DNA from: Christiangramia gaetbulicola
Lineage (GTDB): Bacteria; Bacteroidota; Bacteroidia; Flavobacteriales; Flavobacteriaceae
Reading direction: 5' to 3'
Assembly (NCBI RefSeq): GCF_003054225.1
Contig: NZ_QBKQ01000001.1
Coordinates: 558,001 to 622,000 of the forward strand
Length of the DNA: 64,000 nucleotides
Positions within the stretch are counted from its first letter, which is position 1. The number at the start of each line of letters is the position of its first letter. The translations under genes were made by a program, and so were the position numbers. Positions 1-64,000 of this stretch are shown here, one piece after another. Under the pieces are notes generated by a model. The model was given only the letters and a program-made list of their open reading frames with translations. It was not told where the DNA came from and made no database searches.

Positions 1-31
1 AGATAATATGAGTGCCATTATTTTCACATCA

Positions 32-39
32 CAAAGATA
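32..39 (-). promoter_or_regulatory. Bacteroidota -7 box, leftward
   Basis: Read on the minus strand this is TATCTTTG, an exact match to the TAnnTTTG -7 element. It would drive a leftward gene lying outside the window. A TTTG on the minus strand lies 25 bases upstream, longer than the usual spacer of about 19, so the -33 element is uncertain. Confidence 0.45.
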
Positions 40-51
40 ATTAAATTGGCA

Positions 52-66
52 TGCACAGGGTGTGCA
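52..66. promoter_or_regulatory. Perfect inverted repeat, candidate operator
   Basis: TGCACA-ggg-TGTGCA has perfect 6-bp arms with a 3-nt spacer. It sits just upstream of the leftward -7 box at 32-39, between the expected -33 and -7 positions, where a dimeric repressor would block transcription. The regulator and regulated gene are not in the window. Confidence 0.35.
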
Positions 67-215
67 AAAAATATTGTAGCCATATAAATTTCAAATGGAT
101 GAAACCACGAGTCCTTACTACACCAATTGAAAATTCAGGGAAAACTAGTCATGAATATTCGTGAATAATTAAATAATAATAATTTTCGCCCCCTATTTAA
201 CCCCCTGTTAAAACA

Positions 216-249
216 AAAAACCCTCAACTACAAGTAGTTAAGGGTTTTT
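216..249. terminator. Bidirectional hairpin terminator after tRNA-Gln
   Basis: AAAAACCCT pairs with AGGGTTTTT, and inside it AACTA pairs with TAGTT across one mismatch. A-tracts and T-tracts flank the stem, so it can work in both directions. It lies 4 nt past the 3' end of the leftward tRNA gene and most likely ends that transcript. Confidence 0.75.
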
Positions 250-253
250 CTTG

Positions 254-326
254 TTGGCCTACTAGGGCTCGAACCTAGACTCTTCTGGACCAAAACCAGA
301 CGTGTTGCCAGTTACACCATAGGCCA
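254..326 (-). tRNA. tRNA-Gln (anticodon TTG)
   Basis: The minus strand folds as a 73-nt cloverleaf. The acceptor TGGCCTA pairs with TAGGCCA, followed by discriminator A at 254. The anticodon stem TCTGG/CCAGA encloses the loop TTTTGGT with anticodon TTG, reading CAA/CAG glutamine codons. The T-arm carries GGTTCGAGCC. CCA is not encoded. A canonical promoter lies directly upstream and a terminator directly downstream, so this is a single-gene tRNA transcript. Confidence 0.95.
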
Positions 327-343
327 ATGCTTAAATGCGGATG

Positions 344-374
344 CAAATTTAAAACAAAGTTTAGTTTACACAAA
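344..374 (-). promoter_or_regulatory. Canonical Bacteroidota promoter of tRNA-Gln
   Basis: On the minus strand TTTG (371-374) is followed by exactly 19 bases and TAAATTTG (344-351), a full match to the Bacteroidota -33/-7 consensus. The tRNA 5' end is at 326, giving a short 5' leader for processing by RNase P. Confidence 0.75.
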
Positions 375-538
375 CTTTTTATTGAAATTTTCCTGAAAAA
401 TTTAGCCTTTATTTTTCCCTGGCCCGCTTAGTCTTCATTTTCAGCTTTTTCCAAAATAAATGCTTTTGTCTTTCGTTTTTAAAGCATTCAGCATTTTATT
501 ATTAAATTCGCCACTTTAGTACAACTACTCTAGTATTT

Positions 539-3500
539 ATGACAGATCTTAACTTTAGTAAGTGGAACAAAATCCTGGGATGGCTGGTTTTTGTGATCGC
601 TTTGACTACCTACACGCTTACTCTGGAACCAACGGCAAGTTTTTGGGACGCCGGGGAATATATTGCTACCTCTGCAAACCTGGAAGTGGGACACCCCCCG
701 GGAGCTCCATTTTACCAGATGATGGGCGCATTTTTTTCAACATTCGCCCCAGATAATTCCAAGGTTGCTTTAATGGTGAACTTTATGTCTGGTTTTGCCA
801 GCGCCATAGCGATCATGTTTATGTTCTGGTCTATTACCATGCTGGTTTTAAAAGTTGCCGGCCCGGTTTCAAAACTGACTCCGTCGAAAAAAATGGCGGT
901 TCTGGGTAGTTCTTTAGTAGGATCGCTGGCTTTTACATTTACCGATAGTTTCTGGTTCAATGCTGTGGAAGCTGAAGTTTATGCCATGGCCGCCTGCTTT
1001 ATGAGCATCATGTTCTACCTGGGCCTTAAATGGGAAAGAGACATGTTCACCCCGAGGGGCAACCGCTGGATCATCCTGATCTCTTTGGTAATTGGACTGT
1101 CTTTTGGAGTTCACTTTATGGGGCTTCTTACCCTTCCGGCAATCGGATTCCTGTATTTCTTTAAAAACTATAAAGAAGTGACCGTTAAGAATTTTATCAT
1201 CGCGAATGTGGTGGTGGTTGCAGTCCTAATGTTCATTTTCAAACTTCTGCTTCCTTATACCCTTACCTTCTTTTCGGCTTCTGAACTTTTCTTTACGAAC
1301 AGCCTCGGAATGCCATTTAATACAGGAACGGTCATAGCGCTGCTGGTTATAGTTGCCGCTTTCTATTTTCTGATAAATTACACCCGAAAGAAAAACCTTT
1401 ATAAATACAACACCCTGTTATTATGTATACTATTCGTGCTAATAGGATTCTCAAGTTGGGTGATGCTACCCATACGAAGTAACGCTCCAACCGTTATTAA
1501 CGAGAACAGTCCCGATAACGCCAGGGAATTACTGGCTTACTATAACCGGGAACAATATGGAGAAACGCATTTATTCTATGGTCCGCAATGGTCTGAAATG
1601 TACTCAGGCCTAGATGCAGATAATCCATATGAAGACGCTAAACCTAAATATGAAAAAGACGAGGAGCTTGGAAAATATGTGATCGTTAACGAATACAAGA
1701 ATGCCAAGCAAAACCTTGATGATGATCATAAGGCGGTCCTGCCACGTATGTGGAGTACAGAGCATGCTGTAAATTACATGGAGTTTACCGGCCCACTGGA
1801 TTTCAAGATCAAAGCTGAATACCAGGGAGAAGAAAGACTTATACAAGCTGTAAACGAGTTTAAATCCCAATTCTCTCGCGGAGAGAGAGATATGGAAGAC
1901 TACCATAACTTTCTAAGACAATTCAGCGAATACATTGACGTGGAAAAACCAAGTTTTGCTGAAAATATTGGCTACCTGCTGGAATACCAGATTGGCTATA
2001 TGTACTGGAGATATTTCATGTGGAATTTCACCGGTCGTCAGGATGATATTCAGGGGAAATATACCGACCTCCACGGAAACTGGATCAGCGGAATAGACTT
2101 TATAGACGAAATGCATATTGGCAGCCAGGACAACCTGCCTTCAGATCTAAAGGATAATAAAGCCCGTAACACCTATTTCTTCCTTCCGTTCATTCTTGGA
2201 TTGATAGGACTTGTTTTTCATCTGAAAAGAGACAAAAAGAATTTCTGGGTATTGATGGTATTTTTCCTGTTCACGGGAATTGCTTTAAAAATATACCTGA
2301 ATGAACGCCCATTCGAGCCCAGGGAAAGAGATTACGCTTTGGTAGGATCTTTCTATGTTTTTGCGATCTGGATTGGCTTTGGAGTGTATGCGATATTTGA
2401 TAAACTTAGAACCGTGATAAGCCCTAAGATAGTCGCGCCGGTTGTCATCGTAGGAAGTTTACTTTGCGTTCCTGTGCTGCTGGCTTCAGAGAATTGGGAC
2501 GATCATGATCGATCAGGAAGAGATTCAGCTTTGGTCATGGCTAAGATGTATCTCGATTCGGTAGACGAAAATGGAATATTATTTACCATAGGAGATAATG
2601 ACACCTTTGCACTCTGGTATGTTCAGCAGATCGAAAAGTACAGAACAGACGTTCGTATCGTGAACACCAGTCTTCTTGCTACCGACTGGTATATCGACCA
2701 GATGAAGCGTAAGGCTTTTGAAAGTGATGCGCTGCCATCTCAACTGGATAACGATTTTTACAACGGTAAGAACGATGCGATCTTCCTTAGAGAGGTGACC
2801 CAGGATACGATCCCAATTGGAACCTGGATGAATTATATTGAAAATGAAGATCCACGTACGCAGGCAGAGCTACAAAGCGGAACCTTCATTAATACCTTTC
2901 CTTCGAGACACGTGAGGATCCCGGTAGATAAACAAACCGTACTGAAAAATAATATCGTGGATGAATCTGAAGCTGATGAGATCGTAGATCATATCGATAT
3001 AACCATCGGGGACCAGATCCTTTATAAGAACCGCCTATTAATGCTGGATATCCTGGCAAATAATGACTGGAAAAGACCGATCTATTTCACTGGCGGAAGC
3101 TTTGGTGATGAAGATTACCTGTGGATGAAAGATTACCTGCAACTGGAAGGGGTAACCTATAAACTGGTACCTATTCGTACACCATTGAATCCGCGAAATC
3201 CATTCGACATGGGTAGAGTGAATACAGAAAAGATGTACAATATCGTGAAGAACTGGGATTGGGGTAATATGGGATCAGATGATATTTATCACGATCCTGA
3301 AACCCGCAAGAATTCTATTACTTACAGAAGTAACCTTGCAAGACTGACTGAAAATCTACTAAGAGAAGGGGATACGATTCATGCTGAAGAGATCCTTGAC
3401 CTGGGCATGAAACATATGCCGGTGGAATATTATGAATACTATACCCTGCTGGAACCTTTTATCACCGGTTATTACGAAGTAAACAAACCGGAAAAAGCCA

Positions 3501-3847
3501 GGGAGATCTGGGAAAAGGTCGCTAAGAAATACCAGGAAAACCTGGAATTCTTTAGCAGCTGGGAGGTAGAACGCCAATACAGGTATGCCGATGAGATCAT
3601 AACAGATATGGAACGCTATCGCGGGCTAGTAGATATGATGATGGTTTATGAGGACCGGGAGACCGCGCAGAAGAAGGCAGAGGAATTCAACAATTACCTG
3701 CGCCTGTTCAGACATTTTTACCGTCAGGATGAAGAAATCGATGCCGACATAAAATCTCCTGAAGAAGAGATCATGGAAGCATTGGATGGAGCGGTGCCTG
3801 TGGAATCAAATATTGATTCAACCGCTATGGACTCTGTTGAAGAGTAG
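539..3847 (+). CDS. DUF2723 (GT117-type) membrane glycosyltransferase-like protein
   Basis: This 1102-residue polytopic membrane protein belongs to the DUF2723 family, annotated in databases as glycosyltransferase family 117 with a GT-C fold. A first membrane segment at about residues 13-30 is followed by an acidic loop motif FWDAGE (35-40) and GHPPGAP (51-57), in the place where GT-C enzymes carry their catalytic Asp/Glu. About a dozen membrane segments fill the first 650 residues. The rest is soluble, contains GDNDTF, and ends in a helical, TPR-like region and an acidic tail. Known members are linked to glycosyl transfer from lipid-linked sugars to proteins or envelope glycans; the substrate here is unknown. 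A polyprenol-phosphate mannosyltransferase at about 49 kb could supply a donor, which is inference. The stop codon is inside the first unit of a tandem repeat. Confidence 0.88.
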   Translation: MTDLNFSKWNKILGWLVFVIALTTYTLTLEPTASFWDAGEYIATSANLEVGHPPGAPFYQMMGAFFSTFAPDNSKVALMVNFMSGFASAIAIMFMFWSITMLVLKVAGPVSKLTPSKKMAVLGSSLVGSLAFTFTDSFWFNAVEAEVYAMAACFMSIMFYLGLKWERDMFTPRGNRWIILISLVIGLSFGVHFMGLLTLPAIGFLYFFKNYKEVTVKNFIIANVVVVAVLMFIFKLLLPYTLTFFSASELFFTNSLGMPFNTGTVIALLVIVAAFYFLINYTRKKNLYKYNTLLLCILFVLIGFSSWVMLPIRSNAPTVINENSPDNARELLAYYNREQYGETHLFYGPQWSEMYSGLDADNPYEDAKPKYEKDEELGKYVIVNEYKNAKQNLDDDHKAVLPRMWSTEHAVNYMEFTGPLDFKIKAEYQGEERLIQAVNEFKSQFSRGERDMEDYHNFLRQFSEYIDVEKPSFAENIGYLLEYQIGYMYWRYFMWNFTGRQDDIQGKYTDLHGNWISGIDFIDEMHIGSQDNLPSDLKDNKARNTYFFLPFILGLIGLVFHLKRDKKNFWVLMVFFLFTGIALKIYLNERPFEPRERDYALVGSFYVFAIWIGFGVYAIFDKLRTVISPKIVAPVVIVGSLLCVPVLLASENWDDHDRSGRDSALVMAKMYLDSVDENGILFTIGDNDTFALWYVQQIEKYRTDVRIVNTSLLATDWYIDQMKRKAFESDALPSQLDNDFYNGKNDAIFLREVTQDTIPIGTWMNYIENEDPRTQAELQSGTFINTFPSRHVRIPVDKQTVLKNNIVDESEADEIVDHIDITIGDQILYKNRLLMLDILANNDWKRPIYFTGGSFGDEDYLWMKDYLQLEGVTYKLVPIRTPLNPRNPFDMGRVNTEKMYNIVKNWDWGNMGSDDIYHDPETRKNSITYRSNLARLTENLLREGDTIHAEEILDLGMKHMPVEYYEYYTLLEPFITGYYEVNKPEKAREIWEKVAKKYQENLEFFSSWEVERQYRYADEIITDMERYRGLVDMMMVYEDRETAQKKAEEFNNYLRLFRHFYRQDEEIDADIKSPEEEIMEALDGAVPVESNIDSTAMDSVEE

Positions 3848-3898
3848 TGAGTAGTGAGTAGTGAGTAGTGAGTAGTGAGTAGTGAGTAGTGAGTAGTG
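3843..3898 (+). repeat. Eight tandem copies of a 7-nt repeat
   Basis: The unit AGTAGTG repeats eight times without interruption. The first copy overlaps the last codons and TAG stop of the DUF2723 gene. Seven is not a multiple of three and the unit carries TAG and TGA in different frames, so copy-number changes cannot extend the protein. Slipped-strand change would only alter the 3' UTR. Confidence 0.95.
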
Positions 3899-4231
3899 AG
3901 ATAAGTTGTTTCAAGGTTGCTCATTTGCGCATCATACGGACCAAAACTTATTAATTATTATGATGAATATCAGCCTGAGCGCCCTGAGCTTGTCGAAGGG
4001 TTGAAGGCTGATTTAGATTCATGCAGCGGAGAATCACCAAATTTTCAACAGAGAAAATCCTAAGAAATCGCTAATCTCTGAATTAGGTCAACGATAAAAA
4101 AACTTACCTTAAAGTTGAGATCGCTTCGTTGCACTCGCGATGACAGGTGAATTCAAAGATGAGAAGTTGAAATAATGAAATTATTATACTATATACCCAG
4201 AACGGCCAACAGATAATACAGAACATTAGAA
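3899..4231. other. Gene-free stretch with repeat fragments
   Basis: No convincing coding frame is seen. The stretch holds a hairpin at 3970-4011 (arms TCAGCCT/AGGCTGA around CCCTGAGCTTGTCGAAGGG, a common flavobacterial intergenic repeat motif). At about 4120-4147 a second fragment resembles the GCAATGACA family seen again at 24949-25007. No clear terminator for the upstream gene is visible. Confidence 0.6.
3970..4011. repeat. Intergenic palindromic repeat fragment
   Basis: The outer arms TCAGCCT and AGGCTGA are perfect complements and enclose a second small inverted repeat, CCCT...AGGG. The core CTGAGCTTGTCGAAGG belongs to the same style of dispersed flavobacterial element as the CTGAGCGCAGTCGAA fragments near 17424 and 24840. 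Confidence 0.6.
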
Positions 4232-4909
4232 ATGAAACTCTTCCGTGCAAAATATCCATCTTTTCTTAAGCTTTTGTTCCCGGAAAGACTCACGCACATC
4301 GAGGACGATAAAGGCATCTACCTAACTTTTGACGATGGCCCGGTGCAGGAAGCTACGCCTTGGGTTTTAGACCTGCTTGGCAAACATGAAGCTAAAGCCA
4401 CCTTCTTCTGTATAGGCGACAATGTGAAAAAACACCCAGATATTTTCCGAAGAATTATCGAGGAAGGACATGGTATTGGCAACCATACTTTCAATCACCT
4501 CAACGGCTGGAAAACTTCTGAATCAGAATATTTAGAGAACACTCAGCTGGCGGAAAAGATCATGACTGAAACCGGCAAGCAACTTAAAACTAACAACTCT
4601 AAACTACAAACCCCGAACTATTCCCTTTTTCGTCCGCCTTATGGGAAAATCAAAAATTCACAGGCAAAATCCTTAAAAGAGCAGGGCTATAAAATTGTAA
4701 TGTGGGATGTAATAAGTGGTGATTACGATCGTGAATTTTCAGGTGAGGAATGCCTTGAAAATGTAATCGAAAACGCAACGCCAGGAAGCACTATCGTTCT
4801 CCATGACAGCAAAAAAGCGTTTAAAAACTTAAAGGTAATCCTTCCGCAGATACTGGATCACTACAAAGAAAAAGGATTGGAATTCAGAAGTCTTAAAGGT
4901 GTTCTTTAA
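4232..4909 (+). CDS. Polysaccharide deacetylase family protein (NodB-type)
   Basis: This 225-residue protein has the NodB-homology catalytic motifs of carbohydrate esterase family 4: TFDDGP (32-37, catalytic and metal-binding Asp), HTFNH (85-89, metal-binding His pair), RPPYG (134-138) and LHDS near the C-terminus. Such enzymes remove N-acetyl groups from chitin-like or peptidoglycan sugars. There is no evident signal peptide, so its location is uncertain. Between helix and motif 3 sits an odd Asn/Lys/Thr-rich stretch (about 117-131) whose DNA (4579-4626) looks like the AACTAACAACTC-type low-complexity repeat, apparently an in-frame insertion that keeps all motifs. The 3' end overlaps the convergent thioredoxin-like gene by 17 bp. 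Confidence 0.88.
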   Translation: MKLFRAKYPSFLKLLFPERLTHIEDDKGIYLTFDDGPVQEATPWVLDLLGKHEAKATFFCIGDNVKKHPDIFRRIIEEGHGIGNHTFNHLNGWKTSESEYLENTQLAEKIMTETGKQLKTNNSKLQTPNYSLFRPPYGKIKNSQAKSLKEQGYKIVMWDVISGDYDREFSGEECLENVIENATPGSTIVLHDSKKAFKNLKVILPQILDHYKEKGLEFRSLKGVL

Positions 4910-5189
4910 GCAGACCTATGAGCGTATTGGCATCCTGTTCTCCGCTATGCCTCCACTTCATCTCTCCAGACTTGTAGATCATTAAGGTTGGCAGACCTTT
5001 TACACGCAGGGCTTCAGCCAACTGGGAGTTTTTGTCCACATCTATTTTAATAACTTTCGCCTTATCTCCCATTGCCGCCGCGACGTCTCTAAGCACCGGA
5101 TGCATCGCTACAGAGGCATCATTCCATTCGGTATAGAAATCTAATAGTACCGGGATATTTAAGTCTACTAATTCACCAAATTTTGACAT
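4893..5189 (-). CDS. Thioredoxin-fold protein lacking the CxxC active site
   Basis: At 98 residues this has the full length of a thioredoxin and its fold signatures: the strand VLLDFYTEW, the cis-proline loop GLPT (about 65-68) and a C-terminal helix. The place of WCGPC is taken by WNDAS (22-26), so both redox cysteines are missing and no other cysteine is present. It therefore cannot do thiol-disulfide exchange in the usual way. It may act as a structural or chaperone-like partner, as thioredoxin is for some phage polymerases; that is analogy only. It reads as a single-gene unit convergent with the deacetylase. Confidence 0.85.
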   Translation of the reverse strand: MSKFGELVDLNIPVLLDFYTEWNDASVAMHPVLRDVAAAMGDKAKVIKIDVDKNSQLAEALRVKGLPTLMIYKSGEMKWRHSGEQDANTLIGLLKEHL

Positions 5190-5264
5190 AATTCAGGATT
5201 TATTTTTAGCTCATGGCAACTACCACTTATGCCAGCTTTAATCAAATATAGGAAATTCTTGTAA

Positions 5265-6491
5265 TTATGCGGGTTTCGAACCTCTTTTCAGTTCTATGAC
5301 ACTAATCTCGGGCCAGATGCCAACCCGTCCAGGATAGGCTAAAAATCCGAATCCGCGATTCACATTAATATAACGACCGGCCTCCTCATATATTCCTGCC
5401 CAGTGTTTATAACGGTACTGCACAGGACTCCATTTAAACCAACCCGGGATCTCGATGCCAAACTGCATTCCATGCGTATGTCCGCTCATGGTCAAATGAT
5501 ACTTCTTAGGATGCGTTTTCACCTCCTGTTCCCAGTGCGAAGGGTCATGGCTCAACAGGATCTTGAAATCATTCTCTTTTACACCTTCTCCGGCCTTTTC
5601 AAGATCACCTGCTTTTTTGAAGCCTCCGGCTCCCCAGTTCTCCACGCCTACCAGAGCTATTTTCTGACCGTCTTTTTCAATGAATCGATTCTCATTGAGC
5701 ATCAGGTTCCAGCCCATTTCGGCATGTGTCTTTTTCAGGTTTTCAAGATTCTGAATTTTCGCCTCCTGACTTTCCCAGTTATGATAATCACCATAATCAT
5801 GGTTTCCTAAGATGGAATAAACACCATCTGGCGCCTTTATTTCTGAAAACAGCTCTTTCCAGTTGTCCATTTCTGAAGCCTTATTATTCACAAGATCACC
5901 CGTAAAAACCACCAGGTCGCTCCCCTGCTCTTTCAGCAGATCAACACCATATTGTATCTTATTTTTATTATCGAAACTACCGCTATGCACATCACTGATC
6001 TGGCTTATTCGGTAGCCATCGAAAGCTTCGGGAAGATCTTCGAAATAGAGGGTATATTTTAAGACCCTGAAGTTATATCGACCCTTATACATTCCGTAGA
6101 GCAAACCTGCAAAAGGAATTGCGGCAAGACCAATGGCGATGGTGCTAATGAACTTTCTGCGGGAAGGCATATCAAAACTTTCAGAAGGGCCAAAGAATTT
6201 CTGAATCCCGGCAATTGGCAATCGAACCACATCTTCTCCCAGCATCACTAACGAAAGAACAATTTTCCCCACAAAAAAGGCCAGGAAAATACCAATCGCA
6301 TAACCTCTGCCGCCTCCAAATCCATCATTTGGTGCCGGCTGATTGAATTGATAGAATAAGTTTGCAATGACTATAGCCGAAATGATGAAGTAGAGCATTC
6401 CAACCCAGATGTTCTTTGAAAAGACCCGTAAGACCTGGTAAGCATAAAGATCAACGATAAGATAGATCGCTGCAAGAATTAACCAACGCAT
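5265..6491 (-). CDS. Membrane-anchored metallophosphoesterase (YkuE-like)
   Basis: The 408-residue protein begins with three or four membrane segments (about residues 3-25, 30-48, 70-90, 113-133). A calcineurin-like phosphoesterase domain follows with the five metal-binding motifs in order: ISDVHSG, FTGDLVNN, LGNHDYG, LLSHDP and SGHTHGMQFG. Relatives such as YkuE hydrolyse phosphodiester or lipid A-type pyrophosphate bonds at the membrane; the substrate here is unknown. The gene starts 75 bp from the thioredoxin-like gene on the same strand and is probably transcribed alone or with it. Confidence 0.87.
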   Translation of the reverse strand: MRWLILAAIYLIVDLYAYQVLRVFSKNIWVGMLYFIISAIVIANLFYQFNQPAPNDGFGGGRGYAIGIFLAFFVGKIVLSLVMLGEDVVRLPIAGIQKFFGPSESFDMPSRRKFISTIAIGLAAIPFAGLLYGMYKGRYNFRVLKYTLYFEDLPEAFDGYRISQISDVHSGSFDNKNKIQYGVDLLKEQGSDLVVFTGDLVNNKASEMDNWKELFSEIKAPDGVYSILGNHDYGDYHNWESQEAKIQNLENLKKTHAEMGWNLMLNENRFIEKDGQKIALVGVENWGAGGFKKAGDLEKAGEGVKENDFKILLSHDPSHWEQEVKTHPKKYHLTMSGHTHGMQFGIEIPGWFKWSPVQYRYKHWAGIYEEAGRYINVNRGFGFLAYPGRVGIWPEISVIELKRGSKPA

Positions 6492-6622
6492 TAAAACAAT
6501 TTTTTACGAAGATATTGTGAATCCCGTTTGAAGCGTAGGTTTTTAATTCATTTTAACTAATAACGAAATAGGCAGGATAAATTATTTACCCCGCCTATGT
6601 CTTCCAAACCAAACTATAAAAT

Positions 6623-7393
6623 TTACTGTGCGCTCCAGCCACCGTCCAGCACATAGGCCGATCCGGTGATCGCTGAAGAATCTTCCTTCGCTAGAAACAA
6701 TGCCAGTTCGGCAATCTTCTTCTCCGGAATGAATTCCTTAACGGCCTGTTTCTTTAACATGACCTGTCTTACTACTTCTTCTTCGGAAAGGTTATGAGCT
6801 TTTGCCTGATCTTTTATCTGTCCTTCTACCAAAGGAGTTTTTACGTAACCGGGACAAATCGCATTGCAGGTAATATTACCCCCTGCTCCTTCCAGTCCCA
6901 GAACTTTGGTAAGACCAATAACCCCATGCTTAGCCGAGACGTAAGCAGATTTATATTCTGATGCCCTTAAACCATGCACCGATGAAATATTAATGATCCT
7001 TCCAAAACCGTTCTTTTTCATGGACGGCCATACTGCCCTTGAGGCTACAAATACCGAAGAGAGGTTGATCGCAATGATATCGTTCCATTTCTCCAGCGGA
7101 AATTCTTCTACTTTAGAAACATACTGTATCCCGGCATTATTGATCAACACATCTATCTTTCCGAATTCTTTCAGGGTTTTAGCGATCAATTGATTGATGG
7201 CTTCCTGATCTTTTAAATTCGCGTTAGAGAAGGCTGTTTTCACCGAATTTTCTATTCCTATCTTTTCGGCGATCTCAGGCCCATTCTTTTCCAGCCCATG
7301 GAACATGATATCATAACCGTTCCGGGCAAATGCCACGGCGATAGATTTTCCTATTCCACTGGTGCTACCCGTGATCAATGCAACTCTACTCAT
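6623..7393 (-). CDS. bdhA: D-3-hydroxybutyrate dehydrogenase (SDR)
   Basis: This 256-residue short-chain dehydrogenase oxidises D-3-hydroxybutyrate to acetoacetate with NAD+ in the cytoplasm. It shows the cofactor motif TGSTSGIG (8-15), NNAG, the catalytic Ser in ISSVHG and YVSAK with Tyr/Lys. Substrate-side sequences typical of bacterial 3-hydroxybutyrate dehydrogenases are present: the HGL segment after the catalytic Ser, CPGYVKTPLVE and the final DGGW. Its start overlaps the upstream hydrolase gene by 4 bp (ATGA), so the two are translationally coupled. It is the last gene of the 6.6-16.1 kb cluster and gives the clearest hint of the pathway. Confidence 0.88.
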   Translation of the reverse strand: MSRVALITGSTSGIGKSIAVAFARNGYDIMFHGLEKNGPEIAEKIGIENSVKTAFSNANLKDQEAINQLIAKTLKEFGKIDVLINNAGIQYVSKVEEFPLEKWNDIIAINLSSVFVASRAVWPSMKKNGFGRIINISSVHGLRASEYKSAYVSAKHGVIGLTKVLGLEGAGGNITCNAICPGYVKTPLVEGQIKDQAKAHNLSEEEVVRQVMLKKQAVKEFIPEKKIAELALFLAKEDSSAITGSAYVLDGGWSAQ

Positions 7394-8181
7394 GATCTAA
7401 AAAATTTTAAAAGTTCTTCATTAAATTGCTCCGGCTGATCCATGGTAACCCCGTGACGGGAGTTTTTGATCACTTCCAGCCTGGCATTTTTCATTTTCGA
7501 CGTATAAGATTCCTTTAATTCCACCGGGGTGTAATCCAGATCTGAAGCCACCACCAGCGCTGGAACGTCTATTGTTTTTACTTTCTCTCCGATCCCCCAA
7601 TCCATCAGGGTAATGAAGGAATTATAATATGCCTCCAGGTCGTTGAGACTGGCTCTTTCATAGAACGCATCGCGGAGATGCTTTTGTTCTTCTTCCGGAA
7701 ACATGCCTTCAGCAACTTTTTCTGCCATGGCGTTCATTCCCTTGGTCCGCAATAATTCTGTACGCTCTTTGATCATCTGCTCTCCCATTTGGCCTAGCGC
7801 ATTAAAATCTGGCGCAGTATTTACGATGACCAATTTCGAGATAAGCGATCTATACTTTACAGCCATTTCGAAAGCAACGGCTCCTCCCATAGAAAAACCT
7901 ACGAGCATACATTTTGATATTCCCAGTTCATCGAGGAGATGTTTCATATCCTCGGCACATTTGGAAACCCCGTAAGCCTCTTTTCCTTCAGGCTTGGAAG
8001 AATTCCCATGCCCTCTCAAGTCTGGAGCTATGATCCGGAACTCCTTAGAAAAAGGCTCCACTTGCAGATCCCAATCAGCTTTGGTAGATCCTAACCCATG
8101 GAGAAGAAGAATTACTTCTCCTTCTCCCCGGTCAAGATATTCCAGGCTAATCCCGTTCTTTAAATCTTTTTTCCTGATCAT
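7390..8181 (-). CDS. Alpha/beta hydrolase, cytoplasmic
   Basis: The 263-residue protein has the alpha/beta-hydrolase fold: HGLGSTK oxyanion region near the N-terminus, nucleophile elbow GFSMGG, an acid in ASDLD and the catalytic His in SRHGVT near the C-terminus. No signal peptide is seen, so it acts in the cytoplasm. It lies 21 bp downstream of the TonB receptor and overlaps the 3-hydroxybutyrate dehydrogenase gene by 4 bp. The context suggests an esterase that releases 3-hydroxybutyrate from oligomers or esters. This is inference; the fold alone also fits many other ester or lactone hydrolases. Confidence 0.85.
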   Translation of the reverse strand: MIRKKDLKNGISLEYLDRGEGEVILLLHGLGSTKADWDLQVEPFSKEFRIIAPDLRGHGNSSKPEGKEAYGVSKCAEDMKHLLDELGISKCMLVGFSMGGAVAFEMAVKYRSLISKLVIVNTAPDFNALGQMGEQMIKERTELLRTKGMNAMAEKVAEGMFPEEEQKHLRDAFYERASLNDLEAYYNSFITLMDWGIGEKVKTIDVPALVVASDLDYTPVELKESYTSKMKNARLEVIKNSRHGVTMDQPEQFNEELLKFFRS

Positions 8182-8202
8182 CTGTCTAACAGGATTTGAT
8201 TC

Positions 8203-10677
8203 TTAATTCTTTCCTATTGGCAGGTGATATTTTAGCTCAACCAAGAACAATCTTCCGATCTCTGGAGAAGCTACGAACTGTCTTACTTCAGAATCAAACA
8301 GGTTGGTTACAGAAGCTCCCACGGTCCAGTTCTCATTGAATTTATATCCTACATTCAGATCAAGATTGAAGAATCCTCCTAACGGCCCATAGTTCCAGGT
8401 TCTACCATTTCTGGCATTTTCGATCACATCATCTACCCCATCTCCATTAAGATCCTGAGTTTCTGCAGCGATATTGATCCCTGAAAAGAAATCATATTCC
8501 TGCACATATCTTCCGTAAAGTGAACCGAAGAATTTTGGTCCTGTGTAGTAATATCCGATTCCGAATTTATTTTCAGGAGTATTCAAAGGAAGGTCTGTAT
8601 CTAATACCAAACCATCTCTGTTCCCGTCATTGGCAGGATCATTTTTGTCTATATCGTATCCAAAATATGAGTAGTTGAAAGAAAGCCTGTTCTGGTCGTT
8701 GATGAAGTAATTGATCCCAAGATCTGCTCCGTAAGTATCAACCTTACCGAAGTTAAGATAGGTAAGCACAAAAGATCCATCTGAACCAGGAATTAAATCC
8801 CCTATTGGAGTATCACCTCTTCTGGCCACCGGAGAGGTCGCAGAAATATTGATCAAAGGGCTCAGGAAGTCTTCAGACATATTGTAGTAAGCATTCGCTT
8901 CGAAGAAAGTCTTTTCTCCAAATAACTTTCCTTTATATCCAACTTCCCAGGACTTGATAGTTTCCACTTGCAGTTCAGGAATTTCTGTTCCGTCTTGAAG
9001 GGTGAATCCTTCCCCGTTACCTAATACAAGACCTCCAAAAAGGTTTCCGCTTAGGTTAAGAATAGATGGAGCGGCGATCCCTTTTCCATAAGTAAGTCTG
9101 AAACTACCAAAATCGAAATTCTTTACGATCGCAGCTTTAGGAATGAAGTTTCCTCCATATAATTCATGATCATCATATCTACCAACAAAAAGAAGGTCTA
9201 AACCGGCATCTTCGAAAGTATATTCCAATTGTCCATAAACACCAACCTGGTCTATTTTGATCCCTCCTTCATCCAAAAGATAAGTTCCTTTAGAATCGGC
9301 ATTATCCTGCTGATATTGCGCTCCAATCACATAGGTTAAATTCCCGAAATTGTTGTTGTACTGAGCTTCAGCATTCAGTCTTTTAGAAGCATCTTTAAAT
9401 ACAGATCCTCTAGGGAGGCTAATCCCACCATTCGGGATACCTTCGATTGGGAACCACTGTTCAGTAAAAGATCTTTCCAAAGCTTCAGCTTCAGTAAATC
9501 CATTATTTATAAAAGAAACATAGTTCTGTGTACGCTGGTTGATCGCGTAAGTATCATCTGTCTTACTCCAGGTATGGTAAAGGTTTCCATAGAAATGAGG
9601 AGACACATATTTTAACTGAAGGTAGTCTATAGACCAATCCTTGATCTGGTTTCTACCAGCATTGGTAACTCCAAGATTCGAGTTATTACTATGTCCGTAA
9701 GATGCGATAAGGTCACTGGTTTCATCTAAACCGTAGTATACCGCTGCACCATATTTTGTAGTAGAAAAATCTCTGTCAAGTTCTAATTCGTCATATGCAG
9801 TAGTTCCTACATATACAGAATCCACATAATCGAATTCTTCTCCCTGGGTTCTTTCTCCCCAAACTTTAAAAGCAAGATTATCATTCACTTCCATGGCATA
9901 ACGGCCACGAGCAGTGAATTGCTTCTGGTTACCAGCACCTAATACAAGGTCTAAACCTTCAGAAGTACGAGGATCTTTTGTTAATGTGTTTACAAGTCCG
10001 TTATGAGCGTTTGGCCCATAAAGAGCTGCGTTAGGTCCTAAAATGATCTCAACTCTTTCGATATCCTCTTTAGTGATCGTAGTAAATGAGCCTAAAGGAA
10101 GCCCTGTGGCTACTAATGAAGATATCCTGCCGTCTTCCACCTGAAGGTTTTTGGAGTTAAAGGCAGAGTTAAATCCACGAATGTTGATCCCGGTTCCCTG
10201 AACCCCTGTTCTTACGAAGTCAACCCCTTTTTGTCTCGCGGCAAGTTCACCTGGATTTGGACCAGGAAAATCTGCTATCTGCTGAGCGCTGATCACGTTT
10301 ACCGTAGCCGGAGCCCTCGTTATTTTTTGTGGTCTTCTATTTGCTGAAACTACCACCTCATCCATTACAGATGCTGAAGGTTCCAGGCTAAAATCCATTT
10401 TCATATCCTCACCAGCTTGTATGGCAATATCTCTGGTAACGGTCTCATACCCTATAAAAAATACTTCGATAGTATAATTATCGGGATCAAGCTCAAGTTT
10501 ATAATATCCACTTTCGTTGGTTGTAGCCCCGGTATTGGTCCCTCTTACAATTATATTGGTTCCTAGTAAAGGTTCCCCGGTAGCGGCATCGGTTATAGTT
10601 CCGCTAATACTTCCCGTCTGAGCGTACGCAAATACCCCAAACAGTAAGCTCATCATGGTGAAAAGTTTGATCTTCAT
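8203..10677 (-). CDS. TonB-dependent outer-membrane receptor of the 3-hydroxybutyrate-type cluster
   Basis: This 824-residue receptor has a signal peptide (about 1-19, ending AYAQ), a CarboxypepD_reg-like domain (about 23-105), a plug domain (about 115-230, with GINIRGF and VEIILGPNAALYGPNA) and a C-terminal beta-barrel. It moves a ligand across the outer membrane using TonB energy. No SusD partner is next to it, which is unlike a classical glycan locus. Its neighbours are a hydrolase and 3-hydroxybutyrate dehydrogenase downstream, and a secreted hydrolase, an acyl-CoA synthetase and a symporter upstream. The ligand is thus more likely an ester or organic acid oligomer than a glycan. A 129-bp gap upstream may hold its own promoter. 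Confidence 0.92.
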   Translation of the reverse strand: MKIKLFTMMSLLFGVFAYAQTGSISGTITDAATGEPLLGTNIIVRGTNTGATTNESGYYKLELDPDNYTIEVFFIGYETVTRDIAIQAGEDMKMDFSLEPSASVMDEVVVSANRRPQKITRAPATVNVISAQQIADFPGPNPGELAARQKGVDFVRTGVQGTGINIRGFNSAFNSKNLQVEDGRISSLVATGLPLGSFTTITKEDIERVEIILGPNAALYGPNAHNGLVNTLTKDPRTSEGLDLVLGAGNQKQFTARGRYAMEVNDNLAFKVWGERTQGEEFDYVDSVYVGTTAYDELELDRDFSTTKYGAAVYYGLDETSDLIASYGHSNNSNLGVTNAGRNQIKDWSIDYLQLKYVSPHFYGNLYHTWSKTDDTYAINQRTQNYVSFINNGFTEAEALERSFTEQWFPIEGIPNGGISLPRGSVFKDASKRLNAEAQYNNNFGNLTYVIGAQYQQDNADSKGTYLLDEGGIKIDQVGVYGQLEYTFEDAGLDLLFVGRYDDHELYGGNFIPKAAIVKNFDFGSFRLTYGKGIAAPSILNLSGNLFGGLVLGNGEGFTLQDGTEIPELQVETIKSWEVGYKGKLFGEKTFFEANAYYNMSEDFLSPLINISATSPVARRGDTPIGDLIPGSDGSFVLTYLNFGKVDTYGADLGINYFINDQNRLSFNYSYFGYDIDKNDPANDGNRDGLVLDTDLPLNTPENKFGIGYYYTGPKFFGSLYGRYVQEYDFFSGINIAAETQDLNGDGVDDVIENARNGRTWNYGPLGGFFNLDLNVGYKFNENWTVGASVTNLFDSEVRQFVASPEIGRLFLVELKYHLPIGKN

Positions 10678-10806
10678 AAAAGATGTTTTAAATTATTTTA
10701 AGACGAATTTAACAAGAGGTTGCACCAATCGACACCCGAGGATAAGATTGTGAAGTATGACCAATGGTTTCTTAGGCGGAATTTAGCCTCAAAGAGAACT
10801 TTTACC

Positions 10807-12246
10807 CTAGTAAATTAGAGACTTGTCGCTAAAGTGTGACTTTAATTTTGAAAAGAACCCCGGCTGGGTAAAAGCAAGTCTATCTATGAAATCATCTAAG
10901 GCGATGAATCCTTCTGAATCCAGCTGGGAAGCAGATTCTATGCTCTGGATAAGCTGCTCGAAAAGTTTATCTTCAGAATACTGCCCGTTGAGATAATTGG
11001 CCAGATGATAATACCAGTGGATCTTCGGAATAAAGTTTTCACGCCCCATGACCTCAGCTTCTCTCTCCAGCAAATTGTACTTATTGGTAACCTTTATCAC
11101 CTCAACAGGCTTTTCAGCCGTAGTAAGCAGCATTAAATAGTTAGAAAAGAATCGACTCCAGCGATGCTCAAAAACATACTTTCGGTTCTCATGAAGAAAG
11201 TTCCTGGCAAAGGTTTCAGCAATGGCGATCCTTTTATTTCTAACCAGCGTACGCACATAATGCGTGGCGAAGCCTAATTTCTGATGATGATTAAATGATG
11301 CCTTAAAAAGTTTATAGTTTTCGGTAAGCAGATCAAGAGCCTCTTTATTCTTATCCTTTTTCAGCAGGATTGCTACCAGGTTATTCAGGTAAAAGAGTTT
11401 ATCACTATTATCCTGCTTCACCGATAAATGCGCATAATATTCAGCCTGGTCCAGATCATTAAGGTTGGAATGCAGGATCACCCGATTTGCATAATAGTTG
11501 AATAGCACGCGGCGGGAGTACATTAAACCGTTCTTGAAACATTCATCGATATAATCGAACATTTCTTTAGCTTTTTCATACTCCTTGTAGTTGAAATACA
11601 AGAAAACCAGCCTTATAAAAGCGTGGTATTTATTTCGACCATCGAGTTCATCGTCATATAAATACTCCAGAAGTTTCGATTCCCAGTGCTTGGTATTGAT
11701 CTTTTGAGAGGTATACTGCCTGATAAGATCCTTGGTAGCATGAAAGATCTCATCTTTCACCTTTAATGACTTCAGGTAATATTTCTCATTTTCTCTGAGA
11801 AATTCACCGGTTACTTCACAATCCTGGTATCTAAACCTCACTAGCAAATAGTCCTGGTATTCTCTTACCAGCTCATAGAATTTCTGAAAATAAAAAGAGG
11901 TATGACCATATACGCTAATAAATTCCAGCAGCTCCTTTTCTTCGGGAGAGGAAATGGTATCGGTAAGGATCTGTTTTTCGATATGGCTCAGGTACTCAAG
12001 GTGAGCGTCCACATCTGCCTTTTTCAGCTTTTTGGAGATCCATTTTTTGATGTAGGCATACTTACGTTTGTCAATATTTTCATCAAAATCTTCTGAAGAA
12101 AAAAAACGCTCGGCATTACGGCAAACCTTATTTAAAATCTCTTCCTTTTCATCGTCCCTTATTCTATTCTCCTTTTGCAGGTAGGCTGCCTCATGGGGCA
12201 ATACGCCTTCAGAAAAATCGGTGAATATTTTAAGTTTAGATTTCAT
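10807..12246 (-). CDS. All-helical protein of unknown function in the hydrolase/TonB cluster
   Basis: I do not recognise this 479-residue protein. It has no signal peptide or membrane segment and is rich in Lys, Glu, Tyr and Leu. From about residue 190 it shows degenerate helix-turn-helix repeats of TPR character (for example FNYKEYEKAKEMFDYI and LNDLDQAEYYAHLSV), which suggests a cytoplasmic scaffold or regulatory protein. The start codon shares one base with the stop of the upstream secreted hydrolase (TAATG), so translation is coupled and the protein likely belongs to the same process. A role in sensing or assembly is inference only. Confidence 0.75.
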   Translation of the reverse strand: MKSKLKIFTDFSEGVLPHEAAYLQKENRIRDDEKEEILNKVCRNAERFFSSEDFDENIDKRKYAYIKKWISKKLKKADVDAHLEYLSHIEKQILTDTISSPEEKELLEFISVYGHTSFYFQKFYELVREYQDYLLVRFRYQDCEVTGEFLRENEKYYLKSLKVKDEIFHATKDLIRQYTSQKINTKHWESKLLEYLYDDELDGRNKYHAFIRLVFLYFNYKEYEKAKEMFDYIDECFKNGLMYSRRVLFNYYANRVILHSNLNDLDQAEYYAHLSVKQDNSDKLFYLNNLVAILLKKDKNKEALDLLTENYKLFKASFNHHQKLGFATHYVRTLVRNKRIAIAETFARNFLHENRKYVFEHRWSRFFSNYLMLLTTAEKPVEVIKVTNKYNLLEREAEVMGRENFIPKIHWYYHLANYLNGQYSEDKLFEQLIQSIESASQLDSEGFIALDDFIDRLAFTQPGFFSKLKSHFSDKSLIY

Positions 12247-13172
12247 TATTCAAGAAAATCCCTGATCTCTTTATTTACTTTTTCAGATTGTTCAAAATTA
12301 ACAAAGTGCCCCGCTTCATCGATGGTTTTCACTGCAATATTATTGAATTTTTCTTCGGAAGTCTTAACGAGACTAGCTATACTTTCAGAAGGATGAAAAT
12401 ACTTGTTAGGAATGAGCATATCGTTCTTCCCGAAGATCATTAAAACCGGAATTTCAATTTTGCCGATTTCGTCGATCACCGGCTCCTCCAGCATGGCATG
12501 TATGTTATTTACCACGGTTTCTGCATAATCCTGAAAATCTTCCGCAGATTTCATAGCGATACGATCATCTACCATGGCCTGGGCATCTTCGGGGAAAGAA
12601 TAGAAATTCATCTTGTAATTAGCCAGAACCTGTTCATCTGAAGCTCCCACCAGCATCGCCGGTGTATATGAGGCTTTCATAATGGTAGCTTCCTGAGCGG
12701 TGAAGGTCTCGATGCCCGCGGGCGCGATTAGGACCAGTTTTTTATAGGTTTCCGGATATTTTAAAACTGAATGCATGGCAATCTGCCCACCCATGGAATG
12801 ACCTGCCAGAACAACATTTTTAAGATCCATCTTCTCTACGATTTCATTTAATATGCCGGCATATTCTGAAAGGCTGTAATCGGTCTTGCTGCGGGATGAT
12901 TTCCCATACCCGGGAAGATCTATAGCGATACATCGATAATCTGAACTTAACCCGGCTATATTTTTCTTCCATGAATCCAGATTACTGGAAAGACCATGAA
13001 CAAAAAGAAGGGTCTCTTCTCCACTACCTTCATCGGCATATGCAATCGTTTCAGAATTTAATTTAATGGTTTTCACAGGCAGATGGTAGGTTACTGTTTC
13101 ACTTATCTTTTCTTGTGCGGCTAGGGAGGTTAAGACCAGGCTGAAAAGACTAAATAATATCCTTTTTTTCAT
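12246..13172 (-). CDS. Secreted alpha/beta hydrolase
   Basis: This 308-residue enzyme begins with a Sec signal peptide (about 1-19, ending SLAAQ), so it works in the periplasm or outside. The hydrolase triad is visible: nucleophile elbow GHSMGG, Asp in FGKNDML and His in EAGHFVNFEQ. The gene overlaps the upstream acyl-CoA synthetase by 23 bp and the downstream helical protein by 1 bp. In this setting it could cleave ester oligomers that have crossed the outer membrane. The exact substrate cannot be read from the sequence. Confidence 0.87.
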   Translation of the reverse strand: MKKRILFSLFSLVLTSLAAQEKISETVTYHLPVKTIKLNSETIAYADEGSGEETLLFVHGLSSNLDSWKKNIAGLSSDYRCIAIDLPGYGKSSRSKTDYSLSEYAGILNEIVEKMDLKNVVLAGHSMGGQIAMHSVLKYPETYKKLVLIAPAGIETFTAQEATIMKASYTPAMLVGASDEQVLANYKMNFYSFPEDAQAMVDDRIAMKSAEDFQDYAETVVNNIHAMLEEPVIDEIGKIEIPVLMIFGKNDMLIPNKYFHPSESIASLVKTSEEKFNNIAVKTIDEAGHFVNFEQSEKVNKEIRDFLE

Positions 13173-14667
13173 ATTGAATAAGCTTAAACATTTCTTTTAA
13201 TTTTTTCCGGTCTATTTTCCCAATTCCAGATTTAGGCAGGGAATTCAGGAAAACAAAATGTCTCGGAACTTTATAAGAGGTCAAATGATGCTTTAGTTTT
13301 TCGGTGAGCCCATCTTCGGTAAGATCCTGTATATTACCCTGCAAAAATGCTACTCCCACTTCTCCCCAGTCCTCATCTTCTACACCAATGACCGCAGCTT
13401 CTTTCGCGAAATTATTTTTTAGAATCGCATTCTCGATTTCTAGCGGATAAATATTCTCACCCCCGGAAATAAACAATTGATTCTTCCGGCCTACCATATA
13501 CATAAAACCTTCGGCATCCATCCTTACCATATCCCCGGTGTAAAACCAGTCATCCCTTATCTTTTCCAGGGTATAGGCCGAATTGTTCCAGTAGCCCGGG
13601 GTAACGATAGCGCCTCTTAAGCATAGTTCACCGTGTTCATTGGCACCGACTTCTTTCCCATCTTCATCAACGATCTTATGGTCCACATAAAAATTAGGCT
13701 TCCCTATCGATCCCTTTTTCCAAATGGCATCATGATGATGCAGGGAAGTGATACAGGGCCCGGCTTCGGTAAGACCATAACCCTGCCTGAGCAGGATGCC
13801 TTTTTCAGCCCATTTATCAATTAACGGGATAGAAAGATCTTCCCCCCCAACTACAATATATTTTAATGCTGGTGCTTTAAAATCCTTGAAAGCAGGATGC
13901 TTAACCATCATCCTGAGCATGGTAGGAATGGCTAAAAAGAGACTGATAGAATTCTTCTGAATATAGTAAAGAACCTTTTTAGGTTTAAAAGATTTCAGAA
14001 AATCCACCCTAGCCCCGCGATGCAACATTGGTAAAAGCAGCACATTCCATCCTGAGGTATGATAGGGCGGCAAGGCATTCAGGGTAAAATCTGCCGAGGT
14101 GATCTCCAATTGAACCGAGGTATTCAAACTATTCCAGAAAAGCATGCGGTTTGTATAAAGCACACCTTTTGGTTTCCCGGTGGTTCCCGAAGTATAGAAA
14201 ATGAAAACTGCCTGTTCGGGATCTATTTCGGTAAGCTTTTGCTCAATTTTCACTGCTGAAGATTCTTCAAAAAGTGCTTCCAGGGAAACCTCATTAAAGA
14301 AAACCTCGTTCTTTAGATCCTGTTGCTTCAGCTGAAAATCATCTTCGAAGATCAATAATTCCGGCTCAACATCCTGAACGCAATAGGCCATTTCTGAAAC
14401 CGTAGAACGATAATTCAATGGAACCAGGATCGCGCCCATTCTTTGCGCCGCGATAAATAGAATCAGATACTCTGGAGAATGTGCCGCCAGCACGGCAATA
14501 CGATCTCCTTTTTCAATAGAATATTCCTTTTTGAGATAAGCCTCTAGTTTCAGGGAGAGCAGATTCAACTCTTTATATGTATAGACCTTCCCGGAATCGA
14601 CCGATGCCACCGCCTTTTTATCGGGGGTGTAATCTGACCATTTTCCTATCCAATCGAAATAATTCAT
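13150..14667 (-). CDS. AMP-forming acyl-CoA synthetase
   Basis: A 505-residue member of the ANL superfamily that activates a carboxylate to its CoA thioester through an acyl-adenylate. It has the P-loop YTSGTTGKPKG, the YGLTEAGP motif, the hinge region YTGDMV and the catalytic Lys in the C-terminal GIGKIDRKKL. Length fits medium- or short-chain acyl-CoA ligases. Next to 3-hydroxybutyrate dehydrogenase it might activate acetoacetate or 3-hydroxybutyrate, but the sequence does not define the acyl chain. It overlaps the symporter gene by 4 bp and the hydrolase gene by 23 bp, which indicates one polycistronic unit. Confidence 0.9.
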   Translation of the reverse strand: MNYFDWIGKWSDYTPDKKAVASVDSGKVYTYKELNLLSLKLEAYLKKEYSIEKGDRIAVLAAHSPEYLILFIAAQRMGAILVPLNYRSTVSEMAYCVQDVEPELLIFEDDFQLKQQDLKNEVFFNEVSLEALFEESSAVKIEQKLTEIDPEQAVFIFYTSGTTGKPKGVLYTNRMLFWNSLNTSVQLEITSADFTLNALPPYHTSGWNVLLLPMLHRGARVDFLKSFKPKKVLYYIQKNSISLFLAIPTMLRMMVKHPAFKDFKAPALKYIVVGGEDLSIPLIDKWAEKGILLRQGYGLTEAGPCITSLHHHDAIWKKGSIGKPNFYVDHKIVDEDGKEVGANEHGELCLRGAIVTPGYWNNSAYTLEKIRDDWFYTGDMVRMDAEGFMYMVGRKNQLFISGGENIYPLEIENAILKNNFAKEAAVIGVEDEDWGEVGVAFLQGNIQDLTEDGLTEKLKHHLTSYKVPRHFVFLNSLPKSGIGKIDRKKLKEMFKLIQYEKKDII

Positions 14668-16145
14668 GCTTTCTTTCTACTTACTAAATATAGAGAATTA
14701 CCAATAACAAAAGATGCCACAACGGCTATGGCCGCAGATACGCCTGGATTGTTCACCGGCTCCTGCATATAGTGAGTTATCCTGCCATAGTAAATAATAA
14801 AATGGATCGCCACCGCTGAAAAACTCGCGATAAAAACCGCATTCTTACTCACCTTCTTGAAATAAATACCAAACAACACCGGCACAAAAGCGGCCGCGAA
14901 ATAGGCGTATACCCCATTCTGGGCAAAAATAGCCACGCTCACATTAGGATCTACGATCTGGTCGTAGCTCAAAAAGAAACTTACTATCGCTAGCAATATG
15001 ATCACGATCTTATTCAGGCCTACCTGGTTGAAATTTTCATTCTTACTCAACGGCGCAATAAGATCTGTAGTAATAGTCGTTGAAAGCGACTGAATTAATG
15101 CTTCCAGAGTAGATAATCCCGCAGAGATCAATCCCGCTACAATGATCACCCCCACCCCGGCAGAAAATGTTTTTACTACGTAGGCAGAAACCAATTCATC
15201 CATTTTCAAAGCTGTGCCGTCAAGACTGAGATCTGGAAAAGTGATCCTCGCATATAAGCCAACCACCACTACCAGGAAGAAAAAACTCATACAAATTATT
15301 GCTACAGTAAGATATTCATTGATCGCCTTTTCACTTCTTAGAAAAAGCGTTTTAGTAATAATATGTGGCTGACAAACAATAGCAATCCCGATAATGATCT
15401 GGCAGATGATAATTTCAAAATAATCCCTGAACAGAAAACTTTCCGGATTCGTAGTTTTAGTAAGATTAGGATCTATTTCATTCAGCAAGCTAACAAAGCC
15501 ATCAAACCCATTCGAGAAATATTCAGATCCAGACATCAATAAAATGATCGCAACCACAAACATGATGATCGCCTGAACTGTATTGGTGTAAACCATCGAA
15601 TTAGCCCCACCAAACATTGTATACCCAAACACAAAAGTGATCAAGCCCATGAGGACATAGAAAGGTTCCAGGTTAAGAGATTTAGAAATGATCTGGGTTA
15701 GACCTACACAGATAAGAACAATAAAAGTGATGAGCAATAACGAAAGAATGGCAAAGAAAATAGTGAGCCCTTTTGAATCGTAACGCTTCCCTATCCATTG
15801 CGCCATGGTCAAGGCTTTCACAGTTGAACCATATTTCTGGAAAGATTTTGTAAAAAATATAAGGGACGCAAAGATCGCTATAGGCATCACGATACCAAAT
15901 GAGATTAATCCTGAGAAACCGTATAACGCGATAAACCCTGGATTTATAATAAAAGTTGCCGCACTGGTCATGGATGCCGCCAGTGATAAACCTACCGCCC
16001 AGGCAGGAAATCCACTACTCCCAATAGCGAAATCATCTATATTCTTGGTTTTGAGATTCCCTCTTATCACAAAAAAGAGAATTACCATGGCATAGACCAC
16101 AAGGAGAATAGTAACGTATAGTGACCAGGTTTCTGAGGCGAACAT
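14664..16145 (-). CDS. Sodium:solute symporter (SSS family)
   Basis: This 493-residue inner-membrane protein has about 13 membrane segments. It carries SSS-family features: GGANSMVYTNTVQ and an N-terminal helix with SLAASMTSAATFI, which matches the sodium-binding Ser/Thr region. SSS members import sugars, amino acids, monocarboxylates or vitamins with Na+. As first gene of the leftward cluster it is the likely inner-membrane importer for the monomer released by the hydrolases, perhaps 3-hydroxybutyrate or a related monocarboxylate. It is divergent from the asparaginase gene. A weak -7-like sequence (AATCTTTG on the minus strand at 16202-16209) lies 56 bp upstream. Confidence 0.9.
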   Translation of the reverse strand: MFASETWSLYVTILLVVYAMVILFFVIRGNLKTKNIDDFAIGSSGFPAWAVGLSLAASMTSAATFIINPGFIALYGFSGLISFGIVMPIAIFASLIFFTKSFQKYGSTVKALTMAQWIGKRYDSKGLTIFFAILSLLLITFIVLICVGLTQIISKSLNLEPFYVLMGLITFVFGYTMFGGANSMVYTNTVQAIIMFVVAIILLMSGSEYFSNGFDGFVSLLNEIDPNLTKTTNPESFLFRDYFEIIICQIIIGIAIVCQPHIITKTLFLRSEKAINEYLTVAIICMSFFFLVVVVGLYARITFPDLSLDGTALKMDELVSAYVVKTFSAGVGVIIVAGLISAGLSTLEALIQSLSTTITTDLIAPLSKNENFNQVGLNKIVIILLAIVSFFLSYDQIVDPNVSVAIFAQNGVYAYFAAAFVPVLFGIYFKKVSKNAVFIASFSAVAIHFIIYYGRITHYMQEPVNNPGVSAAIAVVASFVIGNSLYLVSRKKA

Positions 16146-16361
16146 AAATATGATATTAAGGTCGTGAAATTAAGATTATATTAACATGAATCAACCTCAA
16201 TCAAAGATTTTAAAAGTATGACTTAAGACTCATATAAAATTTTCAATCGCTTAACGACTGTTCAAATGCTATTACCATAAGTGCGACTTATCATTATTAA
16301 GCCTTTATCGAGGCTTTTAATATATTTACATCAAGACTTAGTTTACCATAAAAACCCGGTA

Positions 16362-17339
16362 ATGAAGCGTAGAAATTTTATAATTAATACAGGTATAGCC
16401 GGAGCAGCCTTAAGCGCTACTCCTTCCCTGTTCTCCCAACCAATATTAAACGAATTAAAGATGAATAAAAGTTATCCGGTAGCGGTAGCGACCTGGAATT
16501 TTCAGAATGCCACTAAAATGGCCGGAAAAATGCTCGAAAATGGTGCTTCAGCTTTAGATGCCGTGGAAAAAGGCGTCATGGTAGAAGAAGCAAACCTAAA
16601 GAATACCACTGTTGGAGATGGCGGAGCACCAGACCGTGATGGTAATGTCACCCTGGACGCCTGCATTATGTCTCCGGAAGGAAATGCTGGTTCGGTAGTT
16701 TACCTAAAAGAGATCGCTCACCCGGTATCAGTTGCCAGGAAAGTGATGGAAGAAACTCCACATGTGATGCTTGCCGGGGAAGGCGCATTGCAATTTGCCA
16801 TTCAGCAAGGCTTTCAAAGAAAGAACCTGCTCACAGAAGATTCAGAAAAAGCATGGAAAGAATGGCTGGAGCATAAAGAATACAAACCTATTATCAATAT
16901 TGAAAACCATGATACCATCGGGATGTTGTGTCTCGATGAAAATGGAGATATCGCGGGAGCCTGCACTACCTCGGGACTTTCTTATAAAATGAATGGTCGC
17001 GTGGGAGATTCCCCGATCATCGGCGCAGGATTATTCCTGGACAACGAAGTAGGCGGAGCTGTTGGCACCGGGATGGGAGAAGCCATTATGAAAAGCGTGG
17101 GTAGTTTTTTGATCGTGGAATTAATGCGACAGGGAAAATCTCCGCAGGAAGCCTGTGAAGAGGCGGTGATGAGAACTGTGCGAAAAGCACCAAATCATAA
17201 GGATTTCCAGGTTGCTTATGTAGCCATGAATAAGCAAGGCGAAATTGGATCTTATTGCATACATAAAGGATTCAGTTATGCGAAGTTCCATAATGGCGAA
17301 AGCACTAATAATTTGAGCCTTTCCTATATGGAAGAGTAG
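16362..17339 (+). CDS. N4-(beta-N-acetylglucosaminyl)-L-asparaginase
   Basis: This Ntn-hydrolase cleaves the GlcNAc-Asn bond of glycopeptides. The 325-residue form starting at 16362 opens with a twin-arginine-like signal (MKRRNF, then a hydrophobic stretch to about 26). The open frame extends back to 16281, but those residues are unlike a signal and a TATATTTA box lies at 16321-16328, so 16362 is preferred. The autocleavage site HDTIGM is present with nucleophile Thr at about 185, as is the substrate-binding stretch GRVGDSPIIGAG. Precursor self-cleavage into two chains is expected. It is probably a single gene serving periplasmic breakdown of N-glycopeptides. Confidence 0.9.
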   Translation: MKRRNFIINTGIAGAALSATPSLFSQPILNELKMNKSYPVAVATWNFQNATKMAGKMLENGASALDAVEKGVMVEEANLKNTTVGDGGAPDRDGNVTLDACIMSPEGNAGSVVYLKEIAHPVSVARKVMEETPHVMLAGEGALQFAIQQGFQRKNLLTEDSEKAWKEWLEHKEYKPIINIENHDTIGMLCLDENGDIAGACTTSGLSYKMNGRVGDSPIIGAGLFLDNEVGGAVGTGMGEAIMKSVGSFLIVELMRQGKSPQEACEEAVMRTVRKAPNHKDFQVAYVAMNKQGEIGSYCIHKGFSYAKFHNGESTNNLSLSYMEE

Positions 17340-17419
17340 TATTTTTCACATCCTTTCCTCGAATGAAATAATGATCATCATTCATTGAATTCGAAATTCC
17401 TGGTTCAATACTCGAATTT

Positions 17420-17450
17420 CACATGTCAGGCTGAGCGCAGTCGAAGCCGA
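17420..17450. repeat. Dispersed repeat fragment
   Basis: The stretch around TGTCAGGCTGAGCGCAGTCGAAG shares the core CTGAGCGCAGTCGAA style with the repeat near 24836-24850. It appears to be a short, decayed copy lying in the 3' region of the asparaginase gene, upstream of the polA promoter. Confidence 0.55.
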
Positions 17451-17497
17451 TTGAAATGCATAAAGTAAATGGATTGTTATTTGCTTATTGTTCATTG

Positions 17498-17525
17498 TTT
17501 GCAAGGAAGAGTGCTAATATCTTTG
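17498..17525 (+). promoter_or_regulatory. Promoter of polA
   Basis: TTTG (17498-17501) and TATCTTTG (17518-17525) match the Bacteroidota -33 and -7 elements, with a 16-base spacer that is slightly short. The polA start is 41 bases downstream of the box. Confidence 0.6.
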
Positions 17526-17566
17526 TAGTTTTGAAACATTCTCAATTTTATATTTAAACATTTCAG

Positions 17567-20395
17567 ATGGCCGATCAGAAACGCCTTTTTTTACTAGACG
17601 CTTACGCTTTAATTTTCCGCGGATATTACGCTTTTATCAAGAATCCAAGGATCAATTCCAAGGGATTCAATACTTCCGCGATCATGGGATTCACTAATTC
17701 ACTCTTTGATGTGATAAGACGTGAAAAACCAGATCACCTGGCCGTATGTTTTGACAAGGGAGGAAGCGAAGCAAGGACTGAAATGTATGAAGAATACAAG
17801 GCCCACCGGGATGAAACTCCGGAACCTATTCGTGAAGCGATCCCGATCATCCAGGATATTTTGAGAGCGATGCATATTCCGGTAGTGGTACAGGAAGGTA
17901 TGGAAGCCGATGATATTATAGGCACCCTGGCCAAGCAGGCCGAAAAGGAGAACTATAAAGTTTATATGGTCACTCCAGATAAAGATTTTGCTCAGCTGGT
18001 TTCCGAAAACATATTTATGTATCGTCCTGCAAGAATGGGTAATGGTATTGAGATCTGGGGAATTCCAGAAGTTCAGAAGAAATTTGAAGTGGAAAGACCG
18101 GAGCAGGTGATAGATTTTCTTGGAATGATGGGAGACGCCGCAGATAATATTCCGGGACTACCGGGAGTTGGTGAAAAGACCGCCAAGAAATTCATCAAGC
18201 AATTCGGAAGCCTCGAAGGCTTACTGGATAATACAGATCAACTTAAAGGAAAGATGAAGGAAAAGGTCATAGAGAATGCTGAACTGGGCCGACTTTCCAA
18301 AAAACTAGCTACCATTTTTGTCGACTGCGATGTTAAGTTCCATGCTGAAGATTACGAACTTTCAATGCCCGATGCTGAAAAAGTACAGGAGATCTTTGAC
18401 GAACTTGAGTTCAGAAGATTAAAAGATCAGTTCATCAAACTTTTTAGCGGAGAGGAAGACACTCCGCAAACCCAGGTTACCAATTCACCTTCAGCTAAGA
18501 AAAACGCGCAGGCGACTGCCGGTGCTGGACAATTCTCTTTATTTGGTGGTGACGGTGAAGAAATAGAACGAACTTCTTCCAGAACAAACCTGGCAGACAC
18601 TCCACATTTTTACCAGGCCATCACTACAGATATGGCCAGGAAACTTTTTATCGAGAGACTTCTGAAGCAAAAAAGCGCTTGCTTTGATACCGAAACAACC
18701 AGCCTGAATCCGCTGGAAGCTCAACTGGTGGGAATCGCATTTTCATGGGAAGCAGGAAAAGGATTCTACCTGCCGTTCCCTGAAGAGAAAGAAGAGGCTC
18801 AAAAGCTCATCGAAGAACTAAGAGAGTTTTTCGAAAATGATAAGATCGAAAAGATAGGTCAGAACCTTAAATATGACATCGAGGTTCTGGATAAATATAA
18901 TATTGAAGTAGCGGGTCCTCTATTTGATACTATGATCGCGCATTACCTGATAAATCCGGATATGCGTCATAATATGGATGTACTTGCCGAAACCTACCTG
19001 AATTACTCTCCGCAGCCAATTTCAGAATTGATCGGTAAAAAAGGAAAAAATCAGGGTAATATGAGAGATGTTGCCTTGGACAAACAAACTGAATACGCTT
19101 CAGAAGATGCCGATATCACTTTTCAGCTAAAAAAGCTTTTTGAAAAAGAGCTGGATGAAGCCGAAACCAGAAAACTTTTTAATGAGATCGAAATTCCATT
19201 AGTTCAGGTGCTGGCAGATATGGAGCTGGAGGGCATCAGGCTGGATGAAAAATACCTGAAGTCTCTATCTGAAGCACTAGCTTCAGACATCAAAGATCTT
19301 GAAGCTAAAATTTACGAGGAGGCAGGAGAAGAATTCCTTATTAGCTCTCCAAAACAATTAGGAGTTATCCTTTTTGAAAAACTGGAACTTTCTAAAAAAC
19401 CGAAGAAAACCAAGACAGGACAGTATTCAACCAGCGAAGATGTACTTTCTGTTCTGGCAGACGAGCATGATATTGTTAGGCATGTACTTGATTATCGCGG
19501 TCTAGTAAAACTACAGAACACCTATGTGGATGCTTTACCAAACCAGGTAGAGAAAACTACGGGAAGAGTACATACAGATTATGTACAAACCACTGCTGCC
19601 ACAGGCAGGTTAAGTTCAAATAATCCAAACCTTCAGAATATTCCAATTAGAACAGAAAGAGGAAGACAGGTTAGGAAAGCATTTGTACCAAGGGACGAAA
19701 ATTACGTATTACTTGCTGCCGATTACTCGCAGATAGAACTTAGAATCATTGCGGCTCTGAGTGAAGAGGATAATATGATCCAGGCTTTTAAGAATGGTGA
19801 AGATATTCACGCTTCCACGGCGGCAAAAGTTTTTAATGTGCCTCTGGAAGAAGTTACCAGGGAACAAAGAAGTAATGCGAAAACGGTGAATTTCGGGATC
19901 ATCTATGGAGTTTCCGCCTTTGGATTAAGCAACCAGACCTCACTTTCCAGGAGCGAAGCCAAGGAATTAATAGACACTTATTATAAGACCTATCCAAAAC
20001 TTAGCAATTTCATTGCAGACCAGGTAGAATTCGCGAGGGAGCATGGTTATGTTTCAACGGTTTTAGGAAGAAGAAGATATTTAAAGGATATCAACTCCAG
20101 AAACCAGGTAGTTCGTGGAGCTGCTGAACGTAACGCGGTAAATGCACCTATCCAGGGAAGTGCGGCAGATATTATCAAGCTCGCCATGATCAATATTCAT
20201 AAAAAACTGAAAGAAGAAAATTACAAAACAAAGATGTTGCTTCAGGTACATGATGAACTGGTTTTTGATGCTCATAAAGATGAACTGGAAAAAGTTCAGA
20301 AAATGATAAAATCTGAAATGGAGAACGCTTACAAACTGGAAGTTCCGTTAGATGTAGATCTTGGTGTTGGCGAAAACTGGCTGGAAGCACATTAA
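17567..20395 (+). CDS. polA: DNA polymerase I
   Basis: This 942-residue enzyme fills gaps and removes RNA primers. The N-terminal 5'-3' exonuclease domain (about 1-300) has the metal-binding acids in LLDAYALIFRG, FDKGG and EADDIIG, and the helix-hairpin-helix GVGEKTAKK. The 3'-5' proofreading domain (about 350-540) keeps its acids in FDTETTS, NLKYDIEVLD and YASEDADIT, so it should be active, unlike in Bacillus or Thermus. The polymerase motifs are complete: motif A DYSQIELR, motif B RSNAKTVNFGIIYG and motif C VHDELVF. Length is normal. A promoter lies 41 bp upstream, and a small lipoprotein gene follows 10 bp downstream. Confidence 0.98.
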   Translation: MADQKRLFLLDAYALIFRGYYAFIKNPRINSKGFNTSAIMGFTNSLFDVIRREKPDHLAVCFDKGGSEARTEMYEEYKAHRDETPEPIREAIPIIQDILRAMHIPVVVQEGMEADDIIGTLAKQAEKENYKVYMVTPDKDFAQLVSENIFMYRPARMGNGIEIWGIPEVQKKFEVERPEQVIDFLGMMGDAADNIPGLPGVGEKTAKKFIKQFGSLEGLLDNTDQLKGKMKEKVIENAELGRLSKKLATIFVDCDVKFHAEDYELSMPDAEKVQEIFDELEFRRLKDQFIKLFSGEEDTPQTQVTNSPSAKKNAQATAGAGQFSLFGGDGEEIERTSSRTNLADTPHFYQAITTDMARKLFIERLLKQKSACFDTETTSLNPLEAQLVGIAFSWEAGKGFYLPFPEEKEEAQKLIEELREFFENDKIEKIGQNLKYDIEVLDKYNIEVAGPLFDTMIAHYLINPDMRHNMDVLAETYLNYSPQPISELIGKKGKNQGNMRDVALDKQTEYASEDADITFQLKKLFEKELDEAETRKLFNEIEIPLVQVLADMELEGIRLDEKYLKSLSEALASDIKDLEAKIYEEAGEEFLISSPKQLGVILFEKLELSKKPKKTKTGQYSTSEDVLSVLADEHDIVRHVLDYRGLVKLQNTYVDALPNQVEKTTGRVHTDYVQTTAATGRLSSNNPNLQNIPIRTERGRQVRKAFVPRDENYVLLAADYSQIELRIIAALSEEDNMIQAFKNGEDIHASTAAKVFNVPLEEVTREQRSNAKTVNFGIIYGVSAFGLSNQTSLSRSEAKELIDTYYKTYPKLSNFIADQVEFAREHGYVSTVLGRRRYLKDINSRNQVVRGAAERNAVNAPIQGSAADIIKLAMINIHKKLKEENYKTKMLLQVHDELVFDAHKDELEKVQKMIKSEMENAYKLEVPLDVDLGVGENWLEAH

Positions 20396-20405
20396 AAAGA
20401 ACGCA

Positions 20406-20915
20406 ATGAAGAAGGGATTTTTGCTTTTTCTGCTTATTGGTCTTTTTACATCCTGCAAAGATGAAAAAACGATAAGCTCCTACGACCCCGTGAACTGGGA
20501 GACCAGAGAAGCTAAGATCAACCTTTTAGATTCTTTGCAACAGGGCAAAACTTATTTATCGGTCTATTCAGAAATATACAGCCAGAGCGAACATAAAACT
20601 CATAAACTCACCTCTACCGTGAGTATGAGAAATATGAATTCCAGGGATACGATCTTTATCAAAAAAGCGGAATATTTTAATACGGAAGGCGAAGCGATTC
20701 GCAGCTATTTTAATCACCCCATTTATATCGCTCCATTAGAAACAGTGGAGATAGTGGTAGATGAAACAGATACAGAAGGAGGAACCGGCGCGAATTTCAT
20801 ATTCGAATGGGCTATTAAAAACAACACTTCCAAACCTTTATTTGAAGGGGTCATGATCTCGACCTCGGGACAGCAAGGCCTTTCTTTCACTACGAGCGGA
20901 GTAGATCTAAATTAA
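20406..20915 (+). CDS. DUF3124 lipoprotein
   Basis: Starting at 20406, 169 residues open with a lipoprotein signal (MKKGFLLFLLIGLFTSC, lipobox FTSC). The frame is open back to 20361 inside polA, but the signal peptide sets the start. The body matches DUF3124: LTSTVSMRNMN, a YFNTEGE segment and the GGTGANFIFEW strand. The fold is probably a small beta-sandwich on the periplasmic face; function is unknown. It follows polA by 10 bp and probably shares its transcript, which ends at the 20931-20965 terminator. Confidence 0.8.
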   Translation: MKKGFLLFLLIGLFTSCKDEKTISSYDPVNWETREAKINLLDSLQQGKTYLSVYSEIYSQSEHKTHKLTSTVSMRNMNSRDTIFIKKAEYFNTEGEAIRSYFNHPIYIAPLETVEIVVDETDTEGGTGANFIFEWAIKNNTSKPLFEGVMISTSGQQGLSFTTSGVDLN

Positions 20916-20930
20916 ATCATTATAGAAGCA

Positions 20931-20965
20931 AAAAACCTCACAGCCTGATAACTGTGAGGTTTTTC
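20931..20965. terminator. Bidirectional terminator
   Basis: AAAAACCTCACAG pairs perfectly with CTGTGAGGTTTTT around an 8-base loop. The A/T tracts make it usable from both sides. It sits between the convergent DUF3124 and lipocalin-like genes. Confidence 0.9.
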
Positions 20966-21000
20966 CAACTAACACTAAAACTACAATTAGAAAAGGTATA

Positions 21001-21570
21001 CTATGATTTAGTATACTCAAGTTCTAAAATTCTTATCGGTGACGCCTGGGTATTTCCCGGATCATTCACATATTGATTTGATTCTATCTTTGTAACATCG
21101 AACGAGAACTTATTTGTCTCGAGATTTATATGCTTCTTATGGGTATAGGTAGAAGAATTAATATCCAGAGTTAAAATCAAACTATCATTTCTCACTTCCC
21201 AATTTCCATTGTCCATTCTATCAGACAAACATGAAAACTGATTTTTTGAAGTTCCCGCTTCAAAAGTCATTTGAGCATTATTACTTATAAACGTTCCATC
21301 TTCATTAAATGTTATACTCATAGTGTTAAAACATACAGTCTCATTTAAAAGATTCTTACTATAAGTATTATCGTCGTTTAGATCAACTGCAGTATCAGAT
21401 ACCATCGCAGATAGATCCCAGTGACCCAGCATATCGTTTTTTGTCACCGCGGTCGCGTCACTTACTTTTAATTGTGAATCCAGGGAAACTTCTTCCTTAC
21501 TACAACTTAAAAAGGACAGAGATAGCAAGCAAAAGCCGGCTAAAACTTTTGTTTTAAATAGATTAGTCAT
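21001..21570 (-). CDS. Lipocalin-like lipoprotein
   Basis: A 189-residue predicted lipoprotein: signal to the lipobox LSC at about residues 21-23, then a beta-rich domain of lipocalin-like type (MLGHWDLS, ITFNEDGTF, NGNWEVRNDSLILT). Such proteins are common in Flavobacteria and their ligands are mostly unknown. The frame extends four residues further (ATG at 21582), and either ATG is possible; the inner one gives the more typical signal. It stands alone, convergent with the polA-DUF3124 unit. Confidence 0.75.
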   Translation of the reverse strand: MTNLFKTKVLAGFCLLSLSFLSCSKEEVSLDSQLKVSDATAVTKNDMLGHWDLSAMVSDTAVDLNDDNTYSKNLLNETVCFNTMSITFNEDGTFISNNAQMTFEAGTSKNQFSCLSDRMDNGNWEVRNDSLILTLDINSSTYTHKKHINLETNKFSFDVTKIESNQYVNDPGNTQASPIRILELEYTKS

Positions 21571-21926
21571 TTTCGGGGGCATTAAAATTCAACACAAAAC
21601 TAAGTAACACGAAGGAATTTTATGACTTTTTTAACACCATTATTGCCTTTAATCGAATTTTAACGCATTTTATCTTCCTGAAATAGCCTATTCAACGAAT
21701 GCCTGTACCATATTTTGCCAGCAGGAAGCATTTTCTGTAATATGATTTTGAGGAGAAAAAGTTCTTAAGTAGATTTGACTGAATATCAGACCCTTCAAAG
21801 CAAATAAAATAATCTTTTCGCTATTTGCTATTAGAATTTATAATTGTACATTTGCACCCCTGTTTTCCCGATTGAGATTCGGGTAAATGGGATTGGAATG
21901 TTTAATAATTAGTAAAATCAATTGGT
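21571..21926. other. Intergenic region with rplM promoter and leader
   Basis: No gene is seen. The left half is AT-rich and featureless. The right part holds the canonical promoter at 21824-21854 and a roughly 70-base leader of rplM. The leader contains a small hairpin CCCGA...TCGGG at about 21869-21885. Confidence 0.6.
21824..21854 (+). promoter_or_regulatory. Canonical promoter of rplM-rpsI
   Basis: TTTG (21824-21827), a 19-base spacer and TACATTTG (21847-21854) match the Bacteroidota consensus exactly. The start of rplM lies 72 bases downstream, leaving room for a regulatory leader. Confidence 0.8.
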
Positions 21927-22382
21927 GTGGACACATTAAGTTACAAAACAGTATCGGCTAACAAAGCCACCAGAACCAAAGAATGGGTTGTGGTAGATGC
22001 TGACGGACAAAATTTAGGTCGTCTTGCTTCAAAAGTAGCATACCTACTTAGAGGAAAGCACAAGCCTAACTTCACCCCACATGTTGATTGCGGAGACAAT
22101 GTTATTGTATTGAATGCGCAGGGAATCAACTTAACAGGAAAGAAATGGGACGCGAAAGAATACATCCGTCACACAGGCTTCCCGGGTGGACAGAAAAGTC
22201 TAACAGCTGCCGAATTATTCGAAAAAGGTCCGGAGAGACTTGTCGAAAAGGCAATTAAAGGAATGCTTCCTAAGAACAAACTTGGAGCAGACCTATTCAG
22301 AAATTTAAAGGTTTATGTGGGATCAGAACACGATCACGAAGCTCAAAAACCTAAAACTATTAACTTAAACGACGTTAAGTAA
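21927..22382 (+). CDS. rplM: 50S ribosomal protein L13
   Basis: L13 is an early assembly protein of the large subunit. The 151-residue sequence has the family blocks [25 protein letters not shown] and GMLPKNKLG. The start is GTG at 21927, giving MDTLSYKT, the usual flavobacterial N-terminus. The unusual start codon together with the long leader suits feedback control. The stop codon shares one base with the rpsI start (TAATG), the standard L13-S9 arrangement. Confidence 0.98.
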
Positions 22383-22768
22383 TGGAGGTAATTCACAAAA
22401 TTGGCCGTAGAAAAACTGCTGTGGCCCGTGTATATGTTTCAGAAGGAAAAGGAAACATTACCGTAAACAAGAAAGACCTTAAAGATTACTTCACAACTGG
22501 TACCCTTTTATATAAAGTAAACCAGCCAATGATGCTTACCGAGAACGAAGGAAACTTCGACGTTAAAATTAACGTATACGGTGGTGGTATCACTGGACAG
22601 GCTGAAGCGATCCGTCTTGCACTTTCCAGAGCTATGGTAGCGCTAGACGAAGAAAACCACGCTGCTCTTAAGCCAGAAGGTCTTCTAACTAGAGATCCAC
22701 GTATGGTAGAACGTAAGAAATACGGTCAGAAGAAAGCCCGTAAGAAATTCCAGTTCTCTAAACGTTAA
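22382..22768 (+). CDS. rpsI: 30S ribosomal protein S9
   Basis: S9 contacts tRNA in the P site through its C-terminal tail. The 128 residues include GRRKTAVARV near the start, YGGGITGQAEAIR, LLTRDPRMVERKK and the basic end KKARKKFQFSKR, which finishes with the conserved SKR. Translation is coupled to rplM by a one-base stop/start overlap. Confidence 0.98.
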   Translation: MEVIHKIGRRKTAVARVYVSEGKGNITVNKKDLKDYFTTGTLLYKVNQPMMLTENEGNFDVKINVYGGGITGQAEAIRLALSRAMVALDEENHAALKPEGLLTRDPRMVERKKYGQKKARKKFQFSKR

Positions 22769-22849
22769 TCTTATTACCGGGATATTTTCCGGGGAGTTCA
22801 TAAAAAAATTAATTTTTTGTTGTTATTCTGTTCATGCCGGGCAGAAGTT

Positions 22850-22920
22850 AGTTTAGCATCTAAACAGTCAGGGCCGTACTTAAAAGTAGCCACCTGAATG
22901 TTGCTATCTCAACAGAACGT
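22850..22920 (+). promoter_or_regulatory. Structured 5' leader of rpsB
   Basis: Three consecutive hairpins can be drawn: GTTTAG/CTAAAC (22851-22865), TCAGG/CCTGA with inner GC/GC and TACT/AGTA pairs (22868-22897), and GTTG/CAAC (about 22900-22913). They end some 15 bases before the rpsB start. A structured leader in front of a ribosomal protein gene usually means autogenous control by that protein; here it would be S2. This is a reading of the sequence, with no covariation data. Confidence 0.45.
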
Positions 22921-22934
22921 AAACTATTACAAAA

Positions 22935-23831
22935 ATGGCAAACAAAGTAGAAGTAAAAGAATTACTTGATGCTGGTGTTCATTTTGGACACTTAACCAGA
23001 CGTTGGAATCCAAACATGGCTCCATATATCTATATGGAACGTAACGGGATCCACATCATCAACTTATATAAAAGTGCTGCTAAAATGCAGGAAGCAGGTG
23101 ATGCTCTTGCAAAGATCGCAGCAAGCGGAAGAAAGATCCTTTTCGTAGCTACAAAGAAACAAGCGAAAGAGATCGTTGCTGAACAGGCTGAAAAGGCAAA
23201 CATGCCTTATATCACTGAGCGTTGGCCTGGTGGTATGCTTACAAACTTCGTTACTATTCGTAAAGCTGTTAAGAAAATGGCTTCTATCGATAGAATGAAG
23301 AAAGACGGAACTTTCAACTCTCTTTCTAAAAAAGAGCGTCTTCAGGTAGATCGTCTTAGAGCTAAGCTAGAAAAGAACTTAGGTTCTATCGCAGACATGT
23401 CTAGACTTCCAGCTGCGCTTTTCGTTGTAGATACTACACGTGAGCACATCGCGATTAAAGAAGCACAAAAACTAAACATTCCAATTTTTGCGATGGTAGA
23501 TACCAACTCCGATCCACGTGAGGTTGATTATCTAATTCCATCTAACGACGATGCTTCTAAATCCATTAGCAAAGTTGTTTCTTACGTTGCAGATTCTATC
23601 GTAGAAGGTCTTTCTGAAAGAAAATCTGAAAAGTCTTCTAAGAAGAAAGAAGAAAAAGCTTCAAAAGAAGAGAAGTCAGATAAAGCTCCAAAAGCAAAAA
23701 AGGAGAAAGCTGAAGTTCCTTCTAAAGATGCCGAAGACAAAAAGGCAATGAAAGAAGCTAAGAAAGATGTAAAGCTTGAATCTAAGAGTGAAACTTTAGA
23801 TAAAGCTAAATCGTCTAACGAAGAAGAATAA
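22935..23831 (+). CDS. rpsB: 30S ribosomal protein S2
   Basis: S2 sits on the 30S subunit and is needed for binding S1. The core (about 1-228) is standard: VKELLDAGVHFGH, RRWNPNMAPYIY, ERWPGGMLTNF and PIFAMVDTNSDP. After residue 228 comes a 70-residue tail made almost only of Lys, Glu, Ser, Ala and Asp, making the protein 298 residues against about 240 in E. coli. The tail is low-complexity and probably disordered; similar tails are common in Flavobacteria. The gene has a structured leader, and a hairpin separates it from tsf. Confidence 0.98.
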   Translation: MANKVEVKELLDAGVHFGHLTRRWNPNMAPYIYMERNGIHIINLYKSAAKMQEAGDALAKIAASGRKILFVATKKQAKEIVAEQAEKANMPYITERWPGGMLTNFVTIRKAVKKMASIDRMKKDGTFNSLSKKERLQVDRLRAKLEKNLGSIADMSRLPAALFVVDTTREHIAIKEAQKLNIPIFAMVDTNSDPREVDYLIPSNDDASKSISKVVSYVADSIVEGLSERKSEKSSKKKEEKASKEEKSDKAPKAKKEKAEVPSKDAEDKKAMKEAKKDVKLESKSETLDKAKSSNEEE

Positions 23832-23852
23832 AATAACGTTTTCATAAAATCT

Positions 23853-23903
23853 AAAAGTCGTTTAGTTTCTTTCTTTACAGTGAGTTTCTAAACGACTTTT
23901 TTT
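23853..23903 (+). terminator. Hairpin with T-tract between rpsB and tsf
   Basis: AAAAGTCGTTTAG pairs with CTAAACGACTTTT and is followed by further T residues, the form of an intrinsic terminator. It ends only 17 bases before the tsf ATG, and no promoter fits in between. It probably acts as a partial terminator or processing site that sets the S2 to EF-Ts ratio. Confidence 0.75.
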
Positions 23904-23920
23904 AAATAAAAGACAATATT

Positions 23921-24745
23921 ATGGCTAAGATAACCGCCGCTGAAGTAAATAAATTAAGAAAAGCTACTGGTGCAGGAATGATGGACTGTAAGAAAGCATT
24001 AGTAGAAGCTGATGGTGACTTTGACGCTGCAATCGAATTGCTACGTAAAAAAGGTCAGAAAGTTGCTGCTAAGAGAGCCGACAGAGATTCTTCTGAAGGT
24101 GCTGCTATCGCTCAGGTTAATGGTGACAACTCTAAAGGTGTGATCATCTCTCTAAACTGTGAGACAGACTTCGTAGCAAAGAATGATGACTTCATCAAAT
24201 TAGCTAATGATTTCGCTGATATGGCTCTTAACTACTCAACTAAAGAAGAGTTATTGAAAGCTGACTACAACGGGATCACTGTTGAAGAAAAACTTACTGA
24301 GCAAACAGGAGTTATTGGTGAGAAGATCGAGATAGGTGCATTCAAAACTTTGGAAGCTCCATTTGTAGGATCTTACATCCACGCTGGTAACAAGATCGCT
24401 GTTCTTACAGGTCTTTCTAAGAACGTAGACGGAGCTGAAGAAGCTGCGAAAAACGTTTCTATGCAGGCTGCTGCTATGAACCCTGTAGCTCTTGATGAAT
24501 CTGGTGTAGACCAGGCTACTATCGATAAAGAGATCGAGATCGCTAAGGATACTTTAAGAGAAGAAGGTAAGCCAGAAAACATGTTAGACAAGATCGCTCA
24601 AGGAAAACTTCAGCGTTTCTTCAAAGACAACACTTTGGTACACCAGGCGTATATCAAAGACAACAAGCAAAGCGTTGCAGATTACGTTAAATCTGTAAAC
24701 GGAGACCTTGAAGTAGTAGGATTTGAAAGAGTAGCTTTAGGATAA
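23921..24745 (+). CDS. tsf: Elongation factor Ts
   Basis: EF-Ts exchanges GDP for GTP on EF-Tu. The 274-residue protein has the N-terminal UBA-like domain (VNKLRKATGAGMMDCKKAL), the core EF-Tu contact region TDFVAKNDDF, and the dimerisation/coiled-coil part toward the C-terminus with KIAQGKLQRFF. It follows rpsB by 89 bp, the usual bacterial order. Transcription must pass the hairpin at 23853-23903 unless an internal promoter in rpsB exists. Confidence 0.98.
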   Translation: MAKITAAEVNKLRKATGAGMMDCKKALVEADGDFDAAIELLRKKGQKVAAKRADRDSSEGAAIAQVNGDNSKGVIISLNCETDFVAKNDDFIKLANDFADMALNYSTKEELLKADYNGITVEEKLTEQTGVIGEKIEIGAFKTLEAPFVGSYIHAGNKIAVLTGLSKNVDGAEEAAKNVSMQAAAMNPVALDESGVDQATIDKEIEIAKDTLREEGKPENMLDKIAQGKLQRFFKDNTLVHQAYIKDNKQSVADYVKSVNGDLEVVGFERVALG

Positions 24746-24766
24746 GCTCATATCATATAAATTCTG

Positions 24767-24801
24767 AAAAGAGGTTTTATTCATTTAAAACCTCTTTTTT
24801 T
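24767..24801 (+). terminator. Terminator of rpsB-tsf
   Basis: AAAAGAGGTTTTA pairs with TAAAACCTCTTTT around a short loop and is followed by a run of T. It lies 21 bases after the tsf stop. Confidence 0.9.
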
Positions 24802-24834
24802 GTTCTCTTATTTTTGTATCCGTCCAAGGAAGCG

Positions 24835-25007
24835 TCACCTTGAGCGCAGTCGAAAGTTGAGCTTCTCAACAGATTCTGAACCAAATTCAGGATCACAAGT
24901 GCTGTCATTTCGAGAAAGCGAAGTAACTAAGAAATCTCTTAGTAGAAACGTCACTGCGAGCAATGCGAAGCAGTCTCATGAGATTGCTTCACTACGTTCG
25001 CAATGAC
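24835..25007. repeat. Cluster of three dispersed repeat units
   Basis: Three units follow one another. Unit 1 (about 24835-24900) has TGAGCGCAGTCGAA and a GAGCTTCTCAAC palindrome. Unit 2 (24904-24948) begins GTCATTTCGAGAAAGCGAAG and contains AGAAATCTCTTAG. Unit 3 (24949-25007) begins CGTCACTGCGAGCAATGCG and ends CGTTCGCAATGACA, forming an imperfect palindrome. Units of the same types recur at about 4120, 17424 and 27489. A 68-codon open frame across the cluster is a by-product. Confidence 0.7.
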
Positions 25008-25024
25008 AATCAATGCATAATTCA

Positions 25025-25032
25025 TACTTTTA
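25025..25032 (+). promoter_or_regulatory. Candidate -7 box, possibly leaderless
   Basis: TACTTTTA differs from TAnnTTTG at the last base only. It ends four bases before the ATG of the methyltransferase gene, so a transcript begun here would carry almost no 5' leader. Confidence 0.4.
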
Positions 25033-25036
25033 CAAA

Positions 25037-25759
25037 ATGTCTCAAAAACCCTTCAAATTTAAACAATTCAGTATAGACCAAGATCGTTGCGCGATGAAAA
25101 TCGGCACAGACGGTGTGCTTCTTGGAGCCTGGTCTTCCCTGGAACATCAACCAAACAGTATCCTGGATATTGGCTCAGGAACAGGGCTTATTGCATTAAT
25201 GCTGGCTCAGAGATCTGATGCTGAATTGATCGACGCGCTTGAAATTGAAGAGAATGCTTACGAGCAGGCTGTGGAGAATTTTGAAAAAAGTGACTGGGGC
25301 GACCGACTATTCTGCTACCACGCAGGCTTCGATGAATTTGTTGAGGAAATGCAGGATGAAGAGGAATATGACCTGATCATCTCTAATCCTCCTTTTTACT
25401 CTGAAGATTACAAGACCGGAAATGAAAACAGGGATAAGGCGCGTTTTGCTGATTCCCTTCCGCTTACTGAATTGATCGAAGGAGCTTCCCTCCTACTTTC
25501 CAAAAAAGGCCATTTTGATATTATCATTCCGTTTACAGAAGAACAAAACGCTCTTGAAATTGCAGCAGATCACATGCTTTTTCCACTTAAGATAACGAGG
25601 GTCAAAGGCACTGAAGATTCCCCAATTAAAAGAAGCCTCATCAGTTTTGGTTTTCAGAATACAGCACCAGAAATCGACGAACTCATTTTAGAAATTTCGA
25701 GACATAATTATACCGAAGAATTCAAAGCTCTGGTTAAAGATTTTTATTTGAAATTATAA
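25037..25759 (+). CDS. tRNA1(Val) (adenine-37-N6)-methyltransferase, YfiC/TrmN6 type
   Basis: The 240-residue enzyme methylates N6 of A37 in tRNA-Val using S-adenosylmethionine. It has the SAM-binding motif ILDIGSGTGLIALMLAQ and the N6-adenine methylase tetrapeptide in ISNPPFY, with N-terminal FKFKQF and KIGTDGVLLGAW typical of the YfiC group. The frame extends back to 25013 but those residues come from the repeat edge; MSQKPFKFKQ at 25037 matches family starts. A -7-like box lies just upstream. An A-type palindrome follows 12 bp after the stop and may act as the transcript end. Confidence 0.87.
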   Translation: MSQKPFKFKQFSIDQDRCAMKIGTDGVLLGAWSSLEHQPNSILDIGSGTGLIALMLAQRSDAELIDALEIEENAYEQAVENFEKSDWGDRLFCYHAGFDEFVEEMQDEEEYDLIISNPPFYSEDYKTGNENRDKARFADSLPLTELIEGASLLLSKKGHFDIIIPFTEEQNALEIAADHMLFPLKITRVKGTEDSPIKRSLISFGFQNTAPEIDELILEISRHNYTEEFKALVKDFYLKL

Positions 25760-25771
25760 ATCGACGAGTTT

Positions 25772-25830
25772 CGTCACCCTGAACCTGTTTCAGGGTCTCT
25801 AAAAGATGCTGAAACAAGTTCAGCATGACG
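25772..25830. repeat. A-type dispersed palindrome, copy 1
   Basis: An imperfect inverted repeat opening CGTCACCCTGAAC and closing GTTCAGCATGACG, with inner arms GTTTCAG and CTGAAAC. It forms one long hairpin if transcribed. Copies 2-4 lie at 26095, 27418 and 30611. Confidence 0.8.
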
Positions 25831-26094
25831 AACACTTCAATAATATTTTGTCCTCATTTTGGACTTCGGGACCCATCGGCGAAAAATCCGTAAAAAAGAA
25901 TTGCTTTTTGAGGCCGATTTTATAAGGCTGAGTTCATTTCTTTTAGGATTCAAGCAGTGAAGGATGAATAAAAAAATGAAGCGCAGATTTTGCATGCATC
26001 CGACGACCGAAGGGAGAGGAATGCATTTTTTCATCAATGGAAAAAAGAAAAAGCAATCCTTTCTATAACAAACCACCCTTAACCACTAGCGTTT

Positions 26095-26164
26095 CATCAC
26101 CCTTTCCCGATGCTTCGGGAGTTTCAGGGTCTCTAAAGGATGTCGAAACGAGTTCAGCATGACG
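26095..26164. repeat. A-type dispersed palindrome, copy 2
   Basis: Same outer design as copy 1, ending GAGTTCAGCATGACG. The left arm carries an extra nested palindrome, CCCGATGCTTCGGGA, that copy 1 lacks. It lies 71 bp upstream of the acyl-CoA dehydrogenase start. Confidence 0.75.
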
Positions 26165-26235
26165 TTAAAATCGAAGGAATAAAAAGATTGCTTCTCATAA
26201 AAGACTTGGTTACATTTGTTGGAAACACGACACAA

Positions 26236-27411
26236 ATGAAACCAGATCTTTTTCAGGCTCCTGATTATTACAATCTTGACGACCTCCTTAGCGACGAACA
26301 TAAAATGGTGCGCGACGCCACACGCGAGTTTGTAAAGCGTGAAGTTTCCCCGATCATTGAAGAAGCAGCTCAAAAAGCTGAATTTCCAAAACAGCTCATT
26401 AACGGACTTGCTGAAATTGGAGCTTTTGGACCATATATTCCAGAGGAGTACGGCGGAGCAGGCCTGGACCAGATCTCCTACGGATTGATCATGCAGGAAA
26501 TTGAACGTGGGGATAGCGGAATCCGTTCTACTGCTTCCGTTCAATCTTCACTGGTGATGTATCCAATTTTCAAATACGGAACAGAGGAGCAGAAAAAGAA
26601 ATTCCTTCCGAAATTGGCATCCGGAGAAATGATCGGTTGCTTTGGATTGACCGAGCCAGACCATGGTTCTAATCCTGGTGGAATGACTACCAATTTTAAA
26701 GATAAAGGCGATCACTATTTGCTAAATGGAGCGAAAATGTGGATCTCGAATTCACCTTTTGCTGATATTGCTATCGTCTGGGCTAAGAATGAAGAAGGAA
26801 GGATCCACGGTTTGATCGTGGAAAGAGGAATGGAAGGTTTCACCACTCCGGAAACTCACAACAAATGGTCACTTCGTGCAAGCGCGACCGGAGAACTGAT
26901 ATTTGACAATGTAAAAGTACCAAAGGAAAACCTGATGCCAAACAAAACAGGATTGGGTGCGCCTCTTGGATGCCTGGATTCAGCAAGATATGGCATCGCC
27001 TGGGGAGCTATTGGAGCAGCGATGGATTGTTATGATACTGCCCTAAGATATGCTAAGGAACGAGAGCAATTTGGTGTGCCGATTGCTGCAAAACAGCTTC
27101 AGCAGAAAAAATTGGCCGAGATGATCACAGAGATCACTAAAGCTCAACTGATGGCCTGGAGACTTGGAACCTTAAGAAATGAAGGCAAAGCAACTTCTGC
27201 GCAGATCTCTATGGCAAAAAGGAATAACGTGGAAATGGCTATCAAGATCGCCAGGGAAGCAAGACAGATTCTTGGCGGAATGGGAATTACCGGTGAATAC
27301 AGCATCATGAGGCATATGATGAACCTTGAAAGCGTAATCACTTATGAAGGTACTCACGATATTCATTTACTAATAACCGGACTTGATATTACTGGGCACG
27401 CTGCTTTTTAA
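26236..27411 (+). CDS. gcdH: Glutaryl-CoA dehydrogenase-like acyl-CoA dehydrogenase
   Basis: This FAD enzyme of about 391 residues oxidises and decarboxylates glutaryl-CoA to crotonyl-CoA in lysine and tryptophan breakdown. Features are MIGCFGLTEPDHGSNP (FAD/substrate binding), the NGAKMWISNSPFADIA loop, the EREQFGVPI region and the catalytic base Glu in TYEGTHDIH, which matches GCDH in sequence context. The open frame reaches back to 26140, but that part is the palindrome, and MKPDLFQAP at 26236 gives the usual family length. The gene converges with a small Cys-rich protein gene. Confidence 0.88.
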   Translation: MKPDLFQAPDYYNLDDLLSDEHKMVRDATREFVKREVSPIIEEAAQKAEFPKQLINGLAEIGAFGPYIPEEYGGAGLDQISYGLIMQEIERGDSGIRSTASVQSSLVMYPIFKYGTEEQKKKFLPKLASGEMIGCFGLTEPDHGSNPGGMTTNFKDKGDHYLLNGAKMWISNSPFADIAIVWAKNEEGRIHGLIVERGMEGFTTPETHNKWSLRASATGELIFDNVKVPKENLMPNKTGLGAPLGCLDSARYGIAWGAIGAAMDCYDTALRYAKEREQFGVPIAAKQLQQKKLAEMITEITKAQLMAWRLGTLRNEGKATSAQISMAKRNNVEMAIKIAREARQILGGMGITGEYSIMRHMMNLESVITYEGTHDIHLLITGLDITGHAAF

Positions 27412-27417
27412 AAAAAC

Positions 27418-27479
27418 CGTCACACTGAACTAGTTTCAGTGTCTAAATCTAAAGATGCTGAAACGAGTTCAGCATGACG
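27418..27479. repeat. A-type dispersed palindrome, copy 3
   Basis: Begins CGTCACACTGAACTAG and ends CGAGTTCAGCATGACG seven bases after the gcdH stop. A hairpin here could protect the 3' end of the gcdH transcript or end transcription, though it has no T-tract. Confidence 0.8.
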
Positions 27480-27488
27480 TAATTCTTA

Positions 27489-27563
27489 TTTAAAAGAAGC
27501 GTAGCGAAATGAGAAATCTCTAGTAAAATGCAATAGAGATCCCTCCCTCTGGTCGGGATGACA
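27489..27563. repeat. Dispersed repeat, unit-2 type
   Basis: Shares GCGTAGCGAAATGAGAAATCTC and GTCGGGATGACA with the unit-2 type of repeat near 24904, in a variant form. It lies between gcdH and the small convergent gene. Confidence 0.6.
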
Positions 27564-27573
27564 TACGAGGAAA

Positions 27574-27753
27574 TTATAACAGATCAAAACAAGGGCAACG
27601 TTTACAACGCTTGCCCTTTTTATATTTTTCACAGCATTCTTTTTTCAAGGGTTTAGGCTTTTTAGCAGAAACTCCTTCCACCCTCAAATAATCCTTAGAT
27701 TTATTTGAATAGAATACGATCACATTTATACTATTGATAATTTTTAGGGCCAT
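27574..27753 (-). CDS. Small Cys/Lys-rich protein, 59 residues
   Basis: The minus strand from ATG at 27753 to TAA at 27574 encodes a 59-residue basic protein with a compact C-terminal cluster KKECCEKYKKGKRCKRCPCFD. Six cysteines in two close groups suggest a metal-binding knuckle. I have an impression of similar short flavobacterial tails (CCEKYKKGKRC), but cannot confirm it without a search. The N-terminal half (NVIVFYSNKSKDY) is not hydrophobic enough for a membrane segment. It is convergent with gcdH and divergent from the DUF3050 gene. Coding is supported mainly by the motif, so confidence is moderate. Confidence 0.55.
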   Translation of the reverse strand: MALKIINSINVIVFYSNKSKDYLRVEGVSAKKPKPLKKECCEKYKKGKRCKRCPCFDLL

Positions 27754-27840
27754 ATATTTAATTTAACTCAAAAGCCTGAGTTACTGAGTTAAACAAGCTA
27801 TAAAAACCCGCTAAGATTTTCTAAATAGCACCTCAGCTTT

Positions 27841-27848
27841 TACCTTTG
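27841..27848 (+). promoter_or_regulatory. -7 box of the DUF3050 gene
   Basis: TACCTTTG is an exact TAnnTTTG match, 19 bases before the ATG. The leader contains a direct repeat, CAATAAATATG twice, the second copy including the start codon. Confidence 0.6.
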
Positions 27849-27867
27849 CAATAAATATGCAATAAAT

Positions 27868-28653
27868 ATGATCAAAGAGATAAACGAAAGTTTAGAACCT
27901 CTAACCAACCAGTTAATAAATCATCCCTTATATAAAAAGATAAATACCCCGGAGCAGCTCCAGATCTTTATGGAGCATCATGTTTACGCGGTATGGGATT
28001 TTATGTCCCTGCTTACCGCGCTTCAGGAGATCCTTACCAAAACCACCAATCCGTGGCTGCCGGTGGGAGACCCGGAAATACGATACCTCATCAATGAGAT
28101 CGTTCTGGCTGAGGAGACCGATATCAACATTCATGGTAAGAGACAAAGTCATTTTGAAATGTACCTGGATGCGATGGATGCTGCAGGAGCAAACCGGAAG
28201 AAAGTAGAAGAATTATTGATGCAGGTCACTCATGGCACCGATATATTTTTGATCATCGCGACCAGTAAATTACCTATTAGCATCAAGCAGTTCCTGAAAA
28301 ATACTTTTGAGGTGGTATATAGCCGGGAACCTCACAAGATCGCCTCTGCCTTCACCTTTGGCAGGGAAGGACTAATTCCAGACATGTTCTCGTCCATAAT
28401 AGAGAAAGTGCAGAAGAACTTCCCTGAGGACGATCTGAGCCTTTTTAAATACTATTTTGACAGGCATATCGAGCTTGATGGTGATGAGCATGGCCCGATG
28501 GCCTTTAAAATGGTGGAAGACCTTTGCGGAAATGATGAGAGAAAATGGCAGGAAGTAAAAGATACCGCTGAAAAGTCATTAAAAAGCAGGCTGGAACTCT
28601 GGGATGGCATTGAAGCTGAAATTGAAGCCAAGCCAGAACTGGAATATGCTTAA
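27868..28653 (+). CDS. DUF3050 protein, heme-oxygenase-like fold
   Basis: This 261-residue cytoplasmic protein belongs to DUF3050, which is placed in the heme oxygenase/PqqC-like fold group. Candidate metal ligands are arranged as in heme-oxygenase-like diiron enzymes: MEHHVYAVWDFMS (about 31-43), LAEETDINIHGKRQSHFEMY with Glu, His and Glu, REPHKIASAFTFGRE and YFDRHIELDGDEHGPMA near 200. Members of the wider fold do oxidative chemistry on small molecules. No partner gene or substrate is evident; it is transcribed alone between its -7 box and a strong terminator. Confidence 0.85.
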   Translation: MIKEINESLEPLTNQLINHPLYKKINTPEQLQIFMEHHVYAVWDFMSLLTALQEILTKTTNPWLPVGDPEIRYLINEIVLAEETDINIHGKRQSHFEMYLDAMDAAGANRKKVEELLMQVTHGTDIFLIIATSKLPISIKQFLKNTFEVVYSREPHKIASAFTFGREGLIPDMFSSIIEKVQKNFPEDDLSLFKYYFDRHIELDGDEHGPMAFKMVEDLCGNDERKWQEVKDTAEKSLKSRLELWDGIEAEIEAKPELEYA

Positions 28654-28692
28654 TAAAATTGCACCAATTTGGTTGCAATCACTATTAAAAAT

Positions 28693-28724
28693 AAAAAACC
28701 TGAACTCTTAAGTTCAGGTTTTTT
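28693..28724. terminator. Bidirectional terminator
   Basis: AACCTGAACT pairs perfectly with AGTTCAGGTT around CTTA, with A and T tracts on both sides. It separates the convergent DUF3050 and lipoprotein genes. Confidence 0.93.
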
Positions 28725-28726
28725 AT

Positions 28727-30190
28727 TTAATGTTCTTCGGTAGAAATTAAATTTCCATCTGAATCATAATATTCGGTTTTATATAGTCCTTCTTCATGAT
28801 CTCGATATTTAATATAATACGAGCCATCTTGTTGATTGAAATAGGTTGCTTTTGTTAAAGCCGCTTCATAGTCCGTTTCAATCAATTCATATAGAAATTC
28901 AGATCGATATTTTTCATGACGAATAACCCATTCCAAATCGTTGTACAAAATTATTTCTTTTGAATCTGGATTTTGTTCAGAATTTTCAACGATTATCTGT
29001 TTTTCAAGAGTATAATCATCTCTATAGGTATATTCTCTAATTCTTTCAGAATTTAAATTTTCCCCAAAATATTGTTTCCAAGTATGCATTTCCCCAAAAT
29101 CCTCGTAAGTCCATTCAGTCCTAGACCTTGGTTCTGTAGAATCCAAATCAGAAATTTGCTCATATTTCTTCTTACCATTATCAAAATATCCATATTCAAT
29201 TATACTATTTGAAACTCCTTGACCACCTTCTTCAAAAATTGATGTTTTCAACACTTGATTCTTCTCATCAACTTCTTCAATTTTCCATCCATAGAAGTAG
29301 GTACTATTAGGACTCGGGCTATACTTCAGAGATTTAATTTCTGCATCTTCTCCATACTCCAGATAAAAATAGCTAAGAAAACCATCGCTCCCATCTTGTT
29401 TAATATGATTTGAAGTATAATGTATTGGATAGCCAACAGAGTTGTATTGCAGATATTCATGTTTTAAAATATGCCTCGATGGATATTTTTCGTAAGCGTT
29501 TGATTCTGTTATACGACCTTGCTCATCATAAATGTGAATCCAGGTCACATTTCTAGAATCGGTTTCCCATCTTTCAATAATATTAAAAAAAGGACCTGAA
29601 TCTAAACCTTGGCGAGTATAAGGTTCTCCCAAGGTTTTTGCTAAATGTACAGCAGCTTCTTCAGGCAACACAACCTCTATATCTGCCAAAGTATTCTTAT
29701 TCACTTCCAGAACGAAATTCCCTAAAGTTTCAATAATATTAGAATTAAAATCGATTTGATTTTCAGGTAGGAAAGCAACTGCGTCCTGACTAATTGAAAT
29801 TCCATTCGAAGGATTTTTATCAGCATCTAAGGTTTGCAAAAACGCACTTATATTTTTAACCTCAGGAGATTCAAGGTTTGCATTAGGAGTAGAGGCTATC
29901 TCTAAAGGTGTTATTATTGATTTACCTTCGGCAGTTCCTAAAACAATATTTCCAACTTTAAAAGTGACGCTTTCACTAGGTAAGTATTCAAACTCTCCGG
30001 AAGAATTCGTGACTCCATTTTGAGTAGGGGTAGAATATTTCAATCCCTGAACTTCAGAATCTATAAACTTACCTTTTGAAATCTGTATTTCGGGTTCTGG
30101 TAGTTGATTAGGGGATTCTCCAAGCTCTTCCTCAGAACATCCATAAATTAACATTACAGAAAGAATGGCAATTTTACTAAATAATCTCAT
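28727..30190 (-). CDS. Lipoprotein with repeat-containing C-terminal half
   Basis: A 487-residue predicted lipoprotein (signal ending YGCSEEE, Cys at about 18). Residues about 40-100 match a module often found at the start of bacterial surface lipoproteins (FIDSEVQGLKYSTPTQNGV, then ITPLEIA). Residues about 205-487 consist of irregular repeats of the form TYE-D-G, YFDNGKKKYE and YYDSDGNL, which resemble RHS/MORN-like beta-hairpin repeats. Function is unknown; a cell-surface role is likely. It lies alone, ending next to a strong terminator. Confidence 0.75.
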   Translation of the reverse strand: MRLFSKIAILSVMLIYGCSEEELGESPNQLPEPEIQISKGKFIDSEVQGLKYSTPTQNGVTNSSGEFEYLPSESVTFKVGNIVLGTAEGKSIITPLEIASTPNANLESPEVKNISAFLQTLDADKNPSNGISISQDAVAFLPENQIDFNSNIIETLGNFVLEVNKNTLADIEVVLPEEAAVHLAKTLGEPYTRQGLDSGPFFNIIERWETDSRNVTWIHIYDEQGRITESNAYEKYPSRHILKHEYLQYNSVGYPIHYTSNHIKQDGSDGFLSYFYLEYGEDAEIKSLKYSPSPNSTYFYGWKIEEVDEKNQVLKTSIFEEGGQGVSNSIIEYGYFDNGKKKYEQISDLDSTEPRSRTEWTYEDFGEMHTWKQYFGENLNSERIREYTYRDDYTLEKQIIVENSEQNPDSKEIILYNDLEWVIRHEKYRSEFLYELIETDYEAALTKATYFNQQDGSYYIKYRDHEEGLYKTEYYDSDGNLISTEEH

Positions 30191-30255
30191 TATTTTACTT
30201 TAACGTGGCCGGCTAAAATAAAATTTATTTTAAGATTTCTATAACATTTTAGAAT

Positions 30256-30591
30256 TTATTCCGAAGCAGGAGCGATACGTACCTCCAGGCCATCCAGGCC
30301 TTCGGTGATAGGGATCTGGCAACTAAGCCTGCTATTATCTTCCACGAAAAACGCCTGGTCCAACATATCTTCTTCCTCGTAACTCTTTTCTGGAAGCATA
30401 TGCTCAAAATTCAAAATATAGCACTGGCAGGAAGCGCACATGGCCATCCCTCCACAAATACCTATGGTTCCTTCCGGAGCCAGTTCATAAGAACGGATCA
30501 CTTCCATAAGGTTCATATTCATATCTGTTGGAGCATCTACCCGGTGGGCCTCTCCTTCGCGGTCTATTATAGTGATCTTAACGTCAGACAT
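30256..30591 (-). CDS. Adrenodoxin-type [2Fe-2S] ferredoxin
   Basis: A 111-residue electron carrier. The cluster cysteines follow the pattern C46-x5-C52-x2-C55-x35-C91 (CGGMAMCASCQC, then RLSCQIP), typical of adrenodoxin/Isc-type ferredoxins rather than plant type. The ATG at 30591 (MSDVKITIID) is preferred over the one 15 bases upstream, which lies next to a palindromic repeat. The gene follows a ferredoxin-NADP reductase on the same strand, its likely electron donor, separated from it by an A-type palindrome that could lower or uncouple expression. Confidence 0.9.
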   Translation of the reverse strand: MSDVKITIIDREGEAHRVDAPTDMNMNLMEVIRSYELAPEGTIGICGGMAMCASCQCYILNFEHMLPEKSYEEEDMLDQAFFVEDNSRLSCQIPITEGLDGLEVRIAPASE

Positions 30592-30610
30592 TTTCTTTTT
30601 TATCAAATAT

Positions 30611-30681
30611 CGTCATTCTGAACTTGTTTCAGAATCTAATCAAAGATGCTGAAACTCCCGAAGCATCGGGACAGCTTGACG
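30611..30681. repeat. A-type dispersed palindrome, copy 4 (inverted)
   Basis: Begins CGTCATTCTGAACTTG and ends CAGCTTGACG. A nested palindrome TCCCGAAGCATCGGGA sits on the right arm; it is the reverse complement of the insert on the left arm of copy 2, so this copy lies in opposite orientation. It is inside the reductase-ferredoxin gene pair. Confidence 0.75.
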
Positions 30682-30685
30682 CAAA

Positions 30686-31747
30686 CTAATTTATACTCTT
30701 AACAACTTCTTTTTTCGCTTCTTTCTTACTTCCGTCGAAGCCGCTAACCCCACTTACCGTGGTATACTTCATCACGTATTTCTTATCTGGGTTTATACGC
30801 TGATAGGCGCTCTGACACATAATCGCTGCCTCATGGAATCCACAAAGAATAAGCTTCAGCTTACCTTTATAGGTATTCACGTCTCCAATTGCGTAGATCC
30901 CAGGAATATTCGTTTGATAATCATATGCATTATCAACCTTGATCGCATTCTTTTCAATCTCAAGACCCCAATTAGCGATAGGTCCAAGCTTTGGTGAAAG
31001 TCCGAATAAAGGAATGAAATGATCTGTTTCCTTGATCTCTTCTTCCCTTGCTTTATCCTTATGTCGAATCACTACCGAATCCAGTTCACCTTCGCCTTTC
31101 AGATCCACAACCTCTGCATCGGTAATAAGATTGATCTTCCCTATCTTAGAAAGTTCCTCAACCTTTTCCACGGAATCCAAAGCTCCACGGAAATCTTTTC
31201 TTCTATGAACCAAAGATACTTCTGATGCAACATCGGCAAGGAAAATACTCCAGTCTAATGCTGAATCTCCTCCACCAGCGATCACTACTTTTTTATCACG
31301 GTATACTTCCGGGTCGCGGATAATATAAGCTACGCCTTTATCTTCATAATCCTTGATAGAAGGAATAGGCGGTTTTCTAGGTTCAAAACTACCAAGCCCA
31401 CCGGCGATCACCACTACTGGAGCGTGATGTTTGGTTCCTTTGCTTGTAGTAACAATAAAACTTCCGTCTTCCTGCTTATCGATGGTTTCTGCCCTCTCTC
31501 CAAGAGTGAATCCCGGTTCAAAAGGTTTGATCTGTTCCATTAGGTTATCCACAAGATCCCCTGCCAATACTTCCGGAAAACCAGGAATATCATAAATGGG
31601 TTTCTTGGGATAGATCTCAGAACACTGTCCTCCCGGTTGTGGAAGAGCATCTATAAGGTGACACTTCAACTTAAGCAGACCGGCCTCAAAAACGGCAAAA
31701 AGACCCGTAGGACCGGCACCTATGATAAGTATATCGGTTTTAATCAT
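30686..31747 (-). CDS. Ferredoxin--NADP reductase (thioredoxin-reductase-like)
   Basis: A 353-residue FAD/NAD(P) flavoprotein of the type 2 ferredoxin-NADP reductase family. It has the FAD motif IIGAGPTGL near the N-terminus, the NADP motif VIAGGGDSALDW and the C-terminal FAD motif YAIGDVN. It lacks the CxxC of thioredoxin reductase, which separates the two families. ATG at 31747 is used; the open frame continues 12 bases to a TTG. It passes electrons between NADPH and a ferredoxin, most simply the one encoded next. It is third in the Mrp-NifU-reductase-ferredoxin run. Confidence 0.9.
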   Translation of the reverse strand: MIKTDILIIGAGPTGLFAVFEAGLLKLKCHLIDALPQPGGQCSEIYPKKPIYDIPGFPEVLAGDLVDNLMEQIKPFEPGFTLGERAETIDKQEDGSFIVTTSKGTKHHAPVVVIAGGLGSFEPRKPPIPSIKDYEDKGVAYIIRDPEVYRDKKVVIAGGGDSALDWSIFLADVASEVSLVHRRKDFRGALDSVEKVEELSKIGKINLITDAEVVDLKGEGELDSVVIRHKDKAREEEIKETDHFIPLFGLSPKLGPIANWGLEIEKNAIKVDNAYDYQTNIPGIYAIGDVNTYKGKLKLILCGFHEAAIMCQSAYQRINPDKKYVMKYTTVSGVSGFDGSKKEAKKEVVKSIN

Positions 31748-31776
31748 GTTTGAATTCAATTAAATGGGCAGCAAAT

Positions 31777-32019
31777 TTATCTTTCAACATTTACTACCTG
31801 TTCGATTTGAGGCACGTATTTCTTGATCGTCATCTCCACGCCACTTTTAAGGGTCATCTGGTTAACCGTGCATCCTACACACGCACCTTCCAGCTGAACC
31901 TTAACCAGGCGATCGTCTTCGATTGAAACTAAAGATATATTCCCTCCATCGCTTTCAAGAAACGGACGTATCTCTGCCAATGCCTTTTCAACATTAATTT
32001 TAACTTCTTCGCTTGTCAT
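31777..32019 (-). CDS. NifU-like Fe-S scaffold domain protein
   Basis: An 80-residue protein equal to the C-terminal NifU/Nfu domain alone. The cluster-binding CVGC (C47, C50) is present within EGACVGCTVNQMTLKSGVE. Such Nfu proteins carry a [4Fe-4S] cluster between scaffold and target enzymes. Its start abuts the stop of the Mrp ATPase gene without a gap, so the two are cotranscribed and probably work together. Confidence 0.93.
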   Translation of the reverse strand: MTSEEVKINVEKALAEIRPFLESDGGNISLVSIEDDRLVKVQLEGACVGCTVNQMTLKSGVEMTIKKYVPQIEQVVNVER

Positions 32020-33156
32020 CTATTTCTTTTTAACAGCACTACATCCAGCCATGGTGGTGATCTTGATAGCTTCGGTTGGAGGCAGATCTTTGTTTCGGTT
32101 TACGGTTTCCTGTACCATATTTCTGGTGATCTCTTCGAAAGCAGCTTCTAAAGGAGTCGCGGTTTGAAGGGCCGCAGGTCTTCCTATATCACCTGACTCT
32201 CTTAAACTTTGCACCAACGGAATCTCTCCTAAAAATGGCACTTTCAGGTCTGCAGCAAGATTCTTCGCTCCCTCCTGACCAAAAATGTAATATTTATTTT
32301 CCGGAAGTTCCTCTGGTGTGAAATAGGCCATATTTTCTACGATACCTAATACAGGAACATTGATACTTTCCTGCTGGAACATTGCTACACCTTTTTTAGC
32401 ATCGGCCAAAGCAACGTTCTGCGGAGTACTTACGATCACCGATCCAGTAATTGGAAGTGATTGCATAATAGATAAGTGAATATCACCAGTTCCCGGAGGA
32501 AGGTCTATTAGCATAAAATCCAGTTCACCCCAGTCTGCATCAAAGATCATCTGATTCAGCGCTTTTGCTGCCATAGGTCCTCTCCAAACCACAGCCTGGT
32601 TGGGCTTGGTAAAGAATCCTATAGAAAGGATCTTTACTCCGTAATTTTCAACCGGCTTCATTTTTGATTTCCCGTTCACGGTTACTGAAAGTGGTCTTTC
32701 AGCTTCAACGTCGAACATTATAGGAGCAGAAGGACCATAGATATCGGCATCAAGGATACCAACTTTAAATCCCATTTTTGAAAGGGTCACGGCCAGATTT
32801 GCGGTAACAGTAGATTTTCCTACTCCACCCTTACCTGAAGCTACCGCAATTATATTCTTGATCCCTGGAATAGCTTTTCCCTTTATTTCGGGCTGCTTTT
32901 TCTCGGGAGCCTGTATTTTGATGTTGACCTTAATTTTAGCTTTTTCGTATACCTTTTCGTGGATAGCTTTCATCACATCCACTTCGGCTCTTTTTTTAAT
33001 GTGAAGAGCGGGAGTGCTAAGCACCAGGTCTACCACTACTTCATCACCAAAAGTCATTACGTTTTGAACTGCACCGCTTTCAACCATATTACTTCCTTCA
33101 CCTGCTACAGTTATGGTTTCCAGGGCTTTTAAAATCTCTTTTCTGTCTAATTTCAT
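32020..33156 (-). CDS. Mrp/ApbC-type Fe-S cluster carrier ATPase
   Basis: The 378-residue protein has an N-terminal MIP18/DUF59 domain (about 1-85) and a P-loop ATPase domain with the deviant Walker A GKGGVGKS (108-115). A DLPPGTGDIHL segment follows. Family members hold and transfer [4Fe-4S] clusters in an ATP-dependent way. The usual CxxC near the C-terminal third is not evident; only a single Cys in AGCSAVKKK at the very end is seen. First gene of the run Mrp-NifU-reductase-ferredoxin, preceded by a good -7 box. Confidence 0.92.
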   Translation of the reverse strand: MKLDRKEILKALETITVAGEGSNMVESGAVQNVMTFGDEVVVDLVLSTPALHIKKRAEVDVMKAIHEKVYEKAKIKVNIKIQAPEKKQPEIKGKAIPGIKNIIAVASGKGGVGKSTVTANLAVTLSKMGFKVGILDADIYGPSAPIMFDVEAERPLSVTVNGKSKMKPVENYGVKILSIGFFTKPNQAVVWRGPMAAKALNQMIFDADWGELDFMLIDLPPGTGDIHLSIMQSLPITGSVIVSTPQNVALADAKKGVAMFQQESINVPVLGIVENMAYFTPEELPENKYYIFGQEGAKNLAADLKVPFLGEIPLVQSLRESGDIGRPAALQTATPLEAAFEEITRNMVQETVNRNKDLPPTEAIKITTMAGCSAVKKK

Positions 33157-33205
33157 ATATGAATTTTAATCAGATTCTTGGGCTTATATAGACTGATTCT
33201 AAATG

Positions 33206-33213
33206 CAAATATA
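33206..33213 (-). promoter_or_regulatory. -7 box of the Fe-S gene run
   Basis: TATATTTG on the minus strand, an exact match, 49 bases upstream of the Mrp ATPase ATG. A TTCG lies 19 bases further upstream in place of TTTG. Confidence 0.6.
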
Positions 33214-33300
33214 GTTGGAAAAGCTAAGAATACGAAGAATTTAGCAATATTAGATTTATAGAGCAATAGGAGGAAATTATAAAGGGGAAGGCTTATGAAA

Positions 33301-33633
33301 TCAGGATAGTTCCTTCATGGGATCCCAGAAATATTTCTGAAAATCGATGATCTGCAGATCCTGCACTTTCACCCCTTCGGCTTCGAGCAATTGCTGCATG
33401 GCATTACTACCACCAAAATGATGTTTCCCGGTTAGTATGCCTTTACGATTCACCACTCTATGCGCGGGTACATCTTCTAAATTATGAGAGGAATTCATGG
33501 CCCATCCCACCATACGTGCACTTCGGGCAGCACCTAAATATTTTGCAATGGCACCATAAGAGGTTACCCTGCCTTCCGGAATTTTTCGGCAGACTTCATA
33601 GACCCTTTCAAAAAATCCGGACTTATCACTCAA
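33301..33633 (-). CDS. Alkyltransferase-like (ATL) DNA-binding protein
   Basis: A 110-residue relative of the C-terminal domain of O6-alkylguanine-DNA alkyltransferase. The helix-turn-helix part GRVTSYGAIAKYLG and the arginine finger region (ARSARMVGWAM) are present. The active-site PCHRV is PAHRV here, so the acceptor cysteine is gone. ATL proteins bind and flip alkylated guanine to flag it for nucleotide-excision repair without repairing it directly. The gene follows the LysE-like gene by 2 bp and is last in the trmB-lysE-ATL operon. Confidence 0.9.
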   Translation of the reverse strand: MSDKSGFFERVYEVCRKIPEGRVTSYGAIAKYLGAARSARMVGWAMNSSHNLEDVPAHRVVNRKGILTGKHHFGGSNAMQQLLEAEGVKVQDLQIIDFQKYFWDPMKELS

Positions 33634-33635
33634 TT

Positions 33636-34259
33636 TCAGGTGTTTAATATTCTAACTAAAGCCACGATTATGAGAACAAGCATAAGACCAGCCATGAAAT
33701 AATTGGAGTATTTGGCAAAAGACTCTGCTTTCTTTTCAATTTTATCAAATAGCTCTACGTAAAGGTAAAGAGAAGTAAAACTTCCCAGGCAGGCTGCCGT
33801 GGCAAAGGAAATGATCAAAGACCAGTCATAATCCATTCCTCCGCTAAGATCCATAGCTCCTGCTATAGCCACGAAATAAGGAATAGGAAAAACATTGAGA
33901 GCCGCGATAAGCATCCCCTTGAACAGGCTTTGTGCCTGAGCCTTCTGCCGGTTGTGCTTAACTCCTTTTTTATGCCTTGCTTTTATAAAAAAGTAGACCC
34001 CGAGAATACAAAATACTACCAGCCCTGCCCGAAGGATCATTCTTCTCACAAAAGGATGGTCAAAAATATACTTGGCGAGTAAAACTGCGATAAAAGCCTG
34101 GGTTAAAATTACGATCCCCGCACCTATAGCTACGAATAATCCGCTCTTTTTCCCTTTTTCAACACAAGTTTTGGCCACGGTCATGTTCACCAATCCCGGC
34201 GGAACCACCCCAATAAATGCTGCAAAATATGTGATCAGGAAAAGTTTTGTTTCTTCCAA
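33636..34259 (-). CDS. LysE-family translocator
   Basis: A 207-residue inner-membrane protein with about six membrane segments. The N-terminal motif FIGVVPPGLVNMTV corresponds to the family's conserved GPGP-like stretch in the first helix. LysE/RhtB proteins export amino acids or derivatives. A large basic loop (RHKKGVKHNRQKAQ) separates the two halves of three helices. It lies 6 bp after trmB and 2 bp before the ATL gene. The link between these genes is not functional in any obvious way. Confidence 0.85.
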   Translation of the reverse strand: MEETKLFLITYFAAFIGVVPPGLVNMTVAKTCVEKGKKSGLFVAIGAGIVILTQAFIAVLLAKYIFDHPFVRRMILRAGLVVFCILGVYFFIKARHKKGVKHNRQKAQAQSLFKGMLIAALNVFPIPYFVAIAGAMDLSGGMDYDWSLIISFATAACLGSFTSLYLYVELFDKIEKKAESFAKYSNYFMAGLMLVLIIVALVRILNT

Positions 34260-34265
34260 TAATTC

Positions 34266-34940
34266 TTATTTAATCTTGAATTGAATATACGTAATTGGTT
34301 TGCCTTTTTCAAGGTACTGTTTTTCGTAGAAAGTCTGTATACCTGTCACTTCTTTTGGAGAATATTCATTCTTATAAATATCATGATGTGCATATAGGAT
34401 CTCATGTCCTTCTCCATGCAATAAACCAAGGGTATAACCATGCATAAATTCTGAATCTGTTTTAAGATGCATCGTGCCATCCTCTTTCAGGATATTCTTA
34501 TATCGCTGCAGAAATTCGGTATTGGTTAATCTATGCTTGGTCCTTTTATATTTGATCTGAGGATCTGGGAAAGTGATCCAGATCTCACTAACTTCTTTGG
34601 CTGCAAAAACATGCTCTATAAGCTCTATCTGGGTTCTCACGAAAGCAACATTTTCCAGGCCTTCTTCGATCGCGGTTTTAGCTCCCCGCCAGAACCTTGC
34701 TCCTTTAATATCTATTCCAATAAAGTTCTTATCTGGGTTCTGCCGCGCCAGTTCCACGGTATATTCACCTTTACCACAACCTAACTCCAGGACGATTGGA
34801 TGATCGTTTTTAAAAAAATCTTTGCTCCATCTGCCCTTTAATTCAAATAGATTATCTGTAAGCTCCTCCCTGGAAGGTTGGATCACGTTCTCGAATTTCT
34901 CGTTCTCCCTAAAGCGCTTGAGTTTGTTCTTACTTCCCAC
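34266..34940 (-). CDS. trmB: tRNA (guanine-N7-)-methyltransferase
   Basis: The 224-residue enzyme forms m7G46 in tRNA with S-adenosylmethionine. Motifs are ELGCGKGEYTVELA (SAM binding), FIGIDIKGARFWRG, the signature ITFPDPQIKYKRTKHRLT and the C-terminal GIQTFYEKQYLEKG. Length is usual. First gene of a three-gene unit with LysE and ATL; a TAATTTTG box lies 18 bases upstream of the start. Confidence 0.95.
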   Translation of the reverse strand: MGSKNKLKRFRENEKFENVIQPSREELTDNLFELKGRWSKDFFKNDHPIVLELGCGKGEYTVELARQNPDKNFIGIDIKGARFWRGAKTAIEEGLENVAFVRTQIELIEHVFAAKEVSEIWITFPDPQIKYKRTKHRLTNTEFLQRYKNILKEDGTMHLKTDSEFMHGYTLGLLHGEGHEILYAHHDIYKNEYSPKEVTGIQTFYEKQYLEKGKPITYIQFKIK

Positions 34941-34958
34941 TAAATTTTAATATTTTGG

Positions 34959-34966
34959 CAAAATTA
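34959..34966 (-). promoter_or_regulatory. -7 box of trmB
   Basis: TAATTTTG on the minus strand fits TAnnTTTG and lies 18 bases before the trmB ATG. The -33 element is not clear. Confidence 0.5.
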
Positions 34967-34994
34967 AAGAAAATCGACCACCCACCGATAATAA

Positions 34995-35002
34995 TATATT
35001 TG
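34995..35002 (+). promoter_or_regulatory. -7 box four bases before an ATG
   Basis: TATATTTG is an exact -7 match and ends four bases before the ATG of the glycosyltransferase gene. A transcript started about five bases past the box would begin at or near the A of ATG. Confidence 0.5.
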
Positions 35003-35006
35003 TAAA

Positions 35007-36068
35007 ATGCGAAATAAGAGGATATTGGTGGCTGCACTTAACTGGGGACTGGGACATGCGACCAGGTGTATCCCCATTATCAACCAACTGAGAGAGAGTA
35101 AATACGAGCCGGTCATTGCTTCAGACGGGCAGGCGCTACAGCTCTTAAAAAAGGAATTCCCCGATGCTATTTTTGAAGAGTTATCCTCTTATAATATAGC
35201 TTACACCAAAAAAGGAAGTAATCTAAAATGGAAATTATTACTGGATAGCCCGCGCATCATCAAAAATATTAAAGCGGAAAATGATCTTACCAAAGAACTT
35301 GTCCGGAAGTATGATCTAAAAGGAATAATTTCAGATAATCGATGGGGAGTTAGAAGTGAGCAATTAAAAACGAATATTTTTATCACCCATCAGATAAATG
35401 TACTAAGCGGGAGCACCACTTTCCTGAGTAGTTTCATCCAGCAGCGCTATATGGAAAAATTTGATGAATGCTGGATCCCGGATTTTTCGGGAGAAAATAA
35501 TCTAAGCGGTATTCTAGGCCATGCTACCTCGACACCTAAAAATGTAAAATATATTGGTCCCTTGTCAAGATTTGAAAAAAGAGAAGTTCCCCTTATTTAT
35601 GATTACCTCATTTTGCTTAGCGGTCCGGAACCTCAACGCAGTATACTTGAAAACATTCTTCTACAGGAATTTCAAAATTCCAAGTTCAAAATTCTATTTA
35701 TTCGTGGAGTAATTTCAGAAGAGAGCAAAAATAATACTAATCCCAATATCGAGATCAAAAATTATTTATTTGGGAAATCACTGGAAGAAGCCATTAATTC
35801 AAGTAAACGTATAATTTCCCGTTCAGGCTACACCACTATTATGGACCTGGCAAAACTGGAAAAGAAGGCGTTCTTTATCCCCACCCCGGGACAGAACGAA
35901 CAGGAATATATTGCAGAAAGATTGGAAAAAATGAATATTGCTCCATTCTGCAAACAGGAAGAATTCAGAATATCTAAGCTTGATAAAATTGAAAACTACA
36001 AAGGTCTAAGTGATCTCGGGAATCACACGTTCCTCGGGAACCTTTTTACTTTTTTCGAGGGTGAATGA
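35007..36068 (+). CDS. MurG-like (GT28-type) glycosyltransferase
   Basis: A 353-residue protein with a GT-B fold. The N-terminal half begins ILVAALNWGLGHATRC, like the glycine-rich loop of MurG/GT28 enzymes, and the C-terminal half has RSGYTTIMDLAKLEKKAFFIPTPGQNEQEY, which matches the nucleotide-sugar binding region. The acceptor is unknown; genes of this type in Bacteroidota are often labelled only as glycosyltransferase. The last 63 bp overlap the end of the histidine kinase gene on the other strand. The start is at a -7 box, so the message may be leaderless. Confidence 0.85.
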   Translation: MRNKRILVAALNWGLGHATRCIPIINQLRESKYEPVIASDGQALQLLKKEFPDAIFEELSSYNIAYTKKGSNLKWKLLLDSPRIIKNIKAENDLTKELVRKYDLKGIISDNRWGVRSEQLKTNIFITHQINVLSGSTTFLSSFIQQRYMEKFDECWIPDFSGENNLSGILGHATSTPKNVKYIGPLSRFEKREVPLIYDYLILLSGPEPQRSILENILLQEFQNSKFKILFIRGVISEESKNNTNPNIEIKNYLFGKSLEEAINSSKRIISRSGYTTIMDLAKLEKKAFFIPTPGQNEQEYIAERLEKMNIAPFCKQEEFRISKLDKIENYKGLSDLGNHTFLGNLFTFFEGE

Positions 36069-37085
36069 AAATTCACTACCAACCCCAAAAACGCTTTCTA
36101 CATATATCTTTTCTTCGTGAGCCTCCAGGATATGCTTAACAATAGATAATCCAAGACCAGAGCCGCCTTCCTTACGCGAACCACTTTTATCTACTCTATA
36201 AAAACGTTCGAACAAACGAGGAATATTTTCCTTTTCGATTCCTTCTCCGTTATCGGTTACTCTTACAATAACCTTATTTTTGATCAGGTTCTCGATACTT
36301 ATCTCTGTAGTTCCTCCTTTTTTACCATATTTAATGGAGTTCACGATAAGGTTGGTAAGTACCTGTTGTATCCTTTCGCGGTCTGCCCTCACGTAAATGG
36401 GCTCTTCATATTCGATATCGAAAGTCAGGGTAATATTTTTCTTAGCGGCCTTCATCTCCAGAAGGTCAAAAGAAGCCTGTATCAATTCTACTATATCGAA
36501 GGTCTCGTAGCGTAAATGCAGATCACCGGTTTCCAGTTTGGTGATCATATCCAGGTCTTTCACGATGTAGATCAACCTTTCCACCCCTTTACTCGCCCTG
36601 GTAAGATATTTTTTCCGGATAGCCTTATCCTTATGCGCGCCATCCAAAAGTGTAAGAATATAACCCTGCACGGTAAAAAGCGGAGTCTTAAGCTCATGGG
36701 AAACATTCCCCATGAATTCTTTTCTGTAGGCTTCCCTCACCTTTAATGTTTCGATCTCCAGCTTCTTGTCTTCAGCAAATTTCTTTACCTCACGGGTTAG
36801 AGAAGACATGTCTGTGGTGATCTGGCTTGGACTTAAAGTTTTTGAATCCAGAAGCGAAACATTGTCATAGACCTTTTTAATTCTACGGTAGATGAATCGC
36901 TCTACCCTGTATTGAATAATAAGGAAAGTAAAAATGTAACATAAGAGAGCAAAAATCAATAATGCGATCCAGATTGTTTGCAGGTCCAGAAAAATAAATA
37001 CGCTCAATAAAAGAGTTAGAAAAACACTTATATAAAGGGAAGTTCTTAAGGCAAATCTATATGAGCGTTTAAAACTTTGCGACAT
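36006..37085 (-). CDS. PhoR-like sensor histidine kinase
   Basis: A 359-residue membrane kinase. Two membrane segments (about 14-33 and 38-58) stand almost back to back, so there is practically no periplasmic sensor loop and no PAS domain, unlike E. coli PhoR. The H-box NVSHELKTP has phospho-acceptor His at 130; N box NLIVNSIKYG, G1 DNGEGI, F RLFERFYR and G2 GGSGLGL follow. With so small a sensor it probably reads a signal through another membrane protein, as PhoR does with the phosphate transporter. Its ATG overlaps the regulator's stop by one base. Confidence 0.93.
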   Translation of the reverse strand: MSQSFKRSYRFALRTSLYISVFLTLLLSVFIFLDLQTIWIALLIFALLCYIFTFLIIQYRVERFIYRRIKKVYDNVSLLDSKTLSPSQITTDMSSLTREVKKFAEDKKLEIETLKVREAYRKEFMGNVSHELKTPLFTVQGYILTLLDGAHKDKAIRKKYLTRASKGVERLIYIVKDLDMITKLETGDLHLRYETFDIVELIQASFDLLEMKAAKKNITLTFDIEYEEPIYVRADRERIQQVLTNLIVNSIKYGKKGGTTEISIENLIKNKVIVRVTDNGEGIEKENIPRLFERFYRVDKSGSRKEGGSGLGLSIVKHILEAHEEKIYVESVFGVGSEFSFTLEKSKKVPEERVIPEIT

Positions 37086-37768
37086 TAAACAACAAACTTG
37101 TATCCAACTCCTTTAATGGTTTTGATCCTGTCATCACCAATTTTCTCCCGGAGTTTTCTAATGTGTACATCTATGGTTCTGCCTCCTACCACAATATCGT
37201 TCCCCCAAACATTATCTAGTATATCTTCTCTTGTAAAGACCTTACCTGGTTTGGATGCCAATAAAGATAAAAGTTCAAACTCTTTTCTAGGAAGGGACAT
37301 CTCCTCTCCATTCTGGATGATCTTATATTCTTCCCTGTTTATGGTAATATCGCCAAGTTTAACGACGCTAGAAGATGTTTCTTCATCGCGATATCTTCTT
37401 AACAATGCCTTTACTTTACTTACCAACACCTTAGGTTTAATTGGCTTGGTAATATAATCGTCTGCCCCGGCATCGAATCCAGCCATCTGGGAATAATCTT
37501 CTCCTCTTGCGGTTAAAAAAGTAATGATCGTTCCTTCCAGGTCTGGTATCTTTCTTATTTGCTCACAAGCCTCTATTCCATCCATTTCTGGCATCATAAC
37601 GTCCAGGATAATAAGATGAGGTTTATTTTTCTTGGCCAGCTTAACGGCATCTGCACCATTGTCTGCAGTGATGACATTATAGCCTTCTGAAGATAAATTA
37701 TACCCCACTATTTCCAGGATATCCGGTTCATCATCTACCAGTAAAATTTGAATGTCTTTTTTCTTCAT
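37085..37768 (-). CDS. PhoB/OmpR-family response regulator
   Basis: The 227-residue regulator has a receiver domain with DD (12-13), phospho-acceptor Asp56 in ILDVMMPEMDG, Thr in FLTARGE and Lys in TKPIKP. A winged-helix DNA-binding domain follows (SLPRKEFELLSLLASKPGKVF ... GGRTIDVHIRKLREKIG). It is cotranscribed with the kinase (TAATG overlap). Direct repeats of 11-bp spacing lie in the divergent intergenic region, as expected for binding of tandem OmpR-family dimers, so control of itself and of the TonB receptor is likely. Confidence 0.93.
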   Translation of the reverse strand: MKKKDIQILLVDDEPDILEIVGYNLSSEGYNVITADNGADAVKLAKKNKPHLIILDVMMPEMDGIEACEQIRKIPDLEGTIITFLTARGEDYSQMAGFDAGADDYITKPIKPKVLVSKVKALLRRYRDEETSSSVVKLGDITINREEYKIIQNGEEMSLPRKEFELLSLLASKPGKVFTREDILDNVWGNDIVVGGRTIDVHIRKLREKIGDDRIKTIKGVGYKFVV

Positions 37769-37821
37769 AACGAATTAAGATGTGGTTAAGAGACCATAAA
37801 ATTAACCAATAATTTGAACTA

Positions 37822-37862
37822 TTAACCCATTAACACATTAGTAACATTAAACTAACCCTTTA
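37822..37862. promoter_or_regulatory. Direct repeats, candidate binding site of the PhoB-like regulator
   Basis: TTAACACATTA, GTAACATTAAA and CTAACCCTTTA follow without gap from 37830, an 11-bp repeat with nTAAC at each start. A further TTAAC begins at 37822 (8 bp before), and one more lies at 37802. Eleven-base spacing in direct repeat is the usual layout of PhoB/OmpR-family boxes. The site lies between the divergent regulator gene and TonB receptor gene. Confidence 0.55.
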
Positions 37863-37946
37863 ATGACAAATGATTAATTCTAAGGTAACATCCTCCTTGT
37901 GTCTTCGCCGTTAATTTGCAGCGAGATTTTATAGCAAAAAACAGAA

Positions 37947-40748
37947 ATGAAACGATTCTTATTTTTATCATTGATTTTTATTGTAACCGCAATGCAGGCG
38001 CAGGAAGCAACAACCGGAGCCATAGGCGGAAAACTTTCCGATAAGGAGATGAACGGTGAACCCCTACCTTTCGCCAATGTCTTACTAAAGGACTCTGCAA
38101 AAGGAACAACATCAGATTATGACGGAATATACTTATTAGATAAACTAGAGCCAGGAACCTATACAGTAGTATTCAGCTTTGTTGGATATGAAACTTTAGA
38201 AGTTCCTAATGTTGTAGTTGAAGCCGGAAAAGTTACCGAGGTAAATACAGAACTAGGATCCAGTGCAGCTGCTTTAGATGAAGTAGTGATCACCACTGTT
38301 TCCAGAAGAGATTCTGAAGTAGCCTTACTTATAGAACAAAAGAATTCAGTAGATATCAAGGAAAGCATCGGGGCTCAGGAATTAGCCAAATTAGGAGTTT
38401 CCGATGCCGCCACAGCAACCACAAAAATTTCAGGAGTTACCAGTAGTGAAGCTTCAGGAGATATTTTTGTAAGAGGACTTGGTGACAGATATCTGTATAC
38501 TACTATGAATGGTCTTCCAATCCCTTCAGACGATGTGGAGCGTAAGAACATTGACCTAGGTTTATTCCCAACGAGAGTTATCCAGAATATTTCTATTAGT
38601 AAGAACTATTCCGCAGAAAATTCTGCAGACCAGGCTTCAGGTAGTATAGACATTACTTCCAGAGAACTTAGAGGAAAAAGCGAACTGGACCTGGGAATGA
38701 GATTTGGAGCGAATACGAATGCCGTTGGACAATTCAACAATTTCAAGGTTTCTCCTAATCAACAGGATGTATATTTTGGTTTCTACGATCAAAACATTCC
38801 AACCGAATTTGCGCTTAACAACCAGAGCTGGGATCCACAAAATGCTGTATTCCCAATTAACAGAAGATATGCTCTTACTGCAGGTAAGGAATTTGGAGAT
38901 CTTGAAGTCCTTTTCACTGCATCAAATTCAGTTGATTTCGAATACAATCAGGGAACTTTCGCCAACTATCGAAATAACGATTTTGAAGATGGTTTCACCG
39001 ATGCGACCAACTATAAAAAGACAGATAATAACACTGCGCTTTTAGATCTAGGCTACCAGATCAATGATAACAACAGGATCAAGGCTACCAGTTTATTCAT
39101 CAATAAAGTAAGCGATGAAGTATTTGAAGGTGGTAGAAATGGTGAAGGTATCGTTTTTGAAGAAAGCGACCGTGGAGATGATTTCAATCAATTTGTACGC
39201 GACCAGAATACCAAACAAACAAGGCTTTGGGTAAATCAATTACATGGTTTTCACGAAATGTGGGACAGTAAGAACGAGATCGAATGGGCTGCAGGTTACA
39301 ATATGGTAGATGCAGATGAGCCTAACCGTATTAGAAACGAGGTGAACCTTCATCCTACTGAACCTATCTTACTTGGTGAAACGGGAGCTTTTCAACAGAG
39401 AAAATCTAATCAGCAGATCGATGATCGCGAGATCAACGCATTCATCCAGGATCAATACAATTTTATCCAGGACGAGGAATCAGAGAAGAAGGCTTTCATT
39501 AAACTAGGTGGTAACTTCAGAAATAAAGAAAGAGACTTTTATTCGAAATTCTATGGGGTTGAAGAAAGAAACTTCAACACGGTTAATCCTGAATCTATAG
39601 ATAATCTAACCGGAATATTCACTACAGAGAATTTTAACAGCAGAGCTTTGGTGGTGAACAACCTGAGCCCTGACCTTTATAATGGTACGCTGGAATCATT
39701 ATCTGGTTTCGCATTCTTTAACTATGGGAATGAAAAATGGAACCTGAATGTTGGTGCCAGAGTTCAGAAGGATGATATAGATGTTGTTTTCGACGTGAAT
39801 AACTACCCGTCAAACCTTCCGAATTTTGTTAACAAGTCTTACGACAATATTTATCCAAGCATCAATTTTAGATTCTCGCCAAACGAAGATTCGAACATAA
39901 GACTGGCAGCATCCAGAACCATTACTTTACCAGAATTCAAGGAGATCGCTCCTTTTGAATATGTAGCTCAAACAGGTTTGATCACCAGAGGTAACCCAGA
40001 GTTGGAAGCTTCTACCAACACCAATTTTGACATTAAGTACGAGATCTTCCCAAGTTCAGGTGAATTGATCTCCCTTACCGGATTCTATAAGAACATCAAC
40101 GATCCTATTAACAAAGCGAGAGAAAGAGGTTCTGCACCGGTATTCTCTTACTTCAACGCAGGAGACGAAGCGAATATCTATGGATTGGAGCTTGAAGCAA
40201 GAATGGATGTCATCGAGAACGAAAATGAAGCTGGATTAGACGTAGCTGTGACAGGTAACGTGACCAGAATGTGGCACAAGCAGGATCTTAAAGATGTATA
40301 CAATGAGAATGGAGATTTCATTAGAACTTTCCGTTACAACGGGAAAGATGAGATCGGACTTCAGGGAGCATCAGACTGGATCTTCAACGCCTCTTTAAAT
40401 GTTTCTACTGAAACTGAAAATCCTTTCACAGCAACCCTGGTTGGAGCATATGCTTCAGATAAGATCTTTGCTTTGGGTAACCCAGAGAGCCAGAGATTAG
40501 ACCAGATAGATATTCAGTATAACGATGAGATCATCGAAAAAGGTTTTGTGACCCTGGACCTAATCATGTCTAAAGAGCTTAATGATAACTGGTCTTTAGA
40601 ATTCAGAGGACAGAACTTATTAAATCCTGAAATCGAGAGATACCAGGAAATAAGACCAATTTCAGGAAACGTACCTGCATCGAACCAAACAGTAAGATCA
40701 TATGACCGGGGCGCTGTTTTAAGCCTTGGAGTAAACTATTCTTTTTAA
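37947..40748 (+). CDS. TonB-dependent receptor, probably Pho-controlled
   Basis: A 933-residue receptor: signal peptide (1-19, ending MQAQ), CarboxypepD_reg-like domain (about 25-110 with FVGYET), plug domain (about 130-240; GDIFVRGLGDRYLYTTMNG and IPSDD) and a barrel with terminal Phe. The downstream gene, 53 bp away, is a duplicated surface lipoprotein and not SusD. The divergent PhoB/PhoR-like pair and 11-bp repeats suggest induction under phosphate limitation and a phosphorus-containing ligand. That assignment is inference. Many such receptor-lipoprotein pairs are labelled only as hypothetical. Confidence 0.92.
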   Translation: MKRFLFLSLIFIVTAMQAQEATTGAIGGKLSDKEMNGEPLPFANVLLKDSAKGTTSDYDGIYLLDKLEPGTYTVVFSFVGYETLEVPNVVVEAGKVTEVNTELGSSAAALDEVVITTVSRRDSEVALLIEQKNSVDIKESIGAQELAKLGVSDAATATTKISGVTSSEASGDIFVRGLGDRYLYTTMNGLPIPSDDVERKNIDLGLFPTRVIQNISISKNYSAENSADQASGSIDITSRELRGKSELDLGMRFGANTNAVGQFNNFKVSPNQQDVYFGFYDQNIPTEFALNNQSWDPQNAVFPINRRYALTAGKEFGDLEVLFTASNSVDFEYNQGTFANYRNNDFEDGFTDATNYKKTDNNTALLDLGYQINDNNRIKATSLFINKVSDEVFEGGRNGEGIVFEESDRGDDFNQFVRDQNTKQTRLWVNQLHGFHEMWDSKNEIEWAAGYNMVDADEPNRIRNEVNLHPTEPILLGETGAFQQRKSNQQIDDREINAFIQDQYNFIQDEESEKKAFIKLGGNFRNKERDFYSKFYGVEERNFNTVNPESIDNLTGIFTTENFNSRALVVNNLSPDLYNGTLESLSGFAFFNYGNEKWNLNVGARVQKDDIDVVFDVNNYPSNLPNFVNKSYDNIYPSINFRFSPNEDSNIRLAASRTITLPEFKEIAPFEYVAQTGLITRGNPELEASTNTNFDIKYEIFPSSGELISLTGFYKNINDPINKARERGSAPVFSYFNAGDEANIYGLELEARMDVIENENEAGLDVAVTGNVTRMWHKQDLKDVYNENGDFIRTFRYNGKDEIGLQGASDWIFNASLNVSTETENPFTATLVGAYASDKIFALGNPESQRLDQIDIQYNDEIIEKGFVTLDLIMSKELNDNWSLEFRGQNLLNPEIERYQEIRPISGNVPASNQTVRSYDRGAVLSLGVNYSF

Positions 40749-40801
40749 TCGATTAGAATTTAAATAACCACAACCATTTTTTAAAAATTAGTACCAAGAT
40801 T

Positions 40802-42784
40802 ATGAAAAACGCAAAAAAAATCATGTTAATGGCTGCGATCTCGATGGGATTGCTTGCAACATCGTGTAGTGATGATAATAGCATTGAGCCAATTGACCCA
40901 TCAGATGACAGCGGACAAATACCATCTGAAGACGTAGAGCTTAACGGATCTGTAAATGAAGACAGAACCCTTGATGCTTCTGAAACATATAGCCTTACTG
41001 GAATTCTTTCAGTAGAAGCTGGCGCGACTCTTACAATTCCAGCCGGAACTCAAATAATAGCAGATACAGATACAGACCAAAGTGATGCAACCAATGTTTA
41101 TATCGTTGTTCAAAAAGGAGCACAAATAGACATTCAGGGTTCTTCATCTGCTCCTGTAGTAATGAGATCTGCTAGCGGAGAGGCAGGAACCTGGGGTGGT
41201 TTGATCATCGCCGGTAATGCACCCACTGCGGCAGGATCTAATGCCACTGCAGAAGTTGGAGGAATTATTTATGGAGGTGAAGATGAGTCTGATGATTCTG
41301 GGTCTATCAATTACCTTGTATTATCTGATGCAGGAGCGGCTATCAATGCTGAATCTCAATTCAACGGATTGTCTCTTTATGCGGTAGGTTCTGAAACTTC
41401 TATCCAGAACGTTGCTTTAGTGAATGGAGCAGATGACGGAGTAGAATTCTTTGGCGGTACCGTTTCAGCTTCAAACCTATACCTTGAAAATAACGAGGAC
41501 GACGCGGTAGACTGGACCGAAGGTTGGAGTGGATCTTTAGATAACGTGTATGTTCTTCACACTATAGAAAACTTCTCCACGGCTATTGAAGCAGACAAAG
41601 AGAATGGAAATCCAATGATCACTAATTTCACTGCGGTTTCTACTACTGGTGGAGTTGCACTTCAGTTCAAATCTGTATCTGGAGCTACGATCACAGGACT
41701 TTCACTTTCTGGATATGATACTGCGGTAGATATCACAGATGACAATAGAACAGATCTTTCAGGAATCATCTTAAATGGAGCTCCGGTTGATCTAAACCTT
41801 GATTACTCAGGTGATCCAACGGTAGATGTATCTATGTTCGATTGGATCTCCAACAGAGGCCAGGTATCGGTTCTACCTTCTACAATAGAAGGAAATCTAA
41901 CCTTAGATGCAAGTAACGAGTATGTAATTAGCAATACTGTTTCTGTTGAAGATGGAGGAAAACTTACTATTCCTGCAGGTACTCAGATCACTGCCAGAAG
42001 CGACAGCGAAACCGACGCTACGAACATTTACATCGTAGTTCAACAGGGAGGAATGATCGAAGTAAATGGAACCGAATCTAATCCTGTAGTTATGTCGTCT
42101 ACTTCCGGTGCGGCTGGAAGCTGGGGTGGTCTTGTGATCGCTGGAAAAGCTTCTACAGACGAAGGTATTAATGCTACTGCAGAAGTTGGTGGAATCCTTT
42201 ATGGTGGGACAGAAGACGAGGACAATTCAGGTTCTATCAATTATCTAATCCTTAAGGATGCCGGTGCAGCAATTAATGCTGAATCTCAATATAACGGTCT
42301 TTCATTATATGCTGTTGGATCTGGTACTACTATCGAAAATATCGCGATCATGAACGGTGCAGATGATGGAGTAGAATTCTTTGGAGGAACTGTTTCCGTT
42401 AAAAACATTTACCTGGAAAATAACGAAGATGATGCTGTAGACTGGACCGAAGGATGGAGTGGTACTATCGAAAACACTTATGTTAGCCACACCATAGACA
42501 ACTTCTCTACGGCTATCGAGGCAGACAAAAGAGATGCGTCTCCTAAGATCATCAATTTCACTGCTGTGTCAACAACAGGAGGAACTGCATTACAGTTCAA
42601 AGCTACTTCTGGAGCGGTTATCGAAGGACTTTCACTTTCAGGTTACGAAACAATCATCGATATCACAGATGACAATAGAAACGATCTTTCTGGTATTACC
42701 ATAGACGGAAATATTGTAGATGTAGCGGCTGCATATGATGCTGAAGCGACAGTAGATATCAACATGTTCGACTGGGCAATGTAA
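40802..42784 (+). CDS. Surface lipoprotein with two tandem copies of a 300-residue module
   Basis: The 660-residue protein has a lipoprotein signal (lipobox ATSC, Cys at about 22) and an acidic linker. Two homologous modules follow, about 45-355 and 361-660. Each runs GTQI..A, NIYIVVQ or NVYIVVQ, GSWGGLVIAG or GTWGGLIIAG, ADDGVEFFGGTVS, NNEDDAVDWTEGWSG, NFSTAIEAD and ends in DITDDNR. The repeating short strands suggest a right-handed beta-helix. Third bases differ widely between the copies while the protein is close, so the duplication is old and kept by selection. Paired with the upstream TonB receptor, it is probably its outer-surface binding partner. Confidence 0.85.
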   Translation: MKNAKKIMLMAAISMGLLATSCSDDNSIEPIDPSDDSGQIPSEDVELNGSVNEDRTLDASETYSLTGILSVEAGATLTIPAGTQIIADTDTDQSDATNVYIVVQKGAQIDIQGSSSAPVVMRSASGEAGTWGGLIIAGNAPTAAGSNATAEVGGIIYGGEDESDDSGSINYLVLSDAGAAINAESQFNGLSLYAVGSETSIQNVALVNGADDGVEFFGGTVSASNLYLENNEDDAVDWTEGWSGSLDNVYVLHTIENFSTAIEADKENGNPMITNFTAVSTTGGVALQFKSVSGATITGLSLSGYDTAVDITDDNRTDLSGIILNGAPVDLNLDYSGDPTVDVSMFDWISNRGQVSVLPSTIEGNLTLDASNEYVISNTVSVEDGGKLTIPAGTQITARSDSETDATNIYIVVQQGGMIEVNGTESNPVVMSSTSGAAGSWGGLVIAGKASTDEGINATAEVGGILYGGTEDEDNSGSINYLILKDAGAAINAESQYNGLSLYAVGSGTTIENIAIMNGADDGVEFFGGTVSVKNIYLENNEDDAVDWTEGWSGTIENTYVSHTIDNFSTAIEADKRDASPKIINFTAVSTTGGTALQFKATSGAVIEGLSLSGYETIIDITDDNRNDLSGITIDGNIVDVAAAYDAEATVDINMFDWAM

Positions 42785-42832
42785 TCGAGACATCATTTCA
42801 TAATGATTTGAATATCAAGAATTAGCCAATAT

Positions 42833-42863
42833 AAAAGGGTTGCAACGTGCAACCCTTTTTTTT
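42833..42863 (+). terminator. Terminator of the receptor-lipoprotein pair
   Basis: AAAAGGGTTGCA pairs with TGCAACCCTTTT around ACG and is followed by a T-tract. Confidence 0.93.
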
Positions 42864-42920
42864 ATTATAATTTTTTATATTTAGGTAATTTCAATGACAA
42901 GATTTTTGAAATTTTATTTG

Positions 42921-42928
42921 TATGTTTG
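42921..42928 (+). promoter_or_regulatory. -7 box of the T9SS mini-protein gene
   Basis: TATGTTTG is an exact TAnnTTTG match lying 21 bases before the ATG at 42950. It supports that start over the in-frame ATG at 42926, which lies within the box region. Confidence 0.6.
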
Positions 42929-42949
42929 TTTAAACCTCGATCACAAAGA

Positions 42950-43288
42950 ATGAAGCAAAAGTACCTATTTACCTTTTTTCTTTTCTGTTTCCTGATGATT
43001 GCCGCTCCGGTAAACGCTCAGGAAGCTGCTCGTGCGCCGCAGCGAACCGAAATCCCTATTGATGGTTTGTCTATTTACCCTAACCCTGTTACCGGAGGTA
43101 AAGTTTATATTTCTACCACCAAAAATCAGGAAAAGGAAATTGAGATTTATAATGTCTTAGGAAAGCCCGTTCAAAAAACGCGTCTTAGAGGTAGAGAAAT
43201 GGACGTTTCTTCTTTAACTCCCGGAATCTATATTCTTAAGATCCAGGAAGGCAAAGCCAGAGCTACCAGGAAATTAGTGGTAAAATAA
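42950..43288 (+). CDS. Stand-alone T9SS C-terminal sorting-domain protein
   Basis: A 112-residue protein made of a Sec signal peptide (about 1-24, ending VNAQ), a 20-residue linker and a complete type A T9SS sorting domain: LSIYPNPVTGGKVYIS, EIEIYNVLGKPV, the turn VSSLTPGIYILKI and the basic end RKLVVK. Normally this domain is the tail of a large exported protein and is cut off after secretion. Here there is no cargo. It could be a decayed cargo gene, a competitor for the export machine or a small structural protein. Own promoter and own terminator support that it is expressed. Confidence 0.85.
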   Translation: MKQKYLFTFFLFCFLMIAAPVNAQEAARAPQRTEIPIDGLSIYPNPVTGGKVYISTTKNQEKEIEIYNVLGKPVQKTRLRGREMDVSSLTPGIYILKIQEGKARATRKLVVK

Positions 43289-43313
43289 GTTTCTATATTT
43301 TATTTTTTTGACG

Positions 43314-43340
43314 AGCTTCTGTTTCAGAGGCTTTTTTTAT
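43314..43340 (+). terminator. Terminator of the T9SS mini-protein gene
   Basis: AGCTTCTG pairs with CAGAGGCT (one G-T wobble) around TTT and is followed by seven T residues. Confidence 0.7.
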
Positions 43341-43374
43341 TCCTTAATTTTGATGAAATCTTCGAGAGCTCTCT

Positions 43375-44349
43375 ATGCTGGAAAATAAAATTTTTGAAAT
43401 TTCAACGCGATCTGAATTTGAAACTCTGAGCCTGGAAGTCTTCAAATATCAATTCAAAAACAATATCGTTTATCAGAACTTCTGCCAATTGTTGGGCAGA
43501 GATGAGAATTCGGTAAAAACTATAAAAGATATCCCCTTTTTACCCATTGAATTTTTTAAAAGCAAAAAATTAATAAGCGGCAAGGCTGCGCCGCAGATCA
43601 CTTTTACCAGCAGCGGAACAACCGGCCCGGCTACCAGTAAACATTATGTTAGCGATCTAAGACTATACGAGAAAAGCTTTATGGATGCCTTTAGACGATT
43701 CTACGGGAATCCGGAAGATTATACTTTCCTTGCCTTACTGCCATCCTATTTAGAACGCACAGGTTCTTCCCTTATTTATATGGTCAATGCTCTTATAAAC
43801 CATTCAAAAGACAAGGAAAGCGATTTCTACCTGAACAACCTGGATGATTTATCCAGCAAACTTAAAGAACTGGATCAAAGCGGAAAAAAGGTATTTCTAA
43901 TAGGCGTTTCCTTTGCCTTGCTGGACCTTGTTGAAAAGGATCAGTTCAGCTTAAAAAATACCATTGTAATGGAAACAGGTGGAATGAAGGGCCGCCGGAA
44001 GGAAATGATTAGGCAGGAACTTCACCAGGAATTAAAAAATGGTTTTGGAGTAGATGATATCCATAGCGAATATGGTATGACCGAGCTGCTTTCACAAGCC
44101 TATTCTACCGGAAAGGGAATTTTTGAATGCCCCCCATGGATGGATATTCTTATTCGTGATCCCGAAGACGCCTTAACTTTTCTCGAAAATGGCAAAACAG
44201 GCGGCATCAACGTCATAGATCTCGCCAATATAAATTCCTGCTCTTTTATTGCCACCCAGGACCTTGGGCGTAAAAAAAATAAAAATATTGAAATCCTCGG
44301 AAGGTTTGATAATAGTGATGTTCGAGGGTGTAACCTCTTATTACTTTAA
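43375..44349 (+). CDS. LuxE/PaaK-like acyl-protein synthetase
   Basis: A 324-residue member of the acyl-protein synthetase LuxE family, related to adenylate-forming enzymes. The phosphate-binding loop FTSSGTTGPATSKHYVS (about 81-97) is clear. A later ETGGMKGRR and SEYGMTELLSQAY correspond to adenylate-binding motifs. It lacks the C-terminal lid domain of full acyl-CoA ligases, as expected for LuxE. No luxC or other lux gene is nearby, so light production is not implied. In Bacteroidota such solitary genes often lie near lipid or exopolysaccharide genes. The acyl acceptor here is unknown. Confidence 0.82.
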   Translation: MLENKIFEISTRSEFETLSLEVFKYQFKNNIVYQNFCQLLGRDENSVKTIKDIPFLPIEFFKSKKLISGKAAPQITFTSSGTTGPATSKHYVSDLRLYEKSFMDAFRRFYGNPEDYTFLALLPSYLERTGSSLIYMVNALINHSKDKESDFYLNNLDDLSSKLKELDQSGKKVFLIGVSFALLDLVEKDQFSLKNTIVMETGGMKGRRKEMIRQELHQELKNGFGVDDIHSEYGMTELLSQAYSTGKGIFECPPWMDILIRDPEDALTFLENGKTGGINVIDLANINSCSFIATQDLGRKKNKNIEILGRFDNSDVRGCNLLLL

Positions 44350-44377
44350 AATTTTTTTTAGCCCTAATGTAAAGTAA

Positions 44378-44515
44378 ATGAAAGTTTTACGACCCACTTA
44401 GTGCAGAGTGCAAAATGACATCCCAAGCGTTTTCATTCTGCGGCTAAGTGAAAATTTTTCATATTAGATTGGTTAGTTAGTTGCAAAGCCTTCAGGATCT
44501 CTCCTGAAGGCTTTT
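44378..44515 (+). ncRNA. Candidate structured RNA or 3' UTR
   Basis: A long interrupted hairpin can be drawn: ATGAAA/TTTCAT (44378-44383 with 44457-44462), CACTTAG/CTAAGTG (44395-44401 with 44444-44450), GCAGAGTG/CATTCTGC (44403-44410 with 44434-44441, one wobble) and AAAA/TTTT. It is followed by a strong terminator at 44485-44515. No coding frame is present. No promoter box is visible, so it may be the processed 3' part of the LuxE-like transcript. The extended hairpin with internal loops has the general look of a regulatory RNA, but I do not recognise a family. Confidence 0.4.
44485..44515 (+). terminator. Strong terminator
   Basis: AAAGCCTTCAGGA pairs perfectly with TCCTGAAGGCTTT around TCTC and is followed by T residues. 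It lies 136 bases past the LuxE-like gene. Confidence 0.92.
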
Positions 44516-44550
44516 GTATTTTAACTAATTTCAATCTAAAGCAACGGATT

Positions 44551-44640
44551 TTATTCAATCAAAGCGATCCAGATTATCATACAGATCGCCAGCGCAATCA
44601 TGATATAGCTTACAATATTCTCTAATTTAGTGTTACTCAT
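44551..44640 (-). CDS. 29-residue single-span membrane protein
   Basis: The minus strand from ATG at 44640 to TAA at 44551 encodes MSNTKLENIVSYIMIALA followed by ICMIIWIALIE. A short polar N-terminus leads into one membrane helix of about 20 residues and a final Glu. The hydrophobic pattern is too clean to be chance non-coding DNA, and no repeat overlaps it. There is no clear -7 box. The function is unknown; similar minimal membrane proteins often bind and tune larger membrane complexes. Confidence 0.5.
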   Translation of the reverse strand: MSNTKLENIVSYIMIALAICMIIWIALIE

Positions 44641-44713
44641 GTCGAATCTTACTGTAAAGATTTACGTAAAATTTTTCGACATGGTTTTAGCACTATATCA
44701 TACCTGAGCCGTA

Positions 44714-46009
44714 TTAATTTGCTCTGATAATGTATGTGTTCTTTTTCCCTTTGTTAAGGATCACATATTTCCCGTTTATAAGATCTGAAGTAGAAATAGT
44801 ATAATCTTCTTTAACCTTCTCTTTATTCACTGAAACTGAATTCTCTTTTAAAGCTCTTCTGGCTTCCCCGTTAGAAGCTAGAAATCCGGTTTTAGCGGAA
44901 AGCGCACCTATCATATCAAGTCCGGCCTCAATTTCGCTAAGGGCTACCTCTGCTTGCGGAACACCTTCAAAAACATCAAGGAAAGTTGCTTCGTTCAGTT
45001 TTCTGAAATCATCGGCAGTACTTTTACCAAATAGAACTTCAGAAGCAGCTAAAGCATTTTCATATTCTTCTTCAGAATGCACCATCGTGGTCACTTCCCT
45101 TCCAAGAACTTTTTGTAGCTCTCTCTGGTGAGGTGCTTCTCTATGCTTTTCTATAAGAGAATCTATCTCGTCCTTACTAAGCAAGGTGAAGATCTTGATA
45201 TATTTTTCAGCGTCCTCATCACTTGTATTTAACCAGTACTGGTAAAATTTGTAGGGTGACGTTCTATTCGCATCCAACCATACATTACCACCTTCGGTCT
45301 TTCCAAATTTGGTACCATCTGCCTTAGTGATCAAAGGACAGGTTAAAGCATATCCTTTCCCATCACCAATTCTTCTGATTAGCTCGGTTCCCGTAGTGAT
45401 ATTTCCCCACTGGTCACTTCCACCCATTTGCAGGGTACAATCAAATTCTCTGAATAAATGAAGAAAATCATATCCCTGAACCAGCTGGTACGTGAACTCC
45501 GTAAAAGACATTCCTTCTGATGAATCTGAAGACAAACGCTTCTTTACAGAATCCTTTGCCATCATATAGTTCACAGTAATATGTTTCCCTACGTCCCTGA
45601 TGAATTCAAGGAAAGAGAAATCTTTCATCCAGTCATAGTTATTTACCAAGACCGCGGCATTGTCATTTTTTGAATCGAAATCAAGAAACCTGGACAACTG
45701 CTCTTTTAGCGCATTCTGGTTATGTCTTAGAGTCTCTTCATCCAGTAAATTTCTTTCTGCAGATTTTCCCGAAGGGTCGCCGATCATTCCCGTTGCTCCT
45801 CCAACCAGGGCATAAGGTTTATGTCCGCAAAGCTGAAAATGCCTCAACATCATCACTCCTACCAAATGGCCGATATGTAATGAATCTGCCGTTGGATCTA
45901 TCCCAACATAAGCAGAACGCATAGCTTCCATTAAGTGTTCTTCAGTTCCCGGCATGGCATCGTGCAACATTCCTCTCCAGGTGATCTCTTCAACGAAATT
46001 CTTTTCCAT
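44714..46009 (-). CDS. tyrS: Tyrosyl-tRNA synthetase
   Basis: The 431-residue class I enzyme charges tRNA-Tyr. It has LHIGHLVG (HIGH motif, about 45), the Tyr-binding [19 protein letters not shown] in place of KMSKS, and a C-terminal S4-like RNA-binding domain ([17 protein letters not shown]). The frame is open to 46090, but [15 protein letters not shown] at 46009 is the family start, and the extra part would reach the divergent epimerase gene. Transcribed toward the 29-residue membrane protein, which lies 73 bp downstream. Confidence 0.97.
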
Positions 46010-46078
46010 ATTTAAAAATTCAGATAAAAAATAGCCGTAAAGATACCATTTACTCTTATTTTTCCTAAGTGCTTTAGC

Positions 46079-46086
46079 TATATTTA
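46079..46086 (+). promoter_or_regulatory. -7 box four bases before an ATG
   Basis: TATATTTA differs from TAnnTTTG at the last base only and ends four bases before the epimerase ATG, the same geometry as at 25025 and 34995. A leaderless message is likely if the box is used. Confidence 0.4.
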
Positions 46087-46090
46087 CCAC

Positions 46091-47101
46091 ATGATTCTGG
46101 TAACCGGAGGAACAGGTTTAATTGGCGCCCATCTATTGTATGAACTGGCGCAGAAACACGAAAGGCTTAGAGCAGCTATAAGACCTACAAGTGATATCGA
46201 TCAGGTAAGAAAGGTTTTTGGCTACTACTCTAATAACGCTGAAGCCGATATTCTTTTTGAAAAAATTGAATGGGTACAGGCAGATATCAATAACATTCCT
46301 GCCCTGGAAGAAGCATTTAGAGGAGTAGAATATGTATATCACTGCGCTGCCCTTATTTCTTTTGACCCTTCAGACGAAAAGAAACTTCGCAAGATCAATA
46401 TTGAGGGTACCGCCAATATTGTGAATCTCTGTATTTCCAATAAGATCAAGAAACTATGTTATGTGAGCAGTGTTGCGGCCATAGGTTCTGAAGTAAATGC
46501 AAAAGAAGTCACAGAAACCGCAAAATGGAATCCTGAAGGAGACCATAATGACTATGCCATCTCCAAATATGGTGCAGAGATCGAGGTCTGGCGGGGAACC
46601 CAGGAAGGACTTGATGCGGTAATCGTTAATCCAGGAATCATCATAGGACCCGGATTCTGGGATTCTGGAAGCGGAAAGATCTTCAAAAGAATAGACAAGG
46701 TGTTAAAATATCATTTCCCAAAAGTAAGCGGATTTGTGGGAGTGAATGATGTAGTTAGAAGTATGATCCAACTTATGAATTCTACAATTAAGAATGAAAA
46801 TTACATCCTCATTTCAGAAAACCTGAGCTTTGAGAATGTGCTTAAAAATACTGCTGAATACCTGAATAAACCAGCACCCAGTAAACAGTTAAAGAAATGG
46901 ATGATCACCCTGGGTTGGATATTTCAGAAGATCGGAAGTTGGTTTGGTGCTAAAAGAGAAATTACCCGGGCATCTATCAAGGGCCTGTATGCAGAAACCT
47001 TTTACAGTAATGCGAAGATCAAAAACGATCTGAATTTTCAGTTTACACCCGTAAATGAAGTATTAAAGGAAACAGCCGCGATTTACCTAAAAGATCACTA
47101 A
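46091..47101 (+). CDS. NAD-dependent epimerase/dehydratase (extended SDR)
   Basis: A 336-residue extended SDR with TGGTGLIG at residues 5-12, immediately after the start, so no earlier start is possible. The catalytic Tyr and Lys are in YAISKYGAE, and a Ser-rich VSSVAAIG lies before them. The size and C-terminal region resemble dihydroflavonol reductase or 3-beta-hydroxysteroid dehydrogenase-like epimerases rather than UDP-sugar epimerases. The substrate is unknown. The 3' end overlaps the DUF4296 lipoprotein gene by 4 bp. Confidence 0.88.
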
Positions 47102-47646
47102 TTCTGCCTATCGGAGGTACTATCGAACCTAACCGGGGGCGCGATCAAACTATCAATATCCTTTTTTAAACTATCTCTTTTCTTAGATTTTAGGGAACCA
47201 GTTTTGAGTGAATCTACCGATAAGGAATCAAGGGCCTTTAAAGAATCCTTTTTGGCCAGCTTTATACTATCCTCTATTCGCACTTCTATTTCCCGCAAAG
47301 AATCCAATCTTGTTTTAAGGATCTGCAGTCTGACCTTTACACTATCATAAATACGCTCATACTGATCATATTTTTCAGTATAATAATCATTGCTGCGCTC
47401 AAACTGAAGGCTATCTATATCGAATTTCTCATATATATATTCTTTAGGCTTGATCCCCGTTTCTTCCAGCTTTTGCTTATTGTAATTTCGAGCAGCGTTT
47501 ACCAATGATAGTTCGGTTAGGACTTCTACCATCTTATCCTCAGGTATGAGATCATCGGGTTTTTCTGTTTTCTCGAGATCCTGGCAGGATGCCAGGACTA
47601 TAAACAGGAAAAGATAAAGAACGCTATTTCTGAAATTATCGGTCAA
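47098..47646 (-). CDS. DUF4296 lipoprotein
   Basis: A 182-residue lipoprotein (lipobox LASC, Cys at about 21). The N-terminal domain matches DUF4296 (LIPEDKMVEVLTELSLVNAARNY). The C-terminal half is a charged Lys/Asp/Ser coiled region (LREIEVRIEDSIKLAKKDSLKALDSL). Members are found in Bacteroidota next to dihydroorotase genes, as here; the reason is not known. The start overlaps pyrC by 11 bp. Confidence 0.85.
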   Translation of the reverse strand: MTDNFRNSVLYLFLFIVLASCQDLEKTEKPDDLIPEDKMVEVLTELSLVNAARNYNKQKLEETGIKPKEYIYEKFDIDSLQFERSNDYYTEKYDQYERIYDSVKVRLQILKTRLDSLREIEVRIEDSIKLAKKDSLKALDSLSVDSLKTGSLKSKKRDSLKKDIDSLIAPPVRFDSTSDRQN

Positions 47647-48979
47647 AGCTTAATCTTTCAGCATTTTTGGCGAATGGAGTATGTTTGAAATTCTTATACA
47701 CCAGGTTACCATTCACAAAAGTATGCGTGATCCTTGATTTAAAGGTAGTACCTTCAAATGGAGACCATTGACATTTGGAATAAATATTATCTGGCTGCAC
47801 TGCCCACGGCGAATTAAGATCTACCAGCACAAGATCGGCCTTATAGCCCTCTCTTATGAATCCTCTTTTTTCGATATCGAATAATATAGCCGGGTTATGA
47901 CATGCTTTTTCAACGATCTTTTCCAAAGTTATTTTCCCCTGGTGATGCATTTGAAGCAAAGCAGGTAATGCATGTTGAACCAAAGGACCTCCGCTAGGAG
48001 CCTTAGTGTACACATTTTTCTTTTCTTCCTTGGTATGAGGTGCGTGATCTGTAGCCAGAACGTCAAGACGATTATCGTTCAGGGCCTCCAATAAAGCTTC
48101 CTGATCTGCCTTAGTCTTTACGGCCGGGTTCCACTTTATATAAGTCCCTTTTTTGGCATAATCTGAATCATTGAACCAAAGGTGATGTATACAAACCTCT
48201 GCTGTGATCTTCTTATCTTTAAGTGGCTTTTTATTGGTAAAAAGGCTTAGTTCTTTTGCTGTGGAAACATGGAAAACATGAAGTCTGGCTCCGGTCTTCT
48301 TGGCTAAAGCCACAGCTTTTGAAGAAGATTTATAACAAGCCTCTTCACTTCTTATCTTGGGATGCAGCTCGATAGGGATATCATCTCCATATCTCTTCAC
48401 GCATTCCTCAAGGTTCTTTTTAATGGTATCTTCATCTTCACAATGCACAGCGATCAAAACAGGAGACTTCTTAAAGATCTGCTCAAGAACTTTCTCATTA
48501 TCTACCAGCATATTCCCGGTAGAAGAACCTAAAAATAATTTTAAAGCCGCAACCTGCTTAGGATCTATCTTTTCGATCTCGCTAAGGTTATCGTTAGTAC
48601 CGCCAAACATGAAAGAATAGTTGGCGTAGGAAGTTTCAGAAGCTATTTTGAATTTTTCTTCAAGCTCCTTCATGTTGGTAGTTTGAGGAAGCGTATTTGG
48701 CATCTCAATAAAGGAGGTAATCCCACCGGCTACGGCAGCCCTGGAACCTGTTTCAATAGACTCCTTGTGGGTAAGCCCTGGCTCTCTAAAATGAACCTGG
48801 TCATCTATCAGCCCCGGCAATAAATAGGTGCCTTCAGCATCAAATATGTTTACATCGGGAGATTTTGCGCTAATACTTTCAGCAATTTCTACAATTATAC
48901 CATCTTCAACGAATACATCCCCATCTGTAATTTTTCCTTCGTTAACTATCTTAGCGTTCTTGATTAATACCTTTTTCAT
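47636..48979 (-). CDS. pyrC: Dihydroorotase, class I type
   Basis: This 447-residue amidohydrolase closes the dihydroorotate ring in pyrimidine synthesis. Visible motifs are the metal-binding DDQVHFREPG (about 58-67), AAVAGGITSFIEMPNT, the downstream His residues in IAVHCEDE and LHVFHVSTA, and ATDHAPHTKEEK near 300. It is the middle gene of a run: the mannosyltransferase upstream shares one base with it, and the DUF4296 lipoprotein follows. Confidence 0.95.
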   Translation of the reverse strand: MKKVLIKNAKIVNEGKITDGDVFVEDGIIVEIAESISAKSPDVNIFDAEGTYLLPGLIDDQVHFREPGLTHKESIETGSRAAVAGGITSFIEMPNTLPQTTNMKELEEKFKIASETSYANYSFMFGGTNDNLSEIEKIDPKQVAALKLFLGSSTGNMLVDNEKVLEQIFKKSPVLIAVHCEDEDTIKKNLEECVKRYGDDIPIELHPKIRSEEACYKSSSKAVALAKKTGARLHVFHVSTAKELSLFTNKKPLKDKKITAEVCIHHLWFNDSDYAKKGTYIKWNPAVKTKADQEALLEALNDNRLDVLATDHAPHTKEEKKNVYTKAPSGGPLVQHALPALLQMHHQGKITLEKIVEKACHNPAILFDIEKRGFIREGYKADLVLVDLNSPWAVQPDNIYSKCQWSPFEGTTFKSRITHTFVNGNLVYKNFKHTPFAKNAERLSFDR

Positions 48980-49716
48980 TAGACCTTTTTCCTGTTAAAC
49001 AGACTTTTAAGCTTCATTTTTATTACCCCAAACACGGCTTCAGAAATTATGGAGCCGCTCATTTTTGAAGTTCCACGGGTCCTATCTGTAAATATTACCG
49101 GTACTTCAACTATTTTATAATTTAAAAGATGAGCTTTAAACTTCATCTCTATCTGGAAAGCATAACCTATAAACTGAATTCTATCCAGATCTATTGCCTC
49201 CAGCACTTTTCTTTTATAACAAACAAATCCGGCGGTTGTATCCTGAATATCCATACCGGTCACAAATCTAACATATCTTGATGCCAGCCAGGACATTAAC
49301 ACCCTGTTCATGGGCCAGTTAATCACATTTACCCCGGTAATATACCTGGAACCGATGGCAACATCTGCCCCATCCCTTTTACAGGTATTGTATAACCTTA
49401 CCAGGTCATTGGGATTATGAGAAAAATCGGCATCCATTTCAAAAACATAATCGTATTCTCTCTTCAAAGCCCATTTAAAACCGTGAATATAAGCGGTTCC
49501 AAGGCCTTGTTTTCCCAATCTTTCTTCAAGGAACAATCTCTCCGGGAATTCTGCCTGCAGCGTTCTAACCCTGGTAGCGGTACCATCGGGAGAATTATCA
49601 TCTACGACCAGAATATGAAATTTACGTCTCTGCGAGAACACATTCCTAATAATGCGTTCTATATTCTCTATTTCATTAAAGGTGGGTATAATAATTATCC
49701 CATTTCCCATTCCCAA
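48979..49716 (-). CDS. Polyprenol-phosphate mannosyltransferase (Dpm1-like GT2)
   Basis: A 245-residue glycosyltransferase family 2 enzyme with IIIIPTFNEIENI, VVDDNSPDGTATRV, the DAD metal-binding motif in FEMDADFSHNP, and the FTDRTRGTSKMS end typical of Dpm1/Ppm1. It moves mannose from GDP-mannose to a polyprenyl phosphate at the membrane. It has no C-terminal membrane segments, as in the soluble Dpm1 subtype. An inner ATG at 49710 is also possible. A -7 box at 49727-49734 leaves only a very short leader. First of the three-gene run with pyrC and DUF4296. Confidence 0.9.
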   Translation of the reverse strand: MGMGNGIIIIPTFNEIENIERIIRNVFSQRRKFHILVVDDNSPDGTATRVRTLQAEFPERLFLEERLGKQGLGTAYIHGFKWALKREYDYVFEMDADFSHNPNDLVRLYNTCKRDGADVAIGSRYITGVNVINWPMNRVLMSWLASRYVRFVTGMDIQDTTAGFVCYKRKVLEAIDLDRIQFIGYAFQIEMKFKAHLLNYKIVEVPVIFTDRTRGTSKMSGSIISEAVFGVIKMKLKSLFNRKKV

Positions 49717-49726
49717 ATATTTTGCA

Positions 49727-49734
49727 CAAATGTA
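49727..49734 (-). promoter_or_regulatory. -7 box of the mannosyltransferase-pyrC run
   Basis: TACATTTG on the minus strand, an exact match, 10 bases before the ATG at 49716. TTTG lies 15 bases upstream of the box. Confidence 0.6.
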
Positions 49735-49790
49735 TGCAAATTAAAATTTCAAATCTTTATGTTCAGCTACCCGAATAAGGGGCAAAATTT

Positions 49791-49798
49791 TACATTTG
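49791..49798 (+). promoter_or_regulatory. -7 box of DUF4271-hemD
   Basis: TACATTTG on the plus strand, identical to the minus-strand box 57 bp away, 14 bases before the ATG at 49813. The pair forms a divergent promoter. Confidence 0.6.
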
Positions 49799-49812
49799 TA
49801 AAAAATTATTCC

Positions 49813-50466
49813 ATGCAGGCAACCGAGAGGATTTATGAATATCAAGACTGGATCACCATTCTTTTTCTATCCTGTTTTGTTCTTCTGGTAGTGGCCAAAA
49901 TTTTGTTTCCTCAACGTTTTGAGGAATTTACCTCCCTACTGAACTCGGGCAAATTTATAGCCTTTAAAGGAAAGGAGAATAAAGCTTTTCATGGTTTTAA
50001 CATTTTATTACTTACCCTACAGGCAGTTTCGGTTTCCATATTCCTGTTTATTATATATCGCTACTTTCGGGAAGGACAAACTCCAGACCTGGTGATCTTT
50101 ATAAGGATCTTTACCGCCTACTTTTGTTTTGTTCTTATCAAGGCCGGAATTGAAAAGATCATTGGAAATATTTTCGAAATTGATGAAAAGGTAGACTATT
50201 ACATTTTTCAGAAATTTAGTTACCGGAATTTCATCTCGATATTTCTTTTATTCGCATCTTTATTTTTAATTTACACATTCTACCCTACAGCTCTTATAAT
50301 AGGCATAATAGGCGGTTCTGCAATTATTGCGAACGCTATTGGGCTTTTTATCATTTACAGGAGAAATCAAAGTGCAATTGGCGCCAATTGGTTTTATTTT
50401 ATTTTGTACCTTTGCGCACTTGAAATCGCCCCTTATATAATTTTGTATAAGCTAATTACAAACTAA
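49813..50466 (+). CDS. DUF4271 membrane protein
   Basis: A 217-residue inner-membrane protein of DUF4271 with about seven membrane segments (for example WITILFLSCFVLLVVAKIL and YRNFISIFLLFASLFLIY). The frame is open far upstream to 49417, but that part lies antisense to the mannosyltransferase gene. The ATG at 49813 follows a perfect -7 box and precedes the first membrane helix. It lies 24 bp before hemD, an order common in Bacteroidota. Its function is unknown; a link to heme synthesis is suggested only by the neighbour. Confidence 0.85.
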   Translation: MQATERIYEYQDWITILFLSCFVLLVVAKILFPQRFEEFTSLLNSGKFIAFKGKENKAFHGFNILLLTLQAVSVSIFLFIIYRYFREGQTPDLVIFIRIFTAYFCFVLIKAGIEKIIGNIFEIDEKVDYYIFQKFSYRNFISIFLLFASLFLIYTFYPTALIIGIIGGSAIIANAIGLFIIYRRNQSAIGANWFYFILYLCALEIAPYIILYKLITN

Positions 50467-50490
50467 AGAGGACCTAATAAAGTTTAATAT

Positions 50491-51237
50491 ATGAAAGTGA
50501 AAACAATTTTGGTTTCTCAGCCAGAACCTAAGGTCGAAAATTCACCTTATTTTGAGCTAGAGGAAAAGCAAAAAGTTAAAATTGATTTCATCCCTTTTAT
50601 CCATGTGGAAGGAGTTCCGTCTAAAGAAGTAAGACAGCAAAAAGTTGATCTTGCGAATCATACAGCAATCATACTTACTAGTAGAAATGCTGTAGATCAT
50701 TTCTTTAGAATTGCCGAGGAAATGAGATACAAGGTACCAGATACTTTAAAGTATTTTTGCCTGAGTGAGGCCGTAGCCTATTACCTGCAAAAATATGTGG
50801 TGTACCGTAAAAGGAAGATCTATGTTGGTAAGAGAACTTTCGCTGAACTTGCTCCTCTTATCAAGAAATATAAGAACGAAAAGTTCCTTTTGCCTTCTTC
50901 AGACATGCTGAAGCCAGATGTTCCTAAAACTTTGAACAAGCTAGGAGTAGAATGGAAAAAAGCGGTTTTTTACAGGACGGTAGTTAGTGACCTTTCCCAC
51001 TTGAAAGATGTGACTTATGACATCCTTGTATTTTTTAGCCCTAGCGGAATCAAATCTCTTTTTGAGAACTTCCCAGATTTCAAACAGAATGATACGCGTA
51101 TAGCCGTTTTTGGTAACACAACTATCAAAGCTGCGAAAGAACACGGACTTACCGTTAACATCAAAGCTCCAACTCCAGAAACTCCAAGTATGACCATGGC
51201 GATTAATAAATATATCTGCGAGGTCAACAAGAAATAA
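50491..51237 (+). CDS. hemD: Uroporphyrinogen-III synthase
   Basis: A 248-residue enzyme that closes the tetrapyrrole ring in heme synthesis. HemD sequences vary strongly, but the two-domain layout is visible: ILTSRNAVDHFF in the first domain, then YDILVFFSPSGIKSLFENF, IAVFGNTTIKAAKEHG and the end TPETPSMTMAINKYI. It is cotranscribed with the DUF4271 gene and ends at a strong bidirectional terminator. Confidence 0.92.
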   Translation: MKVKTILVSQPEPKVENSPYFELEEKQKVKIDFIPFIHVEGVPSKEVRQQKVDLANHTAIILTSRNAVDHFFRIAEEMRYKVPDTLKYFCLSEAVAYYLQKYVVYRKRKIYVGKRTFAELAPLIKKYKNEKFLLPSSDMLKPDVPKTLNKLGVEWKKAVFYRTVVSDLSHLKDVTYDILVFFSPSGIKSLFENFPDFKQNDTRIAVFGNTTIKAAKEHGLTVNIKAPTPETPSMTMAINKYICEVNKK

Positions 51238-51261
51238 TATTCTTACTTCATTTATAGAATA

Positions 51262-51292
51262 AAAAAATCCGGTCAAATGACCGGATTTTTTC
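51262..51292. terminator. Bidirectional terminator
   Basis: AAAAATCCGGTCA pairs with TGACCGGATTTTT around a 2-4 base loop. It lies between the convergent hemD and pckA genes. Confidence 0.92.
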
Positions 51293-51311
51293 TTTCAACT
51301 AACAATTAAAA

Positions 51312-52910
51312 CTATTCGACCGGGGCACCATTCATAATTTCTTCATTCGCATATTCCTCGAATTTACTGAAGTTCTTTCTGAAGAAATTTGATAGTTCTT
51401 TCGCTTTACGATCATAAGCATCTTTGTCTGCCCAAGTGTTCTTTGGATTTAAAACTTCTGAAGGTACTCCTTCACATGTTTTAGGCATTTGCAGGCCAAA
51501 AATATCGTGAGTTTCATATTCAACATCTTCAAGTTTTCCTTCTAATGCCGAGCTAATCATCTCACGGGTGTATTTCAATTTCATTCTGCTTCCAACACCG
51601 TAAGGTCCACCGGTCCAGCCAGTGTTCACCAACCATACGTTCACGTTCGCAGCTTTCATTTTCTTACTAAGCATCTCTGCGTATTCTGTTGGGTGCAGCG
51701 GCATAAAAGGAGCGCCAAAACAAGCTGAGAAACTTGGTACCGGCTCATCTACACCAGCTTCGGTTCCAGCAACTTTAGCAGTATATCCACTAATAAAGTG
51801 ATACGCAGCCTGTCCCGGAGTAAGTTTGCTTATTGGAGGCAATACCCCAAAGGCATCTGCGGTAAGGAAAAATATGTTCTTTGGATTCTTCCCTGAAGAA
51901 GGTTCCTGAATATTATTAATATGGTGAATAGGATAACTTACCCTTGTATTCTGGGTAATGCTGGTATTTTCAAAATCTACATTGCCATTTTCATCCAGAA
52001 CAATATTTTCCAGTATTGCTCCTGGTTTGATGGCGCGGTAAATATCCGGTTCATTTTCTTCAGAGAGATTGATCACCTTAGCATAACAACCTCCTTCGAA
52101 ATTGAAAATAGTATTTTCTTCTGTCCATCCATGTTCATCATCCCCGATTAACTTCCTCTCAGGATCTGCAGACAGGGTTGTTTTACCAGTACCAGACAGT
52201 CCGAAGAAAATAGCGGTATCTCCTTCTTCTCCAACATTGGCGGAACAATGCATAGGAAGGGTATTTTTATATACCGGAAGAATGAAATTAAGCGCTGAGA
52301 AAATTCCTTTTTTGATCTCCCCGGTATATCCAGTACCTCCTATAAGCGCGATCTTCTTGCTAAAGTTAAGGATAGCAAAATTCTCCTGACGGGTTCCATC
52401 CACTGAGGGATCTGCTTTAAAGCCGGGAGCGTTTATGATCAACCAGTCTTCCTTGAAGTTTTCAAGTTCTTCATCCTCTGCACGAAGAAACATATTAAAG
52501 GCAAAAAGATTAGACCAGGGATATTCGTTCACAACACGAATGTTCAAACGGTATTTATCATCTGCACAGGCGTAAGCATCTCTGGCGTAAACTTCTTTAC
52601 CGCCCAGGTAAGCCACTACTTTGTCATATAATCTATCGAACTTTTCTGGATCAAAAGGAATATTGATATCTCCCCACCAAACTTTGTCTTTGGTGACCTC
52701 GTCTTTCACTATAAATCTGTCTTTTGGAGATCGGCCAGTAAATTCACCAGTATTCACCGCCAGGGCTCCGAAAGAGCTCTCTACTCCCTGTCCAAGTTTT
52801 ATTGTTTCATCGTGAAGTTCCTGTGGAGATAGCTGATAATGTACTGTGGCATTTTTGATCCCGTAATCCTCTAACGAAATCGTTTTCGTAATTTGAGTGT
52901 TGTCGACCAT
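51312..52910 (-). CDS. pckA: Phosphoenolpyruvate carboxykinase (ATP)
   Basis: The 532-residue enzyme converts oxaloacetate to phosphoenolpyruvate with ATP, the entry to gluconeogenesis. It has the substrate region GEFTGRSPKDRFIV, the kinase-type P-loop GLSGTGKTTLSADP, the metal/substrate site GDDEHGW and the C-terminal GWTGGPYGVGSRMKL. Its presence fits growth on acetyl-CoA or amino-acid carbon, such as would come from the 3-hydroxybutyrate-type cluster. A -7 box lies 33 bases upstream. Confidence 0.98.
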   Translation of the reverse strand: MVDNTQITKTISLEDYGIKNATVHYQLSPQELHDETIKLGQGVESSFGALAVNTGEFTGRSPKDRFIVKDEVTKDKVWWGDINIPFDPEKFDRLYDKVVAYLGGKEVYARDAYACADDKYRLNIRVVNEYPWSNLFAFNMFLRAEDEELENFKEDWLIINAPGFKADPSVDGTRQENFAILNFSKKIALIGGTGYTGEIKKGIFSALNFILPVYKNTLPMHCSANVGEEGDTAIFFGLSGTGKTTLSADPERKLIGDDEHGWTEENTIFNFEGGCYAKVINLSEENEPDIYRAIKPGAILENIVLDENGNVDFENTSITQNTRVSYPIHHINNIQEPSSGKNPKNIFFLTADAFGVLPPISKLTPGQAAYHFISGYTAKVAGTEAGVDEPVPSFSACFGAPFMPLHPTEYAEMLSKKMKAANVNVWLVNTGWTGGPYGVGSRMKLKYTREMISSALEGKLEDVEYETHDIFGLQMPKTCEGVPSEVLNPKNTWADKDAYDRKAKELSNFFRKNFSKFEEYANEEIMNGAPVE

Positions 52911-52943
52911 AAAAAAATCAATTCTGTTGTTTGTTTAGGCGTA

Positions 52944-52951
52944 CAAAAGTA
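52944..52951 (-). promoter_or_regulatory. -7 box of pckA
   Basis: TACTTTTG on the minus strand fits TAnnTTTG and lies 33 bases before the ATG. The nearest TTTG is 27 bases further upstream, too far for a standard spacer, so an activator may be needed. Confidence 0.5.
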
Positions 52952-52988
52952 AAAATCTTAAGTAGATATATCGTTAAACAAAATCAAT

Positions 52989-53378
52989 TTATTTCTTTTT
53001 TAACTTTATGAAATTCAGCAATAATATTGCCCATGCAAGTATTAACAGGGTTCCTCCAAGGGGTGTTACCAAAGCTATCGATTTAAAATCTATTCCAGAC
53101 AGCGAACTGGTAGACAGTAAATAGATAGATCCGGAAAAAAATATCACCCCGGTTAATAACAGGTAATAGACCCAATTGATCTTTTTTTCAGTTAGAAAAT
53201 CAAAACCTCCAAGGATCAAGAATAAAAAGGCATGATACATTTGAAAACGAACTCCCGTTTCAAAAGAATTCAGTGATTCTGCTGAAATCGTTTCTTTTAA
53301 TCCATGTGCAGCGAAAGCGCCAAATATTACCGCGGTTAATCCAAAAATAGCTCCGGTAATTAAAAATCTCCTGTGCAT
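52989..53378 (-). CDS. DUF423 membrane protein
   Basis: A 129-residue protein with four membrane segments, matching DUF423 (FGAFAAHGLKETIS near the N-terminus, GVIFFSGSIYLLS and TPLGGTLLILAWA later). The function of this small family is unknown. It stands alone, divergent from the saccharopine dehydrogenase-like gene. Confidence 0.88.
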   Translation of the reverse strand: MHRRFLITGAIFGLTAVIFGAFAAHGLKETISAESLNSFETGVRFQMYHAFLFLILGGFDFLTEKKINWVYYLLLTGVIFFSGSIYLLSTSSLSGIDFKSIALVTPLGGTLLILAWAILLLNFIKLKKK

Positions 53379-53446
53379 TATTTCAATTTTATTTAACTCA
53401 AAGTTTTAATACATTCGTCAACAACTACACAAAACTAACTTAATTT

Positions 53447-54820
53447 ATGCGAGAAATTTTAATTGTGGGAGCAGGAAAATCTACCTCTGTTCTCATAAAT
53501 TACCTGCTACAGCAGGCCGATAGTGAAAACTTATTTTTACGAATTGGTGATATAGATATCGAAAACGCCAGGAAAGCCTGCAATAACCACTCTAAATGTG
53601 AGGCTTTTGAGCTGGATGTATTCAAAAAGGAAAGCCGTGAACCGGCGATTAAACGTGCAGATATCATCATTTCCATGCTGCCCGCTAGATTCCATATAGA
53701 AGTTGCCAGGGATTGTTTGAAATTCGGAAAAAATATGGTCACCGCTTCTTATATAAGCGACGAGATGAAAGCGCTGGATGAAGAGGTTAAGGAGAAAGGA
53801 CTCATCTTTATGAACGAGATTGGAGTTGATCCCGGCATAGATCATATGAGTGCTATGCAGGTAATAGACCGCATTAGGGATAAAGGCGGGAAGATGCTGC
53901 TTTTTGAATCCTTTACCGGCGGCCTGGTTGCTCCTGAAAGTGACAACAACCTATGGAACTATAAATTCACCTGGAATCCACGAAATGTTGTAGTGGCGGG
54001 TCAAGGAGGTGTTGCTGAGTTCATCCAGGAAGGCAAGTATAAATACATCCCTTACCAGCGTCTATTCAGAAGGACTGAATTCCTGGAAATTGAAGGTCAT
54101 GGCAGGTTCGAGGGATATGCCAATAGAAATTCCCTTAAATATCAAAGTATCTACGGACTCGAAAATGCCCTTACCTTATATAGAGGAACTATAAGAAAGG
54201 TAGGTTTTAGTCGTGCCTGGAATATGTTCGTGCAATTAGGAATGACAGATGACAGCTTCGAGATGAAGAATTCTGAAGACATGAGTTATCGTGATTTCAT
54301 AAATTCATTTCTTCCATATTCTCCAAGTGATTCGGTGGAATTAAAGGTTAGGCATAATCTGAAAATAGACCAGGATGATATTATGTGGGATAAACTAATT
54401 GAATTAGACCTTTTTAATCCTAATAAAAAATTAGGCATCAAAAATGCAACTCCCGCCCAGGCACTCCAAAAGATATTAATGGACAAATGGACCTTGTCTC
54501 CAGAGGACAAAGATATGATAGTGATGTATCACAAATTTGGATATGAACTCAACGGAGAAAAGAAACAAATAGATTCTACCATGGTGCATATTGGTGAAGA
54601 TCAGTCTAAAACCGCCATGGCTAAAACTGTTGGCCTACCTGTAGCAATGGCTACCATAATGATACTGAACGGTGAGATCAAAACTCCGGGAGTCCAATTA
54701 CCTATTCAAAAAGAGGTATACGAGCCATTATTAAAGAAACTAGAGGAGCAGGATATTATATTTAAAGAAAAAGAAACAGAATACCTCGGATACAATCCTT
54801 TTGGGGAAGTTGGCAATTAA
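53447..54820 (+). CDS. Saccharopine dehydrogenase family protein
   Basis: A 457-residue oxidoreductase with an N-terminal Rossmann domain (ILIVGAGKSTSVLINYL, residues 4-20) and the family blocks DIIISMLPARFH, NEIGVDPGIDHMSA and ESFTGGLVAPESDNN. Saccharopine dehydrogenases split saccharopine to lysine or glutamate semialdehyde products. In Flavobacteria this gene is commonly annotated as such and may serve lysine breakdown, which would feed glutaryl-CoA dehydrogenase (26.2 kb). An Lrp-type regulator gene follows 50 bp downstream, which suggests amino-acid-responsive control. Confidence 0.87.
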   Translation: MREILIVGAGKSTSVLINYLLQQADSENLFLRIGDIDIENARKACNNHSKCEAFELDVFKKESREPAIKRADIIISMLPARFHIEVARDCLKFGKNMVTASYISDEMKALDEEVKEKGLIFMNEIGVDPGIDHMSAMQVIDRIRDKGGKMLLFESFTGGLVAPESDNNLWNYKFTWNPRNVVVAGQGGVAEFIQEGKYKYIPYQRLFRRTEFLEIEGHGRFEGYANRNSLKYQSIYGLENALTLYRGTIRKVGFSRAWNMFVQLGMTDDSFEMKNSEDMSYRDFINSFLPYSPSDSVELKVRHNLKIDQDDIMWDKLIELDLFNPNKKLGIKNATPAQALQKILMDKWTLSPEDKDMIVMYHKFGYELNGEKKQIDSTMVHIGEDQSKTAMAKTVGLPVAMATIMILNGEIKTPGVQLPIQKEVYEPLLKKLEEQDIIFKEKETEYLGYNPFGEVGN

Positions 54821-54870
54821 GAATGAGAAGCAATTTTGTATTTTAGCTTTACCATCAAAAAAATCACCCT

Positions 54871-55341
54871 ATGAAAATTGTCAATGATAATGTTAAGCTG
54901 GACGGGATAGATAAGACGATTCTTAATTTCCTGATGAAAGATGCAAAAAAACCGATCCTGGAGATCGCGAAGAATATTGGTATTACAGGTGCAGCCGTAC
55001 ATCAACGTTTAAGAAAACTAGAAAAATCTGGCTTGATCGAAGGCTCTAAAATGATGCTGGATGCAAGGCTACTAGGTTATAAAACGATGGCTTTTGTCGG
55101 GGTTTACCTGGACAAGGCAGTTAGCAATCCACAAGCAGTAAAACAATTAAGTGAAATTCCGGAAGTTATAGAATGTCATTACACAACAGGTAACTGGTCT
55201 ATATTTTTAAAGATCCTCTGCCGGGATAATGAACATTTAATGCATGTCCTGAATAAGAATATACAGGCCATTGATGGGGTCTCCAGAACAGAAACCTTTA
55301 TATCGCTGAATCAACAAATAGACCGGCAAATAAAGATCTAA
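54871..55341 (+). CDS. Lrp/AsnC-family transcriptional regulator
   Basis: A 156-residue regulator with an N-terminal winged helix (LDGIDKTILNFLMKDAKKPILEIAKNIGITGAAVHQRLRKLE) and a C-terminal RAM/ligand-binding domain. Such proteins form octamers that respond to amino acids. It lies 50 bp after the saccharopine dehydrogenase-like gene, probably its target or operon partner. A TAGCTTTA sequence 19 bases upstream resembles a -7 box. It ends at a strong terminator. Confidence 0.92.
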   Translation: MKIVNDNVKLDGIDKTILNFLMKDAKKPILEIAKNIGITGAAVHQRLRKLEKSGLIEGSKMMLDARLLGYKTMAFVGVYLDKAVSNPQAVKQLSEIPEVIECHYTTGNWSIFLKILCRDNEHLMHVLNKNIQAIDGVSRTETFISLNQQIDRQIKI

Positions 55342-55343
55342 AT

Positions 55344-55377
55344 AAAAAAAAGCTGCCTTATCGGGCAGCTTTTTTTT
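55344..55377. terminator. Bidirectional terminator
   Basis: AAAAAAAGCTGCC pairs with GGGCAGCTTTTTT (core AGCTGCC/GGCAGCT) around a TTATCG loop. It lies between the convergent lrp-like and zinc-peptidase genes. Confidence 0.92.
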
Positions 55378-55395
55378 ATTGATATACTATTTAAT

Positions 55396-56088
55396 TTAAT
55401 CTCTTCCCATAAATATCCCTACGAAATAAAGCAGGGTTGCTAAAGAACCAACGGCTGCTACCACATATGTTCTTGCTGCCCATTTAAGAGAATCTTCAGC
55501 AGCATCGTGTTCTGCACTTGTCAGCATATTTTCAGTTTCCAGCCAAACCAGGGCTCTTTTACTGGCATCATATTCAACTGGTAAAGTAATGAAGCTGAAA
55601 AGTGTTCCCATTCCATACATTATTATACCCAGAAGAAGAACAGTCTGCCCTACTCCAACTCCAACCATGGTCATTAGAATAAGACCTCCAAAGATAGCCC
55701 ATTGCGATAATTTAGAAGCTACACTTACCACCGGTACGAGTTTACTTCTCATTTGCAGCCAGCTGTAAGCCTGAGCATGCTGTACGGCATGACCACATTC
55801 GTGGGCTGCAACAGCTGCGGCAGCGGCATTCCTTTGCGAATATACGCCTTCACTTAAATTCACGGTTTTTTTAGCTGGGTTGTAGTGATCTGAAAGCATT
55901 CCTGGTGTAGAGATCACCTTCACATCATCTATTCCGTTATCCCGTAACATTTTCTCAGCGATTTCCTTACCGCTCATTCCATTTTGCAAATGAACTTTAG
56001 AGTATTTTTTGAATTTACTCTTAAGCCTGTTGCTTACATACATACTTACTATAAAAATAAGTCCTGCAATTATATAATATCCCATCAT
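55396..56088 (-). CDS. Membrane zinc metallopeptidase (YugP type)
   Basis: A 230-residue membrane protein with the zinc-binding HECGHAVQH (about 96-104), preceded by an N-terminal membrane segment (YYIIAGLIFIVSMYVS) and followed by two or three more. It belongs to the neutral zinc metallopeptidase family PF04298. The substrate and role are unknown. It has a -7 box (56121-56128) 32 bases upstream. Confidence 0.9.
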   Translation of the reverse strand: MMGYYIIAGLIFIVSMYVSNRLKSKFKKYSKVHLQNGMSGKEIAEKMLRDNGIDDVKVISTPGMLSDHYNPAKKTVNLSEGVYSQRNAAAAAVAAHECGHAVQHAQAYSWLQMRSKLVPVVSVASKLSQWAIFGGLILMTMVGVGVGQTVLLLGIIMYGMGTLFSFITLPVEYDASKRALVWLETENMLTSAEHDAAEDSLKWAARTYVVAAVGSLATLLYFVGIFMGRD

Positions 56089-56120
56089 AGGTCAATTTTT
56101 TTTATCTGTTTATAGGTAAT

Positions 56121-56128
56121 CAAAGATA
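56121..56128 (-). promoter_or_regulatory. -7 box of the zinc metallopeptidase gene
   Basis: TATCTTTG on the minus strand, an exact match. No TTTG at exact spacing is seen. Confidence 0.5.
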
Positions 56129-56233
56129 TCAAAAATCTAGCCAGATCAGTTCAATTTAGAAGGCTGTAAAAGGCCAAAAGAAGTTAATTTCTATTAAATG
56201 CTTCCTAATGCAACTCAAAAAAATGCCTATATA

Positions 56234-56263
56234 TTTCACAAATTCAGATATTAGCTATATTTG
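56234..56263 (+). promoter_or_regulatory. Promoter of pyrH-frr
   Basis: TTTC (56234-56237), an 18-base spacer and TATATTTG (56256-56263) form a good Bacteroidota promoter 22 bases before the pyrH ATG. Confidence 0.65.
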
Positions 56264-56285
56264 CAACGATTAATAAAAATCAGCT

Positions 56286-56993
56286 ATGCAATACAACAGA
56301 ATACTTTTAAAACTATCCGGAGAAGCTTTAATGGGAAACCGCCAATATGGCATTGATCCAGAGAAGCTGGCAGAATATGCAGAAGAAATTAAATCGGTAG
56401 TTGATAAAGGTGTTGAACTGGCCATAGTTATTGGTGGAGGGAACATTTTTCGCGGGGTTGCCGGAGCAAGCCGCGGAATGGACAGAGTGCAGGGAGACCA
56501 CATGGGAATGCTTGCTACTGTGATCAACGGTCTTGCTTTACAAAGCGCCCTTGAAGATGCCGATATCCAGACCAGATTACAATCAGCAATAAAGATCAAC
56601 GAGGTTGCAGAACCTTTTATCCGCAGAAAAGCGATACGTCACCTGGAAAAAGGAAGAGTGGTTATTTTTGGTGGAGGAACGGGAAATCCATATTTCACAA
56701 CAGATTCTGCAGCAGTGCTTAGAGCCATTGAGATCAAAGCCGATGTTATTCTAAAAGGTACGCGTGTAGACGGAATCTATACTTCAGACCCTGAAAAAGA
56801 TAAAGAAGCGACTAAATTCGATTTTATTACATTTGAGGATGTTATTAAAAAAGGCTTGAAAGTAATGGATACCACTGCTTTCACTTTAAGCCAGGAAAAC
56901 GAATTACCAATAATCGTGTTCGACATGAACAAACCCGGAAACCTTCTTAAAGTTGCCACCGGTGAGCGTGTTGGAACAAAAGTGAACCTATAA
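56286..56993 (+). CDS. pyrH: UMP kinase
   Basis: The 235-residue kinase makes UDP from UMP and ATP. Family motifs are [13 protein letters not shown] at the start, [46 protein letters not shown] and the [14 protein letters not shown] segment. It lies 25 bp before frr, the usual bacterial pairing. Confidence 0.98.
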
Positions 56994-57018
56994 ATCTGAA
57001 CTTGAAAATTACTATAAA

Positions 57019-57570
57019 ATGGATGAAGTTGAATTTATTCTAGAAGAAGCAAAAGAAGGAATGGAAAAAGCCATTTCGCATCTTAAAAAACAACTTTCGA
57101 ATATACGCGCGGGAAAAGCAAGTCCAAGCATGCTTGGTAGTGTAATGGTTGAATATTATGGAGCTCAAACTCCACTTCAACAGGTTGCCAATGTGAATAC
57201 TCCAGATGCCAGAACCCTGTCTATTCAGCCTTTTGAAAAGAGTATGATCCAGGAGATCGAAAAAGGGATCATGATGGCAAATCTTGGTTTCAACCCAATG
57301 AACAACGGGGAAAGCGTTATCATTAATGTACCACCACTTACCGAAGAAAGAAGGAAACAACTTTCCAAGCAGGCAAAAGCTGAAGCTGAAGATGCTAAGG
57401 TTGGTGTTAGAAATGACAGAAAACAGGCAAATCAGGAACTTAAAAAACTTGATATTTCTGAAGATCTTTTGAAAACTTCTGAAGATGAAGTTCAGGAATT
57501 AACCAATAGTTATATTGAAAGAATAGACAAGATTCTTGCAGTAAAAGAAAAAGAGATCATGACCGTTTAA
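57019..57570 (+). CDS. frr: Ribosome recycling factor
   Basis: The 183-residue factor splits post-termination ribosomes with EF-G. It has the long helical bundle and family blocks LSNIRAGKASPSML, TPLQQVANVNTPDARTL, NPMNNGESVIINVPPLTEERRKQL and RNDRKQANQELKK. The operon ends at the hairpin 57592-57640. Confidence 0.98.
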   Translation: MDEVEFILEEAKEGMEKAISHLKKQLSNIRAGKASPSMLGSVMVEYYGAQTPLQQVANVNTPDARTLSIQPFEKSMIQEIEKGIMMANLGFNPMNNGESVIINVPPLTEERRKQLSKQAKAEAEDAKVGVRNDRKQANQELKKLDISEDLLKTSEDEVQELTNSYIERIDKILAVKEKEIMTV

Positions 57571-57591
57571 TGCTCTCTCCAACACATAAGA

Positions 57592-57640
57592 TTGCCGGCT
57601 TGGATCTGAAATAACTTCAGATTTGATCCGGCATTTTTTA
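57592..57640 (+). terminator. Terminator of pyrH-frr
   Basis: GCCGG/CCGGC and, inside it, GGATCTGAA/TTCAGATT form an interrupted hairpin followed by a T-rich run. Confidence 0.75.
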
Positions 57641-57670
57641 TTTTAATCATTTTATAAGCAACAACCCTTA

Positions 57671-60127
57671 ATGCGATCTTCCCTACTCATAATTTTATTC
57701 TTTTTTTGTTCGGGCCTGTTTGCGCAGACGATCCCGGGTAGGGTAATAAATAAGCAAACCAAGGAACCTCTTGCTTATGCCGAGATCCAGCTGGGTGAAG
57801 ACACCCAGGTATTGACCAATATCGACGGTAGTTTCGAGATACAGTTAGAAAAAGACCTGGACAGTATCCGTTTTTCCTATGTGGGTTACAAAACCTTAAA
57901 AGTTCAGATTAGTAAAGACACCAGGTATTTACAGGTTGGAATGACGCCGGTCTACGAGCAACTGCAAACCGTTATGATCTCAGACGGAAAAAATCCTGCA
58001 GATCTCATCATAGAGAAAGCGATTAAAAACCGGGAGAAGAACGATCCTGAAAAAGCATTACCGGGATTTAAATATAAGGCCTACACCAAATTTATTATTG
58101 ATAATGAACTTGGTAATATAGAGATGATCGCTGACTCCACTTCGGCGGCGATGCAGACTATAATCAATGAAGGAAGGGGTTACCTTTCTGAAAGAGTTTC
58201 AGAACATTTATACGATCAAAAAAGGGGCGGAAAAGAAAAGGTCCTTGGATTAAGAACTGCAGGTTTTAAAGATCCTGTCTACAACGTACTGGCGATGGAC
58301 ATTAATCCTTTTTCACTTTATAAGAAGGATTATAATCTTTATAAAACAGAGTATGCGGGTCCTTTAGCCGATAATGCCTTTAAAAATTACGAATACAGGA
58401 TACTCGATACCACTGCAACCGAAAGGCCGGCATACCTGGTCTATTTCAAACCAAAACGTGAAAAAGTGGTTGCAGGCCTGGAAGGTATCTTATACCTGGA
58501 TACCGTGAGTTTTGCTATACAGAAAGCAAAAGCTCAATTACTGGGTGCCATCCGGCTAGAGGTAAACCATACCTACAAATATTATCCTGAAAAAGACCTC
58601 TGGTTCCCTGCTGGACAGTCTACAAAAATAAGACCTGGATCAGGGGGAAAAGAAATCGCTGTTTTTGGCGGAACCATACAGATGGGCGCTGTGCAGCAGA
58701 AAAAAGGAGTCTTAAGCACTATTTTTGGCTCTGAAGAGATTTCCAGAGATATTTACCTGAATTCTGTTACCAGTAATTACGAAATCGATCTGGATTATAC
58801 TGGAAAAATAGAGAATCCGGGAGCAGAGATAGACATAAATGAGGTTGCAGTGAGCAAACCCGAAGAATTCTGGGCTGCAAACAGGCAACTTGAATACGAC
58901 GTTCGCGACAAAGCCACAGAAAAGAAAGTAGATAGTCTTCTAAAAGCCGGGAATATTGAACGCAAGATAGAAGTAAAAAAAGCCATGGCTTCGGGCTCCT
59001 ACCCCTTAGGTTTCTGGAATGTTGACCTTAGTAAAATATTCAAGTTCAGTAATTATGAAGGGATTCGCTTAGGTTTTGGCGGAAGCACCAACGATCGTTT
59101 TAGCGAAAAATATAATCTAAACGGCTATACGACTTATGGCTTTAAAGATGAAGTTTTAAAATACAGCGCAGGTACTCAGATCTACCTGAATAAGAAAACA
59201 GGCACCAACCTTAATTTTTCGATCACAAAAGACATACAGGAAGCGGCTTCTTTTAAATATCTAAAGGGAGAAAATACCTTCGCTATCCTGGTTCCACGTT
59301 TTGTAAACATCAATTTCTATTACACCTATAATAGATATGCAGCCGGACTGGAACATCGAATCACTCCAAAATTAGATACTCAGTTTCAAATTGCGAGAGA
59401 AGAGATCACCCAAACCAGGGCATACAGCTTTTTGCACGAAGGTAGAAGCTACGAGGAATATAACCTGGCCAAAGCCACTTTGTCTTTTATATGGAGACCT
59501 TTTTCCAAATTTTTGAATACCCCCGAAAGCAATATCATCCTGGAAAAGGAATTTCCTCAATTCACAGGACAGATTGAACAGTCTTTTTCGAGTTTTGGAG
59601 GCGATTTCAACTTTACCAGGATAGGTTTTAAGGCTGAACATGAGATCAAAAGGCTGGACAGGTCCAGAACAGAATTCATTCTCGAAGGAAACTATGGTTT
59701 TGGAGACCTGCCATTAACGCACACTTTTCATGCAAATCCCAATAATCCAGACCGGGAAAATGTTTTCAGACGGTTTTCGATCGCTGGTAGAAATAGTTTT
59801 GAGACCATGTACTATAATGAATTCTTTAGTGATAGGCAGGCCACTATTCACATAAGGCATCAATTGCGACCTTTTATCATCTCGAAAAGCTTTCAGCCAG
59901 AAATGGTTTTTATTACCAGATATGCCATTGGAGATTTTGACAATCAGGACAAACATCAGGATATTGCCTTCAACACCCTAAACCATGGATATGCTGAATC
60001 TGGAATTGAATTAAATAAGATCCTTGCCGGTTTTGGACTAGGGGCAGCGTACAGATACGGGGGATATCACCTTGAAAGATTCAAAAAGAATTTCGCTTTT
60101 AAATTCACTTTGCAACTTCAGCTGTAA
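57671..60127 (+). CDS. DUF5686 outer-membrane protein with carboxypeptidase-like domain
   Basis: An 818-residue protein with a signal peptide (about 1-19, ending LFAQ), a CarboxypepD_reg-like domain (about 20-95, with VGYKTLKV), and a long region matching DUF5686 that ends in beta-barrel-like strands with a terminal LQLQL. There is no TonB plug domain, so it is not a standard TonB receptor. Members are found throughout Bacteroidota, function unknown; a role in outer-membrane assembly or lipid handling is a guess. The RND transporter follows with its own promoter. Confidence 0.85.
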   Translation: MRSSLLIILFFFCSGLFAQTIPGRVINKQTKEPLAYAEIQLGEDTQVLTNIDGSFEIQLEKDLDSIRFSYVGYKTLKVQISKDTRYLQVGMTPVYEQLQTVMISDGKNPADLIIEKAIKNREKNDPEKALPGFKYKAYTKFIIDNELGNIEMIADSTSAAMQTIINEGRGYLSERVSEHLYDQKRGGKEKVLGLRTAGFKDPVYNVLAMDINPFSLYKKDYNLYKTEYAGPLADNAFKNYEYRILDTTATERPAYLVYFKPKREKVVAGLEGILYLDTVSFAIQKAKAQLLGAIRLEVNHTYKYYPEKDLWFPAGQSTKIRPGSGGKEIAVFGGTIQMGAVQQKKGVLSTIFGSEEISRDIYLNSVTSNYEIDLDYTGKIENPGAEIDINEVAVSKPEEFWAANRQLEYDVRDKATEKKVDSLLKAGNIERKIEVKKAMASGSYPLGFWNVDLSKIFKFSNYEGIRLGFGGSTNDRFSEKYNLNGYTTYGFKDEVLKYSAGTQIYLNKKTGTNLNFSITKDIQEAASFKYLKGENTFAILVPRFVNINFYYTYNRYAAGLEHRITPKLDTQFQIAREEITQTRAYSFLHEGRSYEEYNLAKATLSFIWRPFSKFLNTPESNIILEKEFPQFTGQIEQSFSSFGGDFNFTRIGFKAEHEIKRLDRSRTEFILEGNYGFGDLPLTHTFHANPNNPDRENVFRRFSIAGRNSFETMYYNEFFSDRQATIHIRHQLRPFIISKSFQPEMVFITRYAIGDFDNQDKHQDIAFNTLNHGYAESGIELNKILAGFGLGAAYRYGGYHLERFKKNFAFKFTLQLQL

Positions 60128-60177
60128 TTATCCCAATATTAATCGTTTAATACGAGCTAATTAAAGGAGCTTTTTTC

Positions 60178-60185
60178 TAACTTTG
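60178..60185 (+). promoter_or_regulatory. -7 box of the RND transporter gene
   Basis: TAACTTTG is an exact TAnnTTTG match 18 bases before the ATG at 60204. Confidence 0.6.
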
Positions 60186-60203
60186 CGCCGCTAAAATAAA
60201 GCC

Positions 60204-62618
60204 ATGCATAAGATATTCAGCTTTGGATTCTGGAATTCCATCGCCCGCCTTATTCTAAGAAACAGGATCATCATCATCATTTTGATCGCCGTTGCCACGT
60301 TCTTACTTTCTACACAATGGAAGAACATGCGCTTTTCTTATACGGAAGCCAATCTGATGCCTAAGGACCATCCGGTCAATATCAGTTATGATGATTTCCT
60401 GAATAAGTTTGGTGAAGAGGGAAATCTTATTTTATTAGGAGTTCAGGATTCGGCACTTTTTACGCCTGAAAAGTTCAAAGCATGGAACGAACTTACTCGC
60501 AAGCTTACCTCCTATCCAGAAGTAGATCATATCATTTCCCCGGCAAGTCTTCAGGAACTTAAAAAGTTTGAAGACCCCAAGCGCTTTGAAATGGTGCCGG
60601 TTTTACCAGACAACGAACCAGACAGTACCCAACTGAAGGAGTTTGAAAAAAAGCTTTTTACAGCGCTGCCTTTTTACGAGAACCTGGTTTATAGTTCGCA
60701 TTCGAATACCATCCAATCTGCGATGTATCTGAATAAAGAACTAGTGAATACAAAAGCCCGAAAGATCTTTGTTCTGGAAGAACTGGACCCGCTAATCCAG
60801 GAATTCGAAGAAAAATATGATATTGACGTTCGCGTTTCGGGGATGCCTTATATACGAACCCTGAACGCTCAGAATATCGTAGACGAAATTGGATTATTTA
60901 TCCTGGCCGCTCTACTGGTAACTTCATTGATCTTCTTTTTCTTTTTCAGATCAATAAGAGCTACATTAATTTCAATGTTCACGGTTTGTATCGGGGTGAT
61001 GTGGGCCTTCGGGGTAATTGGATTGCTGCATTATGAGATCACTATCCTAACCGCATTGATCCCTCCACTAATTATCGTGATAGGTATCCCGAACTGTATT
61101 TTCCTGATCAACAAATATCAACAGGAGATCAAAAAGCATGGAAACCAGGCTAAATCTTTACAAAGGGTTATTACCAAAGTAGGGAACGCTACTTTATTAA
61201 CGAACCTTACTACGGCTTCAGGTTTCGCCACTTTTATTTTAACCGACAGTCAGTTGTTAAGAGAATTTGGAGTGGTAGCCTCTATAAATATCATCGCTAT
61301 ATTTGTATTGAGCTTACTGATAATTCCTATAATCTACAGCTACCTAAACCCTCCAAAGGATAGGCACTTAAGACACTTAACTAAAAAGTGGATCGGTGGT
61401 CTAACGGCCTGGATGGAGAACATGGTTAGAAACCACAGGATCGCCATCTACATCACTTCGCTAGTTTTACTCGTTGCAAGCATCATCGGTATATACACTA
61501 TCAAGATCTCCGGAAGCATCCTGGAAGACATGCCGCATAACACCGCTTTCTATAAGGACGTGAAATTTTTTGAGAGTGAATTCGACGGGGTGATGCCTCT
61601 GGAAATTCTTATTGACACTAAAAGACCTAAGGGAGTGATGAAACTCTCAACCCTGAAAAGGATGGACGAACTGGAGAGTTTTATCCAGGACATTCCTGAA
61701 CTTTCAAAACCGCTTTCGGTGAACAGGCTGGTGAAATATTCCAAGCAGGCATATTATAACGGCAATCCAAAATATTATCAGTTGCCTTCTTCGCAGGAGC
61801 GCAATTTTATAATGCCTTACGCGAAAAGTCTTTCGTCCAGTGAAGGAATTATGCAGTCCTATGTAGATTCTACAGGGCAATATGCACGTATCACGACTTT
61901 TATGAAAGACGTGGGCACCGAAAAAATGGAAGAGATCGAAAATGATCTGCTGCCACAGATAAATAAAATATTCCCTGAAGACAGGTATGATGTTTCTATA
62001 ACCGGGAAAGCCCTGCTTTTCCAGAAAGGGACCAATTACCTGGTAAAGAACCTTATCATTTCCCTGGGGCTGGCCATCATTCTAATCGCCATTTTAATGG
62101 CCTGGATGTTCAGGAGTTTTAGAATGATCATTATCTCTTTAGTACCAAACCTATTACCCTTACTGGTAACAGCAGGAGTCATGGGATTCCTTGGTGTACC
62201 TATAAAACCATCCACTATACTGGTTTTTAGTATCGCCTTCGGTATTTCTGTGGATGATACCATACACTTCCTGGCAAAGTACCGACAGGAACTAAAGGCT
62301 AATAACTGGAAGATAAAGCGTTCGGTTTATGCTGCCCTAAAAGAGACCGGGGTAAGTATGTTCTATACCTCTATCGTCCTGTTCTTTGGATTTTCAGTAT
62401 TCATGATTAGTAGTTTTGGTGGAACGGTTGCCCTGGGTGGTCTCGTTTCAGCCACACTATTGTTCGCCATGCTGGCCAACCTGTTGTTGCTGCCTTCTTT
62501 ACTTTTATCTCTGGAAAGAAGCATCGCCAACAAGAAGGTTTTAAAAGAACCGGCCATGAAGATCATCGAGACCGAAGAAGATGAAAAAGAGTACAGTATA
62601 ACAGATCGTAAGAATTAA
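60204..62618 (+). CDS. RND/MMPL-family transporter
   Basis: An 804-residue inner-membrane protein with the 12-segment RND layout: one segment at about 21-38, a large periplasmic loop, then five segments, and the same again in the second half. The second half keeps the acidic proton-relay pattern GISVDDTIHFLAKY. The matching site in the first half is GIPNCIFLINKY, with Asn in place of Asp. Such exporters (MMPL, patched-like, hopanoid-type) move lipids or hydrophobic compounds. No membrane-fusion partner is encoded nearby, which also points to a lipid-type exporter. Confidence 0.88.
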   Translation: MHKIFSFGFWNSIARLILRNRIIIIILIAVATFLLSTQWKNMRFSYTEANLMPKDHPVNISYDDFLNKFGEEGNLILLGVQDSALFTPEKFKAWNELTRKLTSYPEVDHIISPASLQELKKFEDPKRFEMVPVLPDNEPDSTQLKEFEKKLFTALPFYENLVYSSHSNTIQSAMYLNKELVNTKARKIFVLEELDPLIQEFEEKYDIDVRVSGMPYIRTLNAQNIVDEIGLFILAALLVTSLIFFFFFRSIRATLISMFTVCIGVMWAFGVIGLLHYEITILTALIPPLIIVIGIPNCIFLINKYQQEIKKHGNQAKSLQRVITKVGNATLLTNLTTASGFATFILTDSQLLREFGVVASINIIAIFVLSLLIIPIIYSYLNPPKDRHLRHLTKKWIGGLTAWMENMVRNHRIAIYITSLVLLVASIIGIYTIKISGSILEDMPHNTAFYKDVKFFESEFDGVMPLEILIDTKRPKGVMKLSTLKRMDELESFIQDIPELSKPLSVNRLVKYSKQAYYNGNPKYYQLPSSQERNFIMPYAKSLSSSEGIMQSYVDSTGQYARITTFMKDVGTEKMEEIENDLLPQINKIFPEDRYDVSITGKALLFQKGTNYLVKNLIISLGLAIILIAILMAWMFRSFRMIIISLVPNLLPLLVTAGVMGFLGVPIKPSTILVFSIAFGISVDDTIHFLAKYRQELKANNWKIKRSVYAALKETGVSMFYTSIVLFFGFSVFMISSFGGTVALGGLVSATLLFAMLANLLLLPSLLLSLERSIANKKVLKEPAMKIIETEEDEKEYSITDRKN

Positions 62619-62642
62619 AAAATATTATTAAAAACAGCCTGC

Positions 62643-62673
62643 TTGCTAAGCTTCAGGCGAAAAACTATCTTTG
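62643..62673 (+). promoter_or_regulatory. Promoter of asnS
   Basis: TTG (62643-62645), a 20-base spacer and TATCTTTG (62666-62673) fit the Bacteroidota pattern. The asnS start lies 22 bases downstream. Confidence 0.6.
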
Positions 62674-62695
62674 TTTTTTTCTAAATTTCAACTAA

Positions 62696-64000
62696 ATGAT
62701 ACAAGCAAAAATCGCTGAAATACTGAAAAGCGATCAGTTTTTACAGGAATACCATGTTCAAGGTTGGGTACGCTCTTTCAGGAGCAATAGGTTTATCGCC
62801 CTTAATGATGGTTCAACCCTAAAAAACCTACAATGTGTTATCGATTTTGAAAATACCGATGAGGAGATAATCAAAAGGATTAATGTAGGAGCAGCGATCT
62901 CTGTGAAAGGGACCTTGAAAGAGAGTCAGGGTAGCCAGCAACGTGAAGAAATTGAAGTTTCAGAAATTGAAATTCTTGGCGACGCCAATCCCGAAGAAGT
63001 TAAGCTTACTATTCTTTCTCCTAAGAAGCATAGTATGGAAAAACTTCGTGAACAGGCACATTTGCGTGTTCGTACCAATACATTTGGCGCTGTGATGCGA
63101 GTAAGAAGCAGACTGTCTTTTGCGGTACATAAATATTTCCAGGACAGGAATTTCTTCTATGTAAACACTCCTATAATCACAGGAAGTGATGCCGAAGGTG
63201 CGGGTGAAATGTTCAAAGTAACCGCGATGGATCTTAAAAATCCTTCTAAGAACGAAGATGGCAGCATCAATTATAAAGAAGATTTCTTCGGAAAAGAGAC
63301 CAATCTTACCGTATCTGGCCAGCTGGAAGCTGAAACTTTCGCTTTAGGTTTAGGACAGGTTTATACCTTTGGACCTACCTTCAGAGCTGAAAATTCTAAT
63401 ACTTCCCGTCACCTGGCTGAATTCTGGATGATAGAACCTGAAGTTGCTTTTTGTGATCTTGATGGGAACATGGACCTTGCTGAAGACTTCATAAAATATG
63501 TATTAAAATACATTATCGAGAACTGTAAAGAAGATCTTGAATTCCTTGCCGAAAGACAGGAAAATGAAGACAAGCTTAAGCCAAAGGCAGATAGAAGCGA
63601 TATGAATCTTCTGGAAAAGCTAAACTTCGTACTGGAGAATAACTTTAAGCGAGTTAGTTATACCGAGGCTATCGAGATCCTTAAAAACTCGAAGCCAAAC
63701 AAGAAGAAAAAGTTCAATTATATCATTGAAGAATGGGGTGCTGACCTGCAAAGTGAGCACGAAAGATATTTAGTTGAAAAACACTTTAAATGTCCTGTAA
63801 TTCTTTTTGATTACCCAGCAAACATCAAGGCCTTCTACATGAGGCTTAATGAGGATGGTAAGACGGTTAGAGCTATGGATATCCTATTCCCTGGAATTGG
63901 TGAGATCGTTGGAGGAAGCCAGCGTGAAGAACGCCTGGACGTACTTAAGGAAAAGATGGCCGAACTGGACATTCCTGAGGAAGAACTTTGGTGGTATCTT
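62696..64000 (+). CDS. asnS: Asparaginyl-tRNA synthetase, cut by window end
   Basis: The first 435 residues of a class II synthetase that charges tRNA-Asn. An N-terminal OB-fold anticodon domain (QGWVRSFRSNRFIALNDGS) is followed by the catalytic core with ITGSDAEGAGEMF, the motif 2 region FRAENSNTSRHLAEFWMIEPE and the start of motif 3 (GEIVGGSQREERLDVL). Typical family length is about 465-480 residues, so roughly 30-45 residues are missing beyond the window. The ATG at 62696 fits the family start (MIQAKIAEIL) and the upstream -7 box. Confidence 0.96.
   Translation, partial: MIQAKIAEILKSDQFLQEYHVQGWVRSFRSNRFIALNDGSTLKNLQCVIDFENTDEEIIKRINVGAAISVKGTLKESQGSQQREEIEVSEIEILGDANPEEVKLTILSPKKHSMEKLREQAHLRVRTNTFGAVMRVRSRLSFAVHKYFQDRNFFYVNTPIITGSDAEGAGEMFKVTAMDLKNPSKNEDGSINYKEDFFGKETNLTVSGQLEAETFALGLGQVYTFGPTFRAENSNTSRHLAEFWMIEPEVAFCDLDGNMDLAEDFIKYVLKYIIENCKEDLEFLAERQENEDKLKPKADRSDMNLLEKLNFVLENNFKRVSYTEAIEILKNSKPNKKKKFNYIIEEWGADLQSEHERYLVEKHFKCPVILFDYPANIKAFYMRLNEDGKTVRAMDILFPGIGEIVGGSQREERLDVLKEKMAELDIPEEELWWYL

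Follow-up and report, generated by a model that had tools for sequence, protein, structure and literature searches.

We have analyzed a seven-gene locus of Christiangramia gaetbulicola that forms one functional unit and that, judging from its sequence, probably serves in the scavenging and catabolism of (R)-3-hydroxybutyrate (3HB) esters, most likely soluble oligomers derived from polyhydroxybutyrate (PHB). The window, which is the whole stretch of DNA analyzed, comprises 64,000 nucleotides; the locus occupies positions 6623-16145 and consists of seven co-directional ORFs on the minus strand. The initial annotation had listed seven single-strand genes with overlaps of 4, 23, 1 and 4 bp, and all of these ORFs, their families and the overlaps were recovered here. 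The first gene (14664..16145) encodes a 493-aa SSS-family Na+/solute symporter (PF00474, E value 1.7e-39). It overlaps by 4 bp the gene of a 505-aa AMP-binding acyl-CoA synthetase (13150..14667; PF00501/PF13193), which in turn overlaps by 23 bp that of a 308-aa exported alpha/beta hydrolase with an N-terminal signal (12246..13172; PF00561). A 1-bp overlap links the latter to the gene of a 479-aa cytoplasmic protein, predicted to be all-helical and TPR-like and without a Pfam or NCBIfam family (10807..12246). The gene of an 824-aa TonB-dependent receptor (8203..10677; PF13715, PF07715, PF00593) follows after 129 bp and, after a further 21 bp, that of a 263-aa cytoplasmic alpha/beta hydrolase (7390..8181; PF00561); this overlaps by 4 bp the last gene, for a predicted 256-aa D-3-hydroxybutyrate dehydrogenase (BDH; 6623..7393; TIGR01963). 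A pattern search for the Bacteroidetes-type promoter TTG-N16-22-TAnnTTTG found no sites upstream of the symporter or receptor genes, and no RNA families were matched at the seven-gene locus.

The initial annotation had treated these genes as a functional set and had proposed a search for the same order in relatives. That order recurs in 71 of 98 fetched loci (65 distinct loci once duplicates are removed); these 65 further loci span at least 18 genera, so that the block order is kept in at least 66 bacteria. The conserved block sits among many different flanks. Among 149 family genomes, BDH (at E<=1e-70) and the helical protein (strong matches), which is a marker of the locus, coincide in the same 6, an exact overlap with a chance probability of 7e-11. 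In six congeners the flanking genes adjoin at the same site with none of the seven locus genes between them, whereas Christiangramia echinicola DSM 19838 and C. portivictoriae DSM 23547 are among the carriers. Because of this conserved order, co-occurrence and absence as a whole unit, the seven genes are more than a chance neighbourhood of unrelated genes; the generic annotations would be compatible with such an assemblage, which the three observations contradict and which we regard as exceedingly improbable.

The substrate is best indicated by the last gene. Its product passes the TIGR01963 model (348.3 bits, cut-off 307.05), and its top PDB matches are true D-3-hydroxybutyrate dehydrogenases. 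Positions 94/142/144/152/155/159/196/257 (P. fragi numbering) are invariant in all 72 BDH sequences from 66 distinct loci. They include the catalytic Ser142/Tyr155/Lys159 as well as Gln94/His144/Lys152/Gln196/Trp257, which we take to be the substrate-side residues of the enzyme; these five are missing from 19 variant SDRs of related loci that have no BDH. At the sequence level, then, this is a genuine D-3-hydroxybutyrate dehydrogenase, as initially named, which would act on the free acid, and 3HB is well supported as a product of the locus. The ligand had been proposed to be 3HB oligomers or related esters. The 3HB part of that proposal stands; a linear oligomer seems a more likely ligand than some other 3HB ester.

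The two alpha/beta hydrolases, one exported and one cytoplasmic, were also correctly distinguished at the outset: both match PF00561, and the signal is found on the exported enzyme only. The latter has a hydrophobic N-terminus in 71 of 71 loci and a Ser126-Asp251-His289 triad invariant in 16 relatives, and in the variant loci L048, L049, L052, L053 and L055 it bears a lipobox-like cysteine. Its best PDB sequence match is the PHB depolymerase PhaZ (8ynv). In a structure search its model matches lipases, dehalogenases and C-C hydrolases equally well, the closest being PA3053 (4f0j); such matches of a predicted structure appear generic and uninformative about substrate. The cytoplasmic hydrolase has a signal-free N-terminus, invariant Ser97 and His243, and PDB profile matches to esterases, with 8ynv at rank 5. 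Both enzymes fall far below the cut-off of 300 for the intracellular scl-PHA depolymerase model NF050089 (116 and 105 bits), and alpha/beta hydrolase likeness says little on substrate.

The receptor bears an N-terminal carboxypeptidase-regulatory-like domain and is ~55-63% identical to receptors of BDH-type loci in other genera. It scores far below the cut-off of the SusC/RagA model TIGR04056 (105 bits against 368). The lack of SusD, glycosidase and sulfatase noted earlier agrees with a domain scan, which found no SusD lipoprotein or CAZymes in the seven genes and their two immediate neighbours. No named-transporter model of NCBIfam reached its cut-off with the symporter. The AlphaFold2 model of the helical protein (pLDDT 91) is all-helical; residues from about 120 to 479 resemble the TPR arrays of Rap, LGN and MalT III (Z 16-18, among helical repeats that match one another easily), and the TPR-superhelix match covers about 270-315 residues. 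A Pfam scan gave no TPR match and the fold search nothing beyond TPR-like matches; we describe the protein as a putative TPR-like scaffold.

CoA activation had been assigned to the synthetase. Its acyl-CoA synthetase family was confirmed, and acetoacetate is a candidate substrate. Among solved structures it is closest to fatty-acyl, feruloyl and succinylbenzoate CoA ligases, the AacS model is outside its best 25 of 109 NCBIfam matches, and by these comparisons the enzyme does not look like a classical AacS. The step after 3HB dehydrogenase can be carried out by 3-oxoacid CoA-transferase. Seven distinct loci, of Flavobacterium and Kaistella/Chryseobacterium type, have genes for this enzyme (ScoA/ScoB) within the same stretch, and in the Flavobacterium and Kaistella-type loci these adjoin BDH; a representative pair scores over cut-off. 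The synthetase is kept even in these loci. The C. gaetbulicola genome contains SCOT B, away from the locus, and two thiolases.

Related loci without BDH occur in Lutibacter, KSB1, Ignavibacteria and other Flavobacteriales. They share a homologous receptor and/or the symporter, synthetase, exported hydrolase and TPR-like protein; they differ in their variable order and in that genes for a FabG-like SDR and a KASIII-like protein accompany symporter, synthetase and hydrolase genes of the same kinds. This suggests that the loci belong to one family with members for various hydroxyacid esters; the BDH-less ones would probably target another hydroxyacid. KASIII is found in none of the 71 complete BDH-type loci. 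In the receptor tree the BDH-type receptors make up one supported clade, and this mutual exclusion may thus be a single split rather than repeated independent BDH/KASIII swaps, two histories between which the trees of the other genes did not discriminate. In one BDH-less family a 520-aa protein with barrel-like features occupies the place expected for the receptor. Some distant BDH-less loci with a homologous receptor (L119, L120, L123, L124 and L127) encode a secreted esterase that scores 264-279 bits against NF050058, the extracellular scl-PHA depolymerase type 1 model (cut-off 150), and also passes TIGR01840; Lutibacter loci have an esterase of this PHA-depolymerase family. Such esterases, together with the CoA-transferase genes that some genera have next to BDH, are support beyond that available to the initial annotation. 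No PHA-depolymerase gene was found in any BDH-type locus. An extracellular PHB depolymerase encoded elsewhere in the carriers was also considered and rejected, as nothing exceeded the NF050058 cut-off in a search of 28 genomes, of which 15 carry the seven genes.

Turnover of the organism's own PHB was rejected as likely, since its 99.99% complete genome has no match to the PHA synthase domain PhaC_N. PF10503 is missing from it as well, and no PHB-depolymerase model was matched over cut-off. As neither a PHA synthase nor a recognised PHB depolymerase is apparent in the genome, we read the locus as one that scavenges 3HB oligomers in solution, or else other 3HB esters. In the proposed pathway, for which we infer what both hydrolases, the synthetase and the two transport proteins act on, a 3HB ester would cross the outer membrane through the TonB-dependent receptor and be cleaved in the periplasm by the exported hydrolase. 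The Na+ symporter would carry 3HB or short oligomers across the inner membrane, the cytoplasmic hydrolase would complete the hydrolysis of imported dimers or small esters, and BDH would convert free (R)-3HB to acetoacetate. The synthetase and/or a 3-oxoacid CoA-transferase would then form acetoacetyl-CoA, the synthetase alternatively acting on another product acid, and a housekeeping thiolase would split the acetoacetyl-CoA.

In favour of the 3HB-ester reading we count the conserved unit, the genuine BDH, the adjoining ScoA/ScoB, the depolymerase-family esterases of related loci, the PhaZ match, and a genome with SCOT B and thiolases in which PhaC and PHB-depolymerase matches are missing. Against it are the generic hydrolase likeness, the synthetase, whose nearest relatives are not AacS and which is kept beside SCOT, and the missing depolymerase genes in BDH-type loci and in the 28 genomes searched; moreover, porins could admit dimers and trimers, and the need for a TonB receptor is then not obvious. 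A larger ligand would suit the receptor, for example a lipid or a natural product that joins 3HB to a second acid by an ester bond; hydrolysis by the two enzymes would free both acids, BDH would take the 3HB and the synthetase would activate the second acid. The ligases that the synthetase resembles, and its retention alongside CoA-transferase genes, fit this explanation. However, a hydroxyalkanoate polyester is what the PHA-depolymerase-family esterases of related loci suggest, no gene of a specific second-acid pathway was seen to recur beside BDH-type loci, and we consider a mixed ester unlikely.

Two further explanations seem distinctly less probable again. Glycans, which TonB receptors of Bacteroidota commonly import, or lipids might be decorated with 3HB substituents that the esterases strip, the 3HB alone being eaten, but SusD, glycosidase, lyase and sulfatase are missing from the seven genes and surface de-esterification needs no cytoplasmic esterase. 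About equally improbable is a general salvage of short-chain acids and esters, not specific for 3HB, whose products also prime fatty-acid synthesis. The FabG-like SDR and KASIII-like genes of the BDH-less relatives would agree with it, but the substrate-side positions, invariant throughout the BDH-type clade and different in the variant SDRs, and the lack of KASIII in the BDH-type loci, do not.

The 3HB-ester reading recalls the PHB/PHA degradation pathway, in which a depolymerase or oligomer hydrolase (PhaZ/PhaY) is followed by Bdh and then AacS or ScoAB (PMC7830162). Ester hydrolysis, conversion of free 3HB to acetoacetate and CoA activation would be common to both, and ScoA/ScoB adjoin some of the loci. 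Unlike that pathway, the locus adds a TonB receptor, a symporter and a TPR-like protein in one operon-like block, its hydrolases fail curated PhaZ models and the host genome has no PhaC match. SusC/SusD-type polysaccharide utilisation loci are likewise co-directional, present or absent as a unit, and lead from a TonB receptor through an exported hydrolase to import and catabolism; here SusD, CAZyme and sulfatase are lacking, the receptor is far from SusC/RagA, and the proposed target is a hydroxyacid ester, not a glycan. A Pseudomonas 3HB utilisation cluster reportedly unites 3HB dehydrogenase, acetoacetyl-CoA synthetase and a permease for monomeric 3HB, thus similarly combining dehydrogenase, CoA activation and transporter, but without a TonB receptor or paired hydrolases. 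We found no published description of such a 3HB/TonB locus in the open-access literature searched.

Bacteria very commonly store PHB, which is also sold as a biodegradable plastic, and the way in which its soluble fragments enter bacteria that can neither synthesise nor depolymerise it has, so far as we found, received little study. We raise, more tentatively than the reading of this one locus, the possibility of a widespread and previously undescribed class of TonB-receptor loci for hydroxyalkanoate polyester utilisation in Bacteroidota and neighbouring phyla. In its members the oxidation module might be interchangeable, with BDH serving for 3HB and a FabG-like SDR plus KASIII and thiolase serving for other 3-hydroxyacids, and so might the exported esterases, among them PHA-depolymerase types. 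The congeners with and without the locus allow direct testing of the 3HB-ester reading. If it is true, a dedicated system for taking polyester oligomers across the outer membrane of Bacteroidota would widen the concept of the utilisation locus to ligands other than glycans, and the locus would offer studies of marine communities a genetic marker for PHB cross-feeding.

Seven genes on the minus strand of the window (6623-16145) encode, in order, an SSS symporter, an acyl-CoA synthetase, an exported alpha/beta hydrolase, a helical protein, a TonB-dependent receptor, a cytoplasmic alpha/beta hydrolase and a D-3-hydroxybutyrate dehydrogenase (BDH). The positions of the seven ORFs in the initial annotation were reproduced exactly, as were the overlaps of 4, 23, 1 and 4 bp; a gap of 129 bp lies ahead of the receptor gene and 21 bp behind it. 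Matches to Pfam and NCBIfam agreed with the proposed identities (SSS symporter, AMP-binding acyl-CoA synthetase, two alpha/beta hydrolases, TonB-dependent receptor and short-chain dehydrogenase, SDR); the 479-aa helical protein matched no family in either collection. Homology of the window to the empty site in congeners ends at ~6514 and picks up again at ~16361, so the borders of the unit lie near those first proposed. The adjacent asparaginase ORF (16281-17339) is called from a GTG; its homology to most congeners starts at about residue 24-28, and the true start is probably further in.

Of 149 genomes of the same family, six have a BDH at E<=1e-70, and these six are also the ones with a closely related helical-protein gene beside it; the chance probability of this overlap is 7e-11. 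A more distant form of the helical protein (E about 1e-60) is found in another two genomes, in variant loci that lack BDH. With a second draw came one more member of the family and one genome from another family of the order; the full gene order is present in all. A receptor-profile scan of 84,980 species genomes yielded 80 named loci. Conservation of the gene order in other genomes, a check proposed in the initial annotation, was found on a wide scale: all seven genes, in this order and with no other tracked gene interposed, are present in 71 of 98 annotated loci (65 distinct). Among the carriers are members of Christiangramia, Salinimicrobium, Gillisia, Psychroflexus, Gelidibacter, Mangrovimonas, Winogradskyella, Lacinutrix, Oceanihabitans, Olleya, Flavobacterium, Sediminicola, Aureibaculum, Tenacibaculum, Ulvibacter, Arcticiflavibacter, Kaistella and Chryseobacterium. 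Junctions are tight, with median spacings in gene order of -4, -4, 0, 139, 11 and -8 bp. The flanks vary widely, and the asparaginase/PolA flank of the window is common to only 10 of the 80 loci. Candidate regulators beside the locus vary by genus (AraC family, TetR, NrtR-like; fetched loci L083 and others of Winogradskyella, L073, L029 and L119), and none lies inside the seven genes. One contig of Mangrovimonas sp. TPBH4 (NZ_LBIO01000037.1) carries the locus and its flanks twice on opposite strands (L074, 63737-86184; L130, 332697-355144). The two copies share one gene layout and are identical at the receptor end; they could be a genuine inverted duplication or an artefact of assembly.

The receptors nearest to that of the window are 85-92% identical to it, and its genome most likely belongs to Christiangramia. 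The helical gene is found in 8 of 24 genomes of the genus. Six congeners without it keep the flank order (DUF2723 protein, deacetylase, metallophosphoesterase, asparaginase, PolA), and between their metallophosphoesterase and asparaginase genes all seven are missing. Since Salinimicrobium and Gillisia carry the locus at the same site as the window, its absence in these congeners tentatively suggests loss rather than gain in the genus.

The assignment of the dehydrogenase was upheld by TIGR01963 (348 bits against a cut-off of 307), by PRK12429 and by its best PDB matches, which are D-3-hydroxybutyrate (3HB) dehydrogenases. At positions 94/142/144/152/155/159/196/257 of the P. fragi enzyme, the residues are Q/S/H/K/Y/K/Q/W in every one of 72 locus sequences, which come from 66 distinct loci. 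The 19 SDRs of related BDH-less loci keep the catalytic S/Y/K but differ at all of the other five positions (94, 144, 152, 196 and 257), which we take to be substrate-side residues; a search for literature text assigning these five to the substrate found none. Enzymes of the BDH family act on the free acid, and free 3HB must therefore come from the upstream hydrolases.

The N-terminus of the exported hydrolase is strongly hydrophobic in 71 of 71 loci and that of the cytoplasmic hydrolase in none to that degree, by a simple hydropathy measure rather than a signal-peptide predictor; several variant loci align a lipobox-like cysteine in the exported enzyme. Its Ser-Asp-His is invariant in 16 relatives, and the best PDB sequence match of its profile is the B. 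thuringiensis PHB depolymerase PhaZ (E 2e-34), which for the cytoplasmic hydrolase ranks fifth, behind esterases. Because the structure model of the exported hydrolase ties with many unrelated alpha/beta hydrolases, and neither enzyme reaches the PHA-depolymerase cut-off, this likeness in sequence is only suggestive of the substrate.

A simple model would be uptake and hydrolysis of 3HB oligomers, oxidation by BDH and activation of acetoacetate by the synthetase, of which the last step is the main weakness. The synthetase is similar to fatty-acyl, feruloyl, FadD13 and MenE ligases rather than to the classical acetoacetyl-CoA synthetase. PHA degradation has been described as running through PhaZ/PhaY, Bdh and then AacS or ScoA/ScoB (PMC7830162). 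Two loci of Flavobacterium and five of Kaistella/Chryseobacterium type also encode, within the same stretch, both subunits (A and B) of 3-oxoacid CoA-transferase, with the gene for A directly after BDH; one representative pair exceeds the ScoA/ScoB cut-offs and others match CoA_trans. The synthetase is kept there too, and it either activates acetoacetate redundantly or acts on another acid from the ligand. Its likeness and its persistence beside the CoA-transferase are the grounds for the rival reading of a mixed ester, in which 3HB would be esterified to a second acid. The window genome encodes ScoB away from the locus and two thiolases above cut-off; it has no match to PhaC_N or PF10503.

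The helical protein is predicted to be all helix (pLDDT 91), with no signal by the hydropathy measure. Over residues 120-479 it resembles TPR superhelices (Rap, LGN, MalT domain III; Z 16-18), which between helical repeats is a sign of common architecture at most; as a guess, it could be a cytoplasmic binding or regulatory scaffold. In two genomes (L054, L056) the neighbours of its homologues are not uptake genes but an alaS-like gene and one for a fused acyltransferase/GNAT protein; the helical protein is thus not confined to the locus, suggesting a second role for the family.

Loci at a greater distance have a homologous receptor together with SSS, synthetase, SDR and KASIII-like genes, but no BDH; KASIII is found in none of the 71 complete BDH-type loci. 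The BDH-type receptors form one clade (support 1.0), so this exclusion may reflect one split, not repeated swaps. Secreted esterases of four Lutibacter-type loci (L119, L120, L123, L127) and of L124 pass TIGR01840 and also NF050058 (264-279 bits, cut-off 150), the model for extracellular scl-PHA depolymerase type 1, whose name is no proof of PHA activity since it is a hypothetical-equivalog model; L133 has the same gene, recognised by similarity. In L124, which has the helical protein, the esterase directly follows the receptor and no exported alpha/beta hydrolase is recognised, so it may stand in for that enzyme. The BDH-less locus L127 is followed downstream, at 16618-20825 of the fetched stretch, by genes for a biotin carrier, a biotin carboxylase and a carboxyltransferase and by the beginning of a methylmalonyl-CoA mutase gene, hinting at a propionyl-CoA-yielding hydroxyacid such as 3-hydroxyvalerate, or possibly a coincidence. 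In six loci (L048, L049, L051, L052, L053, L055) the place of the TonB receptor is taken by a lipoprotein of 170 aa and a protein of roughly 520 aa. The latter proteins match no Pfam family, are 51-98% identical to one another, end in Phe and have a barrel-like content of aromatic residues; they are possibly an alternative outer-membrane channel.

We found no account of such a locus in open-access papers, the literature covered by our search, and its novelty is therefore provisional. The comparison with a polysaccharide utilization locus lacking SusD, made in the initial annotation, is apt: the locus works like one, but when tested it falls outside the SusCD definition. There is good support for its role as a unit that catabolises a 3HB-releasing ester; as to the identity of that ester, we favour a 3HB oligomer over any other single reading, with moderate confidence.
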